A DNA stretch of 64,000 nucleotides, from assembly GCA_947853665.1 (NCBI GenBank), contig CANTXF010000012.1, forward strand, positions 1 to 64,000, given 5' to 3'. The DNA comes from an uncultured Deferribacterales bacterium (GTDB taxonomy: Bacteria > Chrysiogenota > Deferribacteres > Deferribacterales > Mucispirillaceae). The translations under genes were made by a program, and so were the position numbers. The notes under the pieces are model-generated. The model saw nothing but the letters and a program-made list of their open reading frames with translations, searched no databases and was not told the origin of the DNA. Every line of letters begins with the position of its first letter. Position 1 is the first letter of the stretch. Shown one piece after another: positions 1-64,000 of this stretch.

Positions 1-947
1 TCGTGGAGCCAGGCGTGTTCAGGCCCTATTCCCGGATAATCCAGCCCTGCGGAAATAGAATACACCGGCGCTATCTGGCCGTCCTTATCCTGGCAGAAAT
101 AAGATTTCATACCGTGGAATATCCCCTCCCGGCCGGTGGCCACGGTGGCGGCCGTGTCGGGAGTATCCGCCCCGCGGCCCGCCGCCTCGCAGCCTATGAG
201 CCGCACGTCCTTATCGTTTATAAAATTATAAAAAGCGCCTATGGCGTTGCTGCCGCCTCCCACGCAGGCAAGAACCGCCGACGGAAGCCGCCCCTCCCTT
301 GCGAGTATCTGGCTCCTTGCCTCCCTGCTTATAACGCTCTGAAAATCCCTGACTATTGTGGGAAAGGGATGAGGCCCCATAACGGAGCCCAATACGTAAT
401 GGGTATCCTCCACCCGGCGGGTCCATTCCCTCATGGTTTCGTTTACAGCGTCCTTTAATGTTCTTGTGCCGCTAGATACGGCGTGAACCTTCGCCCCGAG
501 AAGCTCCATGCGAAAAACGTTAAGGGCCTGCCGTTTAGTGTCCTCCTCCCCCATAAAGACCTCGCACTCAAGGCCCATAAGGGCGGCGGCAGTCGCCGTC
601 GCCACGCCGTGCTGGCCCGCGCCCGTCTCCGCGATAAGGCGGGTCTTGCCCATCTTTTTAGCCAGAAGCGCCTGGCCCAAAACGTTGTTTATCTTATGGG
701 AGCCGGTGTGGTTAAGGTCCTCCCGTTTAAGGTATATTTTAGCGCCGCCCAGGTCCTTGGTCATCTTTTCCGCGTAATACAGGATAGACGGCCGCCCGGC
801 ATAATCTCTGAGCAGAGCCTCCAGCTCGCCTTTAAATTCCGGGTCGTCCTTATATTTAAGATAGCTTTCTTCAAGCTCGATAACCGCGTTCATCAGGGTT
901 TCAGGTACGTATTGGCCGCCGTGGGCTCCGAATCTGCCTTTTGACAT
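1..947 (-). CDS. trpB: tryptophan synthase beta subunit, 3' end missing
   Basis: TrpB condenses indole with L-serine to give tryptophan, using PLP, in complex with TrpA. The reading frame opens with ATG at 947, immediately after the trpF stop, and stays open to the left edge (about 315 codons; the family is about 390-400, so the C-terminal fifth is outside). The N-terminus shows the family pattern [18 protein letters not shown], and the PLP-lysine segment HTGSHKINN is present. At the edge, [17 protein letters not shown] matches the conserved late part of TrpB. It is the last gene of the trp run that lies in the window; trpA, if present, would lie beyond position 1. The identification is secure; only the end is unseen. 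Confidence 0.96.
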
Positions 948-1562
948 TTATTTCAAGCTCCTTACAAGTTTTACGATGTCCGCCATTTTTTTCCCGTCCT
1001 TAAAGCCGCACGTTTCCGCCCCGCCGCTTACGTCGAAGCAAAAGGGATCAAGCCGCCCGAAAGCGGACTCTATATTGGAAACGTCAAGCCCTCCCGCAAG
1101 AAAAAACGGCCTGCGGACGCCTTCCACGGCGCTCCAGTCGAAAGTCACGCCCGTGCCTCCGGCCGCTTTCGGCGAATAAGCGTCGAAAAGAACCCAGTCC
1201 GCCGGAGAATTTTCCGCTTCCGCCGCCTCTTTCGCCCCTTTCACGCGGAACGCCTTTATAACCGGCTTCCCCGTAAGGGCTTTCACGGCGGCTATATACT
1301 CCCCGTCCTCCGCTCCGTGAAGCTGGATAATATCTATGATCCCTTTTTTACAGATTTCCGCGATAAAGGACTGCTCCGCGTCCACAAAAACACCCGCGGC
1401 CTTTATAGTTGGAGAAAGGCGCTTTTTCATGGCGGAGGCCGCTTCCGCAGTTACTTTACGCCTGCTTTCCGCAAAGACGAAGCCTATATAATCGGGAGAC
1501 GCGGCGTTGGCATAATCTATATCCTCCGGCCTTGAAAGGCCGCATATCTTTACCCGCGCCAA
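948..1562 (-). CDS. trpF: phosphoribosylanthranilate isomerase
   Basis: This cytoplasmic enzyme isomerises N-(5-phosphoribosyl)anthranilate in tryptophan synthesis. The 204-residue product is a single TIM-barrel of normal length. Visible motifs are KICGLSRPED at the N-terminus (catalytic Cys in the first strand), IQLHG in the middle, and LAGGLDVSNI and DVSGGAE near the end (catalytic Asp and phosphate-binding glycines). The start is TTG at 1562, which lies inside the 3' end of trpC (13-base overlap), so translation is probably coupled. The stop codon abuts the trpB ATG with no spacer. Confidence 0.96.
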   Translation of the reverse strand: MARVKICGLSRPEDIDYANAASPDYIGFVFAESRRKVTAEAASAMKKRLSPTIKAAGVFVDAEQSFIAEICKKGIIDIIQLHGAEDGEYIAAVKALTGKPVIKAFRVKGAKEAAEAENSPADWVLFDAYSPKAAGGTGVTFDWSAVEGVRRPFFLAGGLDVSNIESAFGRLDPFCFDVSGGAETCGFKDGKKMADIVKLVRSLK

Positions 1563-2344
1563 CCGGGGCCTCTCAGCTCCGCCAGAGCCGCGGCCTTATC
1601 GGGCCTGCGCATAAAGGTCTCCCCTATTAATGCAGCGTCCGCCTTTATACGCCTTAAAACCTCTATATCCTCCGGCGTCTTTATCCCGCTTTCCGACACG
1701 AATATAACGTTATCCGGCGCTAAAGGCCTCAGCCTGACGGAATTATCCATATCAACGGCAAAGGTTTTAAGGTTCCTGTTATTTACGCCGACAACTCTCG
1801 CCCCCGCGCGGAGAGCCGATTCCATTTCCCTTTCGTCGTGGGTTTCGACAAGGCAGGAAAGGCCCAGCGAATCGGCGGTAAGGATATATTCCCGCAAAAC
1901 CTCCGTATCAAGAAGGGAGCATATAAGCAAAACGGCGGAAGCGCCCAATACTTTCGCCTCGTATATCTGATACGGGTCCACCGTAAAATCTTTTCTCAGC
2001 ACGGGGATTTTCACCGCCCCGGCGATTTCCTCCAGATACGCGTCCGCCCCGAGAAAATACTCGGGCTCCGTAAGGACGGACAAAGCCGAAGCCCCCGCGG
2101 CCTCGTAACCGGCGGCTATTTCCAGATAAGGAAAATCCTCCGCTATCACGCCCCTGGACGGGGACGCCTTTTTTACCTCGCATATAAAAGAAACATCCGG
2201 CCCTTTCAGCGCTTTTTCAAAAGCGAACGGGTCTTTGCGGCCAAGGGCGGCGGCTTCTTCCACTACGGCTTCCTGGGGTTTGATTTTTTTAAGTTTTTCA
2301 ACCCGCTCCCTCGATGACGAGGCTATTTTTTCAAGTATGTTCAT
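1550..2344 (-). CDS. trpC: indole-3-glycerol-phosphate synthase
   Basis: TrpC closes the indole ring, converting carboxyphenylamino-deoxyribulose phosphate to indole-3-glycerol phosphate. The 264-residue monofunctional TIM-barrel has CEVKKASPSRG (catalytic Lys), VLRKDF, VGVNNRNL and the phosphate-binding VSESGI. The ATG overlaps the trpD stop by four bases and the 3' end overlaps trpF, so this is an internal member of a translationally coupled operon. It is not fused to TrpF, unlike in enteric bacteria. Confidence 0.97.
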   Translation of the reverse strand: MNILEKIASSSRERVEKLKKIKPQEAVVEEAAALGRKDPFAFEKALKGPDVSFICEVKKASPSRGVIAEDFPYLEIAAGYEAAGASALSVLTEPEYFLGADAYLEEIAGAVKIPVLRKDFTVDPYQIYEAKVLGASAVLLICSLLDTEVLREYILTADSLGLSCLVETHDEREMESALRAGARVVGVNNRNLKTFAVDMDNSVRLRPLAPDNVIFVSESGIKTPEDIEVLRRIKADAALIGETFMRRPDKAAALAELRGPGWRG

Positions 2345-3357
2345 TTTACTTCGTTGGAAAGCTCCACGAATTCCTCAAGCTGCCTGCGCGCGCGGCCGCT
2401 GTCTATAAGGTTTTCCGCCATTTTTACGCATTCGCGCAGAGTCCTGTCGTTATGCGTCATGTAGAGGCACAGGGCGGAGTTAAGGACTACCACGTCCCTT
2501 TTCGGCCCCTTTTCCTCCCCGTTAAGGATACGGAGGGCTATGGCGGCGTTTTCCTCCGGGCTTCCTCCCGTTAAATCGCCGGGAAGACATCTTTTAAGGC
2601 CAAGCTGCTCCGGGGAGAGGAAAAAACTGTTTATAACGTCCCCGTTTATTTCGCATACCGTAGTGGTATCGCACAAAGTAACTTCGTCAAGACCGTCGTG
2701 ACCGTGTACGACGGCCCCCCTCTTTACGCCCAGATTATGCAGGACCCTTGCAAGAGGCTCCACAAGGTTTTCGTCATAGACACCCAGAAGCTGCATATTG
2801 GCCCCGGCAGGGTTCGCGAGAGGGCCAAGGATATTAAATATGGTCCTTACCCCCAGCTCCTTTCTTACGGGAGCCGCGTATTTCATGGAAGCGTGATAGG
2901 CGGGAGCGAACATAAAGCACATTTTTACGGCGTTGAGCATCTTTTCGCTCTGCCCGGCGGTAAGGTCTATCTTCGCCCCAAGAGCCTCCAGCACGTCGGC
3001 GCTGCCGCATTTGCTGGAAACGCTCCTGTTGCCGTGCTTGGCCACAGGCACGCCGCCGGAGGAAACAACGAAAGAGGACACGGTGGAAATATTAAAGGTG
3101 TTCGCCTCGTCGCCCCCCGTGCCCACAATATCCAGAACGTCCATTTCCGGCGTCAGTTTAAGGCATTTTTCCCGCATGACCATGGCGCACGCGGTTATTT
3201 CCTCTATCGTCTCCCCTTTCATGCGCATGGCGGTAAGGAAGGAGCCTATCTGGGCGTTCGTGGCCTCCCCCTCCATTATGCCGTTCATTACTGTTTTGGC
3301 GGTCTCAAGGTCGAGATCGCCGCCGTTCATTATTTTATAAATGGCATCGCGTATCAT
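2341..3357 (-). CDS. trpD: anthranilate phosphoribosyltransferase
   Basis: TrpD transfers phosphoribose from PRPP to anthranilate. The 338-residue length is typical for the stand-alone enzyme. Motifs include DIVGTGGDEANTFNIS (PRPP diphosphate binding), VAKHGNRSVSSKCGSADVLEALG, and RTIFNILGPLANPA. The amidotransferase domain is separate here (trpG, one base upstream), not fused as in E. coli. The start at 3357 follows the trpG stop almost directly. Confidence 0.97.
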   Translation of the reverse strand: MIRDAIYKIMNGGDLDLETAKTVMNGIMEGEATNAQIGSFLTAMRMKGETIEEITACAMVMREKCLKLTPEMDVLDIVGTGGDEANTFNISTVSSFVVSSGGVPVAKHGNRSVSSKCGSADVLEALGAKIDLTAGQSEKMLNAVKMCFMFAPAYHASMKYAAPVRKELGVRTIFNILGPLANPAGANMQLLGVYDENLVEPLARVLHNLGVKRGAVVHGHDGLDEVTLCDTTTVCEINGDVINSFFLSPEQLGLKRCLPGDLTGGSPEENAAIALRILNGEEKGPKRDVVVLNSALCLYMTHNDRTLRECVKMAENLIDSGRARRQLEEFVELSNEVK

Positions 3358-3358
3358 A

Positions 3359-3937
3359 TTATCTGCTTCCTCCCATCGAGAGGAAATTGCGTATTATGGT
3401 TTCCCCCATGGGCGTAAGTATGGATTCAGGATGAAACTGTACTCCGTAAATATCGTAATCCCGGTGCTTAACGCCCATTATCTCGTCCCCGTCGTCCTCG
3501 GCTATTATAAGCAGCTCGTCGGGAAGGCTGGCCCGCTCCGCCGCAAGGGAATGATACCTGGCGGCGCGTATTATCGGAGGCAGCCCGCGGAAAAGCCCGC
3601 TGCCGTTGGCTATATGAACGCTGCTGCTTTTGCCGTGCATAAGCTCGGCCGCGTATCCGACCTTGCCCCCGAAAACCTCGCATATAGCCTGATGCCCCAG
3701 GCATACCCCCAGAATGGGGCATTTGCCTTTGAAACGCTTTATGGCCTCCCCGGAAACGCCTGCGTCGGAGGGCCTTCCGGGGCCGGGGGAGATCACTATA
3801 TGGTCCGGCTTCATGGCTTCAAGCTCGTCCACGGTTTTTTCGTCGTTCCTCACGACCTTTATATCCGGGTTTACGCAGCCTATAAGCTGGTAAAGGTTAT
3901 ACGAAAAGCTGTCGTAATTATCTATCAGTATAAGCAT
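3359..3937 (-). CDS. trpG: anthranilate synthase, glutamine amidotransferase component
   Basis: This class I glutamine amidotransferase supplies ammonia to TrpE; closely similar proteins (PabA) can also serve folate synthesis. The 192-residue product has the N-terminal LIDNYDSFSYNLYQ, the oxyanion-hole VISPGPGRPSDAG, the nucleophile elbow ILGVCLGHQAI with its Cys, and the YGVQFHPES His-Glu pair. The start codon overlaps the trpE stop by one base. Its position between trpE and trpD makes anthranilate synthesis the main role; an amphibolic role in folate synthesis is possible, since no pabA is visible here. Confidence 0.95.
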   Translation of the reverse strand: MLILIDNYDSFSYNLYQLIGCVNPDIKVVRNDEKTVDELEAMKPDHIVISPGPGRPSDAGVSGEAIKRFKGKCPILGVCLGHQAICEVFGGKVGYAAELMHGKSSSVHIANGSGLFRGLPPIIRAARYHSLAAERASLPDELLIIAEDDGDEIMGVKHRDYDIYGVQFHPESILTPMGETIIRNFLSMGGSR

Positions 3938-5403
3938 CAGTCGGAAACCTCCTGAGAAAGCTCTACCGCCTCCACAACGGCCCTGGCCTTATCCGCCGAC
4001 TCCCTGTATTCGGAAACAGGGTCGCTGCCCGCGACCACTCCGCCGCCGGATCTTATATAAATTTTACCGCCTTTTTTAACGCACATGCGTATGGCTATGC
4101 AGGCGTCCATATTGCCGGTAAAATCTATATAGCCTATGGCTCCGCCGTAAACTCCCCTGCGGGATTTCTCGAGGGAGTCTATTATTTCCATGGCCCTTAT
4201 TTTCGGGGCGCCGGATAAAGTACCGGCGGGCAGAGTGGCCTTTATCGCGTCAAAAGCGTCCAGCCCGGCCCTTATCCTGCCCGTTACGACGGAAGTTATG
4301 TGCATAACGTAGGAATACTTCTGCACAAGCATATAGTCCTTGACCTTTACGGAGCCGAATTCGCTTATCTTGCCCAAATCGTTGCGGCCCAGGTCCACAA
4401 GCATGTTGTGCTCGGCAAGCTCCTTTTCGTCCTTCAGGAGGGCTTCTTCGATACGCCTGTCCTCCTCGTCGGTGCGGCCTCTTGGCTTCGTTCCGGCGAT
4501 AGGGTATGTGGAGAGCTCCCCGTCCTTGAGCTTTATAAGGGTTTCGGGGGAAGCCCCCGTTATCTCCATATCGCCGAATTTAAGATAAAACATATAGGGA
4601 GACGGGTTAGTCGTCCTCAACACCCGGTAAGTGTTGAAAAGGCTGCCTTCAAAATCCGCCTCGAGACGGTTTGACGGAACCGCCTGGAAAATATCGCCCT
4701 CCCTTATGAAGCCCTTGGTCTTTTCCACAGTTTCTGCGTATTCTGATTCGGTCATCTCCGCCCGGAAAGGAGACAGGAGCTTTCCCGGCACCAAAGACGC
4801 CGGGGCGGCGCTTTTCATGGTTCTTATAAGGCCGTCTATATCAATGGCGGCTTTATTGTAAGCGGTTTCAAGCTCGGAGCTTTTAACGTTTATTATAACC
4901 GTTATTTTCTGCCGCAGATGGTTGAAAGCTATAACTTTGTCGAAAAGCATAAGGTCCATATCGGCAAAGCCCGTATCGTCCGCCGAGGAGAATTTAAGCC
5001 CCGGCTCCGTATATTTAACGTAATCATAGGCGAAATACCCCACGAACCCGCCGGTAAAAGGCGGCAGGAAAGAAAGGCGCGGGCTTTTGTATTCGCCCAG
5101 TATTTTCCTCACGGCGGAAGCCGGGTCTTTCGTTTCCATAGTGACGGAAGCGCCGTTATTTATGTTAAGGACTCCGTCCTTGCATATTACTTCACATATA
5201 GGGTCGAACCCGATAAAGGAATACCTGCCCCATTTTTCGCCGCCTTCCACGCTTTCAAGAAGATAACAGCGGCTGCTTATGGACCTTACTGCCCTGAGCG
5301 CCTGTATCGGCGTTATCATATCGGCAAATATCTCCCTGCTGACGGGAATAACGGAATACTCCCGCGCCAGCTCCTTCGCCTTCTCAATATCCGGCTTAAC
5401 CAT
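3937..5403 (-). CDS. trpE: anthranilate synthase component I
   Basis: TrpE converts chorismate and ammonia to anthranilate, the committed step of the pathway. The 488-residue protein has an N-terminal anthranilate-synthase domain and a C-terminal chorismate-binding domain. Conserved segments seen are PYMFYLKFGDMEITGASPE, AGTKPRGRT, AEHNMLVDLGRNDLGK, GTLSGAPKIRAMEII and SGGGVVAGSDP. It is the first gene of the leftward trp run; the ATG at 5403 is preceded by a GGGGG-containing ribosome-binding site. No Trp-rich leader peptide with tandem TGG codons and no T-box is recognisable in the 300 bases upstream, so classical attenuation is not supported. Confidence 0.97.
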   Translation of the reverse strand: MVKPDIEKAKELAREYSVIPVSREIFADMITPIQALRAVRSISSRCYLLESVEGGEKWGRYSFIGFDPICEVICKDGVLNINNGASVTMETKDPASAVRKILGEYKSPRLSFLPPFTGGFVGYFAYDYVKYTEPGLKFSSADDTGFADMDLMLFDKVIAFNHLRQKITVIINVKSSELETAYNKAAIDIDGLIRTMKSAAPASLVPGKLLSPFRAEMTESEYAETVEKTKGFIREGDIFQAVPSNRLEADFEGSLFNTYRVLRTTNPSPYMFYLKFGDMEITGASPETLIKLKDGELSTYPIAGTKPRGRTDEEDRRIEEALLKDEKELAEHNMLVDLGRNDLGKISEFGSVKVKDYMLVQKYSYVMHITSVVTGRIRAGLDAFDAIKATLPAGTLSGAPKIRAMEIIDSLEKSRRGVYGGAIGYIDFTGNMDACIAIRMCVKKGGKIYIRSGGGVVAGSDPVSEYRESADKARAVVEAVELSQEVSD

Positions 5404-5443
5404 CCGAACCCCCGAAAATGAGACTACTTGTTTTTAAACGATT

Positions 5444-5472
5444 AATATTTCATAAAATAAGGTTTTTGTCAG
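5444..5472 (-). promoter_or_regulatory. possible promoter for the trp operon
   Basis: On the minus strand CTGACA (5472-5467) is followed after 17 bases by AATATT (5449-5444), about 40 bases before the trpE ATG. The -35 matches the sigma-70 consensus at five of six positions and the -10 at four of six, in an AT-rich stretch. The assignment is tentative. Confidence 0.35.
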
Positions 5473-5650
5473 TAATTTTTTAAAAAATAATAAATATCGG
5501 CAACGATAAACCAAGAACAAAAATATCACTCCGCCAGCGGCGGAAACTGCGGCCAGTAACTTTTTAGAAAAGCGCGGCCGGATATTCCCATCCTTTTTCA
5601 AGTATTTTCCGCAAGGCCTTGACCTGCGGCGGCCAAACCTGACTTTTACT

Positions 5651-5680
5651 TTTACATTGAGCCGCAGGTTATGGTATTAT
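5651..5680 (+). promoter_or_regulatory. predicted sigma-70 promoter of the acetyltransferase gene
   Basis: TTTACA (5651-5656), an 18-base spacer and TATTAT (5675-5680) precede the ATG at 5706. A perfect 9-base inverted repeat (ACCTGCGGC at 5622-5630 and GCCGCAGGT at 5661-5669) brackets the -35 element and could be an operator. Confidence 0.55.
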
Positions 5681-5705
5681 TTACGATCGAAACGGAGAAG
5701 CGGCC

Positions 5706-6146
5706 ATGATATATAAAGCCTCGATAAAGGACGCGGAAAACCTGGCCCGGCTTGCCGCGGCTATGTGGATAAAACATTCGGCGCACGAGCTGGAAAAAGA
5801 ATTTAAAAGCGTTATGGACAGACCGGGAAACGCCTTCTTTATAGCGGAAGAAAACAACGAGCCAGCAGGGTTTGCGCAATGCTCCATGCGGAGCGACTAT
5901 GTGGAGGGGACGTCCTCCTGCCCCGTAGGTTATCTCGAAGGGATATTCGTAAAAGAAAAGCACAGGAAAAAGGGACTGGGAGCGGCCCTGCTTAAAGAAT
6001 GTGAAAAATGGGCGAAATCGGAAGGCGCCATAGAGTTTGCAAGCGACTGCGGCATAGAAAACGGGGAGAGCCTTAACTTTCATCTGCGGTGCGGATTTGC
6101 GGAAGTAAACAGAGTAATATGCTTCGCAAAAAAATTAGGCGGCTAG
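5706..6146 (+). CDS. aminoglycoside 6'-N-acetyltransferase-like GNAT protein
   Basis: The 146-residue protein is a single GNAT acetyltransferase domain that resembles chromosomal and plasmid AAC(6')-I enzymes, which acetylate the 6'-amino group of aminoglycosides using acetyl-CoA. Recognisable family segments are GFAQCSMRSDYVEGT (about residues 57-71), VGYLEGIFV, the acetyl-CoA loop RKKGLGAALL, EFASDC and GFAEVNRVICFAKKL at the C-terminus. It is monocistronic, has its own predicted promoter and a GGAG site, and its TAG stop sits at the edge of a dispersed repeat. The substrate is inferred from similarity by eye; a related natural amine substrate cannot be excluded. Confidence 0.8.
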   Translation: MIYKASIKDAENLARLAAAMWIKHSAHELEKEFKSVMDRPGNAFFIAEENNEPAGFAQCSMRSDYVEGTSSCPVGYLEGIFVKEKHRKKGLGAALLKECEKWAKSEGAIEFASDCGIENGESLNFHLRCGFAEVNRVICFAKKLGG

Positions 6147-6298
6147 CCACTTAACGCAGATAGTTAAGGCAAACTCTCGGAGGCCTCGCCCTTTTAGACG
6201 GCGCCTTGCCGGAGGATTTTAGCCTTATTATTAATTGATATGAGCAAGCCGCCGCATTATAAATATTTCCCATAACTTTATATTGGTCTGCTTAGGGG
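6147..6298. repeat. dispersed MITE-like repeat, copy A
   Basis: The left terminal arm starts CCACTTAACGCAGATAGTTA; the right arm, read on the opposite strand, is CCCCTAAGCAGA followed by AGTTATGGGAAAT. The copy is flanked by TA on both sides (within the TAG stop at 6144-6146 and at 6299-6300). The inside holds GGCGCCTTGCCGG and a CTTATTATTAATTGA segment shared with the other copies, followed by GCAAGCCGCCG. Confidence 0.75.
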
Positions 6299-6717
6299 TA
6301 TAGCTTGCGAAAAATTATAAAACGCTAAAAAGAGCCGGTTCAGGCGAACGGTTTTCACGGCAATAACCGGCAATACCGGCAGGAAAATATATAAAAGGCC
6401 CGTAAAAAGCGGCCTTGCAGGCGGCTTCCGTGAAAAACGTCCCGATAATCCGCAAAAAAAGCGGGCGGTTTTTTAAAGTAATATTAAGCCTCTCCCATCT
6501 TTTCCGCAGTTAAGGCGCTTCCCGCCGTTTTCCTGATTTTAATTCCGCCGCCCGGCATATAAAAATAAGACAGCGCTTTTTATTTAAATTCCCGATACTT
6601 TGATATCAGGAATCATAAGAGGGCAGGCTCTGCGGCTAGGCCCTATATTGCCGCTTTATAAGGAAATATATGTTTTAAGCGCTCCGGCGTATGATAAGCC
6701 GGTATACCGCAACATTT
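6299..6717. other. non-coding stretch without recognisable gene
   Basis: About 420 bases between repeat copy A and the SMR genes contain no reading frame with coding character. Short palindromes are present, for example CCGGC near 6685-6705 (a weak hairpin that could end the SMR transcript) and a TGATATCA at 6600-6607. No known RNA family was recognised. Confidence 0.5.
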
Positions 6718-7032
6718 TTACGAGACCAGCTTCAGCCCCACGGCTCCGCAGGCTATCATGGCGATAAAGAACACGTTAAAGGCCGTGGCCTTTTCACCGA
6801 ACAGGATAAACCCGGTAAGAGCGCTGCCCGCTGTGCCGATACCCGTCCAGACGGCGTAAGCAGTAGCCATAGGTATGGTTTTCATAGCGTAGGAAAGGAG
6901 GGAAAAGCTGACGGCGAAAGTGCAGACGCAGCCGAACACGAATATTTTTCTTTTGGTTTCCGAGTATTTTTTCATATTAATAACGCCTGCTATCTCGCAT
7001 AAACCGGCTATTATCATACATATCCAGGCCAT
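6718..7032 (-). CDS. ykkD: paired SMR-family exporter subunit, YkkD-like
   Basis: A 104-residue inner-membrane protein of the small multidrug resistance family with four predicted helices. Glu13 in helix 1 (GLCEIAG) is the conserved proton/substrate-coupling residue. SFSLLSYAMKTIPMATAYAVWTGIGTAG matches the central block of Bacillus YkkD, and the end AVGLKLVS is also shared. It lies one base downstream of the YkkC-like gene; YkkC/YkkD function as a heterodimer. Known YkkCD pairs export guanidinium and some cationic drugs; the substrate here is inferred. Confidence 0.85.
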   Translation of the reverse strand: MAWICMIIAGLCEIAGVINMKKYSETKRKIFVFGCVCTFAVSFSLLSYAMKTIPMATAYAVWTGIGTAGSALTGFILFGEKATAFNVFFIAMIACGAVGLKLVS

Positions 7033-7033
7033 A

Positions 7034-7345
7034 TCAGCGCCCCTTTCCCGTGATTTTAAGGCCGATGACCCCTAAAGCTATCATCGCGATAAAAAAAACC
7101 TGCTTTAAGGCTATCCCGCCGTTTATCACGGCCTCTGTCAAAACTATACCCACAGTTCCCACGCCGGTAAAAACGGCGTAGACAACGCCGACGGGCAGGC
7201 TGTCGTAAGCCTTCATAATAAGAAAAAAGCTCAAAGATATAACCGCCGCAACAAGGGCGTAGGTCCAGAAACTATCGGCGTATTTAAGCCCCATTACCCA
7301 GGGTATCTCAAGGAGACCCCCGGCAAAAACGTAAAGCCAGGCCAT
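7034..7345 (-). CDS. ykkC: paired SMR-family exporter subunit, YkkC-like
   Basis: The partner subunit has 103 residues and four predicted helices, with Glu13 in GGLLEIPWV and the YkkC-type blocks SLPVGVVYAVFTGVGTVG and IALGVIGLKITG. I place the start at ATG 7345 because GGAGGG lies just upstream; the upstream ATG at 7399 would add an 18-residue extension not usual in this family. It is co-transcribed with the YkkD-like gene. No guanidine-I (ykkC) riboswitch is recognisable in the 150 bases upstream, although such genes often carry one. Confidence 0.87.
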   Translation of the reverse strand: MAWLYVFAGGLLEIPWVMGLKYADSFWTYALVAAVISLSFFLIMKAYDSLPVGVVYAVFTGVGTVGIVLTEAVINGGIALKQVFFIAMIALGVIGLKITGKGR

Positions 7346-7427
7346 AAAACCCTCCAAAAACCGGCAAATGCAGGAAACCAGAAAAAATAGCACGCCCATT
7401 CTAAAAAGTAAAGGCGACTATACCCTA

Positions 7428-7455
7428 TTGACATAAGAAAATAAAGCGGTATATT
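7428..7455 (+). promoter_or_regulatory. predicted sigma-70 promoter of ribB
   Basis: TTGACA (7428-7433), a 16-base spacer and TATATT (7450-7455) lie about 50 bases before the FMN riboswitch, the expected position for the ribB transcript start. Confidence 0.65.
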
Positions 7456-7508
7456 AAAAAAAGCGGATATTTTCCGACCCTCCGGGAAAGACCTTATCCG
7501 CAGAAAAT

Positions 7509-7637
7509 TCTCAGGGCGGGGTGAAATTCCCCACTGGCGGTAATCCTCTTATGGAGAGCCCGCGAACCGCCCCTTTAAGGGCGGCCGATCCGGTGAGATT
7601 CCGGGGCCAACGGTTAAAGTCCGGACGGAAGAGAACG
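7509..7637 (+). ncRNA. FMN riboswitch (RFN element)
   Basis: The canonical RFN blocks are present in order: CAGGGCGGGGTGAAATTCCC, ACTGGCGGTAAT, GCCCGCGAACCGC, GATCCGGTGAGATTCCGGGG, CCAACGGTTAAAGTCCGGAC, and GAAGAGAA. It lies 80 bases before ribB. A short hairpin CCGGGAG-CTTTCCCGG (about 7645-7660) follows, then a sequence ending at the AAGGAG of ribB. No T-rich terminator is visible in the expression platform, so control by hiding the ribosome-binding site is the likelier mechanism. Confidence 0.95.
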
Positions 7638-7717
7638 ATACGAGCCGGGAGCTTTCCCGGTTACGCCCGTCTTTACGCCCTGATTCATGTAACTATTTTT
7701 TAAATAAGGAGTTTATC

Positions 7718-8374
7718 ATGAATCGGCATTCTCTCGAAAATTACGGTTCCCCAAAAACCAGAGTGGAAAACGCTGTCGCCTCCCTGAAAGCCGGAAACGG
7801 AATACTGGTAACCGACGACGAAAACAGGGAAAACGAAGGCGATCTGATTTTTTCGACCCGGTATCTGACTAAAGAGCAGGTAGCCATGCAGATAAGAGAC
7901 TGCAGCGGAATAATATGCCTGTGCCTTACGGAAGAAAAAATCGCAAGCCTGAAACTGCCTATGATGACGGAAAACAACAAAAGCAAAAACCATACGAATT
8001 TTACCGTGTCGATAGAGGCGGCACAAGGCGTTACCACCGGAGTGTCCGCCGCGGACAGGCTGACGACCGTAAAAGCCGCCAGCGCTCCCGGCGCGAAGCC
8101 CTGCGATATAGTAAGCCCCGGGCACGTGTTCCCCCTTAAAGCCTGCGGAAAAGGGGTTCTTGAAAGGCGGGGCCACACGGAAGCCACCGTGGATTTTATG
8201 AAGCTGGCGGGTCTTGAGCCTTCCGGCGTTCTGTGCGAGCTTACAAACCCGGACGGAACTATGGCAAGGCTGCAGGAAATTATAGAATATTCCGGTAAAT
8301 ACAGCCTGCCGGTGGTATCTGTGGACGATCTGGCGCGCTATATAGCGGAAACAAGGCCGGAAGGATATTTATAA
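7718..8374 (+). CDS. ribB: 3,4-dihydroxy-2-butanone-4-phosphate synthase
   Basis: RibB converts ribulose 5-phosphate to 3,4-dihydroxy-2-butanone 4-phosphate plus formate, supplying the four-carbon unit of riboflavin. The 218-residue length is that of the monofunctional enzyme (no RibA domain). The acidic active-site loop [11 protein letters not shown] (residues 34-44), the THR-like block [18 protein letters not shown] and [11 protein letters not shown] are all present. It has an AAGGAG site and sits behind an FMN riboswitch, so FMN represses it. It is not linked to other rib genes here. Confidence 0.97.
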
Positions 8375-8404
8375 AAACTCAAAACCCCCTAACGGCAAAA
8401 AATT

Positions 8405-8436
8405 AAAAAAAGGGGAGGCGCCCTCCCCTGTATTTT
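8405..8436 (+). terminator. hairpin terminator after ribB
   Basis: A GGGGAGG/CCTCCCC stem with a CGC loop (8412-8429) is preceded by an A-run and followed by TGTATTTT. It could work in both directions. Confidence 0.6.
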
Positions 8437-8448
8437 CATACTTTATTA

Positions 8449-8637
8449 CCCTTATGCGGATCAATATAAAGTTATGGAAAATATTTATAATATATCAATA
8501 AACAATAAGACTAAAAGCCTCCGGCAAGGCGCGTCTGAAAGGGGCTTGCGCATAAGTTTACCTTGCCGGAGCGGGTCTTATTTTTGATACCTTAAGAGCA
8601 TTATTATAATTATTTGCCATAACTGCCTGCGTTAAGG
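8449..8637. repeat. dispersed MITE-like repeat, copy B
   Basis: A complete copy in the opposite orientation to copy A. Terminal arms are 8449-8492 and 8600-8637 and share AGTTATGG.AAAT..TTATAAT; TA borders both ends. Inside are nested inverted repeats: AATAAGAC (8504-8511) with GTCTTATT (8575-8582), and CTCCGGCAAGG (8519-8529) with CCTTGCCGGAG (8561-8571). Confidence 0.8.
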
Positions 8638-8658
8638 TATATACGCCTTTTCACATTC

Positions 8659-9063
8659 TCAAGGCTTAAAAATCTTTGGAGACCCTCCATAAATATCCGA
8701 TATGACGGCGGTTACTTCGTCCATATAAAATATCTCGAAATTCGGGTCATCGCCTTTTTTGTATATGGAGCCGGAAACATCGCTTTGCTCCACTATCTTT
8801 TCTTTAAATGCCGGGTCTTTCACAAACACGGCCCTGCCGGAAATTCTCACCCAGTCGAACGTAGGGCTGGAAGCTGATATTTCAAGCCAGGGATTATTCA
8901 AAAGCTCCTTATAAACGCTTTTCCCGGAACCTACCGCAAAATAGAACCGCCCGTCCACAATAGCCAGCATCATAAAGGGCCTTACCCGGGGCCGGCCGTT
9001 TTCGTCCACCGTGGCAAGATACTGCACAGTATTTTCCGACAGAAATTTATATACTTCTTCCAT
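8659..9063 (-). CDS. pyridoxamine 5'-phosphate oxidase-like flavoprotein
   Basis: A 134-residue single-domain protein of the PNPOx-like split-barrel superfamily, which commonly bind FMN or F420. Typical features are the N-terminal LATVDENGRPRVRPFM strand pair, GRFYFAVGSGKSVYKEL and the WVRISGRAVFV strand. I use ATG 9063, which has AGAGGA six bases upstream; an ATG at 9081 would add six residues. It lies 36 bases downstream of a nitroreductase-family gene, so both are probably co-transcribed. No specific substrate can be named. The gene is close to ribB, but that link to flavin supply is only suggestive. Confidence 0.75.
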   Translation of the reverse strand: MEEVYKFLSENTVQYLATVDENGRPRVRPFMMLAIVDGRFYFAVGSGKSVYKELLNNPWLEISASSPTFDWVRISGRAVFVKDPAFKEKIVEQSDVSGSIYKKGDDPNFEIFYMDEVTAVISDIYGGSPKIFKP

Positions 9064-9099
9064 ATTTCCTCTTTTTATCAATAAGCCGAAAGCCGGCGC

Positions 9100-9696
9100 T
9101 TACTTAAAAATTTTTACCCTGCCTTCTAACGGTAGAGACCTTTTTTCCGGAGCCGGAGCCGTCGGCCTGCCGAAAGGCATCTGGGAGATCAGCTTCCAAT
9201 CATCGGGGATTGAAAAGGCCTCCCGCACTTTATCGTCTATAATGGGATTATAATGCTGGAGGGAAGCGCCCATGCCTTCGGCCGCAAGCCATGTCCATAC
9301 CATGTATTGGAGCATACCGCTTGACTGATAAGACCATAACGAAAAATTATCCTTATAGGAAGGGAACTGCTCTTCCAGCTTTCTCACGACGGACTGGTCC
9401 TCGAAAAAAAGCACGGTGCCGTACCCGGCGGCGAAGGATTTAACCTTCTTTTCCGTAGGGCCGAATTTATCGGCGGGAACCCGCAGCCTTAAAGTCTCCA
9501 TTACTATATCCCACAGTTTCTTATGGTTTTCCCCGAACAGAACGGCCACTCTGGCGCTTTGGCTGTTAAAGGACGAAGGAGCTTCCAGCACGGCGTTATT
9601 TACTATTTCTATTATCCTGTCGTCAGAAACAGTGCTTTCACCGGATATGGAGTATCTGGATCTTCTATCTTTAACGGCTTCGTAAAAACTTTTCAT
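9100..9696 (-). CDS. nitroreductase-family protein
   Basis: The 198-residue protein belongs to the FMN-dependent nitroreductase superfamily, close to the HBN1/YfkO-like short group. The N-terminal MKSFYEAVKDRRSRYSISG with the RRS FMN-phosphate contact, APSSFNSQSARV, SSGMLQYMVWTWLAAEGMGASLQHYNP and MPFGRPTAPAPEKRSLPLE near the C-terminus are characteristic. AAGGAG precedes the ATG. Such enzymes reduce nitro compounds, quinones or activated alkenes with NAD(P)H; the natural substrate is unknown. It is the first gene of a two-gene unit with the PNPOx-like protein. Confidence 0.82.
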   Translation of the reverse strand: MKSFYEAVKDRRSRYSISGESTVSDDRIIEIVNNAVLEAPSSFNSQSARVAVLFGENHKKLWDIVMETLRLRVPADKFGPTEKKVKSFAAGYGTVLFFEDQSVVRKLEEQFPSYKDNFSLWSYQSSGMLQYMVWTWLAAEGMGASLQHYNPIIDDKVREAFSIPDDWKLISQMPFGRPTAPAPEKRSLPLEGRVKIFK

Positions 9697-9731
9697 AACA
9701 TTCTCCTTGAAATAAAATATAAATCAGCTAT

Positions 9732-9989
9732 CCCCTGACGAAGATAGTTATTGTAAATGATCGGGCGGCTCATCTGCCGACAAAGATAGTTATGGAAAAT
9801 AACTATACTGCCGGCTCATCATGCGCGGCAAGCATTTATAATAAGACCCGCTCCATACAAGGCACAATCAAGGCCAGGCCGCCAGAATGCGCCTTATGAA
9901 AACGCTTTTGCTGCGGTTATTCATATCGCCGTGCAAGCCTCCGTATTATAAACATTTCCCGCCGCTTTGCATTGATCTATGTAAAGAGT
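9732..9989. repeat. dispersed MITE-like repeat, copy C
   Basis: Left arm CCCCTGACGAAGATAGTTAT and right arm around TATAAACATTTCCCGCCG to 9989, in the orientation of copies A and D. A second AGATAGTTATGG at about 9783 suggests a partial duplication of the left end. TA borders the ends. The copy is followed by the conserved flank TATGGCTTGC and lies head-to-tail with copy D. Confidence 0.7.
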
Positions 9990-10017
9990 ATGGCTTGCAA
10001 AAAAAATAGGCGGCTAT

Positions 10018-10229
10018 CCCCTAACGCAGATAGTTATGGCAAATGATCATAATAATGCTGCGCACCGTCAAAAACATTCATAATAAGACCAGCGCTGCAC
10101 GGCAAACTTATGCGAAAGCCCCTTTAGACAGCGCCTGGCCAAGCACTTTTAGTCTTATTATTCATTGCCGCGGGCAAGCCGCCGTACTATAAACATTTCC
10201 CGCCGTTTTGCGCTGATCTATGCAGGGGG
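10018..10229. repeat. dispersed MITE-like repeat, copy D (best preserved)
   Basis: Left arm 10018-10056 begins CCCCTAACGCAGATAGTTAT; right arm 10187-10229 is its imperfect reverse complement. Internal AATAAGAC (10082-10089) pairs with GTCTTATT (10152-10159). The reverse complement of this copy aligns with copy B along most of its length. Confidence 0.8.
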
Positions 10230-10325
10230 CATGGCTTGCGAAAAAATATAATATATCCTCACTGCACCGATAATCCGGGCGCGCCGCCTTTTCTTCGCCA
10301 TAAAAGCTCTTTTACGCGGCAGCAT

Positions 10326-10355
10326 AATAAAAAACCCATTTCACAAGGAAATGGG
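10326..10355 (-). terminator. Rho-independent terminator of the flhG-cheW/cheZ unit
   Basis: On the minus strand CCCATTTC/GAAATGGG with a five-base loop (10355-10335) is followed by an uninterrupted T-run (A-run at 10328-10334 on the plus strand). It lies about 60 bases past the stop of the CheW-CheZ gene. Confidence 0.85.
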
Positions 10356-10417
10356 CATAAATATCACATTACGCAAAAAGAATACCCCTGCGCGGAAAAT
10401 ATCCGCCGCCGAAAATT

Positions 10418-12130
10418 TCAGGCTAACCCGTAATCTTCAAGCAGTTTTTCCGCCCGTTTATCGCTTTTAGGCTGCTGCACCTGCAAAAAGCCCACGATAG
10501 CGCCTATTCTCGCGCCCATATCCTCTATGGATTTGATGACCTTGCGCAGCTTTTGTTCCGTAATATCCTGAAATTCAAGAGCTTCCAGTATCTTAAAGCC
10601 AAGCTCCTCCGCTTTGGAAAGGTTGCCGCAGGTTTTGGCGTAAAGCTCGTTGAACTCCGCCTCGTGCTCTTTATCCGCCAGGCTTTTGAGCTTTTTAATA
10701 TCTTCTATGAAATCCTTGTAAAAACCGGACATACTGTCTGAAGCGTCCATAAGATTAAAGGCGGCTTTTTCCGTAGTGTCGTTTACGTCCTCCAGCACGG
10801 AAGCCACATTGGGGATAGCCTCCTGAGACGCTTTTATAAACGGATTTATTTCGTCGACCTTGGTTTTAGTATCTATGATAAGCCGGAGCAGCTCGCCGAT
10901 CTCCCCTTTTATATCAAGGTTAAGGCTTGCAGGCTCCTCGCCGGAAATGATCTTGTCGGCTATGCGCTTTAACTCTTTTATGGATACCCTGACGGATTCG
11001 GAATCGGTTTTCGCTTCGGCTTCCGAAATAACCGGCCCGTCTACGACATTGTCGGGAGAGACGGATACGGACGGTTCCCCGTCATTTTTTTTTTCCGTTT
11101 CGCCCCTTTCTTCCCGGTGGCGGCGGTTAAGCTCGTCCGTTTCGGCTTCCCTTTTGGCAAGCTCCTGAGCTATGAGAGAATCCAGGTCTCCCTGGTCTAT
11201 ATGCTGGTCGTTATCTTCCGCCGTTTTAAAAATGGCGGAGCTTTGGGCAAGAGCGTCGGCTAAAACTTCTTCACTGCTTGGCTGAGAGCCCGTTCTTTTT
11301 TTTTTATTCAGTTCTTCAGTCTCGGCTTCCCTTTTGGCAAGCTCTTTCGCGATAAGGGCGTCGATATCCCCCTCTACCTCCGCGTCGGCGGATGCGGCGG
11401 CTTCTTCCACCGGGGCTGCGGAAACGGGAGCTTCTTCCTTTATCTCCGATATTACGGGAGAAGGGACCTCATCCGGCCTGGGAAGGTCGTCCTTAACGGG
11501 AGTTTCATGGGCGGAGATTTCCTCCTCCGGCTCGTCGTGCACGGATATTGCGGGAATCTCCTCCTGGGGCTGAACCGCCGGAGCAGGAGCGGGAAGCTGC
11601 TGATTTTTAGCGGAGGAACCGAGCATTTTCTTGCGCAGCTCGCTTTCTATATGCTCCCCGCTTTCGTTAAGCACCCGGTCAATGTCCAGAAGCATTATAA
11701 GGCGGGAGTCGTATTTGCATATACCGAGGATATATTCCTGGCCTATGGAGCCTACAAGGGGAGGCGTAGGCTCCACCATGGATTTGCGTATTCTTATAAC
11801 TTCCGTAACTTCGTCCACCACGAAGCCTATATACTGCCTTTCAAAACGCACGACGATAATCCTTGTGGATTTGTCGAAATCGCATTTATCCAGACTGAAG
11901 CGCACCCTAAGGTCTATAACGGGGATAACCTTGCCGCGAAGGTTCATAACGCCCAAAATAAAAGAATCCATTCTGGGCACCACGGTAATTTCCACGGTAC
12001 GGATTATTTCCTGAATTTTAAGAACGTCTATGGCGTATTCCTCGTCCCCCAGCTTCATTCCAACAAGCTGGACGACCTCGGCTTCGTCGCTCAATATTTC
12101 GACGTCTTCTTTTTCATGAATTTCATTCAT
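10418..12130 (-). CDS. CheW-CheZ fusion protein with duplicated linker motif
   Basis: The 570-residue protein joins two chemotaxis modules. Residues about 20-160 are a CheW-like adaptor domain (VGMKLGDEEYAIDVLKIQEI, VMNLRGKVIPVIDLR, ILGICKYDSRLIMLLDI). Residues about 170-375 are an acidic, proline-rich linker containing two near-identical 25-residue units (252-276 and 312-336; core LIA.ELAKREAET.ELN). Residues about 375-570 resemble CheZ, the CheY-phosphate phosphatase: FQDITEQKLRKV carries the expected Asp522 and Gln526, and the tail LLEDYGLA resembles the CheY-binding C-terminus of CheZ. The fusion would place CheY-P dephosphorylation at receptor arrays. The gene overlaps flhG by eight bases and is followed by a terminator. 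Domain calls are by eye; the CheZ assignment rests mainly on the DxxxQ helix and tail. Confidence 0.82.
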   Translation of the reverse strand: MNEIHEKEDVEILSDEAEVVQLVGMKLGDEEYAIDVLKIQEIIRTVEITVVPRMDSFILGVMNLRGKVIPVIDLRVRFSLDKCDFDKSTRIIVVRFERQYIGFVVDEVTEVIRIRKSMVEPTPPLVGSIGQEYILGICKYDSRLIMLLDIDRVLNESGEHIESELRKKMLGSSAKNQQLPAPAPAVQPQEEIPAISVHDEPEEEISAHETPVKDDLPRPDEVPSPVISEIKEEAPVSAAPVEEAAASADAEVEGDIDALIAKELAKREAETEELNKKKRTGSQPSSEEVLADALAQSSAIFKTAEDNDQHIDQGDLDSLIAQELAKREAETDELNRRHREERGETEKKNDGEPSVSVSPDNVVDGPVISEAEAKTDSESVRVSIKELKRIADKIISGEEPASLNLDIKGEIGELLRLIIDTKTKVDEINPFIKASQEAIPNVASVLEDVNDTTEKAAFNLMDASDSMSGFYKDFIEDIKKLKSLADKEHEAEFNELYAKTCGNLSKAEELGFKILEALEFQDITEQKLRKVIKSIEDMGARIGAIVGFLQVQQPKSDKRAEKLLEDYGLA

Positions 12131-13025
12131 TTCCTGACCCCTGAAGTTTAGCTATCATCTGGTCGCGTATATCGTCCACGCAGCCTACAGTCTCGCTGTC
12201 CGGAAACCGGACGTAATAAGGTTTAAGCAGTTTGATACACTCGCTTACTTTTTCATCATAAGGTAAAAAGCCAAGTTTTTCAATGGTAATACTCAAATAT
12301 TTATTAACTACGTTTTCAAAGCCGTAGAATACATTAAGCTCCCTTTTGAATTTTACCTGGTTCAGAATCATGCCCGGCCTGAAAGCCGAAACGAAAGATT
12401 TTATCGCCGCCGCCGCCGCTTTATCCACCGCCGCGGCCGCATCTATTATAGACTGGACGCTTGGGAAATTCATGCTTTTGCTGCGGAGCTTTTTATTGAT
12501 TTCGGCAAAATCCCACCGTTTAGACAAAAAACGCTCTATGTGCCTGTATATGGCGACCTTTAAAAAACCGTAGGCGTTTTCTATGGAGGTAGGCTCGCCG
12601 CTCATGACGACTATCTTTATATCGGCCACGTTGAACATATCGACCATATTAAAGCTGGTGCCTGCTCCAAGGTCGAGTATAACGTACTCGTAATCCTCGT
12701 TTTTAAGGCCGGTAAGTATTTTTATCTTTTCAAATTTGGTAATATGGGCCATGCCGAGAACGTCGCCGGAACCGCCTATGAAATCCACCCCGGCGGGGGA
12801 TCTTACTATAACGTCCGAAAGCTCGGAGCGCTCCCTTATATAATTGTAAAGGCCCACGCCCGGAACCTTGAGCCCGACGAAATTGTGAAGATTGGCCCCG
12901 CCCAGGTCCGCGTCAACGAGGAGAACCTTATGCCCGGCGGCGTTAAGAGAAATGGCAAGGCTGGAGGAACAGAAACTTTTACCTACGCCGCCTTTTCCGC
13001 TTGCAATGGATATGAGCTTTGCCAT
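12123..13025 (-). CDS. flhG: MinD/ParA-family ATPase, FlhG-like
   Basis: A 300-residue deviant-Walker ATPase: SGKGGVGKSF at residues 9-18, LLVDADLGGANLH, and YEYVILDLGAGTSFNMVDMF. FlhG proteins set flagellar number with FlhF and the C-ring. The pairing with a chemotaxis gene (eight-base overlap) favours FlhG over cell-division MinD. No amphipathic C-terminal membrane helix of the MinD type is evident; the C-terminal part (about residues 170-300) is not of canonical FlhG sequence and is the least certain portion. It has its own predicted promoter. Confidence 0.78.
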   Translation of the reverse strand: MAKLISIASGKGGVGKSFCSSSLAISLNAAGHKVLLVDADLGGANLHNFVGLKVPGVGLYNYIRERSELSDVIVRSPAGVDFIGGSGDVLGMAHITKFEKIKILTGLKNEDYEYVILDLGAGTSFNMVDMFNVADIKIVVMSGEPTSIENAYGFLKVAIYRHIERFLSKRWDFAEINKKLRSKSMNFPSVQSIIDAAAAVDKAAAAAIKSFVSAFRPGMILNQVKFKRELNVFYGFENVVNKYLSITIEKLGFLPYDEKVSECIKLLKPYYVRFPDSETVGCVDDIRDQMIAKLQGSGNE

Positions 13026-13103
13026 GAACCGCCTTTCGTAAAGTTAGTATTATCAAACGCAAACAAACGCCGCGGCAGACGCCGGCGGCTTATTTTTCTT
13101 CAC

Positions 13104-13132
13104 ATAATAAAGCATATTTCCCTATTTGTAAA
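13104..13132 (-). promoter_or_regulatory. predicted sigma-70 promoter of flhG
   Basis: On the minus strand TTTACA (13132-13127), a 17-base spacer and TATTAT (13109-13104) lie about 80 bases before the flhG ATG. No sigma-28 or sigma-54 flagellar promoter pattern was seen. Confidence 0.6.
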
Positions 13133-13186
13133 TATCTATAATAGCAGGAGACTTTAAAACCCATGCCGCTCTCCCGGAAGGAAAAG

Positions 13187-13630
13187 CTATCCGCCCCGCC
13201 TGAAAGCCTTTGCCAGAAAATAAACAGCAAAATATGTGAACACGCTTAAAATAAGGCCCGCGGCGTGGGTCCCAACAAAAAAAGGCAGAAGCAGCGCCCG
13301 GCCCGTTTCCGCAAGGCCGCTCAGGGTGATGTTATCCCAGTCGAAACCCGCGGCGCTTTCCCTGCCCAGAAGGAACATGCCGAATTTCGTAGTAAGGCCG
13401 AAAATAAAAGGGATAGTTACCGGGTTCGTTATATAGACGCCGATAAGCAGCGGGTAAACCGGCAGATTGAACCAGCCGGAAACAAGAAGGGCCATATAGG
13501 TCTGAAGGCCCACGTAGGGAGAAATGCCTATAAGCATACCGAGGGCCGCCGCCCAGGCTATAACCGAAGGCGGGCGGTCCAGGGTAAACATCATTTTGAA
13601 TTTTTCGCGCAGCTTATCGACGAAAGGCAT
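13187..13630 (-). CDS. DUF2062 membrane protein
   Basis: A 147-residue protein with the DUF2062 pattern: a basic N-terminus (DKLREKFKMMF), SVIAWAAALGMLIGISPYVGLQTYMAL, and the NPVTIPFIFGLTTKFGMFLLG block. Three hydrophobic segments are predicted. The family has no established biochemical role; members often lie beside lipid or envelope genes. It starts 14 bases after the lon stop and is the last gene of the mqnE-to-lon run. Confidence 0.8.
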   Translation of the reverse strand: MPFVDKLREKFKMMFTLDRPPSVIAWAAALGMLIGISPYVGLQTYMALLVSGWFNLPVYPLLIGVYITNPVTIPFIFGLTTKFGMFLLGRESAAGFDWDNITLSGLAETGRALLLPFFVGTHAAGLILSVFTYFAVYFLAKAFRRGG

Positions 13631-13644
13631 CGGCCTGCCTGTTT

Positions 13645-15993
13645 TTATTCCCCGCCGAACATTATGGCGATGCTCGAGACCTCCTCATAATTTTCGACGG
13701 GAATTATTTTAAGGGCAGATTTAACATATTTCGGCAGTTTAATCAAATCGCTTTCGTTTTTTTTGGGTATTATTACCGTTTTCACGCCTATTCTTTTGGC
13801 GGCCAGCAGCTTTTCCTTTAACCCGCCTATGGGAAGGACTTTGCCGGTAATGGTAATTTCGCCAGTCATCGCCACGTCCTTGCGCACCGGCTTGCCTGTC
13901 AGAACCGAAAGCAGGGCGGTGGCCATGGTTATGCCTGCCGAGGGGCCGTCCTTAGGTATGGCTCCCGCGGGAACGTGCAGATGGAAATCGTATTTCCGGA
14001 AATCCTCCGGGTCTATCCCGTATTTTCCCGATATGGTTTTTACGAAGGTAAAAGCCGCCTGGGACGACTCCTTCATCACGTCCCCCAGCATACCGGTAAG
14101 TATAAGGCCGCCTTTGCCCCCGAATCTGGTACATTCCACAAAAAGGACCTCCCCGCCCACAGGAGTCCAGGCAAGGCCCGTAACGATACCCACGTCGTTG
14201 CTTTTAAGCTCGTCCTCGCCTCTGAAAGGCGCGGGGCCAAGATATTTCGTCAGGCTGCGGGGCGTTACCTTAAAAGAAGTCCCCTTGCCTTCCACGATAA
14301 GACGCCCGATTTTACGGCACACCTTGCCCGCGGTCTGCTCCAGCTTCCTTAAGCCGCTTTCCCTCGTGTAGCCCTCTATCATGGCAAGGACGGCCTGGCG
14401 CTCGAACCTGACGTTGCCGCTTTTAAGGCCGTTTTCCTTTATCTGCCGGGGAATTATATATTTCTCGGCTATCGCCAGCTTCTCTTCCTCCGTATAGCCG
14501 GGTATGGTTATTATCTCCATACGGTCTTTAAGGGGAGCCGGTATGGGGTCGAGGAAATTGGCGGTCGTAATAAAAAGCACGTTGCTCAAATCAAAGGGCA
14601 CGGCCAGATAATGGTCGGTAAAGGCCGAATTCTGCACCGGGTCCAGCACCTCAAGCAGGGCCGAGGCCGGGTCTCCCCTGAAATCGCTGCCGAGTTTGTC
14701 TATCTCGTCCAAAACGAACACAGGGTTGTTGGTGCCGGCGTTTTTTATGCCCTGGGCTATTTTTCCCGGCATGGCGCCTATATAAGTGCGCCTGTGGCCC
14801 CTTATTTCCGCCTCGTCACGCACTCCGCCCATGCTCATGCGCACAAACTGCCTGCCCATGGCCCTGGCTATGGAGCGGCCCAGAGAAGTTTTACCCACCC
14901 CGGGAGGGCCAACAAGGCACAATATGGGGCTTTTCATTTCCGCGTTAAGCTTCCTGAGGGCGAGAAAGTCCAGAATCCTGTCCTTTACTTCCTCAAGGCC
15001 GTAATGGTCCTCGTTAAGGACTTTCATGGCGTGCTTTATGTCAAGGTTATCCGCCGTGGCCTTTTTCCAGGGCATATCAGTAAGCCAGTCCAGATAAGTG
15101 CGCACCACGTTGGCTTCGGCGCTGTCCTGATGCATGCGGGAAAGCCTGGCAAGCTGTTTTTCCGCTTCGGCCTTAACGTCTTTGGGCATTTTGGCCCGCT
15201 TTATCTTTTTGGAGAATTCCTCCGTTTCCCTGTCGGCCAGATCGTCCTCTCCCAGCTCCCTTTTTATGGCTTTAAGCTGTTCTCTGAGGAAATACTCCCT
15301 CTGGCCCTTGTCTATCTCGCCTTTCGCGTCCGTAAATATTTTCTGCTGGACTTCCAGTATGGATATTTCCCTGTTGAGAAATTCGCTTACCTTATCCAGC
15401 CGTTTGCCGGGAGAATCAAGCTCCAGTATGCCTTGAGCCTCCTCCAGTTTAAGCCCCAGGTTGGCGGCTATTATATCGGCCAGCTTGCCGGCGTCCCCTA
15501 TGGTTTCGAGCACTGCCAGCAGATCGGGCAATATGGGTTTTCCCAGGTTTACAGCGTGGGCAAGCTGTTCCTTTACATGGCGCACGCGGGCTTCCGTCGT
15601 AAGGTCGTTTTCGTCGGAGGCGCCGTCGCCGAATTCCGCCACTTTTACCTTATAGCAGGGCGTTTCCTGCCTGTATTCCTCTATCTTGCCGCGGCGCAGG
15701 CCCTGAACTAATATCTTTACCTTGCCGTCGGGCAGCTTCATCATCCTGAGTATCGTGGCGATAGTGCCCACCCCGTATATTTCCCCGGGTCTCGGGTCTT
15801 CGTCCGCCGGGTTTTTCTGGCACGCGAGAAAAAGTATATGGTCCGCGTTCAAAGCCTCGTCTACGGCGGCCTTGCTCGACTGCCTGCCTATTATGAGAGG
15901 GATCACCATATAGGGAAACACAACGATATCCCTTACCGGCAGCATAGGTATGCTTTCCTGAATTTTTACTTCTCTATCAATATTTTCCAACAC
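13645..15993 (-). CDS. lon: ATP-dependent protease Lon
   Basis: The 782-residue protein has the full LonA layout: N-terminal substrate-binding domain (IPMLPVRDIVVFPYMVIPL), a long helical region, an AAA+ module with Walker A GPPGVGKTS (362-370) and Walker B VFVLDEIDKL, and a protease domain with Ser685 in PKDGPSAGI and Lys728 in GGLKEKLLAAKR. It degrades misfolded and regulatory proteins in the cytoplasm. The start is GTG at 15993 with GGAGG upstream. It lies 14 bases after an hsp20 gene; no CIRCE element was seen near either gene. Confidence 0.98.
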   Translation of the reverse strand: MLENIDREVKIQESIPMLPVRDIVVFPYMVIPLIIGRQSSKAAVDEALNADHILFLACQKNPADEDPRPGEIYGVGTIATILRMMKLPDGKVKILVQGLRRGKIEEYRQETPCYKVKVAEFGDGASDENDLTTEARVRHVKEQLAHAVNLGKPILPDLLAVLETIGDAGKLADIIAANLGLKLEEAQGILELDSPGKRLDKVSEFLNREISILEVQQKIFTDAKGEIDKGQREYFLREQLKAIKRELGEDDLADRETEEFSKKIKRAKMPKDVKAEAEKQLARLSRMHQDSAEANVVRTYLDWLTDMPWKKATADNLDIKHAMKVLNEDHYGLEEVKDRILDFLALRKLNAEMKSPILCLVGPPGVGKTSLGRSIARAMGRQFVRMSMGGVRDEAEIRGHRRTYIGAMPGKIAQGIKNAGTNNPVFVLDEIDKLGSDFRGDPASALLEVLDPVQNSAFTDHYLAVPFDLSNVLFITTANFLDPIPAPLKDRMEIITIPGYTEEEKLAIAEKYIIPRQIKENGLKSGNVRFERQAVLAMIEGYTRESGLRKLEQTAGKVCRKIGRLIVEGKGTSFKVTPRSLTKYLGPAPFRGEDELKSNDVGIVTGLAWTPVGGEVLFVECTRFGGKGGLILTGMLGDVMKESSQAAFTFVKTISGKYGIDPEDFRKYDFHLHVPAGAIPKDGPSAGITMATALLSVLTGKPVRKDVAMTGEITITGKVLPIGGLKEKLLAAKRIGVKTVIIPKKNESDLIKLPKYVKSALKIIPVENYEEVSSIAIMFGGE

Positions 15994-16007
15994 CAGCCTC
16001 CATAATT

Positions 16008-16394
16008 CTAATTTTCGGCCAAAGCGATATGGAGCACCCCTCCGTCGAGGAGCGCTTCGTACCGGTAGGCGTCGAAAGGTAGTCTGAATACTCTTTTAAA
16101 AGACGGGAAATGCCTTTCAAGGCGGATAAGCTCGTAGCCGCGGTAAATGTTCCTTCCGCGCTTCAAACCCTCTATAACGACGAAACAGTCGTAAACGTAA
16201 ACGGAAATATCCTCCGGCGACATACCCGGAACGTCGGCGAATATATGCGCCACTCCGTTCCTTATTATAACGTCCACGGGAGGGAAAGCGTCGGCCAGCT
16301 TATCGTAAGCCGCGCTTCTGGCAAGCTCCGGAGAGTTGCCCTGAACGCATTTTATTATTTTGACGTTGCTTATTATAGCTAAAAAATCAGACAT
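16008..16394 (-). CDS. small heat-shock protein (Hsp20/alpha-crystallin)
   Basis: A 128-residue protein with an alpha-crystallin domain: VDVIIRNGVAHIFADVPGMSPEDISVYV through FKRVFRLPFDAYRYEALLDGGVLHIALAEN. I start it at ATG 16394 because GGGGGA lies just upstream; a longer frame to 16472 would overlap galU. The protein ends directly after the last beta-strand, so the usual C-terminal extension with an I-x-I/V motif is missing, which may change oligomer assembly. Located just upstream of lon, it fits a holdase role in the same proteostasis unit. Confidence 0.85.
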   Translation of the reverse strand: MSDFLAIISNVKIIKCVQGNSPELARSAAYDKLADAFPPVDVIIRNGVAHIFADVPGMSPEDISVYVYDCFVVIEGLKRGRNIYRGYELIRLERHFPSFKRVFRLPFDAYRYEALLDGGVLHIALAEN

Positions 16395-16452
16395 AAGTCC
16401 CCCATGGCCGCCGATGCGAAAGCATGAGGGAAAAACGCCGGGATCGGAGCCG

Positions 16453-17316
16453 CTAAAAGCCCAGATCCGCAACGATGCTCTTAAGTTCTTCCCTCAGTTC
16501 CGGGTTGGCGGCCGCAAAATTGACGGTAGCTTCGAGAAGGCCCGCCTTCGTTCCGCAGTCAAACCGTTTTCCTGTAAAGCCGTAGCCGTATACGTCGTTA
16601 TATTTGGCGACATGCTTTAGCGCGTCGGTAAGCTGTATCTCGCCCCCCGCGCCAGGCGTCACGTTTTCCAGAGCGTCCATGACCTCCGGAGTTATTATAT
16701 ACCGCCCTATTATCGCCAGGTCGGACGGCGGGTTTTCCCTGGGCTTTTCCACCATGGAGCCAAGCCTGTAAAACCTGTCGTCCACCGTTTCCTTGACTTC
16801 CACTATACCGTATTTATACGAATCTTCCGGCTTAACCCTCATAAGAGACACAACCGGCTTTTTCACTTTCGCGTACTCGTCTATAAGCTGGGCCGTAACA
16901 GGTTTTTCCGAAAGTATGATATCGTCGGGCAGTATTACGGCGAAAGGCTCGTCCCTTACTATATCCCTGGCGCACAGTATGGCGTTGCCAAGGCCCAGCA
17001 TCTTTTTCTGGCGCACATAGGTAACGTCCACCATTTCGCTTATACGCCGCATATCTTCAAGCAGCTCCAGCTTGCCGCTTTTCTCAAGCTCCAGGCCCAG
17101 CTCCACGTTTATATCGAAATGGTCCTCAAGAGCCTTTTTCGTGCGCCCCGTGATAAAAATCATCTGCTCTATGCCGGAATTTACGGCTTCCTCCACCGCG
17201 TACTGGATAAGAGGCTTATCGATGAGAGTTATCATCTCCTTTGGTATGGCCTTAGTGGCCGGAAGCATCCTCGTGCCGAATCCCGCTACGGGAAACACCG
17301 CTTTCCTTATTTTCAC
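16453..17316 (-). CDS. galU: UTP-glucose-1-phosphate uridylyltransferase
   Basis: GalU makes UDP-glucose for LPS, capsule and glycan synthesis. The 287-residue length is typical. Motifs are AGFGTRMLPATKAIPKEM (nucleotide binding), PLIQYAVEEAV, FITGRTKKALEDHFD, AVILPDDIIL and the C-terminal RFDCGTKAGLLEATV. The start codon is GTG at 17316 with GGAGG upstream. It lies 21 bases after the MEMO-family gene in the same run. Confidence 0.95.
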   Translation of the reverse strand: MKIRKAVFPVAGFGTRMLPATKAIPKEMITLIDKPLIQYAVEEAVNSGIEQMIFITGRTKKALEDHFDINVELGLELEKSGKLELLEDMRRISEMVDVTYVRQKKMLGLGNAILCARDIVRDEPFAVILPDDIILSEKPVTAQLIDEYAKVKKPVVSLMRVKPEDSYKYGIVEVKETVDDRFYRLGSMVEKPRENPPSDLAIIGRYIITPEVMDALENVTPGAGGEIQLTDALKHVAKYNDVYGYGFTGKRFDCGTKAGLLEATVNFAAANPELREELKSIVADLGF

Positions 17317-17337
17317 AGCCTTATACCTCCGCCCCGG

Positions 17338-18129
17338 TTATTTTATTATTATGCCGGCGTAACCGACAACTTTATCATAATCGCCGGAAACGGCGCCGCT
17401 TGTGGTATGCTCCACAAGCTCTCCTTCGGAGGCTCCGGCTTTAGCGGCCGCTATAAGGCCCGCGGCGGCGGGATAAACCCCGCACATGCTGACGTCCTTC
17501 TCCATTACTGTGTCATAAAGGGCTTCCCCGTCAACGGCCAAGATTTGCTCTATTGCTAAAAAGTCTTTTTTATTAGTAATTTCCTCGTTTTCATAATGAT
17601 TCATGTCGGAGCTTACTATTAAGGAGCAGCCTTCCCGCCCGGCAAACCCGCTCAAATCCGTTCCGAAAGCCCTTATAGCGGACATACTCATGCCCATGAC
17701 CGTAATCGGGACTATTTTTATCTTCGGGTTGAAGTATTTTAATATAGGGACAGCCGTTTCAACAGAATGTTCTCTGACGTGGGCCACAATATCAGAAACC
17801 GCAGCGCTGCAGCGTATTACGGCGGAAGAAAGGGCTTCGTCCACAGGCACGTCTCCGAAAGGGGTTTCCCACGCCCCCTTATCCCATACGGCAAGGGGCT
17901 CTCCGAAACCCGTGTGGTTTACTCCCAGAAGTATTACAGTATCCGACAGGGCGGCTTTCGACAGGGTCTTGACCGCCGTGGCGCCGGAATATACATAGCC
18001 CGCGTGGGGAATCAGCACAAAGGAAGCCTCCGTCTTTTCCCCCGTCCATTTATGGGCCTCCATAAAGGAAGCAAGCTCTTCTTTTCCGTCAGGATAAAAA
18101 TATCCGGCCACGGCGGCTTTTCTTATCAT
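17338..18129 (-). CDS. amrB: MEMO1-family protein (AmmeMemoRadiSam system protein B)
   Basis: A 263-residue MEMO/AmrB protein, structurally related to class III extradiol dioxygenases. Family signs are REH-type metal-site neighbours: IPHAGYVYSGATA, ILLGVNHTGFGEPLAVW, AWETPFGDVPVDE, REHSVETAVPILKYF and SSDMNHYEN. In many genomes this gene accompanies a radical SAM protein (AmrS) and AMMECR1, whose joint reaction is unresolved; neither partner is in this window. It lies nine bases after an unknown gene and before galU. A biochemical activity cannot be assigned. Confidence 0.88.
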   Translation of the reverse strand: MIRKAAVAGYFYPDGKEELASFMEAHKWTGEKTEASFVLIPHAGYVYSGATAVKTLSKAALSDTVILLGVNHTGFGEPLAVWDKGAWETPFGDVPVDEALSSAVIRCSAAVSDIVAHVREHSVETAVPILKYFNPKIKIVPITVMGMSMSAIRAFGTDLSGFAGREGCSLIVSSDMNHYENEEITNKKDFLAIEQILAVDGEALYDTVMEKDVSMCGVYPAAAGLIAAAKAGASEGELVEHTTSGAVSGDYDKVVGYAGIIIK

Positions 18130-18137
18130 AAAATCCC

Positions 18138-18947
18138 CTATTTAGATTTTTCGTAATTAAGCGCCGCGGCAAGCCTGCCGTACCAGGAAGAAGGCATATC
18201 AACAGACGTGCCGAAAAAGCTGTAATCGTTTACAAGGGTCATTTTAGGAGACTGGCTGTTTATAATCCACGGATAAGGGTTTTTCATCACGCTCTTTTCG
18301 TCGGTCTGCTTAAAGGCGAATTTAGCCGCGGAAGGAATTATTTTCGCAAACTGACCCGCATGGTCCTTCTCTTTGGACAGGGTAAAAAGCTCCCCGCCGG
18401 AGCAGAAGGCTTCAAGCCTGGAACCGGAGCCGAAAAAGACGAAATAATCGGAGCCGAACGTTTCCGCCAGGTCGAAATCAGTTTCCCAGCGGCACAGCTT
18501 CAGGCTTCCGCCGCCCGCGGCGGCCGACGAGATTATTTTCGCGTCGGGATAGGAGCGGCGCACCTCCACGGCGGAGGAAAACTCTTTCAAGGCGTTATTA
18601 TGGGAATCGCAGCGCAGCATTCCCCTGCGGAACATTATCAGGTCCGTAAAGGAGCCTCCGGCAAGCTCGGGGCTAAGCATACCCAGGGCCTTGGAAACTC
18701 CCCACATACGGAAGCGGGATATAATGCCCCTCTTAAACATAAACACCCTGTCCTCTTTTTCCGCCTCGCCCTGAGCCTCTCCCGTAAAGCAGACGTTATA
18801 TCCGGCAAAAAAATAAAATACCCTTTTGGGTGTAACGTAAGGCAGGCCGGAAACGGACACCAGCTCCACATGTTTTCCGTAGGCGGAAAGCTCCCTGGCC
18901 ACCGTCCTCATATTGGAGGAAGGGTTAATAATAACTATATCAGCCAT
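18138..18947 (-). CDS. protein of unknown function in the mqnE operon
   Basis: The 269-residue product does not resemble a family I recognise. It starts with MADIVIINPSSNMRTVARELS, an alternating hydrophobic strand that looks like a Rossmann-type first beta-strand, and contains FMFKRGIISRFRMWG, GSDYFVFFGSGSRLEAF and a C-terminal SPKMTLVNDYSFFGTS. No signal peptide or membrane helix is evident. Its ATG overlaps the mqnE end by eight bases and its stop is eight bases before the MEMO gene, so it is translationally coupled to mqnE. It is not MqnA or MqnD by motif. The function is unknown. Confidence 0.7.
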   Translation of the reverse strand: MADIVIINPSSNMRTVARELSAYGKHVELVSVSGLPYVTPKRVFYFFAGYNVCFTGEAQGEAEKEDRVFMFKRGIISRFRMWGVSKALGMLSPELAGGSFTDLIMFRRGMLRCDSHNNALKEFSSAVEVRRSYPDAKIISSAAAGGGSLKLCRWETDFDLAETFGSDYFVFFGSGSRLEAFCSGGELFTLSKEKDHAGQFAKIIPSAAKFAFKQTDEKSVMKNPYPWIINSQSPKMTLVNDYSFFGTSVDMPSSWYGRLAAALNYEKSK

Positions 18948-19950
18948 AAACTTTTATTTCCTTGTAAAACGAATCCCGCTCCACGGGAATAAGCCCGGCG
19001 GATTTTACCATGTAAACGATATTTTCAGCCGTCATGGCTTCCTTCGTGCGGCCTCCGGCGGCGCGGGCTATATTTTCCTTCACTATCGTGCCGTCAAGGT
19101 CGTCCGCCCCCGTCCGGAGGGCTATCTGGGCCGTTTTTTCTCCCAGCATTACCCAGTAGGCCTTTATGTGGGGAACGTTATCGAGGACTATTCTGGCGGC
19201 GGCGACGGCTTTTATATCGTCGATACCAGTCGCGCGGCGCCTGCCGCTTAAAAAGGTGCCGTCCGGCTGAAAGGACAGGGGGATAAAAGCCGTGAACCCT
19301 CCCGTCTTTTCCTGAAGCTCCCTTATTCTGACAAGGTGGCGGAATTTATCGTCGTCATTTTCAAGGTGACCGTAAAGCATGGTGGCGTTAGTGGTTATCC
19401 CAGTTTTGTGGGCCGTTTCGTGTATTTCGAGCCACCTTTCGGCGGGTATTTTTTCAGGGCATATACTGCCGCGCACGGATGGGGCGAATATTTCCGCGCC
19501 GCCGCCAGGCATCATTTCAAGGCCGGCTTTTTTCAGCCTTTCCAGCACGCCGCCTGCGGAAAGACCTGAAACGGACGAAAAATAGTCTATCTCCACGGCG
19601 GTAAAGCCTTTTACGGTTTTCTCCGGAAAGGCTTTTTTAAGCTCCGAAACCATTTCCACGGCGTAATCCAGGCCGAAATCAGGATGAAGGCCGCCTACCA
19701 CGTGTATCTCGGAAGCGTCCCCGCCTTTTTCCGCAACGTATTTCACAGCGCCCTCAACGGACATGGAATAAGCGCCGTCCTCGCCTTTATTTTTTGCAAA
19801 AGCGCAGAATTTACAGTGGTTTACGCAGATATTCGTATAATTGAGATGAATATTGCGCACAAAAAACGTTTTCAGGCCCCATTTGCCCCGCCTTACGGCG
19901 TCGGCCTTTTCTATCATCTCATGGAAATCCATTGAAAAAGGATTACGCAC
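18940..19950 (-). CDS. mqnE: aminofutalosine synthase (radical SAM)
   Basis: MqnE is the radical SAM enzyme of the futalosine pathway; it builds 6-amino-6-deoxyfutalosine from the carboxyvinyl-oxybenzoate intermediate on the way to menaquinone. The 336-residue protein has CxxxCxxC at Cys42, Cys46 and Cys49 (NICVNHCKFCAF), then IHVVGGLHPD, MMPGGGAEIF, TNATMLYGHLE, ELQEKTGGF and PHIKAYWVMLG, which separate MqnE from MqnC. The start is GTG at 19950. It heads a seven-gene run down to DUF2062; no other mqn gene is in the window. Confidence 0.93.
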   Translation of the reverse strand: MRNPFSMDFHEMIEKADAVRRGKWGLKTFFVRNIHLNYTNICVNHCKFCAFAKNKGEDGAYSMSVEGAVKYVAEKGGDASEIHVVGGLHPDFGLDYAVEMVSELKKAFPEKTVKGFTAVEIDYFSSVSGLSAGGVLERLKKAGLEMMPGGGAEIFAPSVRGSICPEKIPAERWLEIHETAHKTGITTNATMLYGHLENDDDKFRHLVRIRELQEKTGGFTAFIPLSFQPDGTFLSGRRRATGIDDIKAVAAARIVLDNVPHIKAYWVMLGEKTAQIALRTGADDLDGTIVKENIARAAGGRTKEAMTAENIVYMVKSAGLIPVERDSFYKEIKVYG

Positions 19951-20071
19951 CTTGTCTTTCTCCGAAAAATTAAATCAGATTAAGTTTATATACCAATCCG
20001 GCGGGAAAATAAAGAAATAAACAGAAAAGTAATAATCCGGCGCACGGCGGGGGCAAAACCTTATCCGCCGT

Positions 20072-20100
20072 AAAAGCCGCAGGGCCGCTGGCTGCGGAAA
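20072..20100 (-). terminator. possible terminator of the membrane-protein gene
   Basis: On the minus strand a CCGCAG/CTGCGG stem with a nine-base loop is followed by CTTTT, 25 bases past the stop at 20123. The T-run is short. Confidence 0.4.
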
Positions 20101-20122
20101 GAAAAGACGCCGAAAGAAGCCG

Positions 20123-21112
20123 CTAGAGCCCGGCTCCGGACGTATTTTTAAGCCTGAACCCCACAAAGACGAGCATAACTATAAAAGCCGCGGCCAGGCA
20201 TATCTGGAGAGGAACGGCGTAAGGGCCGGGAAAGCGGGTGCTTAAAAAAACGCCCGCCCAGCAGTAAGTGCCCACGGCCCCGGAAACAAGGGCTAAACGG
20301 TGGGCGGCCGACCAGATGAGGCTTTTTGACGCGGCGGATATATAAACCGCCGCGCAGATATCCGCCGCAAGGATCACAAATACGGTAACAAAAGCGGGAA
20401 CGTGCCAGGCTCTGCCGCCGAAAATCCAGAAAAGCATCATAACGCCCGTAACCGAGAAAGAAAAAATCCCCGTCCACAGGGGGCCGGGCGCGCGTCTTTT
20501 TGAAGGGGAAACGGGCCGGTTCCGGCGGAACCTGAAAAACAGCCCTATCCCCGCTGCGATAAAAACCGCCGCGATAACGTACTGAAAAGCGGCCGGGATA
20601 AATCTTTCCGTATGATAAGTGCCCAAAGCAATAAGAGCCGCTCCCGCCGCGTATAATACGGCCGAGACCGCAAGACCCGGCAAGCCCAGCCACGGCTCCC
20701 TGCGGCGGCGGTAAAAAACAAGCTCCGATAAGGCCACGGGAACAAGAATACTCCATATTACGTGAAGGCTCAAAATAAAAGTCATCTGCACGGCGCTGAC
20801 GCCCAGGGCGGGAATATACCCGTAATCGAGCAGGCGCAGGCCCATCCAGTCCGGATTAAACAAAGTGCAGGTGGATAAGCCCTCCTCTACGGCGGCGTAA
20901 GAAAAAGCAAGCGCGGCCATAGCCGGATAGCCTCCGCCGAAGCGCCTTACGGTCTCCCTGATAAGCAAGGCTCCGAAGCCGTATATGGGGGTAACGAAAA
21001 TAAAAGCGGGAAATATATCCGTAAGCGGCATACTGGCAAGCAGGTATTCCGCCGTAAGAGGCGCCGTAAAAACAAGAAAGACGGCGGGTAAAATTCTTTT
21101 TAAAAAACCCAC
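20123..21112 (-). CDS. polytopic inner-membrane protein, function unknown
   Basis: The 329-residue protein is hydrophobic through most of its length, with about nine predicted membrane helices separated by short basic loops (for example RFRRNRPVSPSKRR). Motif-like blocks are LLIRETVRRFGGGYPAM and AVEEGLSTCTLFNPDWMG near the N-terminus; similar Arg-Glu and Asn-Pro patterns occur in uncharacterised membrane proteins, but I cannot name a family. The start is GTG at 21112 with GGGAG upstream. It appears monocistronic, separated from mqnE by 170 bases and from gspF by repeat copy E. Confidence 0.7.
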   Translation of the reverse strand: MGFLKRILPAVFLVFTAPLTAEYLLASMPLTDIFPAFIFVTPIYGFGALLIRETVRRFGGGYPAMAALAFSYAAVEEGLSTCTLFNPDWMGLRLLDYGYIPALGVSAVQMTFILSLHVIWSILVPVALSELVFYRRRREPWLGLPGLAVSAVLYAAGAALIALGTYHTERFIPAAFQYVIAAVFIAAGIGLFFRFRRNRPVSPSKRRAPGPLWTGIFSFSVTGVMMLFWIFGGRAWHVPAFVTVFVILAADICAAVYISAASKSLIWSAAHRLALVSGAVGTYCWAGVFLSTRFPGPYAVPLQICLAAAFIVMLVFVGFRLKNTSGAGL

Positions 21113-21160
21113 AGGGGCATCTCCCTGATCTGCCGCGGATAAATTTATCCGGCGATTATA

Positions 21161-21376
21161 CCCTTACGCAGATTAATAAAGTTACGGGAAATATTTATAA
21201 CACGGCGGCCTGCTCGTATCAACGGATAATATCGTCCTAAACGTCCGGCAAGGCGCCGTCTGAACAGGCTTTTACCCCGGAGTTTGCCCTGCCTGCGCGG
21301 GTCTTGATCACGAATGTTTTTGACGATGCGAAGATGATATTAACAGATACGTTCCTTAACTGTACGAGTTAAGGGG
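21161..21376. repeat. dispersed MITE-like repeat, copy E
   Basis: A complete copy in B orientation. It starts CCCTTACGCAGATTAATAAA and ends in the reverse complement of the left arm (TTAAGGGG at 21369-21376), followed by ATAGCCGCC. The inner GGCAAGGCGCCGTCTGAA and GCGGGTCTTGATCACGAATG segments match the other copies. Its distal end lies 12 bases from the gspF stop. Confidence 0.8.
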
Positions 21377-21387
21377 ATAGCCGCCGT

Positions 21388-22587
21388 TTATTTTACAAGA
21401 GTATTCATCTGGAAAAGAGGCTCCATGATTGAAACCACGATAAACCCTACAAGAACGCCTATAAACACTATGAAAAGAGGCTCTATTATCGAAACGAAGG
21501 AGGAGAGGAACTTATCCACCTGCTTGGAGTAAAATTCGTTTACCCTTTCGAGAAGCTCCGGCATATTGCCGGAGGATTCGCCGGTGGAAACGGCGGCGGG
21601 AAAAAGCTCCGGAAACATGGCCCCGTTCCGCACAGCCACAGAAAACCTTGTGCCGGACTGTACCGACGTGCGCACCTCCGCAACCACTTCCCTGAGGTAG
21701 CGGTTGTTTATCGTTTCACCGGCAAAGTGTATGGCGTCAGTAAGAGGCAGGCCCTCTTTAAGCTGAAAGGCAAGCACGTGGGCGAACTTCGCCACGGATA
21801 CGTCGGCTACGATGTTCATCCGGTAAAGCCTCTTATCCACGATAAGGCGAAATTTTTTATTATTTTTATACATATAGCGTATGAAAAATATTACGAGCAG
21901 TACGAAAACAAGCAGGAAAAGGCCGTATTTGCCCATGAACCTGGAAAGGCTAAGCAAAAACTGCGTGGCCGCCGGTATATCCTGCTTCATGGAAGCGAAT
22001 ATGGATTCCATCTTAGGCACTACGAAAGTAAGCAAAAAGCCCAGCACGCCCATACCGAGAACGAGTATCGTCATGGGATAAATCATGGCGGAGCTGAGCT
22101 TGTCGGAATTTTTACGCTTGTCCTCCTCGTAGACTGCGATATCCGCAAGCACGGAAGAAAGCCTGCCCACCTGCTCGGAGGCTTTTATAAGGTTTACGTA
22201 CATGGCGTCGAAAATATTGGGATATCTCGAAAGAGCCTCGGAGAAACGCATACCCTCCGACACCCGGGCGGCCGATTCCAGCAGGGCGTTTTTGAGCTTA
22301 GGCTGTTTCGTGCTTTTTGCTATTATCTTGAGGGCTTCCACAAGGGGTATGCCGCTGCGCAGAAGAAGCGAAAGCTGGAAAAACGTGTCCGCAAGGTTTT
22401 TTTTGTGGGAAAAAAGGGCCTCGATATTTTCAAACCGGCTGCGCTTCAGACGCACGTCGGATACTTCCGTAACGAAGATGCCCTCCGCCAGCAGCTCGCC
22501 GGTAAGGGACTGGCGGGAAGCCGATTCCCTTATGCCTTTAACGTCCTTTCCTTTTTTAGATACGCCTTTATAGCTGAACGTGGCCAT
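21388..22587 (-). CDS. gspF: type II secretion inner-membrane platform protein GspF
   Basis: GspF is the polytopic core of the T2SS platform. The 399-residue product has two repeated T2SSF domains, about residues 70-190 and 270-390, each with the conserved FFxQLxxLLxSGIPLxEAL pattern (FFQLSLLLRSGIPLVEAL; FAHVLAFQLKEGLPLTDAI), and hydrophobic helices near 165-190, 215-235 and 370-390. It is the last gene of the leftward gspC-D-E-F unit, three bases after gspE. Confidence 0.96.
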   Translation of the reverse strand: MATFSYKGVSKKGKDVKGIRESASRQSLTGELLAEGIFVTEVSDVRLKRSRFENIEALFSHKKNLADTFFQLSLLLRSGIPLVEALKIIAKSTKQPKLKNALLESAARVSEGMRFSEALSRYPNIFDAMYVNLIKASEQVGRLSSVLADIAVYEEDKRKNSDKLSSAMIYPMTILVLGMGVLGFLLTFVVPKMESIFASMKQDIPAATQFLLSLSRFMGKYGLFLLVFVLLVIFFIRYMYKNNKKFRLIVDKRLYRMNIVADVSVAKFAHVLAFQLKEGLPLTDAIHFAGETINNRYLREVVAEVRTSVQSGTRFSVAVRNGAMFPELFPAAVSTGESSGNMPELLERVNEFYSKQVDKFLSSFVSIIEPLFIVFIGVLVGFIVVSIMEPLFQMNTLVK

Positions 22588-22590
22588 AAA

Positions 22591-24042
22591 TTATTCCACA
22601 CGGGTGACGGAAAGGACTTCTTCCGGCGTAGTAACGCCTTTAAACACAAGCTCCGCGCCGTATTCGAACATTGTCCTGAAACCGTTTTTCCTGGCGGCTT
22701 CCCGTATTTCAAAAGCGGAGGCCCGTTTATTTATAAGCCTTCTGAGGTCGTCCGTTATCTCAAGCATTTCAAAAACGCCTACCCTGCCCCTGTAACCCGT
22801 GTTAAAGCAGTGCTCGCACCCGCGGCCCTTTTTATATTCCGTTATTTCCACGCCGGCTTTTTTAAAGGTTTCCCTTATAATGTCGTCGGCAGCCGTCATT
22901 TCACCGCAGTGAGGGCATACCTTGCGCACAAGCCTCTGGCCTATTACGATAAGCAGGGACGACGATATGAGAAAAGGCTCCACTTCCATTTCGATAAGCC
23001 TGGCTATGGCTGTGGGAGAGTCGTTGGTGTGGAGGGTGGATAAAACCAGGTGGCCGGTAAGGGAGGCCTGTATGGCGGCTTCGGCCGTTTCGTTGTCCCT
23101 TATTTCGCCTACGAGTATTATGTCCGGGTCCTGCCGGAGAAAGGTCTTTATGGCGGAGGCGAAAGTAAGGTTCACGGCGGCGTTCATCTGCACCTGGGTA
23201 ACGTTGTCTATATGGTATTCCACCGGGTCCTCTATCGTGACCACGTTTTTATTTTCCCTGTTCATGGCAAGGAGAGAGGCGTAAAGCGTGGTGGTTTTAC
23301 CGCTTCCCGTAGGGCCGGTAACGAGTATTATGCCGTTTGGCCTGTCGAGATAGGGGCGGAATCTGCCGTAAAGCTCCCCGTCAAGGCCTATCTGCTTTAA
23401 AGAGGTAAAATCCGACGATCTTTCGAGTATCCTTAAAACCGCCTTCTCCCCGTTTATGGACGGCATTGTGGAAACCCTTATATCTATTACCCTGTTGCCT
23501 ATTTTCAGGTTTATGCGGCCGTCCTGGGCGCGGCGTGTCTCGGCCACGTCGAGCTGGCCCACGACCTTGATACGGGCAAGTATGGGGTCGTGGACGCTTT
23601 TAGGATAGCGCTTTATAGTGTTGAGACTGCCGTCCACCCGGATGCGTATAAGGAAGGCCCCGTCCCTGCCCTCAAAATGTATATCGCTGGCCCCGCTTTT
23701 TACCGCGTGGATGATTATCTGATTAACGAGCTTTATAACCGGCGCGTCGTCGTAGGATGCGGTAAGGATGTTGGCTTCGTCCTCGGTTATGTCCTCCGCG
23801 TCGCCGCCTTCCACGTCTCCCACCTCGCCGCCGAAGCTCTCCAGTATCTCCATTACCCGGTGCTTGTCCGCCCGGCGGTATTCCGGCGTTATCCCCATGG
23901 AAAAGCTCATAAAGCGGGATTTTTGCAGCCCCGTTTCGTCCGCGTAGAGGAAAACTACCTTTCCGTCCTCCTCAAGGGGCACGAAATCGCTTTTGTCGGG
24001 AAATTTAAGATAGCTGGCTTTGAGAGTTTCAAAATCGCCCAT
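22591..24042 (-). CDS. gspE: type II secretion ATPase GspE
   Basis: The cytoplasmic motor ATPase of the T2SS. The 483-residue protein has a short N-terminal domain and a C-terminal AAA-like ATPase with Walker A VTGPTGSGKTTTLY, the Asp-box EDPVEYHIDNVTQVQ, Walker B ILVGEIRDNETAE and the His-box HLVLSTLHTNDSP. The zinc-binding tetracysteine CPHCGEM...GRGCEHC is present, as in true GspE/PilB ATPases. It lies three bases from both gspD and gspF. Confidence 0.97.
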   Translation of the reverse strand: MGDFETLKASYLKFPDKSDFVPLEEDGKVVFLYADETGLQKSRFMSFSMGITPEYRRADKHRVMEILESFGGEVGDVEGGDAEDITEDEANILTASYDDAPVIKLVNQIIIHAVKSGASDIHFEGRDGAFLIRIRVDGSLNTIKRYPKSVHDPILARIKVVGQLDVAETRRAQDGRINLKIGNRVIDIRVSTMPSINGEKAVLRILERSSDFTSLKQIGLDGELYGRFRPYLDRPNGIILVTGPTGSGKTTTLYASLLAMNRENKNVVTIEDPVEYHIDNVTQVQMNAAVNLTFASAIKTFLRQDPDIILVGEIRDNETAEAAIQASLTGHLVLSTLHTNDSPTAIARLIEMEVEPFLISSSLLIVIGQRLVRKVCPHCGEMTAADDIIRETFKKAGVEITEYKKGRGCEHCFNTGYRGRVGVFEMLEITDDLRRLINKRASAFEIREAARKNGFRTMFEYGAELVFKGVTTPEEVLSVTRVE

Positions 24043-24045
24043 ATA

Positions 24046-26262
24046 TTACCGCGCTTCCCCTTCGGTAACGTTATCCGGCGAGCCGCCGGTTTCAGCGGCC
24101 CCATTTTCCTGCGAAGGGGTTTCCGTATCAGCGCCGCCGCCAGTATCCGGCCCCGCTTCGTCAGCGGGAAGCTCCTCATCAGAGGGCGGCTCTACGGCGG
24201 CGTTTTCCGGCGAATCTGTTTCGCCGCCGCCCGGGGCGGTAACTTCTTCCGCAGGCGCCGCTGCGTCAGGTTCTTCTGCCGCACCGCTTTCAGGGGCTGC
24301 TTCCGGCTCCGCCGGGCCGTCTTTGCCTCCGCCTGCAGGCACGGTTTCGTTATCTTTTCCCGTGTTCAGCATATTTATCTCGTTCTGCATACCGTCGAAA
24401 ATTTTGCTGCCCAGGGCTTTATCCGCCTCTTTGTTAAACTGGTTGAGAGAATCCTCCCTTACTTTCATAAGGGCTCTTGCGTCCTCCACCGTGTCTATTA
24501 TGGAAGCGCTTATAAAAACCATAAGGTTTGTTTTCTCATTCTGCGACGAGCGGCTTTTAAAAAGCCAGCCCAGCACGGGAATTTTGGAAAGGAAAGGAAT
24601 ACCGGAGTCGCTTACAGTCGTATCGTTTTTTATAAGGCCGGATATTACCATTACCGATTTGTTCGGCAGTTTTACCACGGTTTTAGTAGTACGGTTCAGC
24701 GTAACGGGGGACGCGGTGTTTATGGAGGACTCGGCCATTTTGTTGACTTCCTGCTCGATAGCCAGCACTATGCTGTCGCTGGAGGATATCTGCGGCGTTA
24801 TTTTGAGCCTGATACCAACGTTGCGGTAATCGAAAGTCTGGATGGGGTTGTTGTTGGAGTCCTGCTTTTCGCTTGTAAGATAGGGCCTGTTTTCGCCTAC
24901 GAAAACCTCCGCCTCCTCGTTATCGAGAGTAAGTATCTGCGGGTTCGACACGATGCTTACGCCGGAAACGCCGCTTAAAGCGCTCATAAAAGCCCCGATG
25001 GAAGGAAACTTCATGCCGTTGTAAAGTATTATGTCCCCTATTACGCCCAGGCTGAATCCCGATGGGAAAGAAGCCGTGCCGCTGCCCGTTGCGGCTCCCA
25101 CAAGGCCGCTTAAACCGGCCGCGTTATTAAGGCCGCCTATTACGGCCCCGCTTCCCACGTCCTTGCCGCCGTACCAGTCCACGCCGAAAGAGCTTGTCTT
25201 ATCGAGGGAGGTTTCAAGAACAAGGGATTCCACATATACCTGGCGGCGCGGTATGTCCATTTTTTCTATCAGCGTGGCCAGGTTGGAATAAAGCTCCTGG
25301 TCGCCTATGGCTATTATTGAGTTTGTGGCCTTGTCGGAGGATATGTTGGCCTTTACCGCCCCCGCCGCCTGGGCCTGGCCCCCCTGGGGAGCGGGAGCGA
25401 TGGAGTTTACCAGTTTGGTAAGCACCTTTTCCACGTCCTCGGCTTTGGCGTTCCTCAGATAAAACACCTTAGGCGCGGTATTTTCCACCGTGCTTTTGGA
25501 GTCGAAATTTTCCACAAGGTATTTTATCCTGCCGTATTCCTTTTCCGTGGCGGCTATTATCAGAGAGTTCGATATATCGTCGGACACAACGACGGGAACC
25601 GTCGTCGTAAGAGCGTTTTTGCCCATTTCGCCGTATAGCTTTATTATCTGCTGCTCCACTTTGCTTGCCACGGCGTATTTAAGGGGAAGGCTGTAAAATT
25701 TATATCCGTTGGCTTCCGTATCGAGCTTTCTGATAAGGGCCGTCATTTTATTTATGCGGGAGGTCTGGTCCTTAACGACTATTATGTTAAGCCCTCTTAC
25801 GGCTTCCACATACCCTGAGCGTGATTTCATCCTGTTTAATATGGGCAGGAGCGTGGGAGCGTTGTAATGGTCTAACGTTATGACGGACGTAACGTAGGAC
25901 TGGGCGGGGCCTCTGCCGTTTACGACTATGTTTTCGTCGAAGGTGGGAACGTCCTTTTCGGGCACTATCTGTATATTGTCGCCGGAAACCACAGGGATAT
26001 ACCCGTTCATTTTCATAACGGAGTAAAATATATCCAGTATTTCCTTTTCGTCCATTTCCTTCTGGGAGTTTACGGTAACGTTGCCCCTTATGTCGGCCTC
26101 GTTGAAGATAACGTTTTTGCCGGTAAATTCGGAGACGAAGGTAATAAAATCCTTCATGGGAACGTTTTTGAAATTCACGTTATACTTATTGCCGGCTCCG
26201 AAAACCGCCGACGCCGACAGCAGGACTGCCAGAAAAAAGAAAAGAACGGTGTGTTTTTTCAT
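24046..26262 (-). CDS. gspD: type II secretion secretin GspD
   Basis: GspD forms the outer-membrane channel. The 738-residue precursor has a signal peptide (MKKHTVLFFFLAVLLSASAVFGA), an N0 domain (VNFKNVPMKDFITFVSEFTGKNV), several N1-N3 repeats with the ARNEDVEK-like blocks KAEDVEKVLTKLVN, and the secretin core ending in VSDSGIPFLSKIPVLGWLFKS, the family signature. The last roughly 100 residues are an acidic Pro/Glu/Gly/Ala-rich tail with no secretin homology. The start overlaps the gspC stop by four bases. Confidence 0.96.
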   Translation of the reverse strand: MKKHTVLFFFLAVLLSASAVFGAGNKYNVNFKNVPMKDFITFVSEFTGKNVIFNEADIRGNVTVNSQKEMDEKEILDIFYSVMKMNGYIPVVSGDNIQIVPEKDVPTFDENIVVNGRGPAQSYVTSVITLDHYNAPTLLPILNRMKSRSGYVEAVRGLNIIVVKDQTSRINKMTALIRKLDTEANGYKFYSLPLKYAVASKVEQQIIKLYGEMGKNALTTTVPVVVSDDISNSLIIAATEKEYGRIKYLVENFDSKSTVENTAPKVFYLRNAKAEDVEKVLTKLVNSIAPAPQGGQAQAAGAVKANISSDKATNSIIAIGDQELYSNLATLIEKMDIPRRQVYVESLVLETSLDKTSSFGVDWYGGKDVGSGAVIGGLNNAAGLSGLVGAATGSGTASFPSGFSLGVIGDIILYNGMKFPSIGAFMSALSGVSGVSIVSNPQILTLDNEEAEVFVGENRPYLTSEKQDSNNNPIQTFDYRNVGIRLKITPQISSSDSIVLAIEQEVNKMAESSINTASPVTLNRTTKTVVKLPNKSVMVISGLIKNDTTVSDSGIPFLSKIPVLGWLFKSRSSQNEKTNLMVFISASIIDTVEDARALMKVREDSLNQFNKEADKALGSKIFDGMQNEINMLNTGKDNETVPAGGGKDGPAEPEAAPESGAAEEPDAAAPAEEVTAPGGGETDSPENAAVEPPSDEELPADEAGPDTGGGADTETPSQENGAAETGGSPDNVTEGEAR

Positions 26263-27164
26263 TGTATTTCCACGAATATGGTTTTTTTCTCTGTATTCCT
26301 TATCATATCTATAGATATGGCGGATATGTCGTCGATCTGAGAGAGCATGTTAAAAAGCAGCTCGGGGCTTTTAAGCTCGTTTCCGTTTATTCTCGTAATG
26401 GTGTCGCCGGGCTGCAGGCCAAGCTTGCGCAGCGGGGAGTCCTCCCTCATTCTGGTAACCCTGTATCCCTGAAATTCCCCTTCCTGGTAAAAAGGCGACA
26501 CGAGGGCGCTCTGGAGGATCTTATTAAGGTCTTTAAGCTCCGTGCGCACTTCGTCCCTTTTAAGGCCGATGTTGATATTTGTTCCCGTCTGCTGGGCCTC
26601 CGCCTTCGGGGCGTCCTTTTCCGCCGGTTTCGCTCCCGGAGCAGGCAGGACGGATTCCCCCTTTTCCAGAGTCAGCGTATATTTTCTGCGTTCCTTTTCC
26701 ACCACGGCGCTGAAATCGTCCAGCGAGGCCACTTTAAGGCCGTTTTTCTCGCCGCCCAGCCTTATGCTTACCGTGCCGTTATCGGTGCTTACTATGGCGA
26801 TGCTGTTTTCCCCTGCTGAATCTTTCAGAACGCCCAGCAGCTTAGCCGTAAAAGGCGGCGGGGGAGGCACCCCCGGCTGACCGCCTGAAACCGGCGTGCC
26901 GTCCGGGTTATATACGGTTCCGCCGGGGCCTGCTGCCGCGCCTGCCGGCACCGGCGAAAGCTCAAGCGCAAATATATTATCCGCAATAACGGTTTCCGTA
27001 AGCTGGGGAGTAGATACGGGCTTGGCCGCCTGGCGGGCCTTTACGGCAGGCAGGGGCCGCGGGCGCGCAAATACGCTGCCGGCTGCGGCCGACGCCAGCC
27101 ACCCGGCCATAAGTCCCAGTATTACCGGATATATCAAATACGGGATTTTTATATTATTCATCAT
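26259..27164 (-). CDS. gspC: type II secretion assembly protein GspC
   Basis: GspC links the inner-membrane platform to the secretin. The 301-residue protein has one N-terminal membrane helix (IPYLIYPVILGLMAGWLASA), a proline-rich periplasmic linker, an HR domain (FTAKLLGVLKDSAGENSIAIV) and a C-terminal PDZ domain (GYRVTRMREDSPLRKLGLQPGD, ITRINGNELKSPELL). It is followed by gspD with an ATGA overlap. A CPBP-family protease gene lies 49 bases upstream in the same orientation. Confidence 0.93.
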   Translation of the reverse strand: MMNNIKIPYLIYPVILGLMAGWLASAAAGSVFARPRPLPAVKARQAAKPVSTPQLTETVIADNIFALELSPVPAGAAAGPGGTVYNPDGTPVSGGQPGVPPPPPFTAKLLGVLKDSAGENSIAIVSTDNGTVSIRLGGEKNGLKVASLDDFSAVVEKERRKYTLTLEKGESVLPAPGAKPAEKDAPKAEAQQTGTNINIGLKRDEVRTELKDLNKILQSALVSPFYQEGEFQGYRVTRMREDSPLRKLGLQPGDTITRINGNELKSPELLFNMLSQIDDISAISIDMIRNTEKKTIFVEIQ

Positions 27165-27213
27165 AAGGGCATATCATAAACACCGTTAAAAAATCAAATC
27201 CTATTACCACGGC

Positions 27214-27675
27214 TTAAAATATTTTTCCCAATATACCGGACTGATAATTAATAAAAACGTTCATATTAAAAACGGCATGAACGAAGGCGGAAGCCGCCAG
27301 AGAACCGGTGCGGCCGTATACGAAGCCGAAAACGAGGGACGGAAGAAATACTGCGGCGGAATGGGCGGTGGAGGAAAAAAATAAATGGGCGCAGGAAAAA
27401 ACTGCGGACGAAACAGCCACGGCCGCAAAAAGCGGCAGGCCCCGGCAGACGAGAAAACGCTGGAGCCCCGCCCGGAACAAAAACTCCTCTAAAACGGGGG
27501 AAATAACGACGTAATAAAAGAAAACCCGCGCCGTTACGGGCCTTAAATCCCCCAAACCAGATAAAAGGATACCGGCGAAAAAAACAACAGCGGCGGCGGA
27601 GGGAACCGCCGCGCAGACAAGCGCTTTTCTGTCCATAAGGCGGATCTTAAACCGTAAAACGGAAAGGGGCAACAT
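27214..27675 (-). CDS. CPBP-family intramembrane glutamic protease
   Basis: A 153-residue membrane protein with the CPBP/Abi motifs: EEFLFRAGLQRFLV (the EExxxR site), VSSAVFSCAHLFF with its His, and FVHAVFNMNVF (HxxxN). Four hydrophobic segments are predicted. Proteins of this group cleave CAAX-like or sorting-signal substrates; its small size resembles the stand-alone exosortase-like glutamic proteases, but no matching sorting tag was noticed in the window. The ATG at 27675 has no clear ribosome-binding site and a start at 27633 is possible. It precedes gspC and may share its transcript. Confidence 0.75.
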   Translation of the reverse strand: MLPLSVLRFKIRLMDRKALVCAAVPSAAAVVFFAGILLSGLGDLRPVTARVFFYYVVISPVLEEFLFRAGLQRFLVCRGLPLFAAVAVSSAVFSCAHLFFSSTAHSAAVFLPSLVFGFVYGRTGSLAASAFVHAVFNMNVFINYQSGILGKIF

Positions 27676-27730
27676 TTAAGAATAAAAAAACGTTTCGCAG
27701 CCGTATTCCCGCATGGATCAACGCGGCTGT

Positions 27731-27845
27731 ACCGTTACATAAATCAGCGTAAAGTTATAATACGGCGGCTTGCTCAAAAACAGTGTGTAATAAGGCCGAA
27801 GCGTCCTGCAAGGCGCTGATATTACGGATATTTTCCATAACCATA
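27731..27845. repeat. dispersed MITE-like repeat, copy F (degenerate)
   Basis: Contains ATCAGCGTAAAGTTATAATA, CGGCGGCTTGCTC and CCTGCAAGGCGCTGAT in B orientation, but the distal arm is not recognisable. It lies between the divergent halves of the T2SS locus. Confidence 0.55.
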
Positions 27846-27928
27846 TACGGCTCTGGACAGCCGCCGGAAGTTTTTTAGCGGCTCCGGCAAATGAACATCG
27901 GAGGCTCCGGCGTGTCTGAATATTAGTG

Positions 27929-27957
27929 TTGAGTTTGGAAACGGTTGCTTTTATAAT
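27929..27957 (+). promoter_or_regulatory. predicted sigma-70 promoter of gspG-N
   Basis: TTGAGT (27929-27934), a 17-base spacer and a perfect TATAAT (27952-27957) lie 33 bases before the gspG ATG. Confidence 0.7.
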
Positions 27958-27989
27958 AAGGTCTATATTTTTATAAAACGAGGATATTT

Positions 27990-28436
27990 ATGAAGAAAAA
28001 GAGCGTTAGAGCGGGCTTTACCCTTATCGAGCTTATGGTGGTGCTTGTGATACTGGGCCTTCTGGCCACATTTATCGGCCCCAAAATACTCAGCAGGCCG
28101 GACGACGCAAGAGTGTCCAAGGCGGTAAACGATATGCAGGCAATAGAATCCGCCCTGAAAATGTATAAACTCGACACGGGAGTATACCCCACCACGGAGC
28201 AGGGCCTGAAAGCTCTTATCGAGAAACCGGAAACGGACCCGGTGCCCAACGGCTGGAAGCCGGGAGGCTATCTCGACACGTCATCCGTACCAAAGGACCC
28301 CTGGAATAACGATTACATATACCGCTCCCCCGGCGAAGCCGACGACAGGGAATATGAGATAATATCCTTAGGCGCCGACGGCAAGGAAGGCGGAGACAAC
28401 TACAACGCGGATATAAAAAGCTACGAGCTGAGATAA
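27990..28436 (+). CDS. gspG: major pseudopilin GspG
   Basis: The main pseudopilus subunit of the T2SS. The 148-residue precursor has a short basic leader ending in Gly before the class III signal [17 protein letters not shown], with Glu at +5. The C-terminal region [15 protein letters not shown] and [12 protein letters not shown]...[11 protein letters not shown] contains the calcium-binding GspG pattern. It is the first gene of the rightward gsp unit and has a good promoter. Confidence 0.98.
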
Positions 28437-28513
28437 ACCGGCGCGGCGCGAAAGGCGGCAGACGGTTTGTAATTTACCGTTTCCGCCGCCGCCCGGGCCT
28501 ATCCCATACCAAG

Positions 28514-28963
28514 ATGTTTAAACACCCGTTCCTTTCAGGCTTCACTCTGCTGGAGCTTATGATAGTTATGCTTATAATAGGCATAGGCCTTATGACCGTG
28601 ACCCCCAGGCTCGCGCAGAAATCCGTAGGCGGCGACGACAGGCTCGAATTTTTCGACAGGCTGCTTAAAGACCATCTGGAAAGAGCGAAAGAGCTGGGAA
28701 GGCCCATATCCTTTACGGGATTCAAAGGCTCGGCGAACATAATCACCCACGACGGAGAGCATGAGGAAATACCCGACACGTCCTCCGTACAGGAAGCCAA
28801 GGTGAACGAATACGAAACTAAGGGCGAGGAATACGCCGTAAGGGTATATCCCGACGGGCTGTGCGATTATTTCGAGATCACCACGAAGGACGGCGCCGTG
28901 ATAGAAGTTATACCGCTACTTATGAGGACGCGCTATAAAGATGCCGAAGAAGACGAAAAATAA
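28514..28963 (+). CDS. gspH: minor pseudopilin GspH
   Basis: The 149-residue precursor has a prepilin leader ending in Gly, then FTLLELMIVMLIIGIGLMTV. The remainder (a small beta domain; HLERAKELGRPISF, VRVYPDGLCDYFEI) is poorly conserved but fits GspH by size and position between gspG and gspI. It overlaps gspI by 23 bases. Confidence 0.88.
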   Translation: MFKHPFLSGFTLLELMIVMLIIGIGLMTVTPRLAQKSVGGDDRLEFFDRLLKDHLERAKELGRPISFTGFKGSANIITHDGEHEEIPDTSSVQEAKVNEYETKGEEYAVRVYPDGLCDYFEITTKDGAVIEVIPLLMRTRYKDAEEDEK

Positions 28964-29300
28964 AGGCGGCTTTACCCTTCTGGAAGTGCTGATAGCCCTT
29001 GCGGTGCTGAGCATAAGCATGCTGGGGGTGTATTCCCTTTTAAAGATGTCTCTTGATACGAACATATACGCGAGAGACAAATATTTCGTCATAGAACGGG
29101 GCTACGACAGAATATCGAGACAGCTTAACTACCCTTCCAAGATATACGAGGACAGGGAGGAATACGACGGCGTGGAAGTAAAATACACCTTCGAGCGGGA
29201 AGCCACGGAAATACCCACAGTGCAGGAAGTGCGCATGACAGTGGCGACGGATAAGGCCCAGGTGGTATTCGTTTATTATGAGCAGTCGGGCGGTTTCTGA
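28941..29300 (+). CDS. gspI: minor pseudopilin GspI
   Basis: A 119-residue precursor with leader KTKNKGG and the signal FTLLEVLIALAVLSISMLGV. GspI nucleates the pseudopilus tip with GspJ and GspK. Size and the order G-H-I-J-K support the assignment. The stop overlaps the gspJ ATG by one base. Confidence 0.92.
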   Translation: MPKKTKNKGGFTLLEVLIALAVLSISMLGVYSLLKMSLDTNIYARDKYFVIERGYDRISRQLNYPSKIYEDREEYDGVEVKYTFEREATEIPTVQEVRMTVATDKAQVVFVYYEQSGGF

Positions 29301-29821
29301 TGAACGCAAAGGCATTTACGCTTTTTGAGCTTCTGATAGCCCTGGCCGTGTCGGCCCTTGTGGCTTCCGGTCTTTTCAGTATGTTTTCCGCAGTGGCGGG
29401 GATAAGGGATTCCAGCGTTACGCAAAGCGACAATACCCTTGTAATACAGGCTATTACGAAGCTGCTGAACAGGGACGCAAGAATGATGACCTCAGGCTCC
29501 CTCGGCGTGGACGGCACGGAGGATATAAGAAAGCTGGAGCTTACAACGCAGAACAGCCTCCGGTTTAACAAAGCCGTTCCGGCGGACGTCATATATTACG
29601 TGGAGGACGGCTGGCTGGTACGGCGGGAAACGAACACGGAGCTTTTATACGATATGGAAATGAAGCTCCTGCCGGGAGTAACTGACATGGAGCTGGAATT
29701 TTACAACGGCAGCGAATATAAGGAAGAGGTAGTGCCCGACGCCAGGATATTCAGGATAACCCTTACCATAAACGGCTCTCCCATAAGGATTCTGGCGGCA
29801 AGAACGGTGGACAACGCATAA
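29300..29821 (+). CDS. gspJ: minor pseudopilin GspJ
   Basis: A 173-residue precursor whose leader is only MNAKA, followed by FTLFELLIALAVSALVASGL. The residue before the cleavage site is Ala rather than the usual Gly, so processing by the prepilin peptidase might be altered. The rest contains the GspJ features LLNRDARMM and VTDMELEFYNG. It lies between gspI (one-base overlap) and gspK (two-base gap). Confidence 0.92.
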   Translation: MNAKAFTLFELLIALAVSALVASGLFSMFSAVAGIRDSSVTQSDNTLVIQAITKLLNRDARMMTSGSLGVDGTEDIRKLELTTQNSLRFNKAVPADVIYYVEDGWLVRRETNTELLYDMEMKLLPGVTDMELEFYNGSEYKEEVVPDARIFRITLTINGSPIRILAARTVDNA

Positions 29822-29823
29822 AA

Positions 29824-30738
29824 ATGAACCGCGTAAAAGTAAAAAAAGGCTCCATACTTATTACGGCCCTTGTGGTAATATCTCTCTGCACGAGTTTGGC
29901 CCTTTTCATACACGAAAAATCCACAGGCTCTTACGGAGCTGTGGCGGACCTTCAGGACGAATACCAGGGAGCCATATACGCCATGACCGCCGTCGCCGCC
30001 ATAGAAAGCGTGTTTTCTTACGACGACGCCAAATCCGACGGCAGAGAGGACCTCTGGAACTCCATACCGCCCATACCGGTAGACAAAGGGTTCCTTACGG
30101 TGCATATAGCTCCCCTTAACGCCAGATTTCCGGTAAACGCCCTTTCCCAGGACAACGAAACTTTGCGGGAACGCTACGAAACCGGGTTCGAAAAGCTCAT
30201 GACCCTGCTGGAATTCGAAAACGCCGACTTCAGGGACCTTGAAGACTGGCTTGGCACGGGCAACGTTTCAAGCGAGCGCTTCGACGAAAACAACACGCCT
30301 TACAGCACGAAGGGAGCGGCCCTGAACACCCTGGCGGAGCTTGCGTACATACCGGCCTTCGAAAACAATTACAAAGAGCTTTCAAAATATCTGTCCATAG
30401 GCGAAAGCGGCTACAAAATAAATATCAACCTGGCCCCGGAGGAAGTTATACTGGCCGTCCTGCCGGAGCTGGAGCCGTATATATCGGATATTCTTTCCGC
30501 CAGGGAAGAGGAAGATTTTAAGGACGTTTCGGACATATACGAAATAATGGGAAGCAGCGCTCAGGAAGAATATAACGCGATACTTCCTTATTTTGACGTG
30601 AAAAGTTCCATGTTTTATGTCAAGATAGAGCTGAACGTAGGCGAGGACAACAAATATTACCACATACTTTTCAGGCGTTCGGGCAAAAGCGCCAAGCCGG
30701 TCAAGTACATAGAAGGCGGCAACATTGAGTACTACTGA
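29824..30738 (+). CDS. gspK: pseudopilus tip protein GspK
   Basis: The 304-residue protein begins KKGSILITALVVISLCTSLA, a pseudopilin-type helix without Glu at +5, as is normal for GspK, which caps the tip. The large globular domain includes the helix-hairpin-helix-like NLAPEEVILAVLPELEPYISDILSAREEE and the segment ENADFRDLEDWLG. The 3' end overlaps gspL by 14 bases. Confidence 0.92.
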   Translation: MNRVKVKKGSILITALVVISLCTSLALFIHEKSTGSYGAVADLQDEYQGAIYAMTAVAAIESVFSYDDAKSDGREDLWNSIPPIPVDKGFLTVHIAPLNARFPVNALSQDNETLRERYETGFEKLMTLLEFENADFRDLEDWLGTGNVSSERFDENNTPYSTKGAALNTLAELAYIPAFENNYKELSKYLSIGESGYKININLAPEEVILAVLPELEPYISDILSAREEEDFKDVSDIYEIMGSSAQEEYNAILPYFDVKSSMFYVKIELNVGEDNKYYHILFRRSGKSAKPVKYIEGGNIEYY

Positions 30739-31726
30739 AAGGATATGCTATCTTAAAGACGGCGGGCTTTTCTCCGTGGCAAACGGCGTTACGCGCCCCC
30801 TTTCGCCGGAAGAAATGATCTCCGGCAAGGAAAAGACGGCTCTCATTATAGACGACGGATATTTTTTCTACGTGGGAATGGACAACGTTTCCGTTACGGG
30901 AAAAAAGCTGCGCTCCGTCGCGGGCAACTATCTGAGCATAATATTTCCCGGCGATATGGTAAAAAATTACGGGGTGTATCAGGGAAAGGGGTTTACGCTG
31001 ATATTCGTCATATCGGACGAGCTTTCCGAAATAATAAAGGAATATCCCGAGCTTTTTTCCGCGGCGAAAAAAATAACGACCCCCTTTATCGAGCTTGCCT
31101 CAAGGTATGAGGATTTTATCTTTTCCGACGGAACGAGGCTCTATAAAAAAAGCGGCCCGGAAATAACCGCGGCGGCTCCGGAGGAAAGCGGCATAACCGT
31201 TTCCGACTTGTTTTCCGAAATGGAATCCGCCAGAACCTCTATACAGCTTCCGGGCGTAAACAGGTCCCGCTTTTCCAAAACGCCTTATATAATGCCCGCC
31301 GCGATACTTGCGGCCTGCTACGTAATATTTCTTATAGGGCGCATAATATCGTTAAGCTCCATATCAAAGGTGGAAGAATATTACGAGGACACTCTGCAAA
31401 ACGTATATAAGGCCGCAGGCGTGGATAACAGCAGCGACCCTTACGGCGTGCTGCTTTATAAAGCGGGCCAGGCGGGCAAGGGCTTCGACGGCAAAAGGGT
31501 GATTACGATTATCTCCGATTTAAAAAACGTGGCCGGGGAAAACGCGGAGCTAAACACTTTCAGCGTAAGGGATAAAGCCGTGCGGGTGGACGGCCTTACG
31601 GACGATTTCGCCAAAGCCGAAAGCCTGAAAAAAACCGCGGAAGAAAAGCTGCGGACGTCCGTCTCCATGGACGACACGAAAAAAACGGATAAGGGCGTTA
31701 CATTCGTAATGCGCTACGAGCAGTAA
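30725..31726 (+). CDS. gspL: type II secretion platform protein GspL
   Basis: GspL recruits the ATPase GspE to the membrane. The 333-residue protein has an N-terminal actin-like cytoplasmic domain, a single membrane helix near residues 190-210 (PYIMPAAILAACYVIFLIG) and a C-terminal periplasmic ferredoxin-like domain. The start is TTG at 30725 inside the end of gspK, with AAGGCGG upstream; no better in-frame ATG was found nearby. Sequence conservation is low, so size, topology and position carry the call. Confidence 0.85.
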   Translation: MSTTERICYLKDGGLFSVANGVTRPLSPEEMISGKEKTALIIDDGYFFYVGMDNVSVTGKKLRSVAGNYLSIIFPGDMVKNYGVYQGKGFTLIFVISDELSEIIKEYPELFSAAKKITTPFIELASRYEDFIFSDGTRLYKKSGPEITAAAPEESGITVSDLFSEMESARTSIQLPGVNRSRFSKTPYIMPAAILAACYVIFLIGRIISLSSISKVEEYYEDTLQNVYKAAGVDNSSDPYGVLLYKAGQAGKGFDGKRVITIISDLKNVAGENAELNTFSVRDKAVRVDGLTDDFAKAESLKKTAEEKLRTSVSMDDTKKTDKGVTFVMRYEQ

Positions 31727-31728
31727 GC

Positions 31729-32205
31729 ATGAGAGATTTTTACGACAGAAACCGCCAGAAGCTGCTTATGGCTTTCATAGCCTGCGCGGGAGTGTTTTTT
31801 CTTTTTTACTGGACGGACAGGATCCTCACGTCAAAGGCCGAAGAATACGAAGCCGGCGCGAGAGCCACTTACGAGCGTCTTGAAAAAGCCGCCAATCTGG
31901 CCGTACAGGTAAGGCAGGCCGAATCCACCAGAAACGCCATGAGGGACGGGCTTCTTTCCTTCATACAGAAGACCTGCGGCGACCTGAATATGGGAAGCAA
32001 GCTGGTAAACCTGCGGCCGGTAACATCCTCCGCCAGTCTGGAGCATATATCCATGCGCCTTGAAAACCTTTATTACGACGAATTTATAAAATTTATAGCG
32101 AAAATAGAATCTTTCGACAACCTGCGCATAAAATCCGTGTCTTTTACACGGCGCTACGACAATCCCAATATGATAGACGCGGTGTTTGAAATAGTTAAAT
32201 CCTAA
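31729..32205 (+). CDS. gspM: type II secretion platform protein GspM
   Basis: A 158-residue bitopic protein: a short cytoplasmic N-terminus, a helix at about residues 10-28 (KLLMAFIACAGVFFLFYW), a coiled-coil segment (YEAGARATYERLEKAANLA) and a ferredoxin-like periplasmic domain. GspM partners GspL. It lies two bases after gspL and 23 bases before gspN. Confidence 0.85.
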   Translation: MRDFYDRNRQKLLMAFIACAGVFFLFYWTDRILTSKAEEYEAGARATYERLEKAANLAVQVRQAESTRNAMRDGLLSFIQKTCGDLNMGSKLVNLRPVTSSASLEHISMRLENLYYDEFIKFIAKIESFDNLRIKSVSFTRRYDNPNMIDAVFEIVKS

Positions 32206-32228
32206 AAAAAGGGAGAGCCTTCGGCATT

Positions 32229-32939
32229 ATGGCAAAAAAGATAATCTTATCGGCTGCGGTGTTTCTGGGAGTGTTTGCGGTTTCGGCGGTAATTTTTATG
32301 CCTTATACCCAGATCGCCTCCAAGATAATAGACGACATCGTAAACCAGAGGCGCATAGATATCCGGTACGACACTCTGGACGTGGGCCTCTTCGGGGCGG
32401 AAATAACGAAACTTGCCACCGGCTCTCTCGTAATAGACAAGCTGACGGTAAAATACAACCCGATAGGCCTGCTTTTCAGAAAGCTGTCCTTTAACGCGGA
32501 CTCCCCCGTTTTCTCTGCTGACGGGAAGCTTTCCGGCAGCCGCCTTACCGCCGACGTCAAAGGCTCCGTCGCGGGCCTTGCGAAAATGGCCGGCTTCGAC
32601 GGCTCCGGCAGCGTGGACGCGGAGCTTTCCTACGATATGTCCTCCGGGGAGGGAAACGCCCTGCTTAAAGGAGGGGCCGTGTCCTTCGCCCACCCGATGA
32701 TGAAAATAGAGGCCGACGGAGTGGAAGCGGAAGCCTCCGTCAAAGGGAACATAATAAGCGTTTCAAAAGCCCAGGCTAAGGGAAAAACCACTCTTGACGC
32801 CAAAGGCACCGTTACGCTGAACAACAAAAAAATAGAACATTCCGTAATGGATATAACGGGAAAGGCGGGCCTTATGGGGATGGATATGAATTTCCGCCTC
32901 GGAGGCACCTTTCTGGCTCCCAGGTTTACCACCAACTAA
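32229..32939 (+). CDS. gspN: type II secretion protein GspN
   Basis: A 236-residue protein with one N-terminal membrane helix (IILSAAVFLGVFAVSAVIFM) and a beta-rich periplasmic part (GAEITKLATGSLVIDKLTVKYNPIG), similar to GspN and AsmA-like folds. It is the last gene of the gspG-N unit. GspN is dispensable in several species, and its role is unclear. No strong terminator follows. Confidence 0.82.
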   Translation: MAKKIILSAAVFLGVFAVSAVIFMPYTQIASKIIDDIVNQRRIDIRYDTLDVGLFGAEITKLATGSLVIDKLTVKYNPIGLLFRKLSFNADSPVFSADGKLSGSRLTADVKGSVAGLAKMAGFDGSGSVDAELSYDMSSGEGNALLKGGAVSFAHPMMKIEADGVEAEASVKGNIISVSKAQAKGKTTLDAKGTVTLNNKKIEHSVMDITGKAGLMGMDMNFRLGGTFLAPRFTTN

Positions 32940-33052
32940 AAAGGGATTTGCGCAGTTAATTTTACCTGCGGCCGTTTTATTTTTCCGTAACCGGTAAGCG
33001 GCGGTCTCCGTCTATTTATGTAACAGTACGATAAAATGTACGGAGAAATAAA

Positions 33053-33490
33053 ATGATAAAATTAAGGAAAATAACCTCCCTGCTCCTTGTATTCTGCTTT
33101 ATATTCGTGGCGTTTTCATCCCTGGGGCTTGATATCGGCCGCGGATACCGGGCGGAAGCGGCGGAATGGACCCTTTTCGGCGTAAACATGGGAGGCATGA
33201 AAAGCATGCACAGCGTTTTCGGCTATATAATGCTGGGCCTTGCGGCTCTGCACGGTATAATAAACATTAAGCCCATAATAAACTATATAAAGCGGAACAA
33301 AGAAGGCTGGATACCCTCGAAAGCGGCCGCGGCCTCGGCCTCCCTTTCGGCCATTATTCTGGCCCTTGCCCTTGCGGCGGGAAACGCCAGACACGGGGAA
33401 AGAATGGCGCATTTTTCCGAAACTCGCGCCGATAACGCCATAACATACTACGATTTAAAGGAAAATAATAATAGACCGTCACAATATTAA
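33053..33490 (+). CDS. DUF4405-like membrane protein
   Basis: A 145-residue protein with three predicted membrane helices. The middle block MHSVFGYIMLGLAALHGIIN followed by KPIINYIKR resembles the histidine-containing helices of DUF4405 proteins, which may bind haem. ACGGAG lies upstream of the ATG. It follows gspN by 113 bases and may or may not share its transcript. The function is unknown. Confidence 0.65.
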   Translation: MIKLRKITSLLLVFCFIFVAFSSLGLDIGRGYRAEAAEWTLFGVNMGGMKSMHSVFGYIMLGLAALHGIINIKPIINYIKRNKEGWIPSKAAAASASLSAIILALALAAGNARHGERMAHFSETRADNAITYYDLKENNNRPSQY

Positions 33491-33547
33491 GATTTTTTTC
33501 TTTGTATGGTGTAAAAAGGTTTATCAAAGAAACTGAACGGGGAACAA

Positions 33548-34342
33548 ATGAAAAAGATTATCATACTGGCAGTAAGCGTTTTATTCGCGGCGCAGGCGGC
33601 GTTTGCAGAAGACTGGTTCGAAAGAGAGCTGAGGGGCCTTTCCGACGGGACAAAAGCCGAGATCGCCAGGCTTTATAACGATATGCATCAGAGCGCGGTT
33701 AAAACGCGCATTAAGATAGCCCGCACCGGCGACGACCTGGCAAAAGCCATAGAAAACAAGGCGGACGCGGCTAAAAAGTCTGCCATTATACGGGATTTTA
33801 CCAACGAAGTAGTAGCTCTGGGGGACAAAACCAGGGCGGCTTACGCGGAGCTGTCCAAAAAGGCCGGCTCCTTTTCCGGCAAGTTTGAAAGAGAGAAAGC
33901 CGGAGACGACGACGCGGACGACTTTTATAATGAAATATTCACATCCGACGGAGTTGAAGACGTTTACGACCTGTTTGAAGAAGCCGGAATACAGATTCCC
34001 TCCAAAAAGCAGATAATGGCCCAGTACGGAAGCCGGATAGCCGAGGTCCAGAATAATTTTCGCAGCGCTTACAACAAGTACCGCGGCTTATGGATGGCCG
34101 GCATAACCTCCGGGCCGGAATTTGAAAAAGCCAAAAAGGAATATTCAGACGCAGTAAACGCCGTAGTAACCCTTTCGGCAGAAGTTTACGGGGCGGAAGT
34201 GATGAAGCTCAGCAACGCCCAGCTTAAAGACCTGGCGGCGGAACGCGGGAAAATACTTAACAAGCAGATAAATAAAATAAACGAAAGCGCGTCTTACATC
34301 AATACGAAAACTCAAGACAGGCTGAACTCCCTGAAGCAATAG
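33548..34342 (+). CDS. secreted helical protein, function unknown
   Basis: A 264-residue protein with a clear signal peptide (MKKIIILAVSVLFAAQAAFA). The mature part is charged and mostly helical, with long heptad-like stretches (KAIENKADAAKKSAIIRD; AAERGKILNKQINKINE), so an extended or coiled-coil periplasmic fold is likely. No family was recognised. A strong terminator follows. The position just after the T2SS locus makes it a conceivable periplasmic factor or substrate, but nothing in the sequence proves this. Confidence 0.72.
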   Translation: MKKIIILAVSVLFAAQAAFAEDWFERELRGLSDGTKAEIARLYNDMHQSAVKTRIKIARTGDDLAKAIENKADAAKKSAIIRDFTNEVVALGDKTRAAYAELSKKAGSFSGKFEREKAGDDDADDFYNEIFTSDGVEDVYDLFEEAGIQIPSKKQIMAQYGSRIAEVQNNFRSAYNKYRGLWMAGITSGPEFEKAKKEYSDAVNAVVTLSAEVYGAEVMKLSNAQLKDLAAERGKILNKQINKINESASYINTKTQDRLNSLKQ

Positions 34343-34383
34343 CGACGCATATTTCTTACCCCCTCTCATCCTCTCCTCTTAAC

Positions 34384-34412
34384 CGGCCGCCCTTCGGGGC
34401 GGCTTGTTTTTT
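34384..34412 (+). terminator. Rho-independent terminator
   Basis: A GCCGCC/GGCGGC stem with a CTTCGG-type loop is followed by TTGTTTTTT, 45 bases after the stop of the secreted-protein gene. Confidence 0.85.
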
Positions 34413-34449
34413 GCCGCCGATAAGCCGCCGGACACCGGCGGGAAGCAAA

Positions 34450-34640
34450 TAATCCACAGGTTATCAACAACAGAGAATAATACTTTTAATATCCTTTCAT
34501 ATTATTTGAAAAACGGGCTTATTAGCATATAACTATCTGATAATTATAATTTATATAAAAATCCGGTATTATTTTTCCATAAATTTAAGAGATTTTTGAG
34601 CATATTTTTTTCAACAGTTTACCAACATCGGCCGCAAATC
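34450..34640. other. AT-rich non-coding stretch with DnaA-box-like sites
   Basis: TAATCCACA (34450-34458) and TTATCAACA (34461-34469) are each one mismatch from the DnaA box TTATCCACA, and about 150 bases of AT-rich sequence follow. There is no dnaA or other replication gene nearby, and genes on the two sides converge on the region, so an origin is not well supported. Confidence 0.3.
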
Positions 34641-34706
34641 TTTTCCTTGACATATCTTAATGGCTGAAACAACATGACTTTTAAAAAATCAAGGGGAGGC
34701 ACCCGG

Positions 34707-35477
34707 ATGGATATGAAAGAAAAAACCGTGCTTATAACTGGAGCGTCCAGCGGCATAGGCAAAGCGTGCGCCGAAATATACGCTAAAAACGGAGCAAACC
34801 TTATCTTAACGGCACGCCAGGCCGAAAAGCTTAAAAGTCTCGCCGTAAGCCTGGAGGATAAGTATAAAATAAAGGTTTACGACTGCGCCTTCGACGTAAG
34901 GGATAAAAAGGCCGCGGAGGATTTCGGCAAAGACCTGGAAGCATCAAGCCGCATACCGGACATATTTATAAACAACGCGGGCCTCGCCAAAGGTCAGGAG
35001 CCTCTGTACGAAGGAAACACGGACGACTGGGACGTTATGATAGACACTAACGTAAAGGGCTTTCTCTATTCGGCGCGGGCGGTCATTCCGCTGATGATGA
35101 AAAAGAATAAGGGCAGCATAATAAATCTTGGCAGCATAGCGGGAAGGCAGGTATATCCGGGCGGAAACGTATATAACGCGACTAAATTCGCCGTCAACGC
35201 GCTTTCCCAGGCCATGAACCTCGACCTTGTAAACACCGGCATAAGGGTATGCGCCATAGAGCCGGGCGCTGTGGAAACGGAATTTTCATACGTAAGGTTC
35301 GCAGGGGACGAAGAACGGGCTAAAAACGTTTATAAAGGCATAAAACCCCTTACGGGAGAAGATATTGCGGAGATAATATATTTCGTAACCGCCCTGCCGG
35401 AGCATATAAATATACAGAGCCTGCTCGTAACGCCGACGGCCCAGCGCTCCGCCACGCTTTTTAACAGACGCGGCTGA
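34707..35477 (+). CDS. short-chain dehydrogenase/reductase, YdfG-like
   Basis: A 256-residue classical SDR with the NAD(P)-binding TGASSGIGKACAEIYAKNG, INNAGLA, the catalytic Ser-Tyr-Lys (GSIAG...YNATK) and the ending IEPGAVETEFS. The segment EPLYEGNTDDWDVMIDTNVKG is characteristic of the YdfG/3-hydroxy acid dehydrogenase group, which oxidises serine and related hydroxy acids with NADP. I start at ATG 34707 because GGGGAGG lies seven bases upstream; the ORF could extend to 34674. It is monocistronic and convergent with the next gene. Confidence 0.88.
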   Translation: MDMKEKTVLITGASSGIGKACAEIYAKNGANLILTARQAEKLKSLAVSLEDKYKIKVYDCAFDVRDKKAAEDFGKDLEASSRIPDIFINNAGLAKGQEPLYEGNTDDWDVMIDTNVKGFLYSARAVIPLMMKKNKGSIINLGSIAGRQVYPGGNVYNATKFAVNALSQAMNLDLVNTGIRVCAIEPGAVETEFSYVRFAGDEERAKNVYKGIKPLTGEDIAEIIYFVTALPEHINIQSLLVTPTAQRSATLFNRRG

Positions 35478-35494
35478 TATGCTTTAACCCCCTC

Positions 35495-36763
35495 TTACCG
35501 GGGAGCTTCCGCCGGGGCGGGGGCTTCTCCGGCTCCGCCGAAATAATAGTACCTTTTGCCGTCCTCGATACGGCGGTACATGGTTCCGGCGTCGTCGGAA
35601 TTGATTTTCTCCGCGAACAGGCCACATTCCTTTCCGCCGCATATAAACCGGCCGTTTTCAAGGGAAACGCCTTTAGCGGAGCATTTTTCCGGTATTTTAT
35701 CGACGGCGGTTTCGGACGCTTTGAAAATCTTATAGGCTTTTCCGGAAAACCCTTTAAAATACACTGCTCCCGAACCGTCGCGGCAGGCCGAAGGCATTTC
35801 GTAGCCAAAGGAGACGAAACGCTGCCACGAATTTTTAAGGGAATAAATATTCAGATTGCCGTCCTTTACCGTAAGATAAAGGCCCGCGCCGGAAGAAAAC
35901 GCGGCGGCCTGCGGCAGCCCGGCGTATTCCTCCCCGCCGCCCGTCAGAAGGCCCCCGCACATGGCGTACGGGGACGACCGGCTTAAAACGCAGCCCTTAT
36001 AAGGGGTTATATTGCTTTCGCTGTCGCCTATCGTAAAAAATTCGCCGGTTTTGAGAGTGCCGTAAAAAACACCGCCCGCATAGGCGAGGGATGCGAAATC
36101 AAGCGGGAAGGTCCCTTCTATGGCAAATGCCCCGGCGCTTTCGTTATACGCCATTATATACCCGCCGCTCTGGATAAAAACAGGCTTTTCGCCGATCTTT
36201 CCGGCGGACGCCACGGGAGAACCCATATCTCCGTTAAAAATTATGCCGCCGGTGCGGGCGTCCCTCATCACGGCCTTGGAGCCCTCCCATTCCATAAGGA
36301 ACCCTCCGGCAAGGACGGCAGGCCCCCTGAGGGCTTTTTTCAGGGACGAGTACCTTACGCAGTCGTAAGCGGAATAATAATCCAGCCGGGACGAGCCGTA
36401 AACGAGAGCATCGTACCCGGAAACCCATATATCGGTAAAATCCCCGTCGAGAACAAGGGCGGAGCACATCGGCATGGTAAAGCCTATTTCCCCCGGCTTA
36501 AGAACGGCCGCCATACTGTCTCCCGCGGCGGCGTTTATAACTCCGTCGTCAGAATAGACGCGGCTGTAAGTATTCTCAAAAATTATAAGGGACTGCCTTA
36601 TAATGGAGGAGGAAGGCATGGTTTTTTCAAAATCTTCCGGCCCAGCTTCGGCGGGCGTTTCCGGTTCGGCGGCTTTTATGAGGCCGGTATTGGGCTCCGG
36701 GGCTTTTTTAGCGGCGCAGGCGGTAAGAGCCAAAGCCATAAGGATAGCGGCTGTTTTTTTCAT
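35495..36763 (-). CDS. lipoprotein of unknown function
   Basis: A 422-residue protein with a lipoprotein signal peptide ending LALTAC, a Pro/Glu-rich spacer and a long beta-rich region. Repeated short strand patterns such as GGVFYGTLKTGEFFTIGDSE and GAGLYLTVKDGNLNIYSLKN suggest a propeller-like fold (WD40 or PQQ type), although no canonical repeat signature is present. It probably sits in the periplasm, anchored to a membrane. Its neighbours are two other envelope proteins on the same strand. Confidence 0.7.
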   Translation of the reverse strand: MKKTAAILMALALTACAAKKAPEPNTGLIKAAEPETPAEAGPEDFEKTMPSSSIIRQSLIIFENTYSRVYSDDGVINAAAGDSMAAVLKPGEIGFTMPMCSALVLDGDFTDIWVSGYDALVYGSSRLDYYSAYDCVRYSSLKKALRGPAVLAGGFLMEWEGSKAVMRDARTGGIIFNGDMGSPVASAGKIGEKPVFIQSGGYIMAYNESAGAFAIEGTFPLDFASLAYAGGVFYGTLKTGEFFTIGDSESNITPYKGCVLSRSSPYAMCGGLLTGGGEEYAGLPQAAAFSSGAGLYLTVKDGNLNIYSLKNSWQRFVSFGYEMPSACRDGSGAVYFKGFSGKAYKIFKASETAVDKIPEKCSAKGVSLENGRFICGGKECGLFAEKINSDDAGTMYRRIEDGKRYYYFGGAGEAPAPAEAPR

Positions 36764-36849
36764 AAAACGAATTTAGCATAAAGCGCCGCAAGGTCAAAGA
36801 AGAAAAACGGCGTAAAGAGGGAGCGCCGAACATCTTTGAAAAAGAAAAG

Positions 36850-38010
36850 CTAGAACCCCAGCACAAGCTCCAGAACGTGGCGCGTATCTTTATACTGACC
36901 GGCGTAAGCTCCCAGCTCCTCCGTATAATAGGCGTAATTCATGCGGACAAAAACGGCGTCGAAGCCCGCCCCGAAAGTCGAATACCCCTGATGGAGACCG
37001 GCCCGCAGAAACAAATGCTCCCAGAAACCTACCTGAAGTCCCACGTTAAAGCGTTTGGAAAAAGATTTATCATCCCCGGCGGTCATTATAACGTCGTTAA
37101 AGTCGACCACAAGATCGGTGGTGATAAAGGAGAAAAATTTAGGCGATACGGCAAGGGAAAGGTTAAGCGTAGGGTCTATATCCTCCATCAGCTTGCCGAA
37201 GCTGGTATATCCGAAATCGTTAAACGACGCTCCCACTCTCGGCTTCAATAAATCGAGAAAACCCAGGCCGAAGGAAGGCACGTCGTACATCACCCCTACG
37301 CTTCCGAGAACGGCCCAGCCCATGCCCTCGTTCTGTATCTCTTTTTTCAGGTCCCGCCAGGCCTGGCTGTTGTCCGCAAAAAGAGCCGCCAGCTCCACGG
37401 CGTTATACGCCTTGGCAAAATTTATCCTGTAAAGCCCTTTCAGAGTAAAGCCTACGGAAAGAGCGTCGTCTTCGAGAAACTGCATGGCGTAGCTTACGGC
37501 GGCGCCGTTATCGCTCTTTACCCGGAAAGCAAGCTCCGGGAGAACCTGATTATACGCCAGAATATTGGCTTCGTTGGAGCTGAATATGCCGATGGTAAGG
37601 TTTTTCTTCGTATAGGCGGGGAAAAAATTGACCGGCCCGACGTTGGCGTACTTCCCCATAAATATATCTATCAGCTCCGATATGACGTTGGGGTCGTCCA
37701 TATTGTCTTTGTTGTCGTTATATATGTCCCAGGCTTTTTTGCCCTTATTCAGAATGGTATCGTTTACTCCCAGGGTAAGGGGTATTATGTCCACAGTGTA
37801 GTGGTCCACGTATTTAAGACCGGCAGGGTTATAAAAGGAGGCGTATTTGCCGTCGCTCAGGCCGTAATAGGCGTTGCCCATCCCCATGGCCTCCACGGAT
37901 TTCATTATGGAGGGAAATTCTCTCGTAAGCGGGGATTTTGACGCGGCGGACGCAAAAACCGGCGCCGCAAGGACGGCCAAAACGGCAAGACACTTAATAA
38001 CTTTCGTCAC
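36850..38010 (-). CDS. outer-membrane beta-barrel candidate
   Basis: The 386-residue protein has a signal peptide (CLAVLAVLAAPVFASA), then MKSVEAMGMGNAYYGLSDGKYASFYNPAGL, a start typical of PorV/FadL-like or UPF0164 barrels. Amphipathic strands follow and the chain ends with Phe (HVLELVLGF), the usual outer-membrane insertion signal. The start is GTG at 38010, overlapping the upstream lipoprotein stop by four bases, with GGAGG nearby. The two proteins are therefore likely to work together. The barrel class and function cannot be fixed. Confidence 0.72.
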   Translation of the reverse strand: MTKVIKCLAVLAVLAAPVFASAASKSPLTREFPSIMKSVEAMGMGNAYYGLSDGKYASFYNPAGLKYVDHYTVDIIPLTLGVNDTILNKGKKAWDIYNDNKDNMDDPNVISELIDIFMGKYANVGPVNFFPAYTKKNLTIGIFSSNEANILAYNQVLPELAFRVKSDNGAAVSYAMQFLEDDALSVGFTLKGLYRINFAKAYNAVELAALFADNSQAWRDLKKEIQNEGMGWAVLGSVGVMYDVPSFGLGFLDLLKPRVGASFNDFGYTSFGKLMEDIDPTLNLSLAVSPKFFSFITTDLVVDFNDVIMTAGDDKSFSKRFNVGLQVGFWEHLFLRAGLHQGYSTFGAGFDAVFVRMNYAYYTEELGAYAGQYKDTRHVLELVLGF

Positions 38011-38822
38011 AAAGAACCTCCGCCGCCGGCAAACTGCGAATAAATATAGTCGGAAAGGGAGGAGGAAGTAATAACGCCGCTGGCCTGGTCCTTTATATCG
38101 TTTGCCAGCTTATCCAGATCCTCGGAAAAATCCACGCTGCTTTCGGCCATATCCGCTATGGCGGAGGAAGCGTCCATAACGGAGTTAAGGTCGCTGTTAA
38201 GCCTGTCGAGGCTTAAAGCCCCGTCGTTCAGAGAAGCGTCTACCGCTTCCTGTATCTCCTGAGCGGTTTTGCCCCCTATGGCCTGGGTAATGCCTTCTTT
38301 CGTGGCGTTTAAGGATTCCGCGCCGGAAAGCCTAAGCGCCACGTCGGAAACCGCAAGCACGGTATCGGCGGCCGCCGCCATGCCGCATACGGTTTTCATG
38401 CCGGCGTCAAGACTGCCGGTGCAGCTGCCGAGGATCTTTCCATAGGAAGCCTGAAGCTCCGATATTTTGGAAGAGGTAAGGTTATCCGTGCCCATAAGGC
38501 TTTGTATTATTTCAAAAGGGTCGCTGGAGCCGCCGTTTTTATCTAGAATAACGCCGAGGCTGTTTACAAGGCTGAAACCGGAGCAGGCAAGGAGAGCGTT
38601 GTTGTATTGATACAGCTCCGTGCCGGAAAGATAGCCTTCGTGGGGAGCAAGCATCTGTATCACATAAGCGCAGTTGCCTTCGATAAAGGCAAAGTCGATC
38701 TTATCCTGCCTGGCGTCGGACGTGTTCTTGTCCGTCATCCATTCTAGGGCGTTGCCGTCGGCGCAGGCCTGGACGAACATTGAGATAAATATCAGCGACA
38801 GGAGCCCGGCCCGGAACTTCAT
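38007..38822 (-). CDS. lipoprotein of unknown function
   Basis: A 271-residue protein with a signal peptide and lipobox-like FVQAC. The mature protein is helical and rich in Ser, Asp and Ala, with several cysteines in the middle (EGNCAYVIQ, LACSGFS, GSCTGSLDAGMKTVCGM) that could form disulfides. The C-terminal half (SLDRLNSDLNSVMDASSAIADMAESSVDFSEDLDKL) looks like a coiled coil. It is translationally coupled to the following barrel candidate. No family was recognised. Confidence 0.72.
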   Translation of the reverse strand: MKFRAGLLSLIFISMFVQACADGNALEWMTDKNTSDARQDKIDFAFIEGNCAYVIQMLAPHEGYLSGTELYQYNNALLACSGFSLVNSLGVILDKNGGSSDPFEIIQSLMGTDNLTSSKISELQASYGKILGSCTGSLDAGMKTVCGMAAAADTVLAVSDVALRLSGAESLNATKEGITQAIGGKTAQEIQEAVDASLNDGALSLDRLNSDLNSVMDASSAIADMAESSVDFSEDLDKLANDIKDQASGVITSSSLSDYIYSQFAGGGGSL

Positions 38823-38855
38823 GCTCCCCCTCCCGTGTAATGATTTGGCGGAATA

Positions 38856-38884
38856 ATAATATATAGAATACCGGATACTGTCAA
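38856..38884 (-). promoter_or_regulatory. predicted sigma-70 promoter of the lipoprotein-barrel unit
   Basis: On the minus strand a perfect TTGACA (38884-38879), a 17-base spacer and TATTAT (38861-38856) lie 34 bases before the ATG at 38822. The -35 begins within ten bases of the murB stop. Confidence 0.75.
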
Positions 38885-38890
38885 TAAAAA

Positions 38891-39757
38891 TCAGCCGAAA
38901 CCAAGCAGGCGGACTTCCGGCTCAAGCTCCACTCCGTATTCCTCCCTGACGCGCCTTGCGGCTTCGTCCATAAGCCATTTTATATCGGCGGAGGACGCCC
39001 CGGCGTCGTTCAGTATGAAATTGGCATGCTTTTCGGATATTACCGCCCCGCCCTTTCTCAGCCCCTTAAGGCCGCATTTTTCTATAAACTCCCCGGCGTA
39101 GCCGGAAGGCGGCCTTTTAAACACGGAGCCGCAGGAGGGTCTGTCCAGGGGCTGCTTTTCCCTGCGTTTTTTAAGTATTTCGGCCCTGTCATTTTCAAGG
39201 GCTTCGCTCGAGCCTTTTTCAAGAATGAAGGACGCTCCGGTAACTATAAGCCCCCGCAGGCCTGGCGAACCGCGGTAGCAAAAGCCTATCTCCCCCGGAG
39301 AAAGCTCCCTTTCCGCCCCGGAAGCGTCCATTACGGAAACGGAGCTTACAGCGTCCTTTATCTCCGCGCCGTAGGCCCCGGCGTTCATCGCAAGAGCGCC
39401 GCCTACGCTGCCCGGTATGCCAGACAGCTTTTCCAGCCCCTTAAGGCCCCGGCGAACGGTAAAATCCACAAGCTCCGAAAGCCTTAAGCCAGCGCCGCAG
39501 GAAACGGACAATGCGCCGTCCCGCGCCGCCCAGCGCCCGAAAGAAGAAAGGCAGATAACAAGCTCCCGGCAGCCTTCGTCGCTTATAAGCAGATTTGCTC
39601 CGCAGCCTATTATTTCAAAAGGAATATTTTTTTCGGAGGCCCACTCAAGGACGCGCCGCAATTCACCGCCGCGCGAAGGCTCCGCATACCAGGCGGCCGG
39701 GCCGCCGGTTTTATAGTGGCATTTGTCCCTCAGGGACACGTCTTTTCTTATAAGCAC
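38891..39757 (-). CDS. murB: UDP-N-acetylenolpyruvoylglucosamine reductase
   Basis: MurB reduces UDP-GlcNAc-enolpyruvate to UDP-MurNAc in peptidoglycan synthesis. The 288-residue product has the FAD-binding YKTGGPAAWYAEP and IGCGANLLISDEG, GLEKLSGIPGSVGGALAMNAGAYG, and the type II (short) MurB features SCGSVFKRPP and ISEKHANFILNDAGASSADI. The start is GTG at 39757 in the two-base gap after mtnP. It is the last gene of the ychF-to-murB run. Confidence 0.95.
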   Translation of the reverse strand: MLIRKDVSLRDKCHYKTGGPAAWYAEPSRGGELRRVLEWASEKNIPFEIIGCGANLLISDEGCRELVICLSSFGRWAARDGALSVSCGAGLRLSELVDFTVRRGLKGLEKLSGIPGSVGGALAMNAGAYGAEIKDAVSSVSVMDASGAERELSPGEIGFCYRGSPGLRGLIVTGASFILEKGSSEALENDRAEILKKRREKQPLDRPSCGSVFKRPPSGYAGEFIEKCGLKGLRKGGAVISEKHANFILNDAGASSADIKWLMDEAARRVREEYGVELEPEVRLLGFG

Positions 39758-39759
39758 GT

Positions 39760-40554
39760 TTATTTATCCGCGAAAGAGCCTTTAAGGGCGTCCTTACAGC
39801 GGCACCCCCGCTCCTCTTTAAGAATTTCGGAAAGGCCGCTTATTATATTGCGCGCCCCCTCCGCAGCCCCGGCTCCGGCCTCGGTTACTTCGTCCGCCGT
39901 AAGGGCTCTTTCCGCCGCGACTCCCGCCGCCGGGTTAGTAACGACGTTTACGGAAGCGTAGCATATCTCCGCCTCTCTGGCGAGAGAGACTTCCGGAAAC
40001 ATGGTCATGCCAACCATATCCGCCCCCATGGCGGCGAACATTTTTATCTCCGCCGCCGTTTCGAAACGGGGCCCGTTGGTGCATACGTAAACGCCGCCGT
40101 CAATAAGCTCCGCGCCTTTAAGGCCGGCGGCTTTTTTAACGTCCTCCCGCAGGTCCGGGCAGAACGGGCAGGTAAGGTCCACGTGGACGCAGCTTCCTTC
40201 GTCGTAAAAGCTGTTCGCCCTGCCGCCGGTAAAATCTATGGCGTTGCCTGCAAGAACAAGGCTTCCCGTTCCGTAAGCCGGGTTTATGCCGCCCACGGCG
40301 GAAAAAGTAACTATGCGGGTAACTCCCAGAAGTTTGAACCCGTATATATTGGCCCTGTAATTTACGGAATGGGGCGGTATAACGTGCCTGTCCCCGTGGC
40401 GGCTGATAACGTAAAAAAGACAATCCCCCAGACCGTAGGCCCTGTAAGGCGACGACGGCGCGCCGAAGGGAGTATCGAGGGCCGTCTCCCCGTCGAAAAC
40501 CATACCGTCGATGCTCTCAAGGCCGCTGCCGCCTATTATGCCCACTTTTATCAT
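39760..40554 (-). CDS. mtnP: methylthioadenosine/methylthioinosine phosphorylase-like purine phosphorylase
   Basis: A 264-residue class II nucleoside phosphorylase of the PNP/MTAP family. It has the phosphate-binding IIGGSGLESIDG and SRHGDRHVIPPHSVNYRANI, the sugar/base segment YVCTNGPRFETAAEI, and MVGMTMFPEVSLAREAEICYA plus VTNPAAG. It phosphorolyses 5'-methylthioadenosine or a relative; MTA and MTI enzymes cannot be told apart here. It also fits salvage of futalosine-pathway by-products in principle, but nothing shows that directly. Confidence 0.88.
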   Translation of the reverse strand: MIKVGIIGGSGLESIDGMVFDGETALDTPFGAPSSPYRAYGLGDCLFYVISRHGDRHVIPPHSVNYRANIYGFKLLGVTRIVTFSAVGGINPAYGTGSLVLAGNAIDFTGGRANSFYDEGSCVHVDLTCPFCPDLREDVKKAAGLKGAELIDGGVYVCTNGPRFETAAEIKMFAAMGADMVGMTMFPEVSLAREAEICYASVNVVTNPAAGVAAERALTADEVTEAGAGAAEGARNIISGLSEILKEERGCRCKDALKGSFADK

Positions 40555-40560
40555 AAAGCG

Positions 40561-41169
40561 TCACCTGATAAATATTTTGGGAAGATTCCAGCCCCTGCGC
40601 AGAGACACCATCCTTACGGCCGTTACGGAAACGGAGGTAATAAGGACGTTTACGTCTATATTAACGTCCATACGCTGGAGAAATATAAAAAGAAAGCCGC
40701 CCGCCGTACTTGCCGAAGCGTAAACCTCCTTTTGAAGCACGAAAGGCACCTCCCTTGCCAGAACGTCCCTTATCATGCCGCCGACAGTAGCCGTCATAAC
40801 GCCGAAAAGCACCACCCCGTACCAGGAGCAGCCCGCCCCGTCCGCCACGGTGGCGCCTATGCAGGTAAAAACGCCCAGGCCCACGGCGTCGGCCGCGTTA
40901 AGCAGCTTCATATTTTTAAGGACCCGCTTATAAAGGAAAAATACCAGCAGCGAGGCAAAAAGCACGTCCGCCAGGTAAGCCGCGTCCTTAAAAACGAAAG
41001 GCGGCACCCGGCCCAGCATTATATCCCTGAGCGTGCCGCCGCCTACTCCCGTAACGAGGGCAAGTATGAATATGCCGTATATATCCATCTTTTTGCCGGC
41101 CCCCATAAGCGCGCCGGAAACGGCGAAAGCGAAAGTCCCCACAAGATCGAATATATACAGGAAGCTCAT
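40561..41169 (-). CDS. TRIC-family (UPF0126/YadS-like) membrane protein
   Basis: A 202-residue protein with seven predicted membrane helices arranged as a repeated three-helix unit. Glycine-rich pairs GVGGGTLRDIMLGRVPPF and TVGGMIRDVLAREVPFVL are the signature of prokaryotic TRIC channels, which conduct monovalent cations as trimers. The ATG overlaps the lolD stop by four bases, so it is translated with the Lol genes although no functional link is known. Confidence 0.87.
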   Translation of the reverse strand: MSFLYIFDLVGTFAFAVSGALMGAGKKMDIYGIFILALVTGVGGGTLRDIMLGRVPPFVFKDAAYLADVLFASLLVFFLYKRVLKNMKLLNAADAVGLGVFTCIGATVADGAGCSWYGVVLFGVMTATVGGMIRDVLAREVPFVLQKEVYASASTAGGFLFIFLQRMDVNIDVNVLITSVSVTAVRMVSLRRGWNLPKIFIR

Positions 41170-41816
41170 ATTTTTTCCAGACGTATCCGCCTTCGGCAGC
41201 GGGAGGCCAGAGCCTCGTCGTGGGTAACTATCACCACGCTGACCCCTTTTTCGCTTAATGAGGCCAGTATATCCATAACGGCGTCGCTGTTGCCTCTGTC
41301 GAGATTGCCCGTAGGCTCGTCGGCAAGCAGTATTTTAGGCCCGTTTACAAGCGCTCTGGCCACGGCTACGCGCTGCTGCTCCCCTCCGGAAAGCTCGGAA
41401 GGAAAATGACCGGCCCTGTCGGAAAGGCCCACGCTCTCTATTAAAGCCTTAGCGTCTTTTTCCGCGTTTTTTTTATCCCCGCCCAGTATCAGCCTGGGAA
41501 GCATGATATTTTCGAGGGCCGTAAAATCGTCCAGCAGGTAGTGGGACTGAAACACGAACCCCACATGGCTTCCCCTGTATCTGTTAAGCTCCGCTTCTTT
41601 AAGGGAGTATATGCTGCGCCCCTCAAAAAGGACCTGCCCCCCGGAAGGCGCGTCAAGCCCGCCCGCGATATGGAGCAGAGTCGATTTTCCGGCGCCGGAG
41701 GGGCCGACGAGGGCTATAAGCTCCCCCTCGTTTATGGTTTCGTTGAAACCGTCCAGAACGGTAAGGGTATTTTCCCCTATCGTGTAGCTTTTAGATATGT
41801 CTTTAAGTTCCAGCAT
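41166..41816 (-). CDS. lolD: lipoprotein-releasing ABC transporter ATPase LolD
   Basis: A 216-residue ABC ATPase: Walker A ALVGPSGAGKSTLLHI, Q-loop FVFQSHYLLDDFTALEN, signature ELSGGEQQRVAVARAL, Walker B KILLADEPTGNLD and the switch VIVTHDEALA. Its sequence is in the LolD/MacB class. Placed 15 bases after a LolC/E-type permease, it powers transfer of lipoproteins from the inner membrane to the periplasmic carrier. Confidence 0.93.
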   Translation of the reverse strand: MLELKDISKSYTIGENTLTVLDGFNETINEGELIALVGPSGAGKSTLLHIAGGLDAPSGGQVLFEGRSIYSLKEAELNRYRGSHVGFVFQSHYLLDDFTALENIMLPRLILGGDKKNAEKDAKALIESVGLSDRAGHFPSELSGGEQQRVAVARALVNGPKILLADEPTGNLDRGNSDAVMDILASLSEKGVSVVIVTHDEALASRCRRRIRLEKI

Positions 41817-41831
41817 GGTTACGGGCGGCTC

Positions 41832-43070
41832 CTAATCGTTGCGCAGGGCTTCTATGGGAGACATTCTGGCAGCCTGTCTGGCGGGAAACACAGCGGCCAG
41901 GAACGTTATCGCTATGGAGCATACGGTAACGAGCAGGTAAACCTGCCAGTCGATATTAACCGGTATTTTATCCATAAAATATACGTCCCGCGGAAGCTCT
42001 ATTATTTTAAAATTTTTAAGGCAAAGGGAGATAACGAGGGCCAGAGCATCGCCCAGCACGGTGCCCGTAAGGCCCACTATAAGGCCCTGGCGCATGAACA
42101 CGCGGGTAACGAAGCCGCTGCCCGCTCCCGAAGCCCTTAATATGGCTATATCCTTCAGCTTATCCTTTACGGTAATGGCTATCATGCTCACTATATTGAA
42201 AGACGCCACTATTATAATAAGGGTAAGAATAACGAACATGGCAAACTGCTCCAGCTTCAGGGCGGAAAAAAGGCTGGCGTTCATGCTGAGCCAGTCCCTC
42301 ACCCAGTAAGGGAACGCAAGCTCCTTAGAAAGAGCCTCCACGACGGGCAGCAGGTTTTCCTTATCGGAAGAGGCCACGCCGAACCCGGAAACGGAGCCTT
42401 TCATATTAAGGAAATCCTGGGCGGCCGGAACGGATATATAGGCCATTGTTGCGTTATATTCGTAGATGCCGGTGTCGAAAAGGCCCGCGACGATAAACTT
42501 TTTCATCTTGGGAGTTATGCCGAAAGGCCCCCGCGAGCCGTAAGGGCTTACGACGGTTATCTCGTCCCCGTCTCCAACGGCCAGGGTGACCGCCAGATCC
42601 CTGCCGAGCAGTATGCCCGGAATATTTTTATCCGGCCCGAAGCTTTTATCAAGGTCCGAAAGCGAGCCGGACGCCATAAAGGAGGCCAGGCGGGAAACGT
42701 CCTTTTCAAAAGCCGGGTCTATGCCCTTTATCACAACTCCCGTAACGGATTTATCGGAAGTAAGCAAAACCTGCCCCATTATAAAAGGCGAAGCCGCCGC
42801 CACGCCGCCGGACGATATTATCTTTTCCCGCAGGGCGGAGTAATTATCTATGGGCTGATTGTCGAAGCGGGTTATTATTATATCGGAGTTCGCCCCTATC
42901 AGCTTGCTTTTCAGATTGTCTGAAAAGCCCGACATTACGCTTACCACTATTATGAGAGCGGCCACGCCAAGCATTATCCCGATAACGGAGGTTACGGACA
43001 GGAAGGACAAAAGCCGCGTCCTTTTCCTGCTTCTGAGGTATCTTACGGCTAACAGGTTCTCTGGCTTCAC
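41832..43070 (-). CDS. lipoprotein-releasing permease LolC/LolE
   Basis: A 412-residue FtsX-like permease with one N-terminal helix (LLSFLSVTSVIGIMLGVAALIIVVSV), a large periplasmic domain (about residues 50-260) and three C-terminal helices. The N-terminal pattern ENLLAVRYLRSRKR and the end ARQAARMSPIEALRND are typical of LolC/LolE. Only one permease gene is present, so a homodimeric (LolF-like) transporter or a partner elsewhere is implied. The start is GTG at 43070. Confidence 0.93.
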   Translation of the reverse strand: MKPENLLAVRYLRSRKRTRLLSFLSVTSVIGIMLGVAALIIVVSVMSGFSDNLKSKLIGANSDIIITRFDNQPIDNYSALREKIISSGGVAAASPFIMGQVLLTSDKSVTGVVIKGIDPAFEKDVSRLASFMASGSLSDLDKSFGPDKNIPGILLGRDLAVTLAVGDGDEITVVSPYGSRGPFGITPKMKKFIVAGLFDTGIYEYNATMAYISVPAAQDFLNMKGSVSGFGVASSDKENLLPVVEALSKELAFPYWVRDWLSMNASLFSALKLEQFAMFVILTLIIIVASFNIVSMIAITVKDKLKDIAILRASGAGSGFVTRVFMRQGLIVGLTGTVLGDALALVISLCLKNFKIIELPRDVYFMDKIPVNIDWQVYLLVTVCSIAITFLAAVFPARQAARMSPIEALRND

Positions 43071-43086
43071 TTTTGCTCCGGCGAAG

Positions 43087-44598
<1,512 letters not shown>

Positions 44599-45414
44599 TC
44601 AGACCAATTTTTTAAACACAGCGTCCGTTTCTTCCGGATTTACGGGGGAAGCGAAAACCCGGCACACGGCGGGCGGCCTGCGCTTGAAAGAATTTTTCAG
44701 CACCCTGAACGCCACCTCTTTTGAAAAATCCTCCCCGAAAACGGCGTAAAGCTCTTCCTTACCCATACCAAGCTCCAGCGCCGCGTAAAAAAAACTATCC
44801 GCCCGGCCGTAGGTAAAGCCAAGCTCGTCCTCGTCCGTCTGGCCGGGCCACAAATCGGCGGTAGGCGGTTTCGTTATTATGGAATCCGGCACTCCGGCGG
44901 CTTTCGCGGCCGCCAGCACGTCTTTTTTATAAAGCTCGCCCAGAACGTTCACGGACGAAGCCATGTCTCCGTACCATGTGCCGTAGCCAAGCAGGGCCTC
45001 GCTTTTGTTGGAGGCTCCAAGAACAACGGCGTTATTGGCCTTCGCCCTGTCGAAAAGAAATGTCATGCGTATGCGGGCAAGCGCGTTGCCCCTGCGGAGC
45101 CGGTCCGGGTCGCCTCCCAGGGAGAAGAAAGCGTCCGCGGCGGGGGATATATCCACGATCTCCAGCTTCGCGCCAAGGCTTTCGCAGAGAAGCTCCGCGT
45201 CCTTCCTGGACCTTGCGCCGGACGTTTTATAAGGCAGGAAATAAAGCAGCAGCCTTTCCGTGCCGATGGCTTTTGCAGCCGCCGCGGCGGCAAGGGCGGA
45301 ATCCACGCCGCCGGAAACTCCCAGAACGGCCTTTTCCGCCCCAGTGGCAGCGAAAGCCCTTTTCAGGGAGGAGCACAGCCGGGCGAAAATAACGGAGGAG
45401 CGGTCCGTATCCAT
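44599..45414 (-). CDS. nadE: NAD+ synthase, ammonia-dependent type
   Basis: NadE amidates deamido-NAD to NAD. The 271-residue product is the short form without a glutaminase domain. It shows the PP-loop LGVSGGVDSALAAA, ALARIRMTFLFDRAKAN, VVLGASNKSEALLGYGTWYGD and IITKPPTADLWPGQTDEDELG. It lies eight bases after moaC and 30 bases before guaB in the same run. Confidence 0.95.
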   Translation of the reverse strand: MDTDRSSVIFARLCSSLKRAFAATGAEKAVLGVSGGVDSALAAAAAAKAIGTERLLLYFLPYKTSGARSRKDAELLCESLGAKLEIVDISPAADAFFSLGGDPDRLRRGNALARIRMTFLFDRAKANNAVVLGASNKSEALLGYGTWYGDMASSVNVLGELYKKDVLAAAKAAGVPDSIITKPPTADLWPGQTDEDELGFTYGRADSFFYAALELGMGKEELYAVFGEDFSKEVAFRVLKNSFKRRPPAVCRVFASPVNPEETDAVFKKLV

Positions 45415-45422
45415 AAAGCCCC

Positions 45423-45902
45423 TTATTCCTCCGGCCTTACGAAATCGCCGCTTTTGCCGCCCGATTTTTTCATAAGCCTTATGTCGGATATTACCATGGT
45501 CTTATCCACGGCCTTGCACATATCGTAAATGGTAAGGGCGGCGATAGAAACTCCCGTCAGAGCCTCCATCTCCACCCCGGTCTGCCCGGCAAGGCGCGCG
45601 GTTACGTCTATCTCCACCTCGCCAAGCTCCTCGTTGGTTCTGAAATCCACCTCCACGCCGCTTATAAGCAGGGGGTGGCATAGCGGTATAAGGTGAGGCG
45701 TCTGTTTTACTCCCAGTATAGCCGCCAGGCGGGCCACCTCGAAAACGTTTCCTTTTTTGATCTTCATCTGGAGAATTGCCGAAAGGGTTTCCGGCTTCAT
45801 CGTTATTTTGCCGCTGGCGGTAGCAACGCGCCTGGTGGGGGATTTTTCCGTAACGTCCACCATGCGGCTTGCGCCTTTTTCGTCGAAATGAGTAAAATCC
45901 AT
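45423..45902 (-). CDS. moaC: cyclic pyranopterin monophosphate synthase
   Basis: MoaC completes the first step of molybdenum-cofactor synthesis after MoaA. The 159-residue length is typical; conserved stretches are MVDVTEKSPTRRVATASG, KKGNVFEVARLAAILGVKQT, LIPLCHPLLISGVEV, GVEMEALTGVSIAALTIYDMCKA and a final KSGGKSGD. GGAGGTG precedes the ATG. No other moa or moe gene is nearby. Confidence 0.97.
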   Translation of the reverse strand: MDFTHFDEKGASRMVDVTEKSPTRRVATASGKITMKPETLSAILQMKIKKGNVFEVARLAAILGVKQTPHLIPLCHPLLISGVEVDFRTNEELGEVEIDVTARLAGQTGVEMEALTGVSIAALTIYDMCKAVDKTMVISDIRLMKKSGGKSGDFVRPEE

Positions 45903-45936
45903 AACCGTATCACCTCCGAATTGAAAAGCGGCCCGC

Positions 45937-46785
45937 TTATCCCACCGGAAAGGCGGAAAAAAGCTCGTCCACGGGAACGGTGGATTCCGCGTACTTCCAA
46001 ATGCGGCCTCCGTCGTCCTTTATTTCGTCCATAGCCACGTCGGCGTGGTTTATCCGTATTTCAGCGTAGGGTTTAGCCGTGTCGAGCACGCGGCCCTCCG
46101 GGCTGAAATCGGGAACGTTTATAACTATCCTGAAAACTTCCGTATCGGTAAGCATGAGCTTGGCGAAAATCAGCTCCAGAAGCCGCTTCATCTGAGGGCG
46201 GAGCTGGTTTTTCTTATAGGAGGGCAGCATTCTGCCTTCAAGGTCGACGCAGGAATATATAAAAGTAAGCGTCATCACCCCGCCGGACTTTCTGGCGTCG
46301 GCAAGCCTCAGCATGGGTATTATCTGGTATTTCGCGGCAAAGGGAGATTCTTTAAGAGTCTCGTTAAACCGGACGATAAGGTCCTCTATCTCGAAAGACG
46401 TTTTTTTGTCCATAGAGTTTGTCGTCGTGCTCTCGTCCCTGAAAATGCGCTCCGTGCGGACGTATCTGCGGCTTATCCAGCCTTCCTGGTTGTTATACAT
46501 TTTTACTTTAAGCCAGTCGCCGCTTTCGCCTATTATAAGCACTTTTTCCGACTGGGAGGCGGTGCGCAGGACTTTCGAATTTATATCCGGCCTCTCCCTT
46601 ACGGAAACTCCGGAATGACGGACCGTGCCGGAGCCTTCCACAACCTCGGTTATGGGTTTATCGGCCATTATGCCCACGTTCGGCATGGCCGGGCCGGATT
46701 CGTCCGGGTCGTCCATATCCGTTTGGGCCGCGGCCTCAAACGATACGGCAAGGGTAATAAACAAGCAGATTATCAGCCTAAACAT
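45937..46785 (-). CDS. secreted bacterial SH3-domain protein
   Basis: A 282-residue protein with a signal peptide (LIICLFITLAVSFEAAA) and one SH3b domain at about residues 53-107 (GTVRHSGVSVRERPDINSKVL...WLKVKMYNNQEGWISRRYV). The rest, about residues 120-282, is a mixed helix/strand domain I do not recognise (FSPEGRVLDTAKPYAEIRIN). SH3b domains usually bind peptidoglycan peptides. It overlaps the ychF end by eight bases, so the two are co-translated. Confidence 0.78.
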   Translation of the reverse strand: MFRLIICLFITLAVSFEAAAQTDMDDPDESGPAMPNVGIMADKPITEVVEGSGTVRHSGVSVRERPDINSKVLRTASQSEKVLIIGESGDWLKVKMYNNQEGWISRRYVRTERIFRDESTTTNSMDKKTSFEIEDLIVRFNETLKESPFAAKYQIIPMLRLADARKSGGVMTLTFIYSCVDLEGRMLPSYKKNQLRPQMKRLLELIFAKLMLTDTEVFRIVINVPDFSPEGRVLDTAKPYAEIRINHADVAMDEIKDDGGRIWKYAESTVPVDELFSAFPVG

Positions 46786-47878
46786 TGAATCTGAAATACA
46801 TTATATCGCCGTCCTGGACGACGTATTCCTTGCCTTCGAGCCGCAGACGGCCCTTTTCCTTGGCGGCGGCAAGAGATTTTAGGTTTTCAAAATCGGAGTA
46901 GGAGCAGACCTCCGCCCGGATAAAGCCCCTCTCTATGTCGGAATGGATCTTGCCTGCGGCCTTCTGGGCGGACGTGCCTTTTTCCACCGTCCAGGCGCGG
47001 ACTTCCTTTTCCCCGGCGGTAAAAAACGTTATGAGGCCGAGCAGGTCGTAACCGCTGCGTATAAGGTTTTCAAGGCCGCTGCGCTCCATGCCCAGGCTTT
47101 GCAGGTATTCCGCCGCGTCCTCCTGGGAAAGCTCCTGAAGCTCGCACTCGGTTTTCCCGCAGATTTTTACCACGAGAGCGCCTTCCTCCGCGGCGATTTT
47201 ACGAACGGCCTTTACGTGATCGTTATCTTCCGCAAGGCCGTCCTCGTCCACATTGGCCACATAAAGGACGGGCTTCGCCGTAATAAGCTGAAACTCCCGC
47301 ACTTCTTCCTCGTATTCGGGGTTTTCCTCTATAAGCCTGCGGACGGGCCTGCCCTCCCCAGCGTGCCTGAGCATGGCTTCCATTATCTCGGCTTTGCGCT
47401 TCAAGGCCTTATCGCCGCTTTTTGAAGCCTTCTGGGTCTTTATAAGGGCCCGCTCCAGTATATCCATATCGGATATTAAAAGCTCGGTGTTGATTATATC
47501 TATATCTCTGGCCGGGTTTACGCCGTTTTCCACATGGACGATCTCCGTGCTTTCAAAACAGCGCACCACATGGGCCACGGCCTCTACCTGGCGTATATGG
47601 GTAAGGAACTGGTTTCCCCTGCCCTCGCCCTTGCTGGCGCCTTTTACCAGCCCCGCAATATCCACGAACTCGACGGTAGTGGGAACTATCGACCTTGGCT
47701 TGACGTGCTCCACTATGAAATCCATCCTGTCGTCAGGCACTGGAACCACGCCCCTGTTAGGGTCTATGGTACAGAAAGGATAATTTGCGCTCTCGGCGTT
47801 CTGAGCCTTGGAGAGAGCGTTGAAAATAGTCGATTTGCCTACGTTCGGCAGCCCGACGATACCGCAGCTGAATCCCAT
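46778..47878 (-). CDS. ychF: redox-regulated ATPase/GTPase YchF
   Basis: A 366-residue Obg-family P-loop protein with GLPNVGKSTIFNALSKAQNA (G1), FVDIAGLVKGASKGEGRGNQF (G3), a helical coiled-coil insert and a C-terminal TGS domain (EKGTSAQKAAGKIHSDIERGFIRAEV). YchF binds the ribosome and prefers ATP. It is the first gene of the leftward ten-gene run and is divergent from the pirin gene. Confidence 0.97.
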   Translation of the reverse strand: MGFSCGIVGLPNVGKSTIFNALSKAQNAESANYPFCTIDPNRGVVPVPDDRMDFIVEHVKPRSIVPTTVEFVDIAGLVKGASKGEGRGNQFLTHIRQVEAVAHVVRCFESTEIVHVENGVNPARDIDIINTELLISDMDILERALIKTQKASKSGDKALKRKAEIMEAMLRHAGEGRPVRRLIEENPEYEEEVREFQLITAKPVLYVANVDEDGLAEDNDHVKAVRKIAAEEGALVVKICGKTECELQELSQEDAAEYLQSLGMERSGLENLIRSGYDLLGLITFFTAGEKEVRAWTVEKGTSAQKAAGKIHSDIERGFIRAEVCSYSDFENLKSLAAAKEKGRLRLEGKEYVVQDGDIMYFRFNV

Positions 47879-47996
47879 TGATCACCCGTCCGCAAACTCG
47901 GGCCAACGCCCGATAGATTAATTCAGCAGTATATTTCCTTCCCGTAAATTTCGCAACATATAAATGGTTTTAAAGAACCATAGAGCGCAAATAAAA

Positions 47997-48024
47997 CTGA
48001 CGCGGCGGATAAACCGTGTATAAT
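47997..48024 (+). promoter_or_regulatory. predicted sigma-70 promoter of the pirin gene
   Basis: CTGACG (47997-48002), a 16-base spacer and a perfect TATAAT (48019-48024) lie 32 bases before the ATG at 48057. Confidence 0.65.
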
Positions 48025-48056
48025 GAAAATATATCGCTATTTAAGGAGAATAAGGC

Positions 48057-48755
48057 ATGATAAAAAAAATAGACCATAAAAAAATGGGAAGCGGCGACAG
48101 GGGCTGGCTCAAAAGCATTTTTCACTTTTCGTTCGCGGAATACAGAAACCCTGATAATATAAATTTCGGCGTGCTCCGCGTGCTTAACGACGACACGGTG
48201 CAGCCCCGCTCCGGCTTCGACACGCATCCGCACAGGGATATGGAGATAATAAGCTACGTAATTTCAGGCGAGCTGACTCACGGAGACAACATGGGCAATA
48301 AGCGCACCCTCGGCAGGGGCGACGTGCAGTATATGAGCGCGGGCACGGGAATAACCCACAGCGAAATGAACAACGCCGGCGGCCCTCTGCGGTTTTTGCA
48401 GATATGGATAATACCAGACGGGCAGGGCTACCGGCCGCGCTACGGAGATAAGCGGCTCCCCTGGGACGAACGCATTGGCAAATGGCTGCACATAGTGTCG
48501 CCAGAAACCGGTACCGCGCCCATAAAGATACATCAGGACGCGGATATTTACGTTACGGAGCTTGCAGGAGGCAGAGAGCTAAGCCTGCCGCTGGAAAAAA
48601 ACAGGCAGGCATATATAGTGGTAATAGAAGGCGCGGCGGAAATAAACGGCGCGGAAATAAGCGAGCGGGACGCCGCCGAAATAACGGACGAAGATATAAA
48701 AATAACCGCCTTGCCCAAAGCCCACATAATAGCTGTAACCATGCCCAAAGAATAA
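48057..48755 (+). CDS. pirin family protein
   Basis: A 232-residue bicupin protein. The N-terminal cupin shows the metal-binding pattern DTHPHRDMEIISYVISGELTHGDNMG and GTGITHSEMN, as in YhhW/YhaK-type pirins; known members act as quercetinases or metal-dependent regulators. It has its own promoter, an AAGGAG site and a strong terminator, so it is a single-gene unit. The substrate is unknown. Confidence 0.93.
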   Translation: MIKKIDHKKMGSGDRGWLKSIFHFSFAEYRNPDNINFGVLRVLNDDTVQPRSGFDTHPHRDMEIISYVISGELTHGDNMGNKRTLGRGDVQYMSAGTGITHSEMNNAGGPLRFLQIWIIPDGQGYRPRYGDKRLPWDERIGKWLHIVSPETGTAPIKIHQDADIYVTELAGGRELSLPLEKNRQAYIVVIEGAAEINGAEISERDAAEITDEDIKITALPKAHIIAVTMPKE

Positions 48756-48762
48756 AAATAAC

Positions 48763-48786
48763 GCCCCGGAAACGGGGCTTTTTTTA
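48763..48786 (+). terminator. Rho-independent terminator of the pirin gene
   Basis: GCCCCG/CGGGGC stem with a GAAA tetraloop followed by a seven-base T-run, directly after the stop codon. Confidence 0.9.
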
Positions 48787-49156
48787 ATCCGCGGCGGTTA
48801 TCCGGGGCCGCTTACCCGTATTTAAGCGGCGGTTTCATTAATATATCGTTTTTACTAAAACAATTCCAAAATCCGCCCGGAGCTTATCCCTTAAAAAAAT
48901 ATATATAAACGCTTTTTCCGGCGGGAATATCAATTCACGCATGCCAAATCTACCGGCAAACGCGGCAAAGCGCCGCTCGCTCCCACAGGTAAAAAAGCGG
49001 CGCTCTGCGGCCTTTGCAAAAATGTTAATATTATCAATAAATAATACCATTTTTAAATTATTTTATTTTATATACTCTATTATATACTTTAAGTAAAATA
49101 TTTTGATATATTTTATCTGCGGGGCAGCCCGGCCATCAAAAACCAGGAGGTGCTGT
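48787..49156. other. AT-rich non-coding stretch with inverted repeats
   Basis: No gene is recognised. A perfect inverted repeat AGCGCCGCT/AGCGGCGCT is at 48969-48977 and 48996-49004, and CCGCTTA/TAAGCGG at 48808-48814 and 48823-48829. From about 49020 to 49110 the sequence is strongly AT-rich. It marks the left edge of an accessory patch. Confidence 0.5.
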
Positions 49157-49339
49157 ATGAGCACATTATATTCCGTAAGAATTGGCCGCAAACAATATCA
49201 TAAAACCCGCGAGGAAATTAAAAGCGAGGTAAGCAGCGTATGCAGTGAACACGGTATCGAAATAACATCCGAACAGGAGCTTGAAAATATGGTCAATTTA
49301 ATAATTTTTCTTATAGACGACACAAGAACGACGCTGTAA
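49157..49339 (+). CDS. small protein of unknown function
   Basis: A 60-residue hydrophilic protein (start ATG 49157) with a very good ribosome-binding site, AGGAGGTG, at normal spacing. The sequence is rich in charged residues, with a helical middle (TREEIKSEVSSVCSEHGIEIT) and a hydrophobic patch LENMVNLIIFLIDD near the end. No family was recognised. The strong Shine-Dalgarno sequence is the main support for calling it real. Confidence 0.55.
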   Translation: MSTLYSVRIGRKQYHKTREEIKSEVSSVCSEHGIEITSEQELENMVNLIIFLIDDTRTTL

Positions 49340-49471
49340 AAGCGCCGCAAGTCCGAATAGTTTAGGCTGCTAACGCGCAGCAACTGACCACGCCGGGCCA
49401 GCCCCGCGCAGGAGCATTTTTAAACACGATTTACGCGCGTAATATAAAACAACGCGCGCAGCGCGTGCGGC

Positions 49472-49780
49472 TCACGGTATTTTCGTATTTTTCATACGGC
49501 TTTGAATATCTTTGATTATAAGGGGATAGACGGTTTCAATATACTTTTCTCTTTCAAACTCTGCGGCCCCGTCGCTCAAAAACAGTTGGTAAGGCTCTAT
49601 CGCAAAAAACTCAATCATTTTAGATAAAGTTTTATATGAGGGAAACTGCTTGCAGGTTTCTATTTTATTTATCGTTCCCAAATCCACTCCGATTTTTGCG
49701 GCAAGTTTATCCTGCGACAGATTGAATAACGCGCGATACTTTTTAATATTACTTGCCAAAATCATACCTATATCATCCAT
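49472..49780 (-). CDS. XRE-family transcriptional regulator, paralog 1
   Basis: A 102-residue protein with an N-terminal Cro/C1-type helix-turn-helix (residues about 8-65: LASNIKKYRALFNLSQDKLAAKIG, LGTINKIETCKQFPS) and a C-terminal segment with KYIETVYPLI. It is clearly paralogous to the XRE gene at 50148, with shared segments ETCKQFPS and EPYQLF. The two genes face away from each other across a 370-base gap, so each may act on that gap. Small size and lack of a sensor domain fit an autoregulatory repressor. Confidence 0.85.
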   Translation of the reverse strand: MDDIGMILASNIKKYRALFNLSQDKLAAKIGVDLGTINKIETCKQFPSYKTLSKMIEFFAIEPYQLFLSDGAAEFEREKYIETVYPLIIKDIQSRMKNTKIP

Positions 49781-49905
49781 AGTTTATATTTTTATCATAC
49801 TACGCCGTCTATTTGAATGTAACGAAAATACATGAAAAAACCGTAATACAATTACGGGTATCTGGAATATAAGCCGGCAAAATATATAAAAATAAGGCGT
49901 CTGCC

Positions 49906-50009
49906 GCTTAACGCATACAATTATAGAAAATATTTATAGCGGAACGGTTTGCTTACGGGCAATGCTGCCATTATAATCATTCTCCACAACATTACGCCGA
50001 TATAAACAA
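49906..50009. repeat. dispersed MITE-like repeat, copy G (internally deleted)
   Basis: Both terminal arms are recognisable (GCTTAACGCATACAATTATA at the left; CATTATAATCATTCTCCACA at the right), but the inside is shortened to about 40 bases. It lies between the two divergent XRE genes. Confidence 0.6.
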
Positions 50010-50147
50010 AATTTATTTTTCGGTCATCAGCTCAATAATATTCAAATTTTACAAATACATACGCTGTCAATAAGACGTTTAACGCCTAAAAATATTGGCG
50101 TTTATGCGGGTTGTTAAACCGTATCGTATTCAATATAAATTGATGAA

Positions 50148-50447
50148 ATGAAAAATATAAGCATGATTCTGGCAAATAACGTGAGAAAATACAGAAATAT
50201 GCTCAATCTGTCCCAGGAAGAATTGGCGGAAAAAATCGGGGTGGACTTGGGAACGGTCAGCAGGCTGGAAACCTGCAAGCAGTTCCCGTCCAGAAAAACG
50301 TTGAGCAAGCTGATAGAATACTTCGATATAGAGCCTTATCAGCTATTTACCAAAGATGAGGACCAATTCGACAAAGATAAATATATAGAAACGGTACTGC
50401 CGCTGTTAAATCAAGAAGTAGTCAAAATATTAAAGAACACCAAATAA
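50148..50447 (+). CDS. XRE-family transcriptional regulator, paralog 2
   Basis: A 99-residue protein: Cro/C1 helix-turn-helix in LANNVRKYRNMLNLSQEELA and LGTVSRLETCKQFPS, then EPYQLFTKDEDQFDKDKYIETV. It is a close paralog of the gene at 49472. The stop lies nine bases before an ATPase gene in the same direction, so the pair is probably co-transcribed and this protein may regulate it. Confidence 0.87.
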   Translation: MKNISMILANNVRKYRNMLNLSQEELAEKIGVDLGTVSRLETCKQFPSRKTLSKLIEYFDIEPYQLFTKDEDQFDKDKYIETVLPLLNQEVVKILKNTK

Positions 50448-50456
50448 TACTTTAAT

Positions 50457-51530
50457 ATGCTTAAAGAATTAGCAATAAACGGATACCGCCACTTCGCAGA
50501 CTTTAAAATCAATTTTACCGAAAATACCATAATCTGCGGCACAAACGGCTCCGGCAAAACGTCCCTTGTGGAGTTAGCGGCAAAACTGCGGGACTTTATC
50601 TTAAACAAAAACACAAAAACCGCCGGGGAAATGCGCGTGTCAGATTTATACGCCAGAGAGGACGTCCCCGCATGGGAGCGCAGCCTTTCACACAAGCATT
50701 TTGCCGATTTCTCAATAACTCTTGAGCACGGCGGCAATTCCTACGTATATTCTCTTGGAGTTTTCATCGATTCCATGCGCCGCATACACAGGGTAGATTC
50801 CGGCTCCCTTGCCGTAAACGGCGAAACGGTGCTTACGGTGGAAAGGCAGGGGCAGGTCTCCATCATCACCGATTACGATGAAAAAATGAAAACGGCCGTA
50901 GACTGGAACATAAGCTCCATACCCCAGACATTAAGATACAACGCGAAAATCAGGGAGTTTTTCAAGATAATCGCCAACGGAATATACGCCGTGTCGATAA
51001 ACCATTTTGAAAAAGTCAGCCCGTATTCCATAAACTGCAATATGCCCTGCGCGGACGCTTCCAACTTCGGAGCCTGGTACGACGGGGCAATAAAAAGGCG
51101 CGTCGGGGAAATTTCGGAGCTGTTTCAGATATACAAAAGGTTTATACCCGGATTTGTAAGATTTATAATAAAGGGATATTATACGGAGCTGGAACTGTTT
51201 GCGGAAATTGAGGACACGGAAGCGGGAAGCTTCCTGCTGCCCTACGACAGTTTTTCAAAAGGCATGAAAGCCCTCTGCGTGATACACATGATATATAAAA
51301 CCGCCGAAAATAATTCGACGGTATTTATTGACGATTTTGAAAACAACATTTATACGGCGGAGATAAACAATATCCTTGACGCGATAGAAACGGCGCGCAA
51401 AGAAAAAAACATACAAACGGTTCTCGTATCGAAACACAATAAGGTATTAAGCAGACACCCGGAGCAGATACAGATACTGCGCACGGAGGGAAACCCGCCG
51501 CGCGTCGAAGCCTGGCCGCTGAGGCCGTAA
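50457..51530 (+). CDS. ABC/SMC-type ATPase (AAA_21-like), function unknown
   Basis: A 357-residue cytoplasmic protein of the AAA_15/AAA_21 group of ABC-fold ATPases. Visible elements are Walker A CGTNGSGKTSL (residues 27-37), an ABC-signature-like DSFSKGMKAL (264-273), Walker B TVFIDDFEN (288-296) and a switch His in SKHNK (325-329). There is no TOPRIM or nuclease domain, so it is not a full OLD protein. ATPases of this kind often belong to defence modules, toxin-like genes or ATP-driven regulators. It is coupled to an upstream XRE gene. The biological role is unknown; phage defence is only a conjecture from the gene pair and the local patch. Confidence 0.8.
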   Translation: MLKELAINGYRHFADFKINFTENTIICGTNGSGKTSLVELAAKLRDFILNKNTKTAGEMRVSDLYAREDVPAWERSLSHKHFADFSITLEHGGNSYVYSLGVFIDSMRRIHRVDSGSLAVNGETVLTVERQGQVSIITDYDEKMKTAVDWNISSIPQTLRYNAKIREFFKIIANGIYAVSINHFEKVSPYSINCNMPCADASNFGAWYDGAIKRRVGEISELFQIYKRFIPGFVRFIIKGYYTELELFAEIEDTEAGSFLLPYDSFSKGMKALCVIHMIYKTAENNSTVFIDDFENNIYTAEINNILDAIETARKEKNIQTVLVSKHNKVLSRHPEQIQILRTEGNPPRVEAWPLRP

Positions 51531-52002
51531 CGGTTATTTAAACCTGTTTGGGGATTCCGTTCCGGATGACCTATCAGCCCCGCCTTGCTCATTGGCGCAT
51601 AGCAGGTCCTTTTTCAGCCGGTATCCATGTTTCCCCGCCCGGGGCAGCCCACGGAAAACTGCAGCCGACGGCGTGTCAGATTATTTGCTATCTCATAAAA
51701 CGGCCTTAATAATAAGGCTTTATTCGCTAACTATTCTTTTTCCCCGGTTTATAGGCCAGCTCCATATCCGCTTTAATGTATGGCCGCTCTGAAAACGGCA
51801 GTTACACGCTTCCTGAAACCGCCCGTCAATAAGCGGCATAAAGATTTCACTCTCCCGAAAAACGGGCTGGCAATCCGTCCTCCCGCCGCAGCCTGCGCCA
51901 TAATATGCTGATAATAAAAGAACTTTAATACAAACCGTAAAAATATACGTGGAAAATAAAAAAATATCTTGCATTATACAAATTAATAGTATAGTCTTCT
52001 TA
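51531..52002. other. non-coding stretch without supported gene
   Basis: About 470 bases between the ATPase gene and the perR promoter. A short GCCTTA/TAAGGC hairpin (near 51704-51719) followed by TTTATT could end the ATPase transcript. A 39-codon frame on the minus strand (51839-51720) is preceded by GGGAGAG, but its composition does not support a gene. Confidence 0.5.
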
Positions 52003-52022
52003 TTAAGAATTATTACTATTAA
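52003..52022. promoter_or_regulatory. candidate PerR/Fur-type operator
   Basis: TTAAGAATTATTACTATTAA is an imperfect palindrome (14 of 20 positions self-complementary), AT-rich like the Bacillus Per box. It lies just before the perR-like ribosome-binding site and downstream of a TATAGT -10 candidate at about 51990. This would fit autoregulation. Confidence 0.4.
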
Positions 52023-52038
52023 ATAAGAGGTATTGATA

Positions 52039-52413
52039 ATGAAGCGAAACACTATCCAGCGGAAACTGGTGCTGGATTCTGTTACGGCCTTAAAAAACCA
52101 CCCTACGGCGGAAGAGATATATAACAAGATAAAAGAGGAATATCCCGATATAAGCATGGGCACCGTATACAGGAACCTGAACGACCTGGCCTTAGAAGGC
52201 AGGATAAAAAAGCTATCCGTACCGGGCACGGCCGACAGGTTCGATTATATTACGGAGCCTCATTATCACATGAAATGCGCTAAATGCGGCGGGGTATTCG
52301 ACGTGCGTATGGATTATATGGCCGCTCTTGACAAGGCGGCGGAAAAAGCCACAGGGTTCCGGCTCTACGGCCACCAAACCGTATTTATGGGCGAATGTTC
52401 GCGCTGTAAATAG
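52039..52413 (+). CDS. perR: Fur-family regulator, PerR-like
   Basis: A 124-residue metalloregulator: winged helix [17 protein letters not shown], then [22 protein letters not shown] and a second Cys pair in GECSRCK (structural zinc). The regulatory site contains Asp in RFD, as in PerR rather than the Glu usual in Fur. The start is ATG 52039, eight bases after AGAGG. It lies 56 bases before a catalase gene, so it probably represses that gene and is inactivated by peroxide through metal-catalysed oxidation; the regulation itself is inferred. Confidence 0.85.
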
Positions 52414-52469
52414 ATGAAGTTTCTTGCGGGAAGCGGAAAACCGCCCCGAAAAATTTAACGGAGGTTAAT

Positions 52470-54008
52470 ATGGATAAGAAAAAAGAATTGCTTACGACAG
52501 TCTACGGCAGGCCCGTGGCGGACGACCAGGCCTCGATTACGGCCGGCGTGAGAGACGCCGGATATACAATGCTTCAGGACGTTCATCTTCTGGAAAAGCT
52601 GGCCCACTTCAACAGGGAGCGTATCCCCGAGCGCGTGGTTCACGCCAAGGGCGCTGGAGCGGGCGGTTATTTTGAAGTTACAAACGACCTTTCAAAATAC
52701 ACGAGAGCCGCTTTCCTTTCAAAAGTCGGCAAAAAGACGGAGGTTTTCGTCAGGCTTTCCACCGTCGGCGGCGAGCGCGGCTCCGCCGATTCGGCCAGGG
52801 ACCCGAGAGGTTTCGCAGTAAAATTCTACACGGAAGAAGGCAACTACGACATGGTGGGAAACAATACTCCCGTATTCTTTATACGGGACGCTATGAAATT
52901 TCCCGATTTTATACACACTCAAAAACGCAACCCGCAGACCAACACCCACGACGCGACCGCTTTCTGGGATTTTCTCTCCCTTACGCCGGAAGCCGTTCAC
53001 CAGACGACCATACTCTTTTCCGACAGGGGCACGCCTAAAGACTACCGCCACATGGACGGCCACTCCAGCCACACCTATATGTGGTATAACGATAAAAACG
53101 AATACGTATGGATAAAATATCACTTTAAAACCGACCAGGGCAACGAAACCCTTACGGCCCAGGAAGCGGAAGCCCTTGCAGGCTCCGACCCGGACCACGC
53201 CACCCGCGACCTTTTCGAAGCCATAGAAAAAGGCCAGTACCCTTCCTGGACGGTGTATGTGCAGATAATGACGCCGGAACAGGCCAAAAACTATAAATTC
53301 GACCCCTTCGACGTTACCAAAGTATGGTATCACGCGGATTTCCCCCTGATACCCCTCGGCAAAATGGTGCTTAACCGCAACCCGGAAAACTACTTTGCGG
53401 AAGTGGAGCAGTCCTCCTTCGCGCCCAGCGCCTTTGTTCCCGGCATAGGGCCTTCTCCGGACAAGCTGCTTCAGGGCCGTCTTTTCGCTTATGAGGACGC
53501 CCACAGGTACCGTCTGGGCGCCAACCATCACCAGATACCCGTAAACTCTCCCAAAAACGCGAAAGCCCACACTTTCCAGAGGGACGGCTATATGACGGTG
53601 GACGGCAACGGCGGCAAAGGCGTAAACTATTATCCAAATTCGGATTTCGGTATAGAGCCGGATAAATCTTTCATGCCGCCCGTTATCGACATACAGGCGT
53701 CGATAGGCCATCACGAAAGAGCAACGGAGGACGTGGACTTCGTGCAGGCGGGCGAGCTTTATTCCCGCGTGTTAAACGATACCCAGAAAGACCATCTCAC
53801 GCGCAATATCGCAGGCCACATGAAAGGCGCCAAACGCAACATCCAGTACCGCCAAGCGGCCATATTCTATAAAGCCCACGAGGATTACGGTACAAGGATA
53901 GCCAGGCTGCTGGAGCTGGATATCGACAAGGTAAAAGAGCTTGCGGCCATGAGCCAGCAGGACAGGGTCGCGGCCACATCCAAGCTGACCTGCGACAAAT
54001 ATAAATAA
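52470..54008 (+). CDS. katA: monofunctional haem catalase
   Basis: A 512-residue clade 3-type small-subunit catalase that converts hydrogen peroxide to water and oxygen. The distal site has His58 in [11 protein letters not shown] and Asn131 in [12 protein letters not shown]; the proximal haem ligand is Tyr341 in [21 protein letters not shown]. No flavodoxin-like C-terminal domain is present. It follows the perR-like gene and has a strong terminator, so the pair forms a peroxide-defence unit. Confidence 0.97.
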
Positions 54009-54020
54009 ACGATTACGCAA

Positions 54021-54056
54021 AAAGGAGGCTTAAAAAGCCTCCTTTTTTATTTTTCG
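54021..54056 (+). terminator. Rho-independent terminator of katA
   Basis: AAAGGAGGCT/AGCCTCCTTT, a ten-base-pair stem with a five-base loop (54021-54045), followed by TTATTTTT. Confidence 0.92.
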
Positions 54057-54060
54057 CAGG

Positions 54061-54206
54061 GCGATACCGGCGTAAAGTTACAGAAAATATTTATTATCCG
54101 GCGGCTTGCTCACGGTAACGAATAATAAAACTAAAAGCCTTCGGCAAGGCGCAGTCTAAAGGGGCAAACGCCCAAGCCTGCCTTGCCGCGCAGGTCTTAT
54201 TATGCG
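54061..54206. repeat. dispersed MITE-like repeat, copy H
   Basis: In B orientation, starting at TACCGGCGTAAAGTTACAG, then CGGCGGCTTGCTC, AATAAAACTAAAAGCC, GGCAAGGCGCAGTC and GGTCTTATTATG. The distal arm is lost. It directly follows the katA terminator. Confidence 0.7.
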
Positions 54207-54350
54207 GGGGCAGCCGCCCTGTTTTTTAAAAGATCTTCCGCTTACTATATTTTTAAGAACAAACCCGCCCCCGCAAATATCGTTAATTAATAAAGGCAGG
54301 CGGCGGAAGCTGCCGCGGCGATATAAATAAAAAAAGCAGGGGGCGGCGCT

Positions 54351-54800
54351 ATGGAATACAGAAAAGCAAACAGGGGCGATATTAAAGCGTTTACCGAAAA
54401 CAGGCTGGAATTTGCCTCGTCCGTAAGGAAGCCGGAAAATCCGGAAGCCTTTAAAGCCGCTACGGCAAAATACCTTAACGAGCATATAGATAAGGACGAC
54501 CTTATCATAATGCTTGCCATGGACGGCGAAGTGATAGCCGCCTCCTGCATGGCGTGCCTTTTTGAAACGGCGCCCCTGCCCTTTTTACTTTCCGGAAAAA
54601 CGGCGGAGCTTCTGAACGTTTACACGAAAGAGGAATACAGGCGGCAGGGCCACGCGGAAAAGCTGCTGATGATGCTTATGGAGGAATCAAAAAAGGCCGG
54701 GGCGGAAAAGATGTTCCTTTTCTACACGGACTCAGGCCTGCCCCTTTATAAAAAGCTGGGCTTTACGCCTATGGAAAGGCACCTTGAGATAAGGCTCTGA
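54351..54800 (+). CDS. GNAT-family acetyltransferase
   Basis: A 149-residue GNAT protein: KANRGDIKAFTENRLEF at the N-terminus, LNVYTKEEYRRQGHAEKLLMML with the acetyl-CoA R/Q-x-x-G loop, and the final LYKKLGFTP. GGCGG-rich sequence precedes the ATG. It is convergent with the ABC permease genes and monocistronic. The substrate is unknown. Confidence 0.88.
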   Translation: MEYRKANRGDIKAFTENRLEFASSVRKPENPEAFKAATAKYLNEHIDKDDLIIMLAMDGEVIAASCMACLFETAPLPFLLSGKTAELLNVYTKEEYRRQGHAEKLLMMLMEESKKAGAEKMFLFYTDSGLPLYKKLGFTPMERHLEIRL

Positions 54801-54816
54801 CGGGAAAGGCAAAAGC

Positions 54817-55974
54817 CTACGTTATCCCGCCTGCGCCCTTTGCCCGCGCCATCTGATAGCGCAGGGAAAAAAGGGCCGGAATCATATATACCGCGGCAAG
54901 AATCCACAGGTTGATATAAAGCGGCAGTATATCGCCTATGGACGCCCCCATCTGGCGTATCATTATAACGCCCATAACGCCGGGGCTGGAGGGGAAAACG
55001 ACGCGCAGCCAGCGCACCCATTCGGGCATCTCCCATACCGGCCAGGAAAACCCGGTTAAAAAAAGCAGAGGTATGGAGGTCATTATAATAACGAACACGC
55101 CGCCCTCCCGTTCTCTGGCGAAAAAGCCCGCGGCAATGCCCAAAAACACCACGGAAAGGCCGTAAGGCAGCATAAAAAGAAATAGCTGCCCCGGACTGCC
55201 GAAATCCGGTATGTGGAAAAACCTTACGCTCACTTCAAAAAAATAATAGGCTATCACCATAAAAAAGGACAGATAAGCAAGCGTCTTGCCGAAGAGCGTC
55301 CCCACCTCGCCCGCTCCGGAAACGAAGCCCCCGCCTTTTTCGCAGTCCCTCCCCTGCACGAGAAGCATCGCTACTAAAATAAGCTGCTGTAAAATAAGGG
55401 CCAGAACGCCGGGCACGACAAAGGTGGCGTATCCGCCCATAACGTTATAAAGGGGCTTCTGTATCACGCCCGCCGCGGATTGGAGTTTAAGGGCCGCTCC
55501 CGGCGGTATGCCCGCCATAGTCATCTGCTGGATCTTTACGCCCGCAGCCGTGGTAAGCACCACCTTCATAGCGGTGGAAAAGGTTTCGGAATAAAAAAGC
55601 ATATAGGAGCCGTCAGAAAAAAGCGTTACGGCGGGCTGCTTGCCAAGCACCACGTCGCCGTAAAAATTATCGGGGATATACACTATTCCGTTTATTTTCC
55701 TTTCGTAAAAGGCGTTTTTAGCGTCGGCAAGGGAGGGATACTCCGAAGTTACCGCCATAAATTCCGTAGCGTTGAGCATTCTTGTTATTTTGCGGCTCAG
55801 GTCCGATTTATCCTCGTCCACAACGGCCACGGGTATTTTTCTTACAACCTCCAATTCATAGGGATACGGATAGAAAAAAGAATAGAAAACAGGAGCGAAC
55901 CCCAGTATAAGCAAGGCTCCCGCGTCCCGGAATATCTTTTTGTACTCGGCGGCGAAAACGCTGAAAATTTTCAT
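54817..55974 (-). CDS. ABC-2 type export permease, subunit 2
   Basis: A 385-residue permease of the YhhJ/YbhR type: one N-terminal helix, a periplasmic domain (about residues 45-180; KIPVAVVDEDKSDLSRKI, EFMAVTSEYPSLADAKNAF, GIVYIPDNFYGDV) and five or six C-terminal helices with LTGFSWPVWEMPEWVRWL. Its start overlaps the other permease by four bases. It belongs to a TolC-HlyD-permease-permease unit that has no visible ATPase gene. Confidence 0.88.
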   Translation of the reverse strand: MKIFSVFAAEYKKIFRDAGALLILGFAPVFYSFFYPYPYELEVVRKIPVAVVDEDKSDLSRKITRMLNATEFMAVTSEYPSLADAKNAFYERKINGIVYIPDNFYGDVVLGKQPAVTLFSDGSYMLFYSETFSTAMKVVLTTAAGVKIQQMTMAGIPPGAALKLQSAAGVIQKPLYNVMGGYATFVVPGVLALILQQLILVAMLLVQGRDCEKGGGFVSGAGEVGTLFGKTLAYLSFFMVIAYYFFEVSVRFFHIPDFGSPGQLFLFMLPYGLSVVFLGIAAGFFAREREGGVFVIIMTSIPLLFLTGFSWPVWEMPEWVRWLRVVFPSSPGVMGVIMIRQMGASIGDILPLYINLWILAAVYMIPALFSLRYQMARAKGAGGIT

Positions 55975-57161
55975 TCCTTACCCCACATGCCGGGCCGGAT
56001 TACGAGAAACCTGTACATAATAGTGCCTATAACGAAGCACAGGGAAAAAAACAAAAAGAGATACAGCATATCCCACGGCGTGCCGGAGTGGGAAGCCCCG
56101 CGCATAGCGTCGTTTATGAGTATTCTGTGGTAGTGGGTTATCGGCAGAAATTCGGACCACAGCCTCGCGGCCTCCGGCATGCCTATATCGGGGAACGTTA
56201 CCCCGGCGTACGCGAAAGCCGGGGCGGCGTATACGGCAGTCACGCTCAGGCCCATCCTAAGGCTGCCGAAGCCCAGAAACAATATAACCATACACACGGA
56301 GGTGGAAGCCATTATGAAAAGAAACGTGGCAAGCAATATGGCCGTTCTGCTTCCCTCTATGGGCGCCCCCACGTAAACGAACAGAAAATAAAGCATTACC
56401 ACGCCGTTTGCCGTAAATATAATCCAATAGGGGAAGCTCTTTGCCGCCACCGTGGTAAACGGAGCCTTTTTTATGGATTCAGCAAGGGATTCAGCCCTGC
56501 CGGTTTTAAGCTCGAAGCCGAAACTGTATACAAAAGAGCCTACAACGAAAATCTGAAACATGGCGGGCAAAAGCCCCATAAGCATAAAATACTGATAATT
56601 AAGGTAGGGGTTAAAAAGTATCTTATTATCGAAAATTATGGGCGCGGCTTTAGCCGCGGAAGCGTAAACGGGAACGCCCTCGCTCTCCTCGAATATCTTG
56701 TTATATTTGCCCGCAAAATCCTGAACGGCGGAAACCACGCCCCTGTTTGCTATGCCGCCTACCAGAAGGAGCTGGTTGTTATAATAGAAAGGCACCTCCG
56801 CTCCCTTATAGCCCAGCACTTTCTTTGAAAAATCCTCCGGTATTATCACCACCCCGTAAACGGACGTATCCGCAAGCAGCCGTTTTGCCTCCTTTACGCC
56901 GGTAAGCTCAAAAGCGACCCGCAGATCCGGGGAGGCGTTAAGGGTGATAATAAGCTCCCGCGATATGTTAGAGCGGTCGTTATCAATAACGGCAATGGGC
57001 GCTTTCCTCACTACGGGGCTGTAAAACACGGCGAGCATTATCCCGAAAGAGAGGGCGGACGAAATCAGGCAGAAAAAAAGGAGCTTGCGCCGCACGTTCC
57101 ACAGAAAATCCCACTCCCGCCGGACGACCTTTTTAAAGATACCGAAATAACCTTCTCCCAT
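55971..57161 (-). CDS. ABC-2 type export permease, subunit 1
   Basis: A 396-residue permease homologous to the next gene: N-terminal helix after RREWDFLWNVRRKL, periplasmic domain with KAPIAVIDNDRSNISREL and YGVVIIPEDFSKKVLG, then about five helices ending in GVTFPDIGMPEAARLWSEFLPITHYH. The pair would form a heterodimeric export channel. It lies 18 bases after the HlyD gene. Confidence 0.88.
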   Translation of the reverse strand: MGEGYFGIFKKVVRREWDFLWNVRRKLLFFCLISSALSFGIMLAVFYSPVVRKAPIAVIDNDRSNISRELIITLNASPDLRVAFELTGVKEAKRLLADTSVYGVVIIPEDFSKKVLGYKGAEVPFYYNNQLLLVGGIANRGVVSAVQDFAGKYNKIFEESEGVPVYASAAKAAPIIFDNKILFNPYLNYQYFMLMGLLPAMFQIFVVGSFVYSFGFELKTGRAESLAESIKKAPFTTVAAKSFPYWIIFTANGVVMLYFLFVYVGAPIEGSRTAILLATFLFIMASTSVCMVILFLGFGSLRMGLSVTAVYAAPAFAYAGVTFPDIGMPEAARLWSEFLPITHYHRILINDAMRGASHSGTPWDMLYLFLFFSLCFVIGTIMYRFLVIRPGMWGKE

Positions 57162-57179
57162 AATATCAGGACGCGCCCT

Positions 57180-58160
57180 TTATTCGCCCGGCATATAAAA
57201 TATGGCGGACATTCCAGAGCGCAGCCCCTCCACGGGCTTTAAAGGATACGCCTTTATCTCGAAGGTCTTAAGGTCGAACTGGCCGCTGGTTTTCGTGGCG
57301 CTCCAAACGGCGAAATCGCCCACCTTGGAAATATAGCGCACCTCAACGGGAAATACCTCGCTTTCGGAAATCGCCGGGAACATTACGTTTATAACCGTTC
57401 CCATGCGGATATCCTTCAGCAGGTCCTCCCTGATATTGAAAGTGACCCATATATCCGACATATCCACAAGGGTAAGGATGGGAAAGCCCGCTGTAACAAG
57501 CTCGCCCGTATCGACCACCACCGTCATCACTTCCGCGTCGATAGGGGCGGTAAGCACCGTATCGTCAAGAAAGCTCATAACCTCCTGAACGGCTCCGCTG
57601 GCCTGCTCCGTCAGGGCAACGGCGGCGTTTTTATCCTCCTGCCTGGCTCCCGATTTCGCCATTTCGTACTGGGCTTTGGCGGCTCTGGCGTCGTTTACGG
57701 AGGCCCGCCATTTCGTGCGGGCTTCGTCAAGCTGCTGGGCGGGCACAACGCCGTCCTTATAAAGAGAATCCACACGGTCGTAAGTTTTTTTAGCCAGCTT
57801 TTCCGCGACGACGGCTTTTTCATAAACGTTGAGAAGGGCCGTGATCTCCTCCACCCTGGCTCCGGCGAACACCTTGTTTTTCTGAGCGTCGGCGGCTTTA
57901 AGGGCGGCTTCCGCCTGATAGGCTTTGGCTTTTATGGAGGGCGCGTCAAGCCTTGCCAGTATGTCGCCTTTTTTTACCTGCTGGCCTTCGTCCACATAAA
58001 CGGCCTCCACCTTGCCCACGACCCTGGGCGACACCTGTATCTGGCGGGCAACGGCCTCGCCCTGAAGCACGAGAGGCACAGGCCTCGAGGCAAACCAGAC
58101 GCAGGCTCCGGCGATTATACCTATAAGGGCCAGCGCCCCGGCGTAATAAACGTATCTCAT
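57180..58160 (-). CDS. HlyD-type membrane fusion protein
   Basis: A 326-residue periplasmic adaptor with one N-terminal helix (YYAGALALIGIIAGACVWFA), a lipoyl half-motif (GKVEAVYVDEGQQVKKGDILARLD), a helical hairpin and a beta-barrel (VVVDTGELVTAGFPILTLVD). It links the inner-membrane permeases to the TolC-type channel. The start overlaps the tolC-like stop by four bases. Confidence 0.93.
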   Translation of the reverse strand: MRYVYYAGALALIGIIAGACVWFASRPVPLVLQGEAVARQIQVSPRVVGKVEAVYVDEGQQVKKGDILARLDAPSIKAKAYQAEAALKAADAQKNKVFAGARVEEITALLNVYEKAVVAEKLAKKTYDRVDSLYKDGVVPAQQLDEARTKWRASVNDARAAKAQYEMAKSGARQEDKNAAVALTEQASGAVQEVMSFLDDTVLTAPIDAEVMTVVVDTGELVTAGFPILTLVDMSDIWVTFNIREDLLKDIRMGTVINVMFPAISESEVFPVEVRYISKVGDFAVWSATKTSGQFDLKTFEIKAYPLKPVEGLRSGMSAIFYMPGE

Positions 58161-59578
58161 AAGCCTAACTCCACCGTCGCTTTCGAGCGGTAATCTTCAA
58201 AATAATCGAAAAGGCCGGACGTCTCAAGCAGCTTTGCCATAGCTATATCGAACTTATAGGCCGCCGCTATTGCGGACATCTTAGCCCCGGAAAGGGCAAG
58301 CTCCGCATCCACCACGTCGAGGGAGGTGGCCATACCCTGGTCGAAAGCCCTGGTGCGGGCCCGCAGGTATTCCTCCGTAAAAGCCAGCGACGACCGGACG
58401 GCCTCGTAATCTGCCCGGGCGTTTTCTATGGTTATATACTGCTGCTCCACAAGGGTCTTTATATCCTTTTCCGCCCTGATTTTAGTAAGCTGAAAAGATT
58501 TTTGCGCCGCTTTCGCCGCGCGCACCGAGTTATAGCCCCCGAAGCCTTCAAAAATTGTGTAAGTAAGCCCTATCCCCACCATCCAGTCCGGCATTAAGTC
58601 GGACTTATCGTGAGAATAGAGATCGGCGTTGCCGAAAAGGAACACGGACGGCAGAAACGTGGCGTATTTGGCCGACACCGCCGTATCCGTAAGCCTCTGC
58701 CCCGCCTCAAGCTGCTTTATATCCGGGTTGGAGGCCATGGCCTGCTCCTGAAAATATGAAAGAGGCTGGAAAGAATCAGCCGGAACGATAAAAAGCGGCG
58801 TCGACGGCGTAATATCCTCATCGGCGTTAAGGATGGACTTAAGAGCCGCAGCGGAAAGCTCCGCGTCTCTTAAAGCCTGCTTATAACCGCGCTCGGCCTC
58901 GGAAAGGGCCATCTCCGCGTGCATACGCTCTACCCGGGCAAGAACTCCGGCCTTTTCCATTTTAACGGCTTTTTCGTAATGGTCCTTCATGGCGTCGTAG
59001 ACTTCCTTCTTTACGGCCGCCACGTCGTCAGCCAGCCTTACGCCGAAATAGAGAGCCGCAAGCTGGGACACCAGCTTCGATTTGGCGGAATTCCCGGCGG
59101 CCTCAGCCCTTTCTATCTGGATAGAGGCGGCCCTGTTGGCGGCCAGTATCTTGCCACCGGTAAACACGGGCCACACGGCGGAAGCCGTCAGCATGAAAAG
59201 GTTTTCCTTCTGTATGGTCTGGCTCATGGAGGACGGAAAACCCTGGAGAACGGCGCCGATATTAGGATTAATCTGCCCCAGAGGGGCCAGGGCGCCTTTC
59301 ATGGAGCTTAAATCCACGTCCATCTTCAAATCGTCGTTAAAGTGGACGTAACCGGCGTTAAGCGAAAGAGTCGGGAAAAAAAGGCCGAAGGCCGCCTTTT
59401 TTTCCATGCGGCGCTGATTTATATCCTCGTTGGAGGCGGCTATGGTCTCGTTCGAGTCGTAAAGCCTTGCCAAGGCCGAGGAAAAGCTCATCTCTCCGCC
59501 GTAGGAAAATGCGGGCGCCAGCAAAAAAAACAGCGCCGGCCATAATGAAACGATATTCGTTATCGCGGATTTTTTCAT
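58157..59578 (-). CDS. TolC-family outer-membrane efflux protein
   Basis: A 473-residue outer-membrane factor with a signal peptide (LWPALFFLLAPAFSYGG), long helical repeats and the TolC-type LEAGQRLTDTAVSAKYATFLPSVFLFGNADLYS segment. AGGAGG precedes the ATG. It is the first gene of the leftward export unit (tolC-hlyD-permease-permease). The exported substrate is unknown; drug or small-molecule efflux is the family norm. Confidence 0.93.
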   Translation of the reverse strand: MKKSAITNIVSLWPALFFLLAPAFSYGGEMSFSSALARLYDSNETIAASNEDINQRRMEKKAAFGLFFPTLSLNAGYVHFNDDLKMDVDLSSMKGALAPLGQINPNIGAVLQGFPSSMSQTIQKENLFMLTASAVWPVFTGGKILAANRAASIQIERAEAAGNSAKSKLVSQLAALYFGVRLADDVAAVKKEVYDAMKDHYEKAVKMEKAGVLARVERMHAEMALSEAERGYKQALRDAELSAAALKSILNADEDITPSTPLFIVPADSFQPLSYFQEQAMASNPDIKQLEAGQRLTDTAVSAKYATFLPSVFLFGNADLYSHDKSDLMPDWMVGIGLTYTIFEGFGGYNSVRAAKAAQKSFQLTKIRAEKDIKTLVEQQYITIENARADYEAVRSSLAFTEEYLRARTRAFDQGMATSLDVVDAELALSGAKMSAIAAAYKFDIAMAKLLETSGLFDYFEDYRSKATVELGL

Positions 59579-59743
59579 TTATCGCGGCCTCCTGCCGGGC
59601 ATCAAAGGAAACGATTGATTTTATACCATATTTTATCGCGCCAGTAAATAAACTAATACACCCTATTAAAAACGAAAAGGCGTAAGCGCACCGGCAAAAT
59701 TGCCGTGTACTAAAAAAGGTTTTTGATATATTATAGGCCCGCT

Positions 59744-60289
59744 ATGAAAATACTTGCGGTAATAGATTACGAAACCTTCGGCGAAAATTACCTCGAAGCG
59801 GCCAATAAAGCCGCTCCCTACGCCGAGATGATATGGTTCAGGATAAAAAAAACCGGCGCTGGCAAAATGCTGGAGCTGGCCTTGAGAATGCGCGGCCTGC
59901 TCCCCCATTCCAGGCTTATATTGAGCGAGCGGGCCGACGTTGCCCTTGCAGCCGGTTTCGACGGGGTGCATCTGAACGCCTCGTCCATGAAGCCGGAAAC
60001 GGTAAAGCGGCTTTTCCCCGGCCTTCTGACGGGCTATTCCGCCCATTCGGAAAAGGAATGCGCGGAGTCCCGGGCGGATTATACTACCATCAGCCCCATT
60101 TTCGACTCCAGCAAGCCGGACGGCCCCAGGCCTCTGGGCCTTATAAAGGCTCCAGCGCCCAACGTTTACGCCCTCGGAGGCATAAACTCCCGCAATTACG
60201 GCCTTCTGCTGGGCCGGGGTTTCGCGGGAATAGCCGGCATACGCCTGAGCGCCGAAGCGGATAAATTCAAGATACCCGGAACGGTATAA
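59744..60289 (+). CDS. ThiE/TenI-like thiamine phosphate synthase family protein
   Basis: A 181-residue TIM-barrel of the ThiE/TenI superfamily: VALAAGFDGVHLNASS, GYSAHSEKECAESRADYTTISPIF and YALGGINSRNYG correspond to the conserved strands. It is shorter than typical ThiE (about 210), and the usual GPxFPTxTK motif is replaced by SPIFDSSKPDGP, so catalysis as thiamine phosphate synthase is not assured. No other thi gene and no TPP riboswitch are nearby. ATG 59744 is chosen over an upstream TTG. Confidence 0.7.
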   Translation: MKILAVIDYETFGENYLEAANKAAPYAEMIWFRIKKTGAGKMLELALRMRGLLPHSRLILSERADVALAAGFDGVHLNASSMKPETVKRLFPGLLTGYSAHSEKECAESRADYTTISPIFDSSKPDGPRPLGLIKAPAPNVYALGGINSRNYGLLLGRGFAGIAGIRLSAEADKFKIPGTV

Positions 60290-60300
60290 AAAGGCGGCCG

Positions 60301-60410
60301 CCCCCTTAACGCCCGCAGTTACGGCTAATAATTACATCACCTGCTGTGCGGCCGCAGAAATTTATAATAAGCCCCGCGCGGCAAGGCAGGCTCCCTAAGG
60401 TTAAGCCGCC
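60301..60410. repeat. dispersed MITE-like repeat, copy I (partial)
   Basis: In A orientation: CCCCCTTAACGCCCGCAGTT, ATAATTACATCACCTGCTG, AATAAGCCCCGCGCGGCAAG. The right half is degenerate. It starts about 11 bases after the thiE-like stop. Confidence 0.6.
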
Positions 60411-60486
60411 GGGAAAACGCCCGCGAGGCTCCTTGATTTGCCCGCGCAGGCGGCGGAAAACGCCCTTTCCTGCGGGCTGAAAAATA

Positions 60487-61497
60487 TCACCTTCTCGCTT
60501 TGACGGCCCCTACACGCTTGCCTATCCTGTTGCCAAGAAAATTAACGGCAAGAACGTAGCGCGCGCTGTTATTGTATTTGCTTATTACGCAGAAGTTGCT
60601 GAAAGCCACGTGATATTCCGTTTTGCCGTCGCCGGAATCAACGGGGAAAAGCACGGCGGGAAGCCTGCTGTCGAACCTCATGGGAAAAATTATCCCCGCC
60701 TTCCGCAAAGCCCCCACTGTGGACTTTTTGCCGGAGCATGGGGAAGCCTGGAGCATACGCCTGTACCCGGAGCCCGCAAGGCGTACCTTTACCGACACCG
60801 GCTGGTCCTTTTTCCACCCGAACTGCTTAAGGTAATTGGCAACGCTGTATATGGCGTCGGCCCTGTCCCTTATAATATCTATTTTGCCGTTCTTGCTCCC
60901 GTCAACCGCGTATCTGGATATATTGGAGGGCATAAACTGAGGTATGCCGACGGCCCCGGCGTAGGAGCTCATATACGAAAAAGGGTCGGTCTTAGTCTTT
61001 CTGGAAAAAAGGAGCAGGGCTTCAAGCTCCCCCTGAAAATAAGCCGCCCGGCGGGGGTAGAAAAAACCTAAAGTGGCAAGTGCGTCGAAAGCCCTGTAAC
61101 GCAGGGTTATCTGGCCGTAGCTCGTTTCTATGCCGAGGATGGCCGTTATTATATAGGAAGGAACGCCGTATTTTTTCTGAGCGTTCAGCAGGGTTCTGCG
61201 GTATTTCTTATAAAATCTTACCCCGTCCGCGGTTCTGAGGTCCGTAATCACCCGGGCCATATAAGTGCCCCAGTCAAGAGCCTCGGCCGGGCGATCCATA
61301 AGCATGACGGCCCTTTCCACATACTGGGCCTTTCCGAAAAGCTCCCGCAGGGCCTTTTTGTCAAAGCCGTGATTTTTTGACATTTTATCTATAAAAGCGG
61401 AGACCGCCGGCTCTTTAAGGAATCTGTCGTCCGCCGGAGCGGCCGAAACGACGAACAGAGAGACAAGGGCTGCCGCTATTTTCACAAACACTGGCAT
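60487..61497 (-). CDS. lytic murein transglycosylase, MltB-like
   Basis: A 336-residue secreted enzyme that cleaves peptidoglycan glycan strands. It has a signal peptide (VKIAAALVSLFVVSAAPA), the catalytic Glu in ILGIETSYGQ, RRAAYFQGELEALL, SSYAGAVGIPQFMPSNI and DIIRDRADAIYSVANYLKQFGW, all typical of MltB/SltB1. No lipobox is seen, so it is probably soluble in the periplasm, unlike E. coli MltB. Confidence 0.92.
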   Translation of the reverse strand: MPVFVKIAAALVSLFVVSAAPADDRFLKEPAVSAFIDKMSKNHGFDKKALRELFGKAQYVERAVMLMDRPAEALDWGTYMARVITDLRTADGVRFYKKYRRTLLNAQKKYGVPSYIITAILGIETSYGQITLRYRAFDALATLGFFYPRRAAYFQGELEALLLFSRKTKTDPFSYMSSYAGAVGIPQFMPSNISRYAVDGSKNGKIDIIRDRADAIYSVANYLKQFGWKKDQPVSVKVRLAGSGYRRMLQASPCSGKKSTVGALRKAGIIFPMRFDSRLPAVLFPVDSGDGKTEYHVAFSNFCVISKYNNSARYVLAVNFLGNRIGKRVGAVKARR

Positions 61498-61651
61498 GAC
61501 CCCCGTATAACATATTTTATCCCCTTTGGCAAAAAGAACTTGCGCCTGTAAAAGGCCGTCCCCTTGCTATTTGCCCGCGATTTATATACAATTTCCGTAA
61601 CTTGCAGACGGGAGCCGCCGGGAAAGACGGCCCCGCGGGGAGCGTGCATTT

Positions 61652-62296
61652 ATGATAGTTTCCGCATCTCTTTTAAGCGCGGATTTCTCAAACCTTGAAA
61701 AAGAAGTGAAAGCGGTGGAAAAAGCGGGGGCGGACTGGCTCCATCTGGATATCATGGACGGGCGCTTCGTCCCCAACATAACCTTCGGGCCCCTTGTGGT
61801 AAAGGCGATACGGCCCCATACCCGCATGGTTTTCGACGCCCACCTTATGATAGAAAACCCGTCGGCCTATATAGACGCTTTCGCGGAAGCGGGAGCGGAT
61901 ATGATAACCATACATTTCGAGGCGGACGTTCACGCCCACAGGACCCTCTGCCGCATAAAGGAAAAAGGCCTTAAAGCGGGAGTGTCCGTAAACCCGGCCA
62001 CGCCCGTGTCCGTTCTCGAAGAAATACTGCCCTTCGCTGATATGGCCCTGATAATGTCGGTAAACCCCGGATTCCCAGCGCAGAAGCTCATAGAAACGTC
62101 GTTTGATAAGGTGGCAAAGCTTAAAGCCCTGGCGGATAAAGTAAATCCCGGATTAATAATAGAGACGGACGGCGGAGTCAACGAAAAAACCGCATCCCGC
62201 CTGGCGGAGGCGGGAGCCGGTGCGCTGGTCGCGGGAAGCTATATTTTCGGCGCGGAAAATTACGAAAAACCGGTAAAATACCTTAAATCCCTGTAA
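61652..62296 (+). CDS. rpe: ribulose-phosphate 3-epimerase
   Basis: Rpe interconverts ribulose 5-phosphate and xylulose 5-phosphate in the pentose phosphate pathway. The 214-residue TIM-barrel starts VSASLLSADFSNLEKEV and has WLHLDIMDGRFVPNITFGP, HLMIENPSAYIDAFAEAGAD, MSVNPGFPAQKLIE and ETDGGVNEKTA with the conserved acid pair. It appears to be a single gene. Confidence 0.97.
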   Translation: MIVSASLLSADFSNLEKEVKAVEKAGADWLHLDIMDGRFVPNITFGPLVVKAIRPHTRMVFDAHLMIENPSAYIDAFAEAGADMITIHFEADVHAHRTLCRIKEKGLKAGVSVNPATPVSVLEEILPFADMALIMSVNPGFPAQKLIETSFDKVAKLKALADKVNPGLIIETDGGVNEKTASRLAEAGAGALVAGSYIFGAENYEKPVKYLKSL

Positions 62297-62426
62297 CTGA
62301 CCGGCGCAAAAGGGAAAAAATATATTGCGGCCTGATCCGTATAAGCAAAAACCGCTATATATCAGAAACTGTGTGTTAAAAATTATACCGGAAACAGTTT
62401 TTAGGATTAATTTTGTAGCGATTTCA

Positions 62427-62456
62427 TTGGCAATATATTGCAAAATTTGCTATACT
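62427..62456 (+). promoter_or_regulatory. predicted sigma-70 promoter of the receiver gene
   Basis: TTGGCA (62427-62432), an 18-base spacer and TATACT (62451-62456) lie 33 bases before the ATG at 62490; GGGAGG is present just before the start. Confidence 0.6.
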
Positions 62457-62489
62457 GATTGAGTAAAATTAAAATATCGGGAGGTAATA

Positions 62490-62852
62490 ATGACTTATAC
62501 AATCCTCGTTGTGGACGACGAAGCCGATATACGCTTCCTCTTTTCAACCGAGCTGCAGGACGCGGGATACAGGGTTTTCGAAGCGTCCGGCTCCAAAGAA
62601 TGTTTCGAGATACTTGAAAAGGAAAAAGTGGATTTATGCCTCCTCGATATTAAGCTGAAGGGCGAAAGCGGCATAGATATTCTCCAGCGCATAGTAAAAG
62701 AATACAAAGACGTAAAGACCCTGCTGGCCACGGCCTACTCCGCCTATCAGGACGACGTTTCCACTTGGTCGGCGGACGGCTACTGGATAAAATCCCAGGA
62801 TATGGAGGCCCTTAAGGACGAAGTGAAAAAGGTGCTCGCCAAAAAGGCGTGA
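62490..62852 (+). CDS. stand-alone response-regulator receiver protein
   Basis: A 120-residue single receiver domain: acidic VVDDEADIR (residues 7-15), phospho-acceptor Asp in CLLDIKLKGE (Asp53), LLATAYSAY and the conserved Lys in YWIKSQD. It has no output domain. No sensor kinase is nearby. It could be a CheY-like or phosphorelay intermediate; the presence of CheW-CheZ elsewhere in the window makes a chemotaxis link possible but unproven. Confidence 0.92.
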   Translation: MTYTILVVDDEADIRFLFSTELQDAGYRVFEASGSKECFEILEKEKVDLCLLDIKLKGESGIDILQRIVKEYKDVKTLLATAYSAYQDDVSTWSADGYWIKSQDMEALKDEVKKVLAKKA

Positions 62853-62948
62853 CGGCGGGCCTTAAAGGGCCTTGCGCCGCGGAGCACGCGCCCCGCGGCA
62901 GGTTAAAAGTTTTAATATAAAATTCATATTATTTTTAAGAGGCGGTTT

Positions 62949-64000
62949 ATGAAAGCGGTAGTAATGGCCGGAGGATTCGGCACACGTATCCAACCTTTGA
63001 CGACGAGCGTGCCGAAGCCTATGATACCGGTGTTCAACAGGCCCATGATGGAGTACATCATATCTTCCCTTAAAGAGGCCGGGATAACGGAAATAGCCGT
63101 TCTTCTCTACTTTAAGCCGGACGTTATAAAAAACTATTTCGGCGACGGCTCCTCTCTCGGCGTCAAACTCCATTACGTGATCCCCGACGACGACTACGGC
63201 ACGGCCGGAGCGGTCAAAAAGGCCGAAGCCTTTCTGGACGAACGCTTCATAGTGGTAAGCGGCGACCTTGTGACGGATTTCGACATACCGGAAATAATAG
63301 GCTATCACGAGGCGAAGCAGTCTAAAGCCACCATAACCCTTACCTCCGTAAGCGACCCGCTCCAGTTCGGCGTGGTGATAACCGACGGCGAGGGAAAAAT
63401 ACTGCGCTTTCTTGAAAAGCCCGGCTGGGGAGACGTGTTCAGCGACACGATAAACACGGGGATATACGTTTTCGAGCCGGAAATATTAAGCTACATACCG
63501 GAAAACAGGCCTTTCGATTTCTCAAAAGACCTTTTCCCCGGCATAATGGCCACTGGAACGCCCATATACGGCTACAACGCGAAAGGCTACTGGCGGGACG
63601 TGGGCAACCCGGACTCCTACCGGACTTCCCTGCTCGAGATCGCGGAAGGCAAGGTAAAACTGCCGCTTCCCGGCGAAAAAAAGGAATTTCCCGGCGGCAT
63701 CCTTTACCACGGCAAAGACTTAAAGCTGGATAAATCGGCGAAAATAACCGGTCTCGTGGTGGCGGGCGACGGCTGCAAAATAGGCGAGGACGCGGAGCTT
63801 TCCGACTGCTGCCTGGGCGACGGCTGCAAAATAGGCGAAAAAACCCTGATAGAGAAATCCATCCTCTGGGACAACGTAAAAATAGGCGAAAAAAGCGTGC
63901 TTAAAAACGCCGTGCTCTGCGACAACGTTTTCGTAGGCGACAGGGTAAAATGCGAAAACGGGGCGATAATAGCCGAAAACACGAAAGTAGGCAAAGGCGT
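62949..64000 (+). CDS. mannose-1-phosphate guanylyltransferase-type nucleotidyltransferase, 3' end missing
   Basis: The frame opens at ATG 62949 (GAGGCGG upstream) and remains open to the right edge (about 350 codons). The N-terminus [44 protein letters not shown] and [12 protein letters not shown] define an NDP-sugar pyrophosphorylase. A left-handed beta-helix region of hexapeptide repeats ([20 protein letters not shown]) follows from about residue 260. This is the architecture of long enzymes that go on into a phosphomannomutase domain, so the full gene may be bifunctional; the missing end prevents a firm call. Confidence 0.88.

Follow-up and report, generated by a model that had tools for sequence, protein, structure and literature searches.

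The window, that is, the whole stretch of 64,000 nucleotides that was analysed, contains on its minus strand a gene (10418..12130) that starts with ATG and encodes, in the direct frame, a protein of 570 amino acids. The protein joins a CheW domain to a CheZ-like region through a long linker, and this CheW-CheZ fusion is real. Upstream on the same strand lies the gene of a MinD/FlhG-like ATPase of 300 amino acids (12123..13025), the open reading frame (ORF) of which shares 8 nt (12123-12130) with the start of the fusion gene. A terminator-like hairpin with a T tail was found behind the fusion gene (10334..10356, minus strand; 9 pairs, 4 of them G-C, followed by TTTTTATT). The gene had been predicted to end in a strong terminator, and the hairpin agrees with this claim, but a scan of this kind gives matches in shuffled sequence too. 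Elsewhere in the window, two adjacent small membrane proteins of 104 and 121 amino acids (6718-7399) resemble a paired SMR-type transporter.

Domains and distribution of the fusion protein

The N-terminal part of the protein (residues 21-156; 11663..12070, minus strand) was matched by the Pfam family PF01584 (CheW) with an E-value of 1.7e-39. It also matches solved CheW structures at 1e-27 and takes a beta fold in the AlphaFold2 model, in agreement with the CheW domain that had been predicted at about residues 20-160. No match to the Response_reg domain, the C-terminal receiver by which CheV is recognized, was found in the Pfam search of the fusion protein, and beyond CheW and CheZ this search gave no other match of note.

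The C-terminal region (residues 384-570; 10421..10981, minus strand) is CheZ-like. The Pfam family PF04344 (CheZ) matches residues 409-557 with an E-value of 2.5e-7 and 31.2 bits, against a gathering score of 30.7. When a profile built from the corresponding part of 33 homologs was compared with the PDB, the best chain was E. coli CheZ (1kmi_Z, E 7.4e-12). In the profile alignment, DITEQ of the fusion lies over DLTGQ of 1kmi_Z, so that Asp522 (codon at 10565..10567, minus strand) and Gln526 (codon at 10553..10555, minus strand) fall on Asp143 and Gln147 of E. coli CheZ, respectively. The C-terminal tail, RAEKLLEDYGLA (10421..10459, minus strand), resembles a CheY-docking peptide, its KLLEDYGLA being aligned over DDLLDSLGF, the CheY-binding tail of E. 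coli CheZ; one Leu and one Gly of the tail are invariant in the alignment of the homologs. Residues E519, F520, D522 and Q526 are invariant in 23 full-length homologs, and the Asp/Gln pair is kept in all aligned homologs, both fused and split. In the AlphaFold2 model, the C-terminal part folds into a long hairpin of helices, with the tail as a helix of its own (H36-112, H116-178 and H184-192; mean pLDDT 72.8). In a Foldseek search of the hairpin against the PDB, CheZ was absent from the 50 best matches, which were generic coiled hairpins only. Since Foldseek did not discriminate among coiled hairpins, the assignment to CheZ rests on the profiles and the residues, not on the fold alone. The CheZ region, its catalytic pair and its docking-like tail, all of which belonged to the original prediction, were borne out by these results. 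From the conserved residues we infer that the hairpin would dephosphorylate CheY-P through Asp522 and Gln526. The CheW domain would place the fusion in the chemoreceptor array, and the natural reading is that the phosphatase is brought to the arrays through CheW.

In a search of 60 related genomes, the fusion was found throughout the Deferribacterales and also in a group that branches deeper within the phylum. Named homologs come from Denitrovibrio, Seleniivibrio, Calditerrivibrio and Mucispirillum, the Mucispirillum proteins being 67-70% identical over the CheZ region. The window would accordingly belong to a Deferribacterales relative of Mucispirillum. The CheW profile matches all 23 full-length homologs, and the CheZ profile matches 22 of the 23 at E <= 0.01. 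A contig search with the CheZ alignment as query gave 35 loci; the same kind of search with the single fusion protein as query gave no match. Among 290 genomes searched, CheZ matches from other phyla lie mostly in frames of 190-310 amino acids, which are too short for a fusion; the few longer frames are those of G130 and G271, of about 420 amino acids, and that of G073, of 613 amino acids with a weak match. No CheZ, fused or separate, was matched in two genomes of family f3 (G016, G023) and two of family f9 (G046, G047), relatives that have apparently lost at least CheZ, or chemotaxis as a whole.

Linker repeats, upstream ATPase and separate CheZ

The linker (residues 166-380) is acidic, as had been claimed, with 25% Asp and Glu, and it is also rich in Lys and Glu. 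It is not featureless, however, because conserved helical repeats lie inside it. Repeat 1 (DIDALIAKELAKREAETEELNK, residues 255-276; 11303..11368, minus strand) and repeat 2 (DLDSLIAQELAKREAETDELNR, residues 315-336; 11123..11188, minus strand) were recognized by their conservation among the homologs. Both are predicted to be helical (helices 256-279 and 313-346 in the AlphaFold2 model) and are the highest-scored parts of the linker. The consensus, (Q)(D)(I/L)DxLIAxELAKREAETEEL, occurs twice in the linker and three to four times in that of the outgroup. In repeat 2, D317, I320, E323, L324, R327, E328 and E330 are invariant in 23 homologs, while the remaining linker can hardly be aligned. In genus g2 (L034, L035, L036), SLLDTAD-like tandem repeats, varying in number, were also seen in the linker, on the 3' side of its A run.

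The core of the repeat resembles both the N-terminus of FliM from the same genome (LSQDEIDALL; MADILSQDEIDALL) and the CheZ tails of the family (SQDDIDKLL). The motif Q[DEN][DE][ILV]D.[LM][ILM] is found in repeat 2, in the tails of many homologs and in this FliM, and it occurs not once in 86,234 residues of neighbouring ORFs. FliM and CheZ are known to bind the same face of CheY (PMC3774744). Since the repeats resemble the peptides of both proteins, they are candidate CheY docking sites, and together with the C-terminal tail they would dock CheY to the fusion. The second half of the repeat is also conserved and continues as a ELAKREAETEEL helix without a counterpart in FliM. This half could bind something else, for example the ATPase.

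The fusion gene had been described as cotranscribed with flhG. This holds in part only: an ATPase gene does lie directly upstream, but the partner is a second MinD/FlhG-like ATPase. The DQAxxLR N-terminal motif and an flhF neighbour are both missing from the window ATPase, which begins MAKLISIASGKGGVGKS; the canonical flhG (DQAYSLR) adjoins flhF on contig 17. Since the motif and the flhF neighbour belong to the contig-17 gene, the window ATPase is not the flagellar FlhG. The gene of this same MinD/FlhG-like ATPase is found immediately upstream in nearly all homologous loci, both in the order and in the outgroup.

The constancy of this neighbour allows another interpretation, namely that the main job of the fusion is to serve as the array-side partner of the upstream ATPase, by which the arrays would be kept at the pole, and that the repeats bind the ATPase and not CheY. 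In Vibrio, ParP couples a CheW-like AIF domain to the ATPase ParC (PMC5706961). The overlap of the two ORFs in the window and the continuation of the repeats into a helix that FliM lacks are in line with such a role. The array domain of ParP is C-terminal, however, whereas the CheW domain of the fusion is N-terminal, and such a role would not account for the CheZ half, in which the catalytic pair is invariant. We regard this interpretation as possible but rather unlikely. It is compatible with our preferred reading, an array-bound CheY-P phosphatase made together with a shorter adaptor, and the two can hold together.

The chemotaxis genes of the same genome were surveyed as well. The cluster on contig 17 consists of flhB, flhA, flhF, flhG, fliA, cheB, fliM, a FliN-like gene, cheY, cheZ, cheA with a receiver and, further on, cheR, some of these names having been assigned by reading the translations. 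The CheA of this cluster (L060:10347-12464) carries its receiver at the C-terminus (CheAY type), a possible phosphate sink. One single CheW and one CheV are encoded elsewhere in the genome. The genome also encodes two CheX-like proteins, and the fusion is therefore not its sole candidate CheY-P phosphatase.

A separate CheZ is encoded between cheY and cheA (L060 9709-10335, contig 17). A separate cheZ, combined with loss of Asp522/Gln526 in the orthologs, had been named as evidence against the original prediction. The separate gene exists, but the loss is reversed: the fusion is intact and the separate CheZ is degenerate. The latter reads LEFKEATKQ at the catalytic site, with Asp changed to Glu. 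Both catalytic residues are changed in the separate CheZ of Mucispirillum (KEVTKA or KEVTKS) and of genus g2 (KESSIS), whereas most other families have QDITKQ. The degenerate proteins still have the CheY-docking tail. Since the fusion keeps both catalytic residues everywhere, these facts suggest that in the family of this genome the fusion has probably taken over the job of the separate CheZ. The separate CheZ may have turned into a CheY-binding protein without phosphatase activity. As a whole, the original prediction is partly supported.

Poly-A tracts and reading frames

A run of ten A residues stands behind each repeat. Tract 2 (11085..11094, minus strand), in the context GAA AAA AAA AAT GAC behind repeat 2, is a candidate site of programmed slippage; one added A there leads at once to a TGA (11082..11084, minus strand) and would give a short product of about 349 amino acids. 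Tract 1 (11296..11305, minus strand), behind repeat 1, is a second candidate. A comparable run was seen in family f6, 17-32 nt behind repeat 1, where adding one A brings a stop in no more than two codons. Given tract 1 and this quick stop, a third, shorter product would be possible.

The runs are unlikely to be there by chance. Only five runs in the genome (2.43 Mb) reach 10 A or more. Of these, two lie inside the fusion gene (1.7 kb) and the other three are intergenic; the chance of two such runs in this gene is about 1e-6. For the single runs in the fusion genes of other genomes, P is 0.002-0.005 each, the genera that share the run not being independent samples. A linker run of at least 10 A is found in 17 of 18 genera, even at 57% GC, and in 16 of them it stands behind the last repeat; the sole exception is g19, the linker of which has no such run. 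Nearly all in-frame homologs of the order have 10-13 A behind repeat 2, that of g7 having its run behind repeat 1, and in two of the three outgroup genera an A10 lies between the repeats and CheZ, i.e. nearer to CheZ. Where the sequence could be written as A10, this gene uses A10 at 31 of 52 sites, whereas the 301 neighbouring ORFs use it at none of their 25 (Fisher P 6e-8, a value overstated by the relatedness of the sequences). Lys is encoded by AAA about equally in the two sets (69 and 67%), and the excess of A10 is therefore not explained by codon choice.

In all homologs of the order that are in frame, adding a single A brings a stop among the first three codons; a conserved Asn-Asp/Glu pair that follows the run accounts for part of this. 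The frame of the CheW half differs from that of the CheZ half in the four genera g2, g6, g11 and g16. The break falls exactly at a run of 10-14 A just behind repeat 2. The CheW frame ends 0-3 codons after the run; the shifted frame stays open across the junction over about 200-430 codons, mostly up to the end of CheZ. In two of the loci (L039 and L041), joining the frames needs a +1 shift or one A fewer. No convincing start with a Shine-Dalgarno sequence for a separate cheZ was seen in the frame-broken homologs. In three g2 genomes the stretch from the run to CheZ stays open with indels in whole codons, and the CheZ half shows third-position biases of 14/15/49, 11/10/54 and 15/8/44. These facts indicate that the CheZ of the frame-broken genera is under purifying selection. 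In one g16 genome (G042, locus L042), the CheZ frame has further stops (TAG, TAA), which may reflect a decaying copy, a second frame change or a sequence error. Assembly error was considered as the cause of the split frames and rejected, since the same break, always at the run, recurs in G041, a genome on a single contig, in two more members of its genus and in four g2 genomes.

With a stop just behind the run in both arrangements, the same pair of products would result, namely CheW with the repeats, and CheW with the repeats and CheZ. On the tree, the frame state has switched three to four times, which is what one would expect of two workable states. The run could, of course, merely encode a Lys-rich linker in a plain fusion that was split into cheW and cheZ in some lineages. 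The composition of the linker agrees with this, and the adjacent ORFs of the four genera do resemble two genes. Several facts speak against it: A10 is rare elsewhere and is kept even at 57% GC, the shifted frame meets a stop at once, the breaks fall exactly on the run, and the CheZ frame is open across the junction and lacks a convincing start. This is the least probable of the explanations considered here.

Another possibility is that the run is a contingency locus, at which changes of length during replication would turn CheZ on and off in sub-populations. A homopolymer run inside a motility gene and the switches of frame state on the tree would suit phase variation, of which poly-AT has been named as a possible cause (PMC3711429). 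The frame state is, however, constant within each sampled genus: the frame is intact in about ten Mucispirillum genomes and broken in four genomes of g2. In g12, where the run has 11, 12 or 13 A, neighbouring changes hold the frame every time. Because of this constancy and compensation, we consider phase variation very unlikely.

The two products could also arise by programmed -1 (or +1) frameshifting of the ribosome on the run. Heptamers of the A_AAA_AAG/A type lie within it, a -1 shift and one added A lead into the same frame, and strong hairpins stand 3' of the tract in some genomes (z -5.0, -4.3 and -3.5 in L047, L043 and L058, respectively). A hairpin conserved in all members as a stimulator was not found, though, and L005, L015 and L066 have no strong hairpin behind the tract; runs of 10-14 A exceed what a ribosome needs, and the shift required in L039 and L041 fits polymerase slippage better. 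Slippage of the RNA polymerase is preferred because of the long runs, the lack of a conserved stimulatory hairpin and the two cases that need the opposite shift, and ribosomal frameshifting appears improbable.

Proposed mechanism and comparison with known systems

On the basis of these results, we propose that an array-bound CheY-P phosphatase and a shorter adaptor are made from one gene by slippage at A10, a reading that we hold with fair confidence. The RNA polymerase, or less likely the ribosome, would slip at the A10 behind repeat 2. In the present genome, direct reading would give the fusion and one added A would give the protein of CheW plus repeats; in Denitrovibrio and three other genera the roles would be reversed and the fusion would be made by slippage. 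The rate of slippage would then set the amount of phosphatase in the array, and positioning of the protein or the array may fall to the upstream ATPase. In a wider form, polymerase slippage on a selected A run would act throughout the phylum as a recoding switch that fixes the ratio of two array components in either frame arrangement, with a dedicated MinD-like ATPase placing both and with the ordinary CheZ replaced and decaying in the gut lineages. For this wider form the chances appear about even.

The conserved repeats and the poly-A site, which the original prediction had missed, imply that the gene makes two products and weigh more than the fusion itself. Judging from the sequences compared, the run in the linker probably lets the cell make adaptor-only and adaptor-phosphatase forms from one gene. 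If so, it would be a case of programmed slippage with unusual conservation and a clear reason for two products, an adaptor with and without phosphatase. Mixed A counts in RNA-seq reads and two protein sizes are predicted, and automatic annotation would label some homologs as separate cheW and cheZ or as frameshifted genes. A partial search of the literature gave no description of CheW fused to CheZ, of slippage in any gene for chemotaxis or of the linker repeats. The architecture may be listed without comment in domain databases. CheW, CheZ and poly-A slippage are each already known; what the papers searched did not contain is the fusion in a whole phylum, its repeats and, most notably, a slippage site shared by a phylum in a gene for chemotaxis.

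The fusion shares with CheZ (PF04344; E. coli 1KMI) the Asp/Gln pair, the helical hairpin and the C-terminal docking tail. It differs from CheZ in that these parts sit behind a CheW domain and a 215-residue linker with repeats, and in the proposed partial expression through the poly-A site. The domain of CheW itself is shared. CheV likewise combines a CheW domain with another signalling domain, but the partner is a receiver in CheV and a phosphatase in the fusion. In E. coli, CheZ is recruited to the array by CheA-short, and the two CheA products arise from two start codons. What the two systems would share is an array-located phosphatase and a gene that yields two products; the link, however, is covalent in the fusion, and its two products are proposed to come from a frame change. 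If this is true, the fusion is a natural covalent form of array-localised CheY-P dephosphorylation, a job that needs CheA-short in E. coli.

As in ParC/ParP of Vibrio, the gene of a ParA/MinD-type ATPase stands beside a gene with a CheW-like domain. ParP has an ATPase-binding N-terminus and a C-terminal array domain, whereas the fusion has an N-terminal CheW domain and a CheZ half, and the neighbouring ATPase, unlike ParC, resembles FlhG. The long conserved A run at the frame junction and two sensible products, one of which ends right behind the run, are features by which the fusion gene resembles genes of programmed transcriptional realignment. The closest parallel among these is tssM, in which an A11 run gives about 20% slippage and both length variants are needed (PMC4256274). 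In Citrobacter rodentium and Yersinia pseudotuberculosis, the tssM genes have opposite frame arrangements, so that slippage makes the long form in one and the short form in the other (PMC4256274). The fusion gene would likewise give short and long variants at an A run, as deduced here from sequence. The tssM genes are two isolated cases, whereas the run of the fusion gene is kept across a phylum, in a chemotaxis gene.

Follow-up and report, generated by a model that had tools for sequence, protein, structure and literature searches.

Why does one gene of this bacterium join CheW, the adaptor of the chemoreceptor array, to CheZ, the phosphatase of phosphorylated CheY (CheY-P), and why does the linker between them carry two near-identical copies of a short motif that resembles the N-terminus of FliM? 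The window analysed here, a stretch of 64,000 nucleotides from an uncultured Deferribacterales bacterium, holds this gene on its minus strand at 10418–12130, as an open reading frame of 570 amino acids. We lean towards a joint picture in which slippage produces two forms of the adaptor, both with CheY-docking helices, and slippage is the firmer half of that picture. The fusion would consist of an array adaptor (CheW), a disordered linker and a CheY-P phosphatase (CheZ), and two short linker helices of the type found in FliM and in CheZ tails would most likely tether CheY to the receptor array, with a preference for CheY-P. The ten adenines right after the second helix would make RNA polymerase slip in a fraction of transcripts, giving a CheW–repeats–CheZ protein (570 aa) and a CheW–repeats protein that lacks CheZ (349 or 362 aa). 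Slippage would in this way fix the share of array adaptors that bear the phosphatase, with the docking helices kept on both forms.

Domains, orthologs and frames of the fusion

The CheW domain (residues 21–156, 11663–12070, minus strand) stands clearly over its family cut-off (Pfam PF01584, E 1.7e-39, 135 bits against 23.5), and it matches CheW chains of the PDB (E 1.2e-27). The CheZ domain (residues 409–557, 10460–10906, minus strand) is marginally over its own (PF04344, E 2.5e-07, 31.2 bits against 30.7), and the fusion does not reach the NCBIfam CheZ equivalog model (23.5 against 257 bits). Within this domain the heptapeptide FQDITEQ (10553–10573, minus strand) is kept in nine aligned orthologs and presumably corresponds to the catalytic Asp/Gln of CheZ; both residues are present, and the CheZ half is a candidate CheY-P phosphatase. 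Comparison with orthologs shows the C-terminal tail (residues 556–570, 10421–10465, minus strand) to be degenerate in the window's protein, unlike the SQDDIDKLLSDFGL type of tail in many of them. CheW and CheZ are the only families over cut-off in the Pfam scan, which found neither a FliM domain nor a receiver domain; judged by its domains, the fusion is no FliM and merely resembles the FliM N-terminus. The organism has two CheZ proteins, since a stand-alone CheZ is encoded besides the fusion (L050:1652-2332), right after CheY and before CheA in the FliM cluster. Whole-protein structure prediction (AlphaFold2, 13 sequences) was poor (mean pLDDT 50, pTM 0.21), and the repeat helices alone were used. 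At 9720–10250 of the window, near-identical intergenic phrases (CTATCCCCT, GATAGTTAT and others) that look like dispersed repeats were seen by eye.

A CheW–linker–CheZ gene with the motif occurs in 44 of 50 Deferribacterota genomes, counting one gene cut by a contig end (G029) and one that runs off its contig (G012). It is missing from six (G016, G023, G025, G035, G045 and G046), of which the first three yielded no FliM either and G035 is 78% complete. The other two belong to the small-genome family f9, in which an ATPase gene and CheW are kept without detectable CheZ: in G046 (L129, contig C37) the ATPase and CheW are accompanied by a single repeat, set in a long TDAS-rich linker, with neither CheZ nor adenine run detected, and in G045 (L128, contig C32) no repeat was seen beside ATPase and CheW. 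A contig search with the single fusion protein gave no matches. A search with an alignment of repeats and CheZ gave 38 loci, all under Deferribacterota names (Mucispirillum, Calditerrivibrio, Denitrovibrio, Seleniivibrio and Deferribacteraceae among the matches), namely 29 with all or part of the fusion and nine stand-alone CheZ genes (L117–L125); the restriction of the fusion to Deferribacterota is not proven by this, because the two peptide patterns of the search could miss distant fusions. In one ortholog, L116 (Deferribacterales bacterium MS499-41, 881–2176), FQDITEQ is lost, CheZ is degenerate, one repeat is left and the adenine run is absent, and the gene adjoins the same FlhG-like ATPase. 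The run and a working CheZ thus tend to co-occur, neither being found in L116 and G046 (few cases), with L048, which has CheZ without the run, as a counterexample. As these few cases illustrate, a repeat can persist with CheW alone, without CheZ.

CheW and CheZ are read in one frame in 34 genomes. In nine of the 44 (G001, G003, G005, G006, G017, G024, G040, G041 and G044), all from genus groups g2 and g15 and family f4, the CheW–repeat frame stops at or just after the run; in G006 the CheW half was read to the contig end and the CheZ half lies on another contig. A one-base shift at the run reopens the frame towards CheZ in these split genes, one A more being needed in seven and one less in two (L033 and L040). 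The frame is uniform within genera, with ten of ten g3 genomes in frame and four of four g2 genomes out of frame. The out-of-frame CheZ of three g2 genomes gives dN/dS values of 0.10–0.13 in three pairs, similar to the 0.07–0.11 of three unsplit CheZ genes of g3; the CheZ of split genes is thus under purifying selection in g2, the sole split group in which this is measurable, synonymous sites being saturated in g15 and f4. G041 (L023) has two further stops towards and inside CheZ and one in FliM, which makes its assembly or its gene doubtful, and whether these stops reflect real decay or assembly errors is uncertain. A separate start for CheZ in the split genes was considered and rejected, as the position of the first in-frame start codon varies from gene to gene and inspection by eye shows no ribosome site in common. 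The downstream linkers of two split genes (L026 and L037) carry long tandem repeats of their own (ELPEDLEDIL.. and SLLDTADSLLDTAD..).

The duplicated linker motif and its candidate partners

Residues 252–276 and 312–336 had been described from the sequence as near-identical copies, and the pair alignment confirms this: the copies agree at 18 of 25 residues and, in the DNA, at 51 of 75 bases; the best pair of linker 25-mers scores 99 (BLOSUM62) against a maximum of 61 among 2000 linker shuffles. Repeat 1 (VEGDIDALIAKELAKREAETEELNK) lies at 11303–11377 and repeat 2 at 11123–11197, or 11123–11203 when its HIDQ lead-in is included (residues 310–336), both on the minus strand. The duplication is also visible in the DNA, as claimed, in a 20-base string at 11143–11162 and again at 11323–11342, the two occurrences in the window, where 100 shuffles lead one to expect none. 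The two old repeats share 23 consecutive identical bases, synonymous sites included (11142–11164 and 11322–11344), which may reflect recent gene conversion. A search of the organism's own genome with the repeat 2 motif gave no match elsewhere at E <= 10. A third conserved motif, SSEEVLADALAQSS, lies between the repeats (11237–11278, minus strand) and is found in most orthologs of the order in the form [IV]LxDA[LV]xQ[SA]. AlphaFold2 predicts one helix per repeat (256–279 and 313–348) and another at 286–306, with pLDDT 87 at residues 261–270 and 88 at 321–330 in a model that is poor overall. What the earlier reading overlooked is a run of ten T on the forward strand, hence ten A on the coding strand, after each copy (11296–11305 and 11085–11094).

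Conservation of the repeat in orthologous fusions had been named beforehand as one test of the proposal, and the repeats are indeed present, mostly in two copies. Copy number rises to three or four in family f10, g2 has a further, weaker copy, and one copy is reduced in f4. The consensus is approximately [DNS][IL]Dx[LM]IAxELxKRExETxEL, and nine aligned sequences agree without exception on the residues D, L, I, A, E, L, R, E, E, T and E of repeat 2. Few linker columns are invariant in the alignment of nine orthologs, and repeat residues are among them. The linker motif is old, recurring in the orthologs of 44 genomes.

The sequence-only reading had further likened both copies to the CheY-binding N-terminal helix of FliM. 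The organism's own FliM begins with ADILSQDEIDALLSTV and the stand-alone CheZ near FliM ends in DQDLVDRLLKEFGV. Repeat 2, the most FliM-like and CheZ-tail-like copy, reads HVSQDELDSLI or YVSQDDLDALI in orthologs, compared with ILSQDEIDALL in the own FliM, and the CheZ tail of many fusion orthologs (SQDDIDKLL) resembles it as well. The FliM N-terminal motif itself had 28 matches over 30 FliM loci and was not seen at L069 and L070. The background for two profile scans was 47375 own-genome 11-mers, drawn from the window and three other stretches. With a CheZ-tail profile built from ortholog sequences, repeat 2 comes third, behind FliM in first place and the stand-alone CheZ in second, and repeat 1 is joint eleventh. 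With a FliM profile, repeat 2 is eleventh and repeat 1 sixtieth. Both copies in the window belong with the weaker matches to the FliM-type motif, the window's repeat 2 scoring 18.8 compared with 29.5 for the two ortholog forms. The claimed likeness is partly supported: each copy is predicted to be helical and repeat 2 comes closer in sequence, while repeat 1 is without the SQ part, scores lower than repeat 2 and stands low with the FliM profile. At the level of sequence the likening to FliM appears sound, with the CheZ tail as the closer match.

What these helices would bind can be approached from their relatives and from their neighbours. CheZ tails are CheY ligands, and the genome encodes CheY, in a 130-aa frame next to the stand-alone CheZ on contig C17, as well as a FliM with LSQDEIDALL. 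EIDAL motifs bind CheY, according to the accessible part of PMC6946799. We give CheY an even chance of being a partner of the repeats. The repeats are not simply an accessory of the phosphatase, because they are retained by the CheW half when the frame is split, and because one copy persists in L116, with its degenerate CheZ, and in G046, in which no CheZ was found.

The neighbouring gene suggests another partner. A FlhG/FleN-like ATPase of the MinD family (12123–13025, minus strand), whose nearest PDB relatives are named FleN (E 3.2e-26), overlaps the start of the fusion gene. It lies directly upstream of the fusion in 43 of 44 genomes (elsewhere in G024) and is present in 47 of 50, the exceptions being the three genomes that yielded no FliM. 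According to the part of PMC12826062 consulted, FlhG works through the N-terminus of FliM, which makes the ATPase a serious rival. The FliM-like helices might bind it and not, or not mainly, CheY, a reading that we consider rather unlikely; by analogy with ParC and ParP, the ATPase would then set the array at the cell pole via the CheW-linked helices, and the adenine run would only set the share of CheZ. Gene adjacency and the retention of repeats with the CheW half of split genes fit such a partner, as does the single repeat beside ATPase and CheW in G046, but G045 keeps ATPase and CheW with no repeat seen, and repeat 2 matches the CheZ tail, a CheY ligand, as well as it does FliM. The organism also has a second FlhG, on contig C17 beside a FlhF-like gene (both names are our reading of the sequences), of which the ATPase is a paralog with 37% identity. 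Docking of CheY stays the function that we would assign to the helices in what follows.

The adenine run and the two-product reading

Downstream of repeat 2 the coding strand has the sequence GAA AAA AAA AAT GAC, with its run of ten A at 11085–11094 (minus strand), the proposed slippage site. One extra A turns this into GAA AAA AAA AAA TGA, so that the TGA at 11082–11084 (minus strand) is met at once and a CheW–repeats protein of 349 aa ending in EKKK results; one A fewer gives 362 aa. One A extra or missing in the run after repeat 1 (11296–11305, minus strand) would cut the protein short at 286 or 289 aa, and a third, single-repeat product may arise there. Runs of 10–11 A after repeat 1 were observed in all 11 genomes of g1 and g3, and runs of 9–10 A between the repeats in eight f6 genomes.

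A run of 10–14 A between the last repeat and CheZ is found at the corresponding place in 43 of 44 fusion genomes, over nine families (42 of 43 rows of the run table plus G029, added from a separate frame reading; the one exception is L048). Its length is exactly ten A in 34 of the 43, 11–14 in family f6 and 11 in L033. The run begins 6–19 codons downstream of the repeat core in families f1 to f8 and 216–248 codons downstream of it in f10, and it stays while phase and encoded residues vary (EKKN, EEKKKI, SKKKI, ELNKKKKI). These counts take in related genes and not independent ones. Runs of at least ten A occur at five places in the organism's own genome (2.43 Mb); two are in the linker of the fusion, and none of the other three lies deep inside a long frame. 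Of twenty further A10 sites in six genomes, most fall outside long frames; some (L140, L144 and L149) sit well inside one, so that A10 in coding sequence is rare but not unique. No A or T run of nine or more occurs in 30 FliM loci (106077 bases).

In unsplit genes with the run, both shifted frames stop within three codons in 27 of 33. Such early stops count solely over many genes, because 2–35% of linker positions per gene do likewise, and the window's site is among the weaker ones, with one alternative frame running 14 codons and a quarter of the linker positions doing as well. Programmed slippage has been recognized by an A run of at least nine, conserved in homologs with the same overlapping frames (accessible part of PMC1088944), and the orthologs of the fusion agree with this sequence criterion in run length and frame conservation. 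Poly-A slippage also gives two needed lengths of one protein in tssM (PMC4256274, in the part consulted). We infer from this pattern that slippage occurs, that it is transcriptional and that both forms are used; the run probably yields CheW–repeats with and without CheZ. Ribosomal frameshifting is less likely than polymerase slippage because both shift directions occur and no shared RNA structure was detected near the run (mean z −0.59 and −0.22). The first of these values refers to the 80 bases downstream, with 22 of 44 genes folded and single genes reaching −3.9; programmed −1 frameshifting with a stimulatory structure is disfavoured, as no stable common structure was detected 3' of the slippery site in the genes folded.

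The run could also be a phase-variation switch at the DNA level, with slippage in replication toggling the fusion on and off between cells. The zero frame does differ between genera, and the run reaches 11–14 in f6 and 11 in L033. However, a fixed state fits better than a switch, because 34 of 43 genomes have a run of exactly ten A and the frames are uniform within g3 and g2, a comparison that covers one genome per species, and we hold phase variation to be improbable.

Synonymous codon shuffling leads one to expect A10 or longer somewhere in the reading frame in 23.3 of 44 rows, against 42 observed, and in the AT-rich g3 genes the chance of A10 per single gene is 0.7–0.97, so that the run is nearly expected there. 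Positional controls are stronger: only four of 20 other lysine stretches with the potential for A9 have it, compared with a run in 42 of 43 at the site, and in family f10, with loci of 51–56% G+C, the run is retained by two of the three genomes. An ordinary spacer, in which charged helices separate CheW from CheZ and the run arises incidentally from the lysine codons of AT-rich genomes, would suit the shuffling of AT-rich genes and the lysines at the ends of the repeats, but we find it the least credible reading in view of the lysine stretches that mostly avoid a run, the f10 runs kept 216–248 codons from the repeats, the purifying selection on CheZ of split g2 genes and the repeat residues among the few invariant linker columns.

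Polymerase slippage remains our preferred account of the run. More tentatively, and with somewhat less than even confidence, slippage might set the ratio of phosphatase-bearing to phosphatase-free adaptors across the phylum. Both forms would bear internal copies of the helix by which the motor docks CheY; the array would rival the motor for CheY, a constant fraction of its sites would extinguish the CheY signal, and the helices might also engage the FlhG-like ATPase.

Significance and known systems

If these proposals are true, RNA polymerase slippage sets the number of phosphatase-bearing array sites, a new way of tuning chemotaxis, and plain frame reading mistakes one gene for two in at least nine of the genomes considered here. 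A FliM docking motif would have been copied into an array protein, and competition of array and motor for CheY-P would become open to direct test. Mucispirillum, a commensal of the gut, belongs to the group. A search of the literature outside subscription papers found no published report of a CheW–CheZ fusion or of its slippage, and neither CheW nor CheZ appears in the accessible text of PMC3711429 or in the first part of PMC5009743. Slippage with two products is already known, and the new element would be its place between an adaptor and a phosphatase of chemotaxis, conserved over a phylum, for which our searches gave no precedent.

Several systems offer partial parallels. The N-terminus of FliM (EIDAL) and the C-terminal peptide of CheZ have the same SQ[DE][DE][IL]DxL[LI] core at a helix start, whereas the motif here is internal to a linker, duplicated and followed by a longer conserved tail (AxELxKRExET). 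ParC, to which the CheW-like array protein ParP is tied, is an ATPase of the MinD/ParA type located at the pole. In ParP the region that binds ParC is N-terminal and the AIF domain C-terminal (PMC5706961, in the part consulted). The fusion was rejected as a ParP because this arrangement is absent: its CheW is N-terminal, from residue 21, its CheZ is C-terminal, and the ATPase is FlhG/FleN-like. CheV, as described in the accessible part of PMC12691637, likewise fuses a CheW domain to a module of the CheY signal, but CheV carries a receiver and the fusion a phosphatase.

In enteric bacteria, too, an array protein comes in two forms, and one of them recruits CheZ to the array. There, CheA-short is made from an internal start of cheA and CheZ is a separate protein. 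Localisation of CheZ by CheA binding is described in the part of PMC7750401 consulted. In the fusion, CheZ is covalently attached and the choice of frame lies on the 3' side. The closest parallels to the run are the slippage genes, namely tssM of Citrobacter rodentium and Yersinia, dnaX of Thermus and those of IS elements, which share the long coding poly-A run and the two lengths per gene; the zero frame of tssM gives the short form in one species and the long form in another (PMC4256274, in part), as it differs between genera here. Compared with these, the present case, known so far from its sequence, is a chemotaxis gene, extends over a phylum and would split an adaptor from an enzyme.
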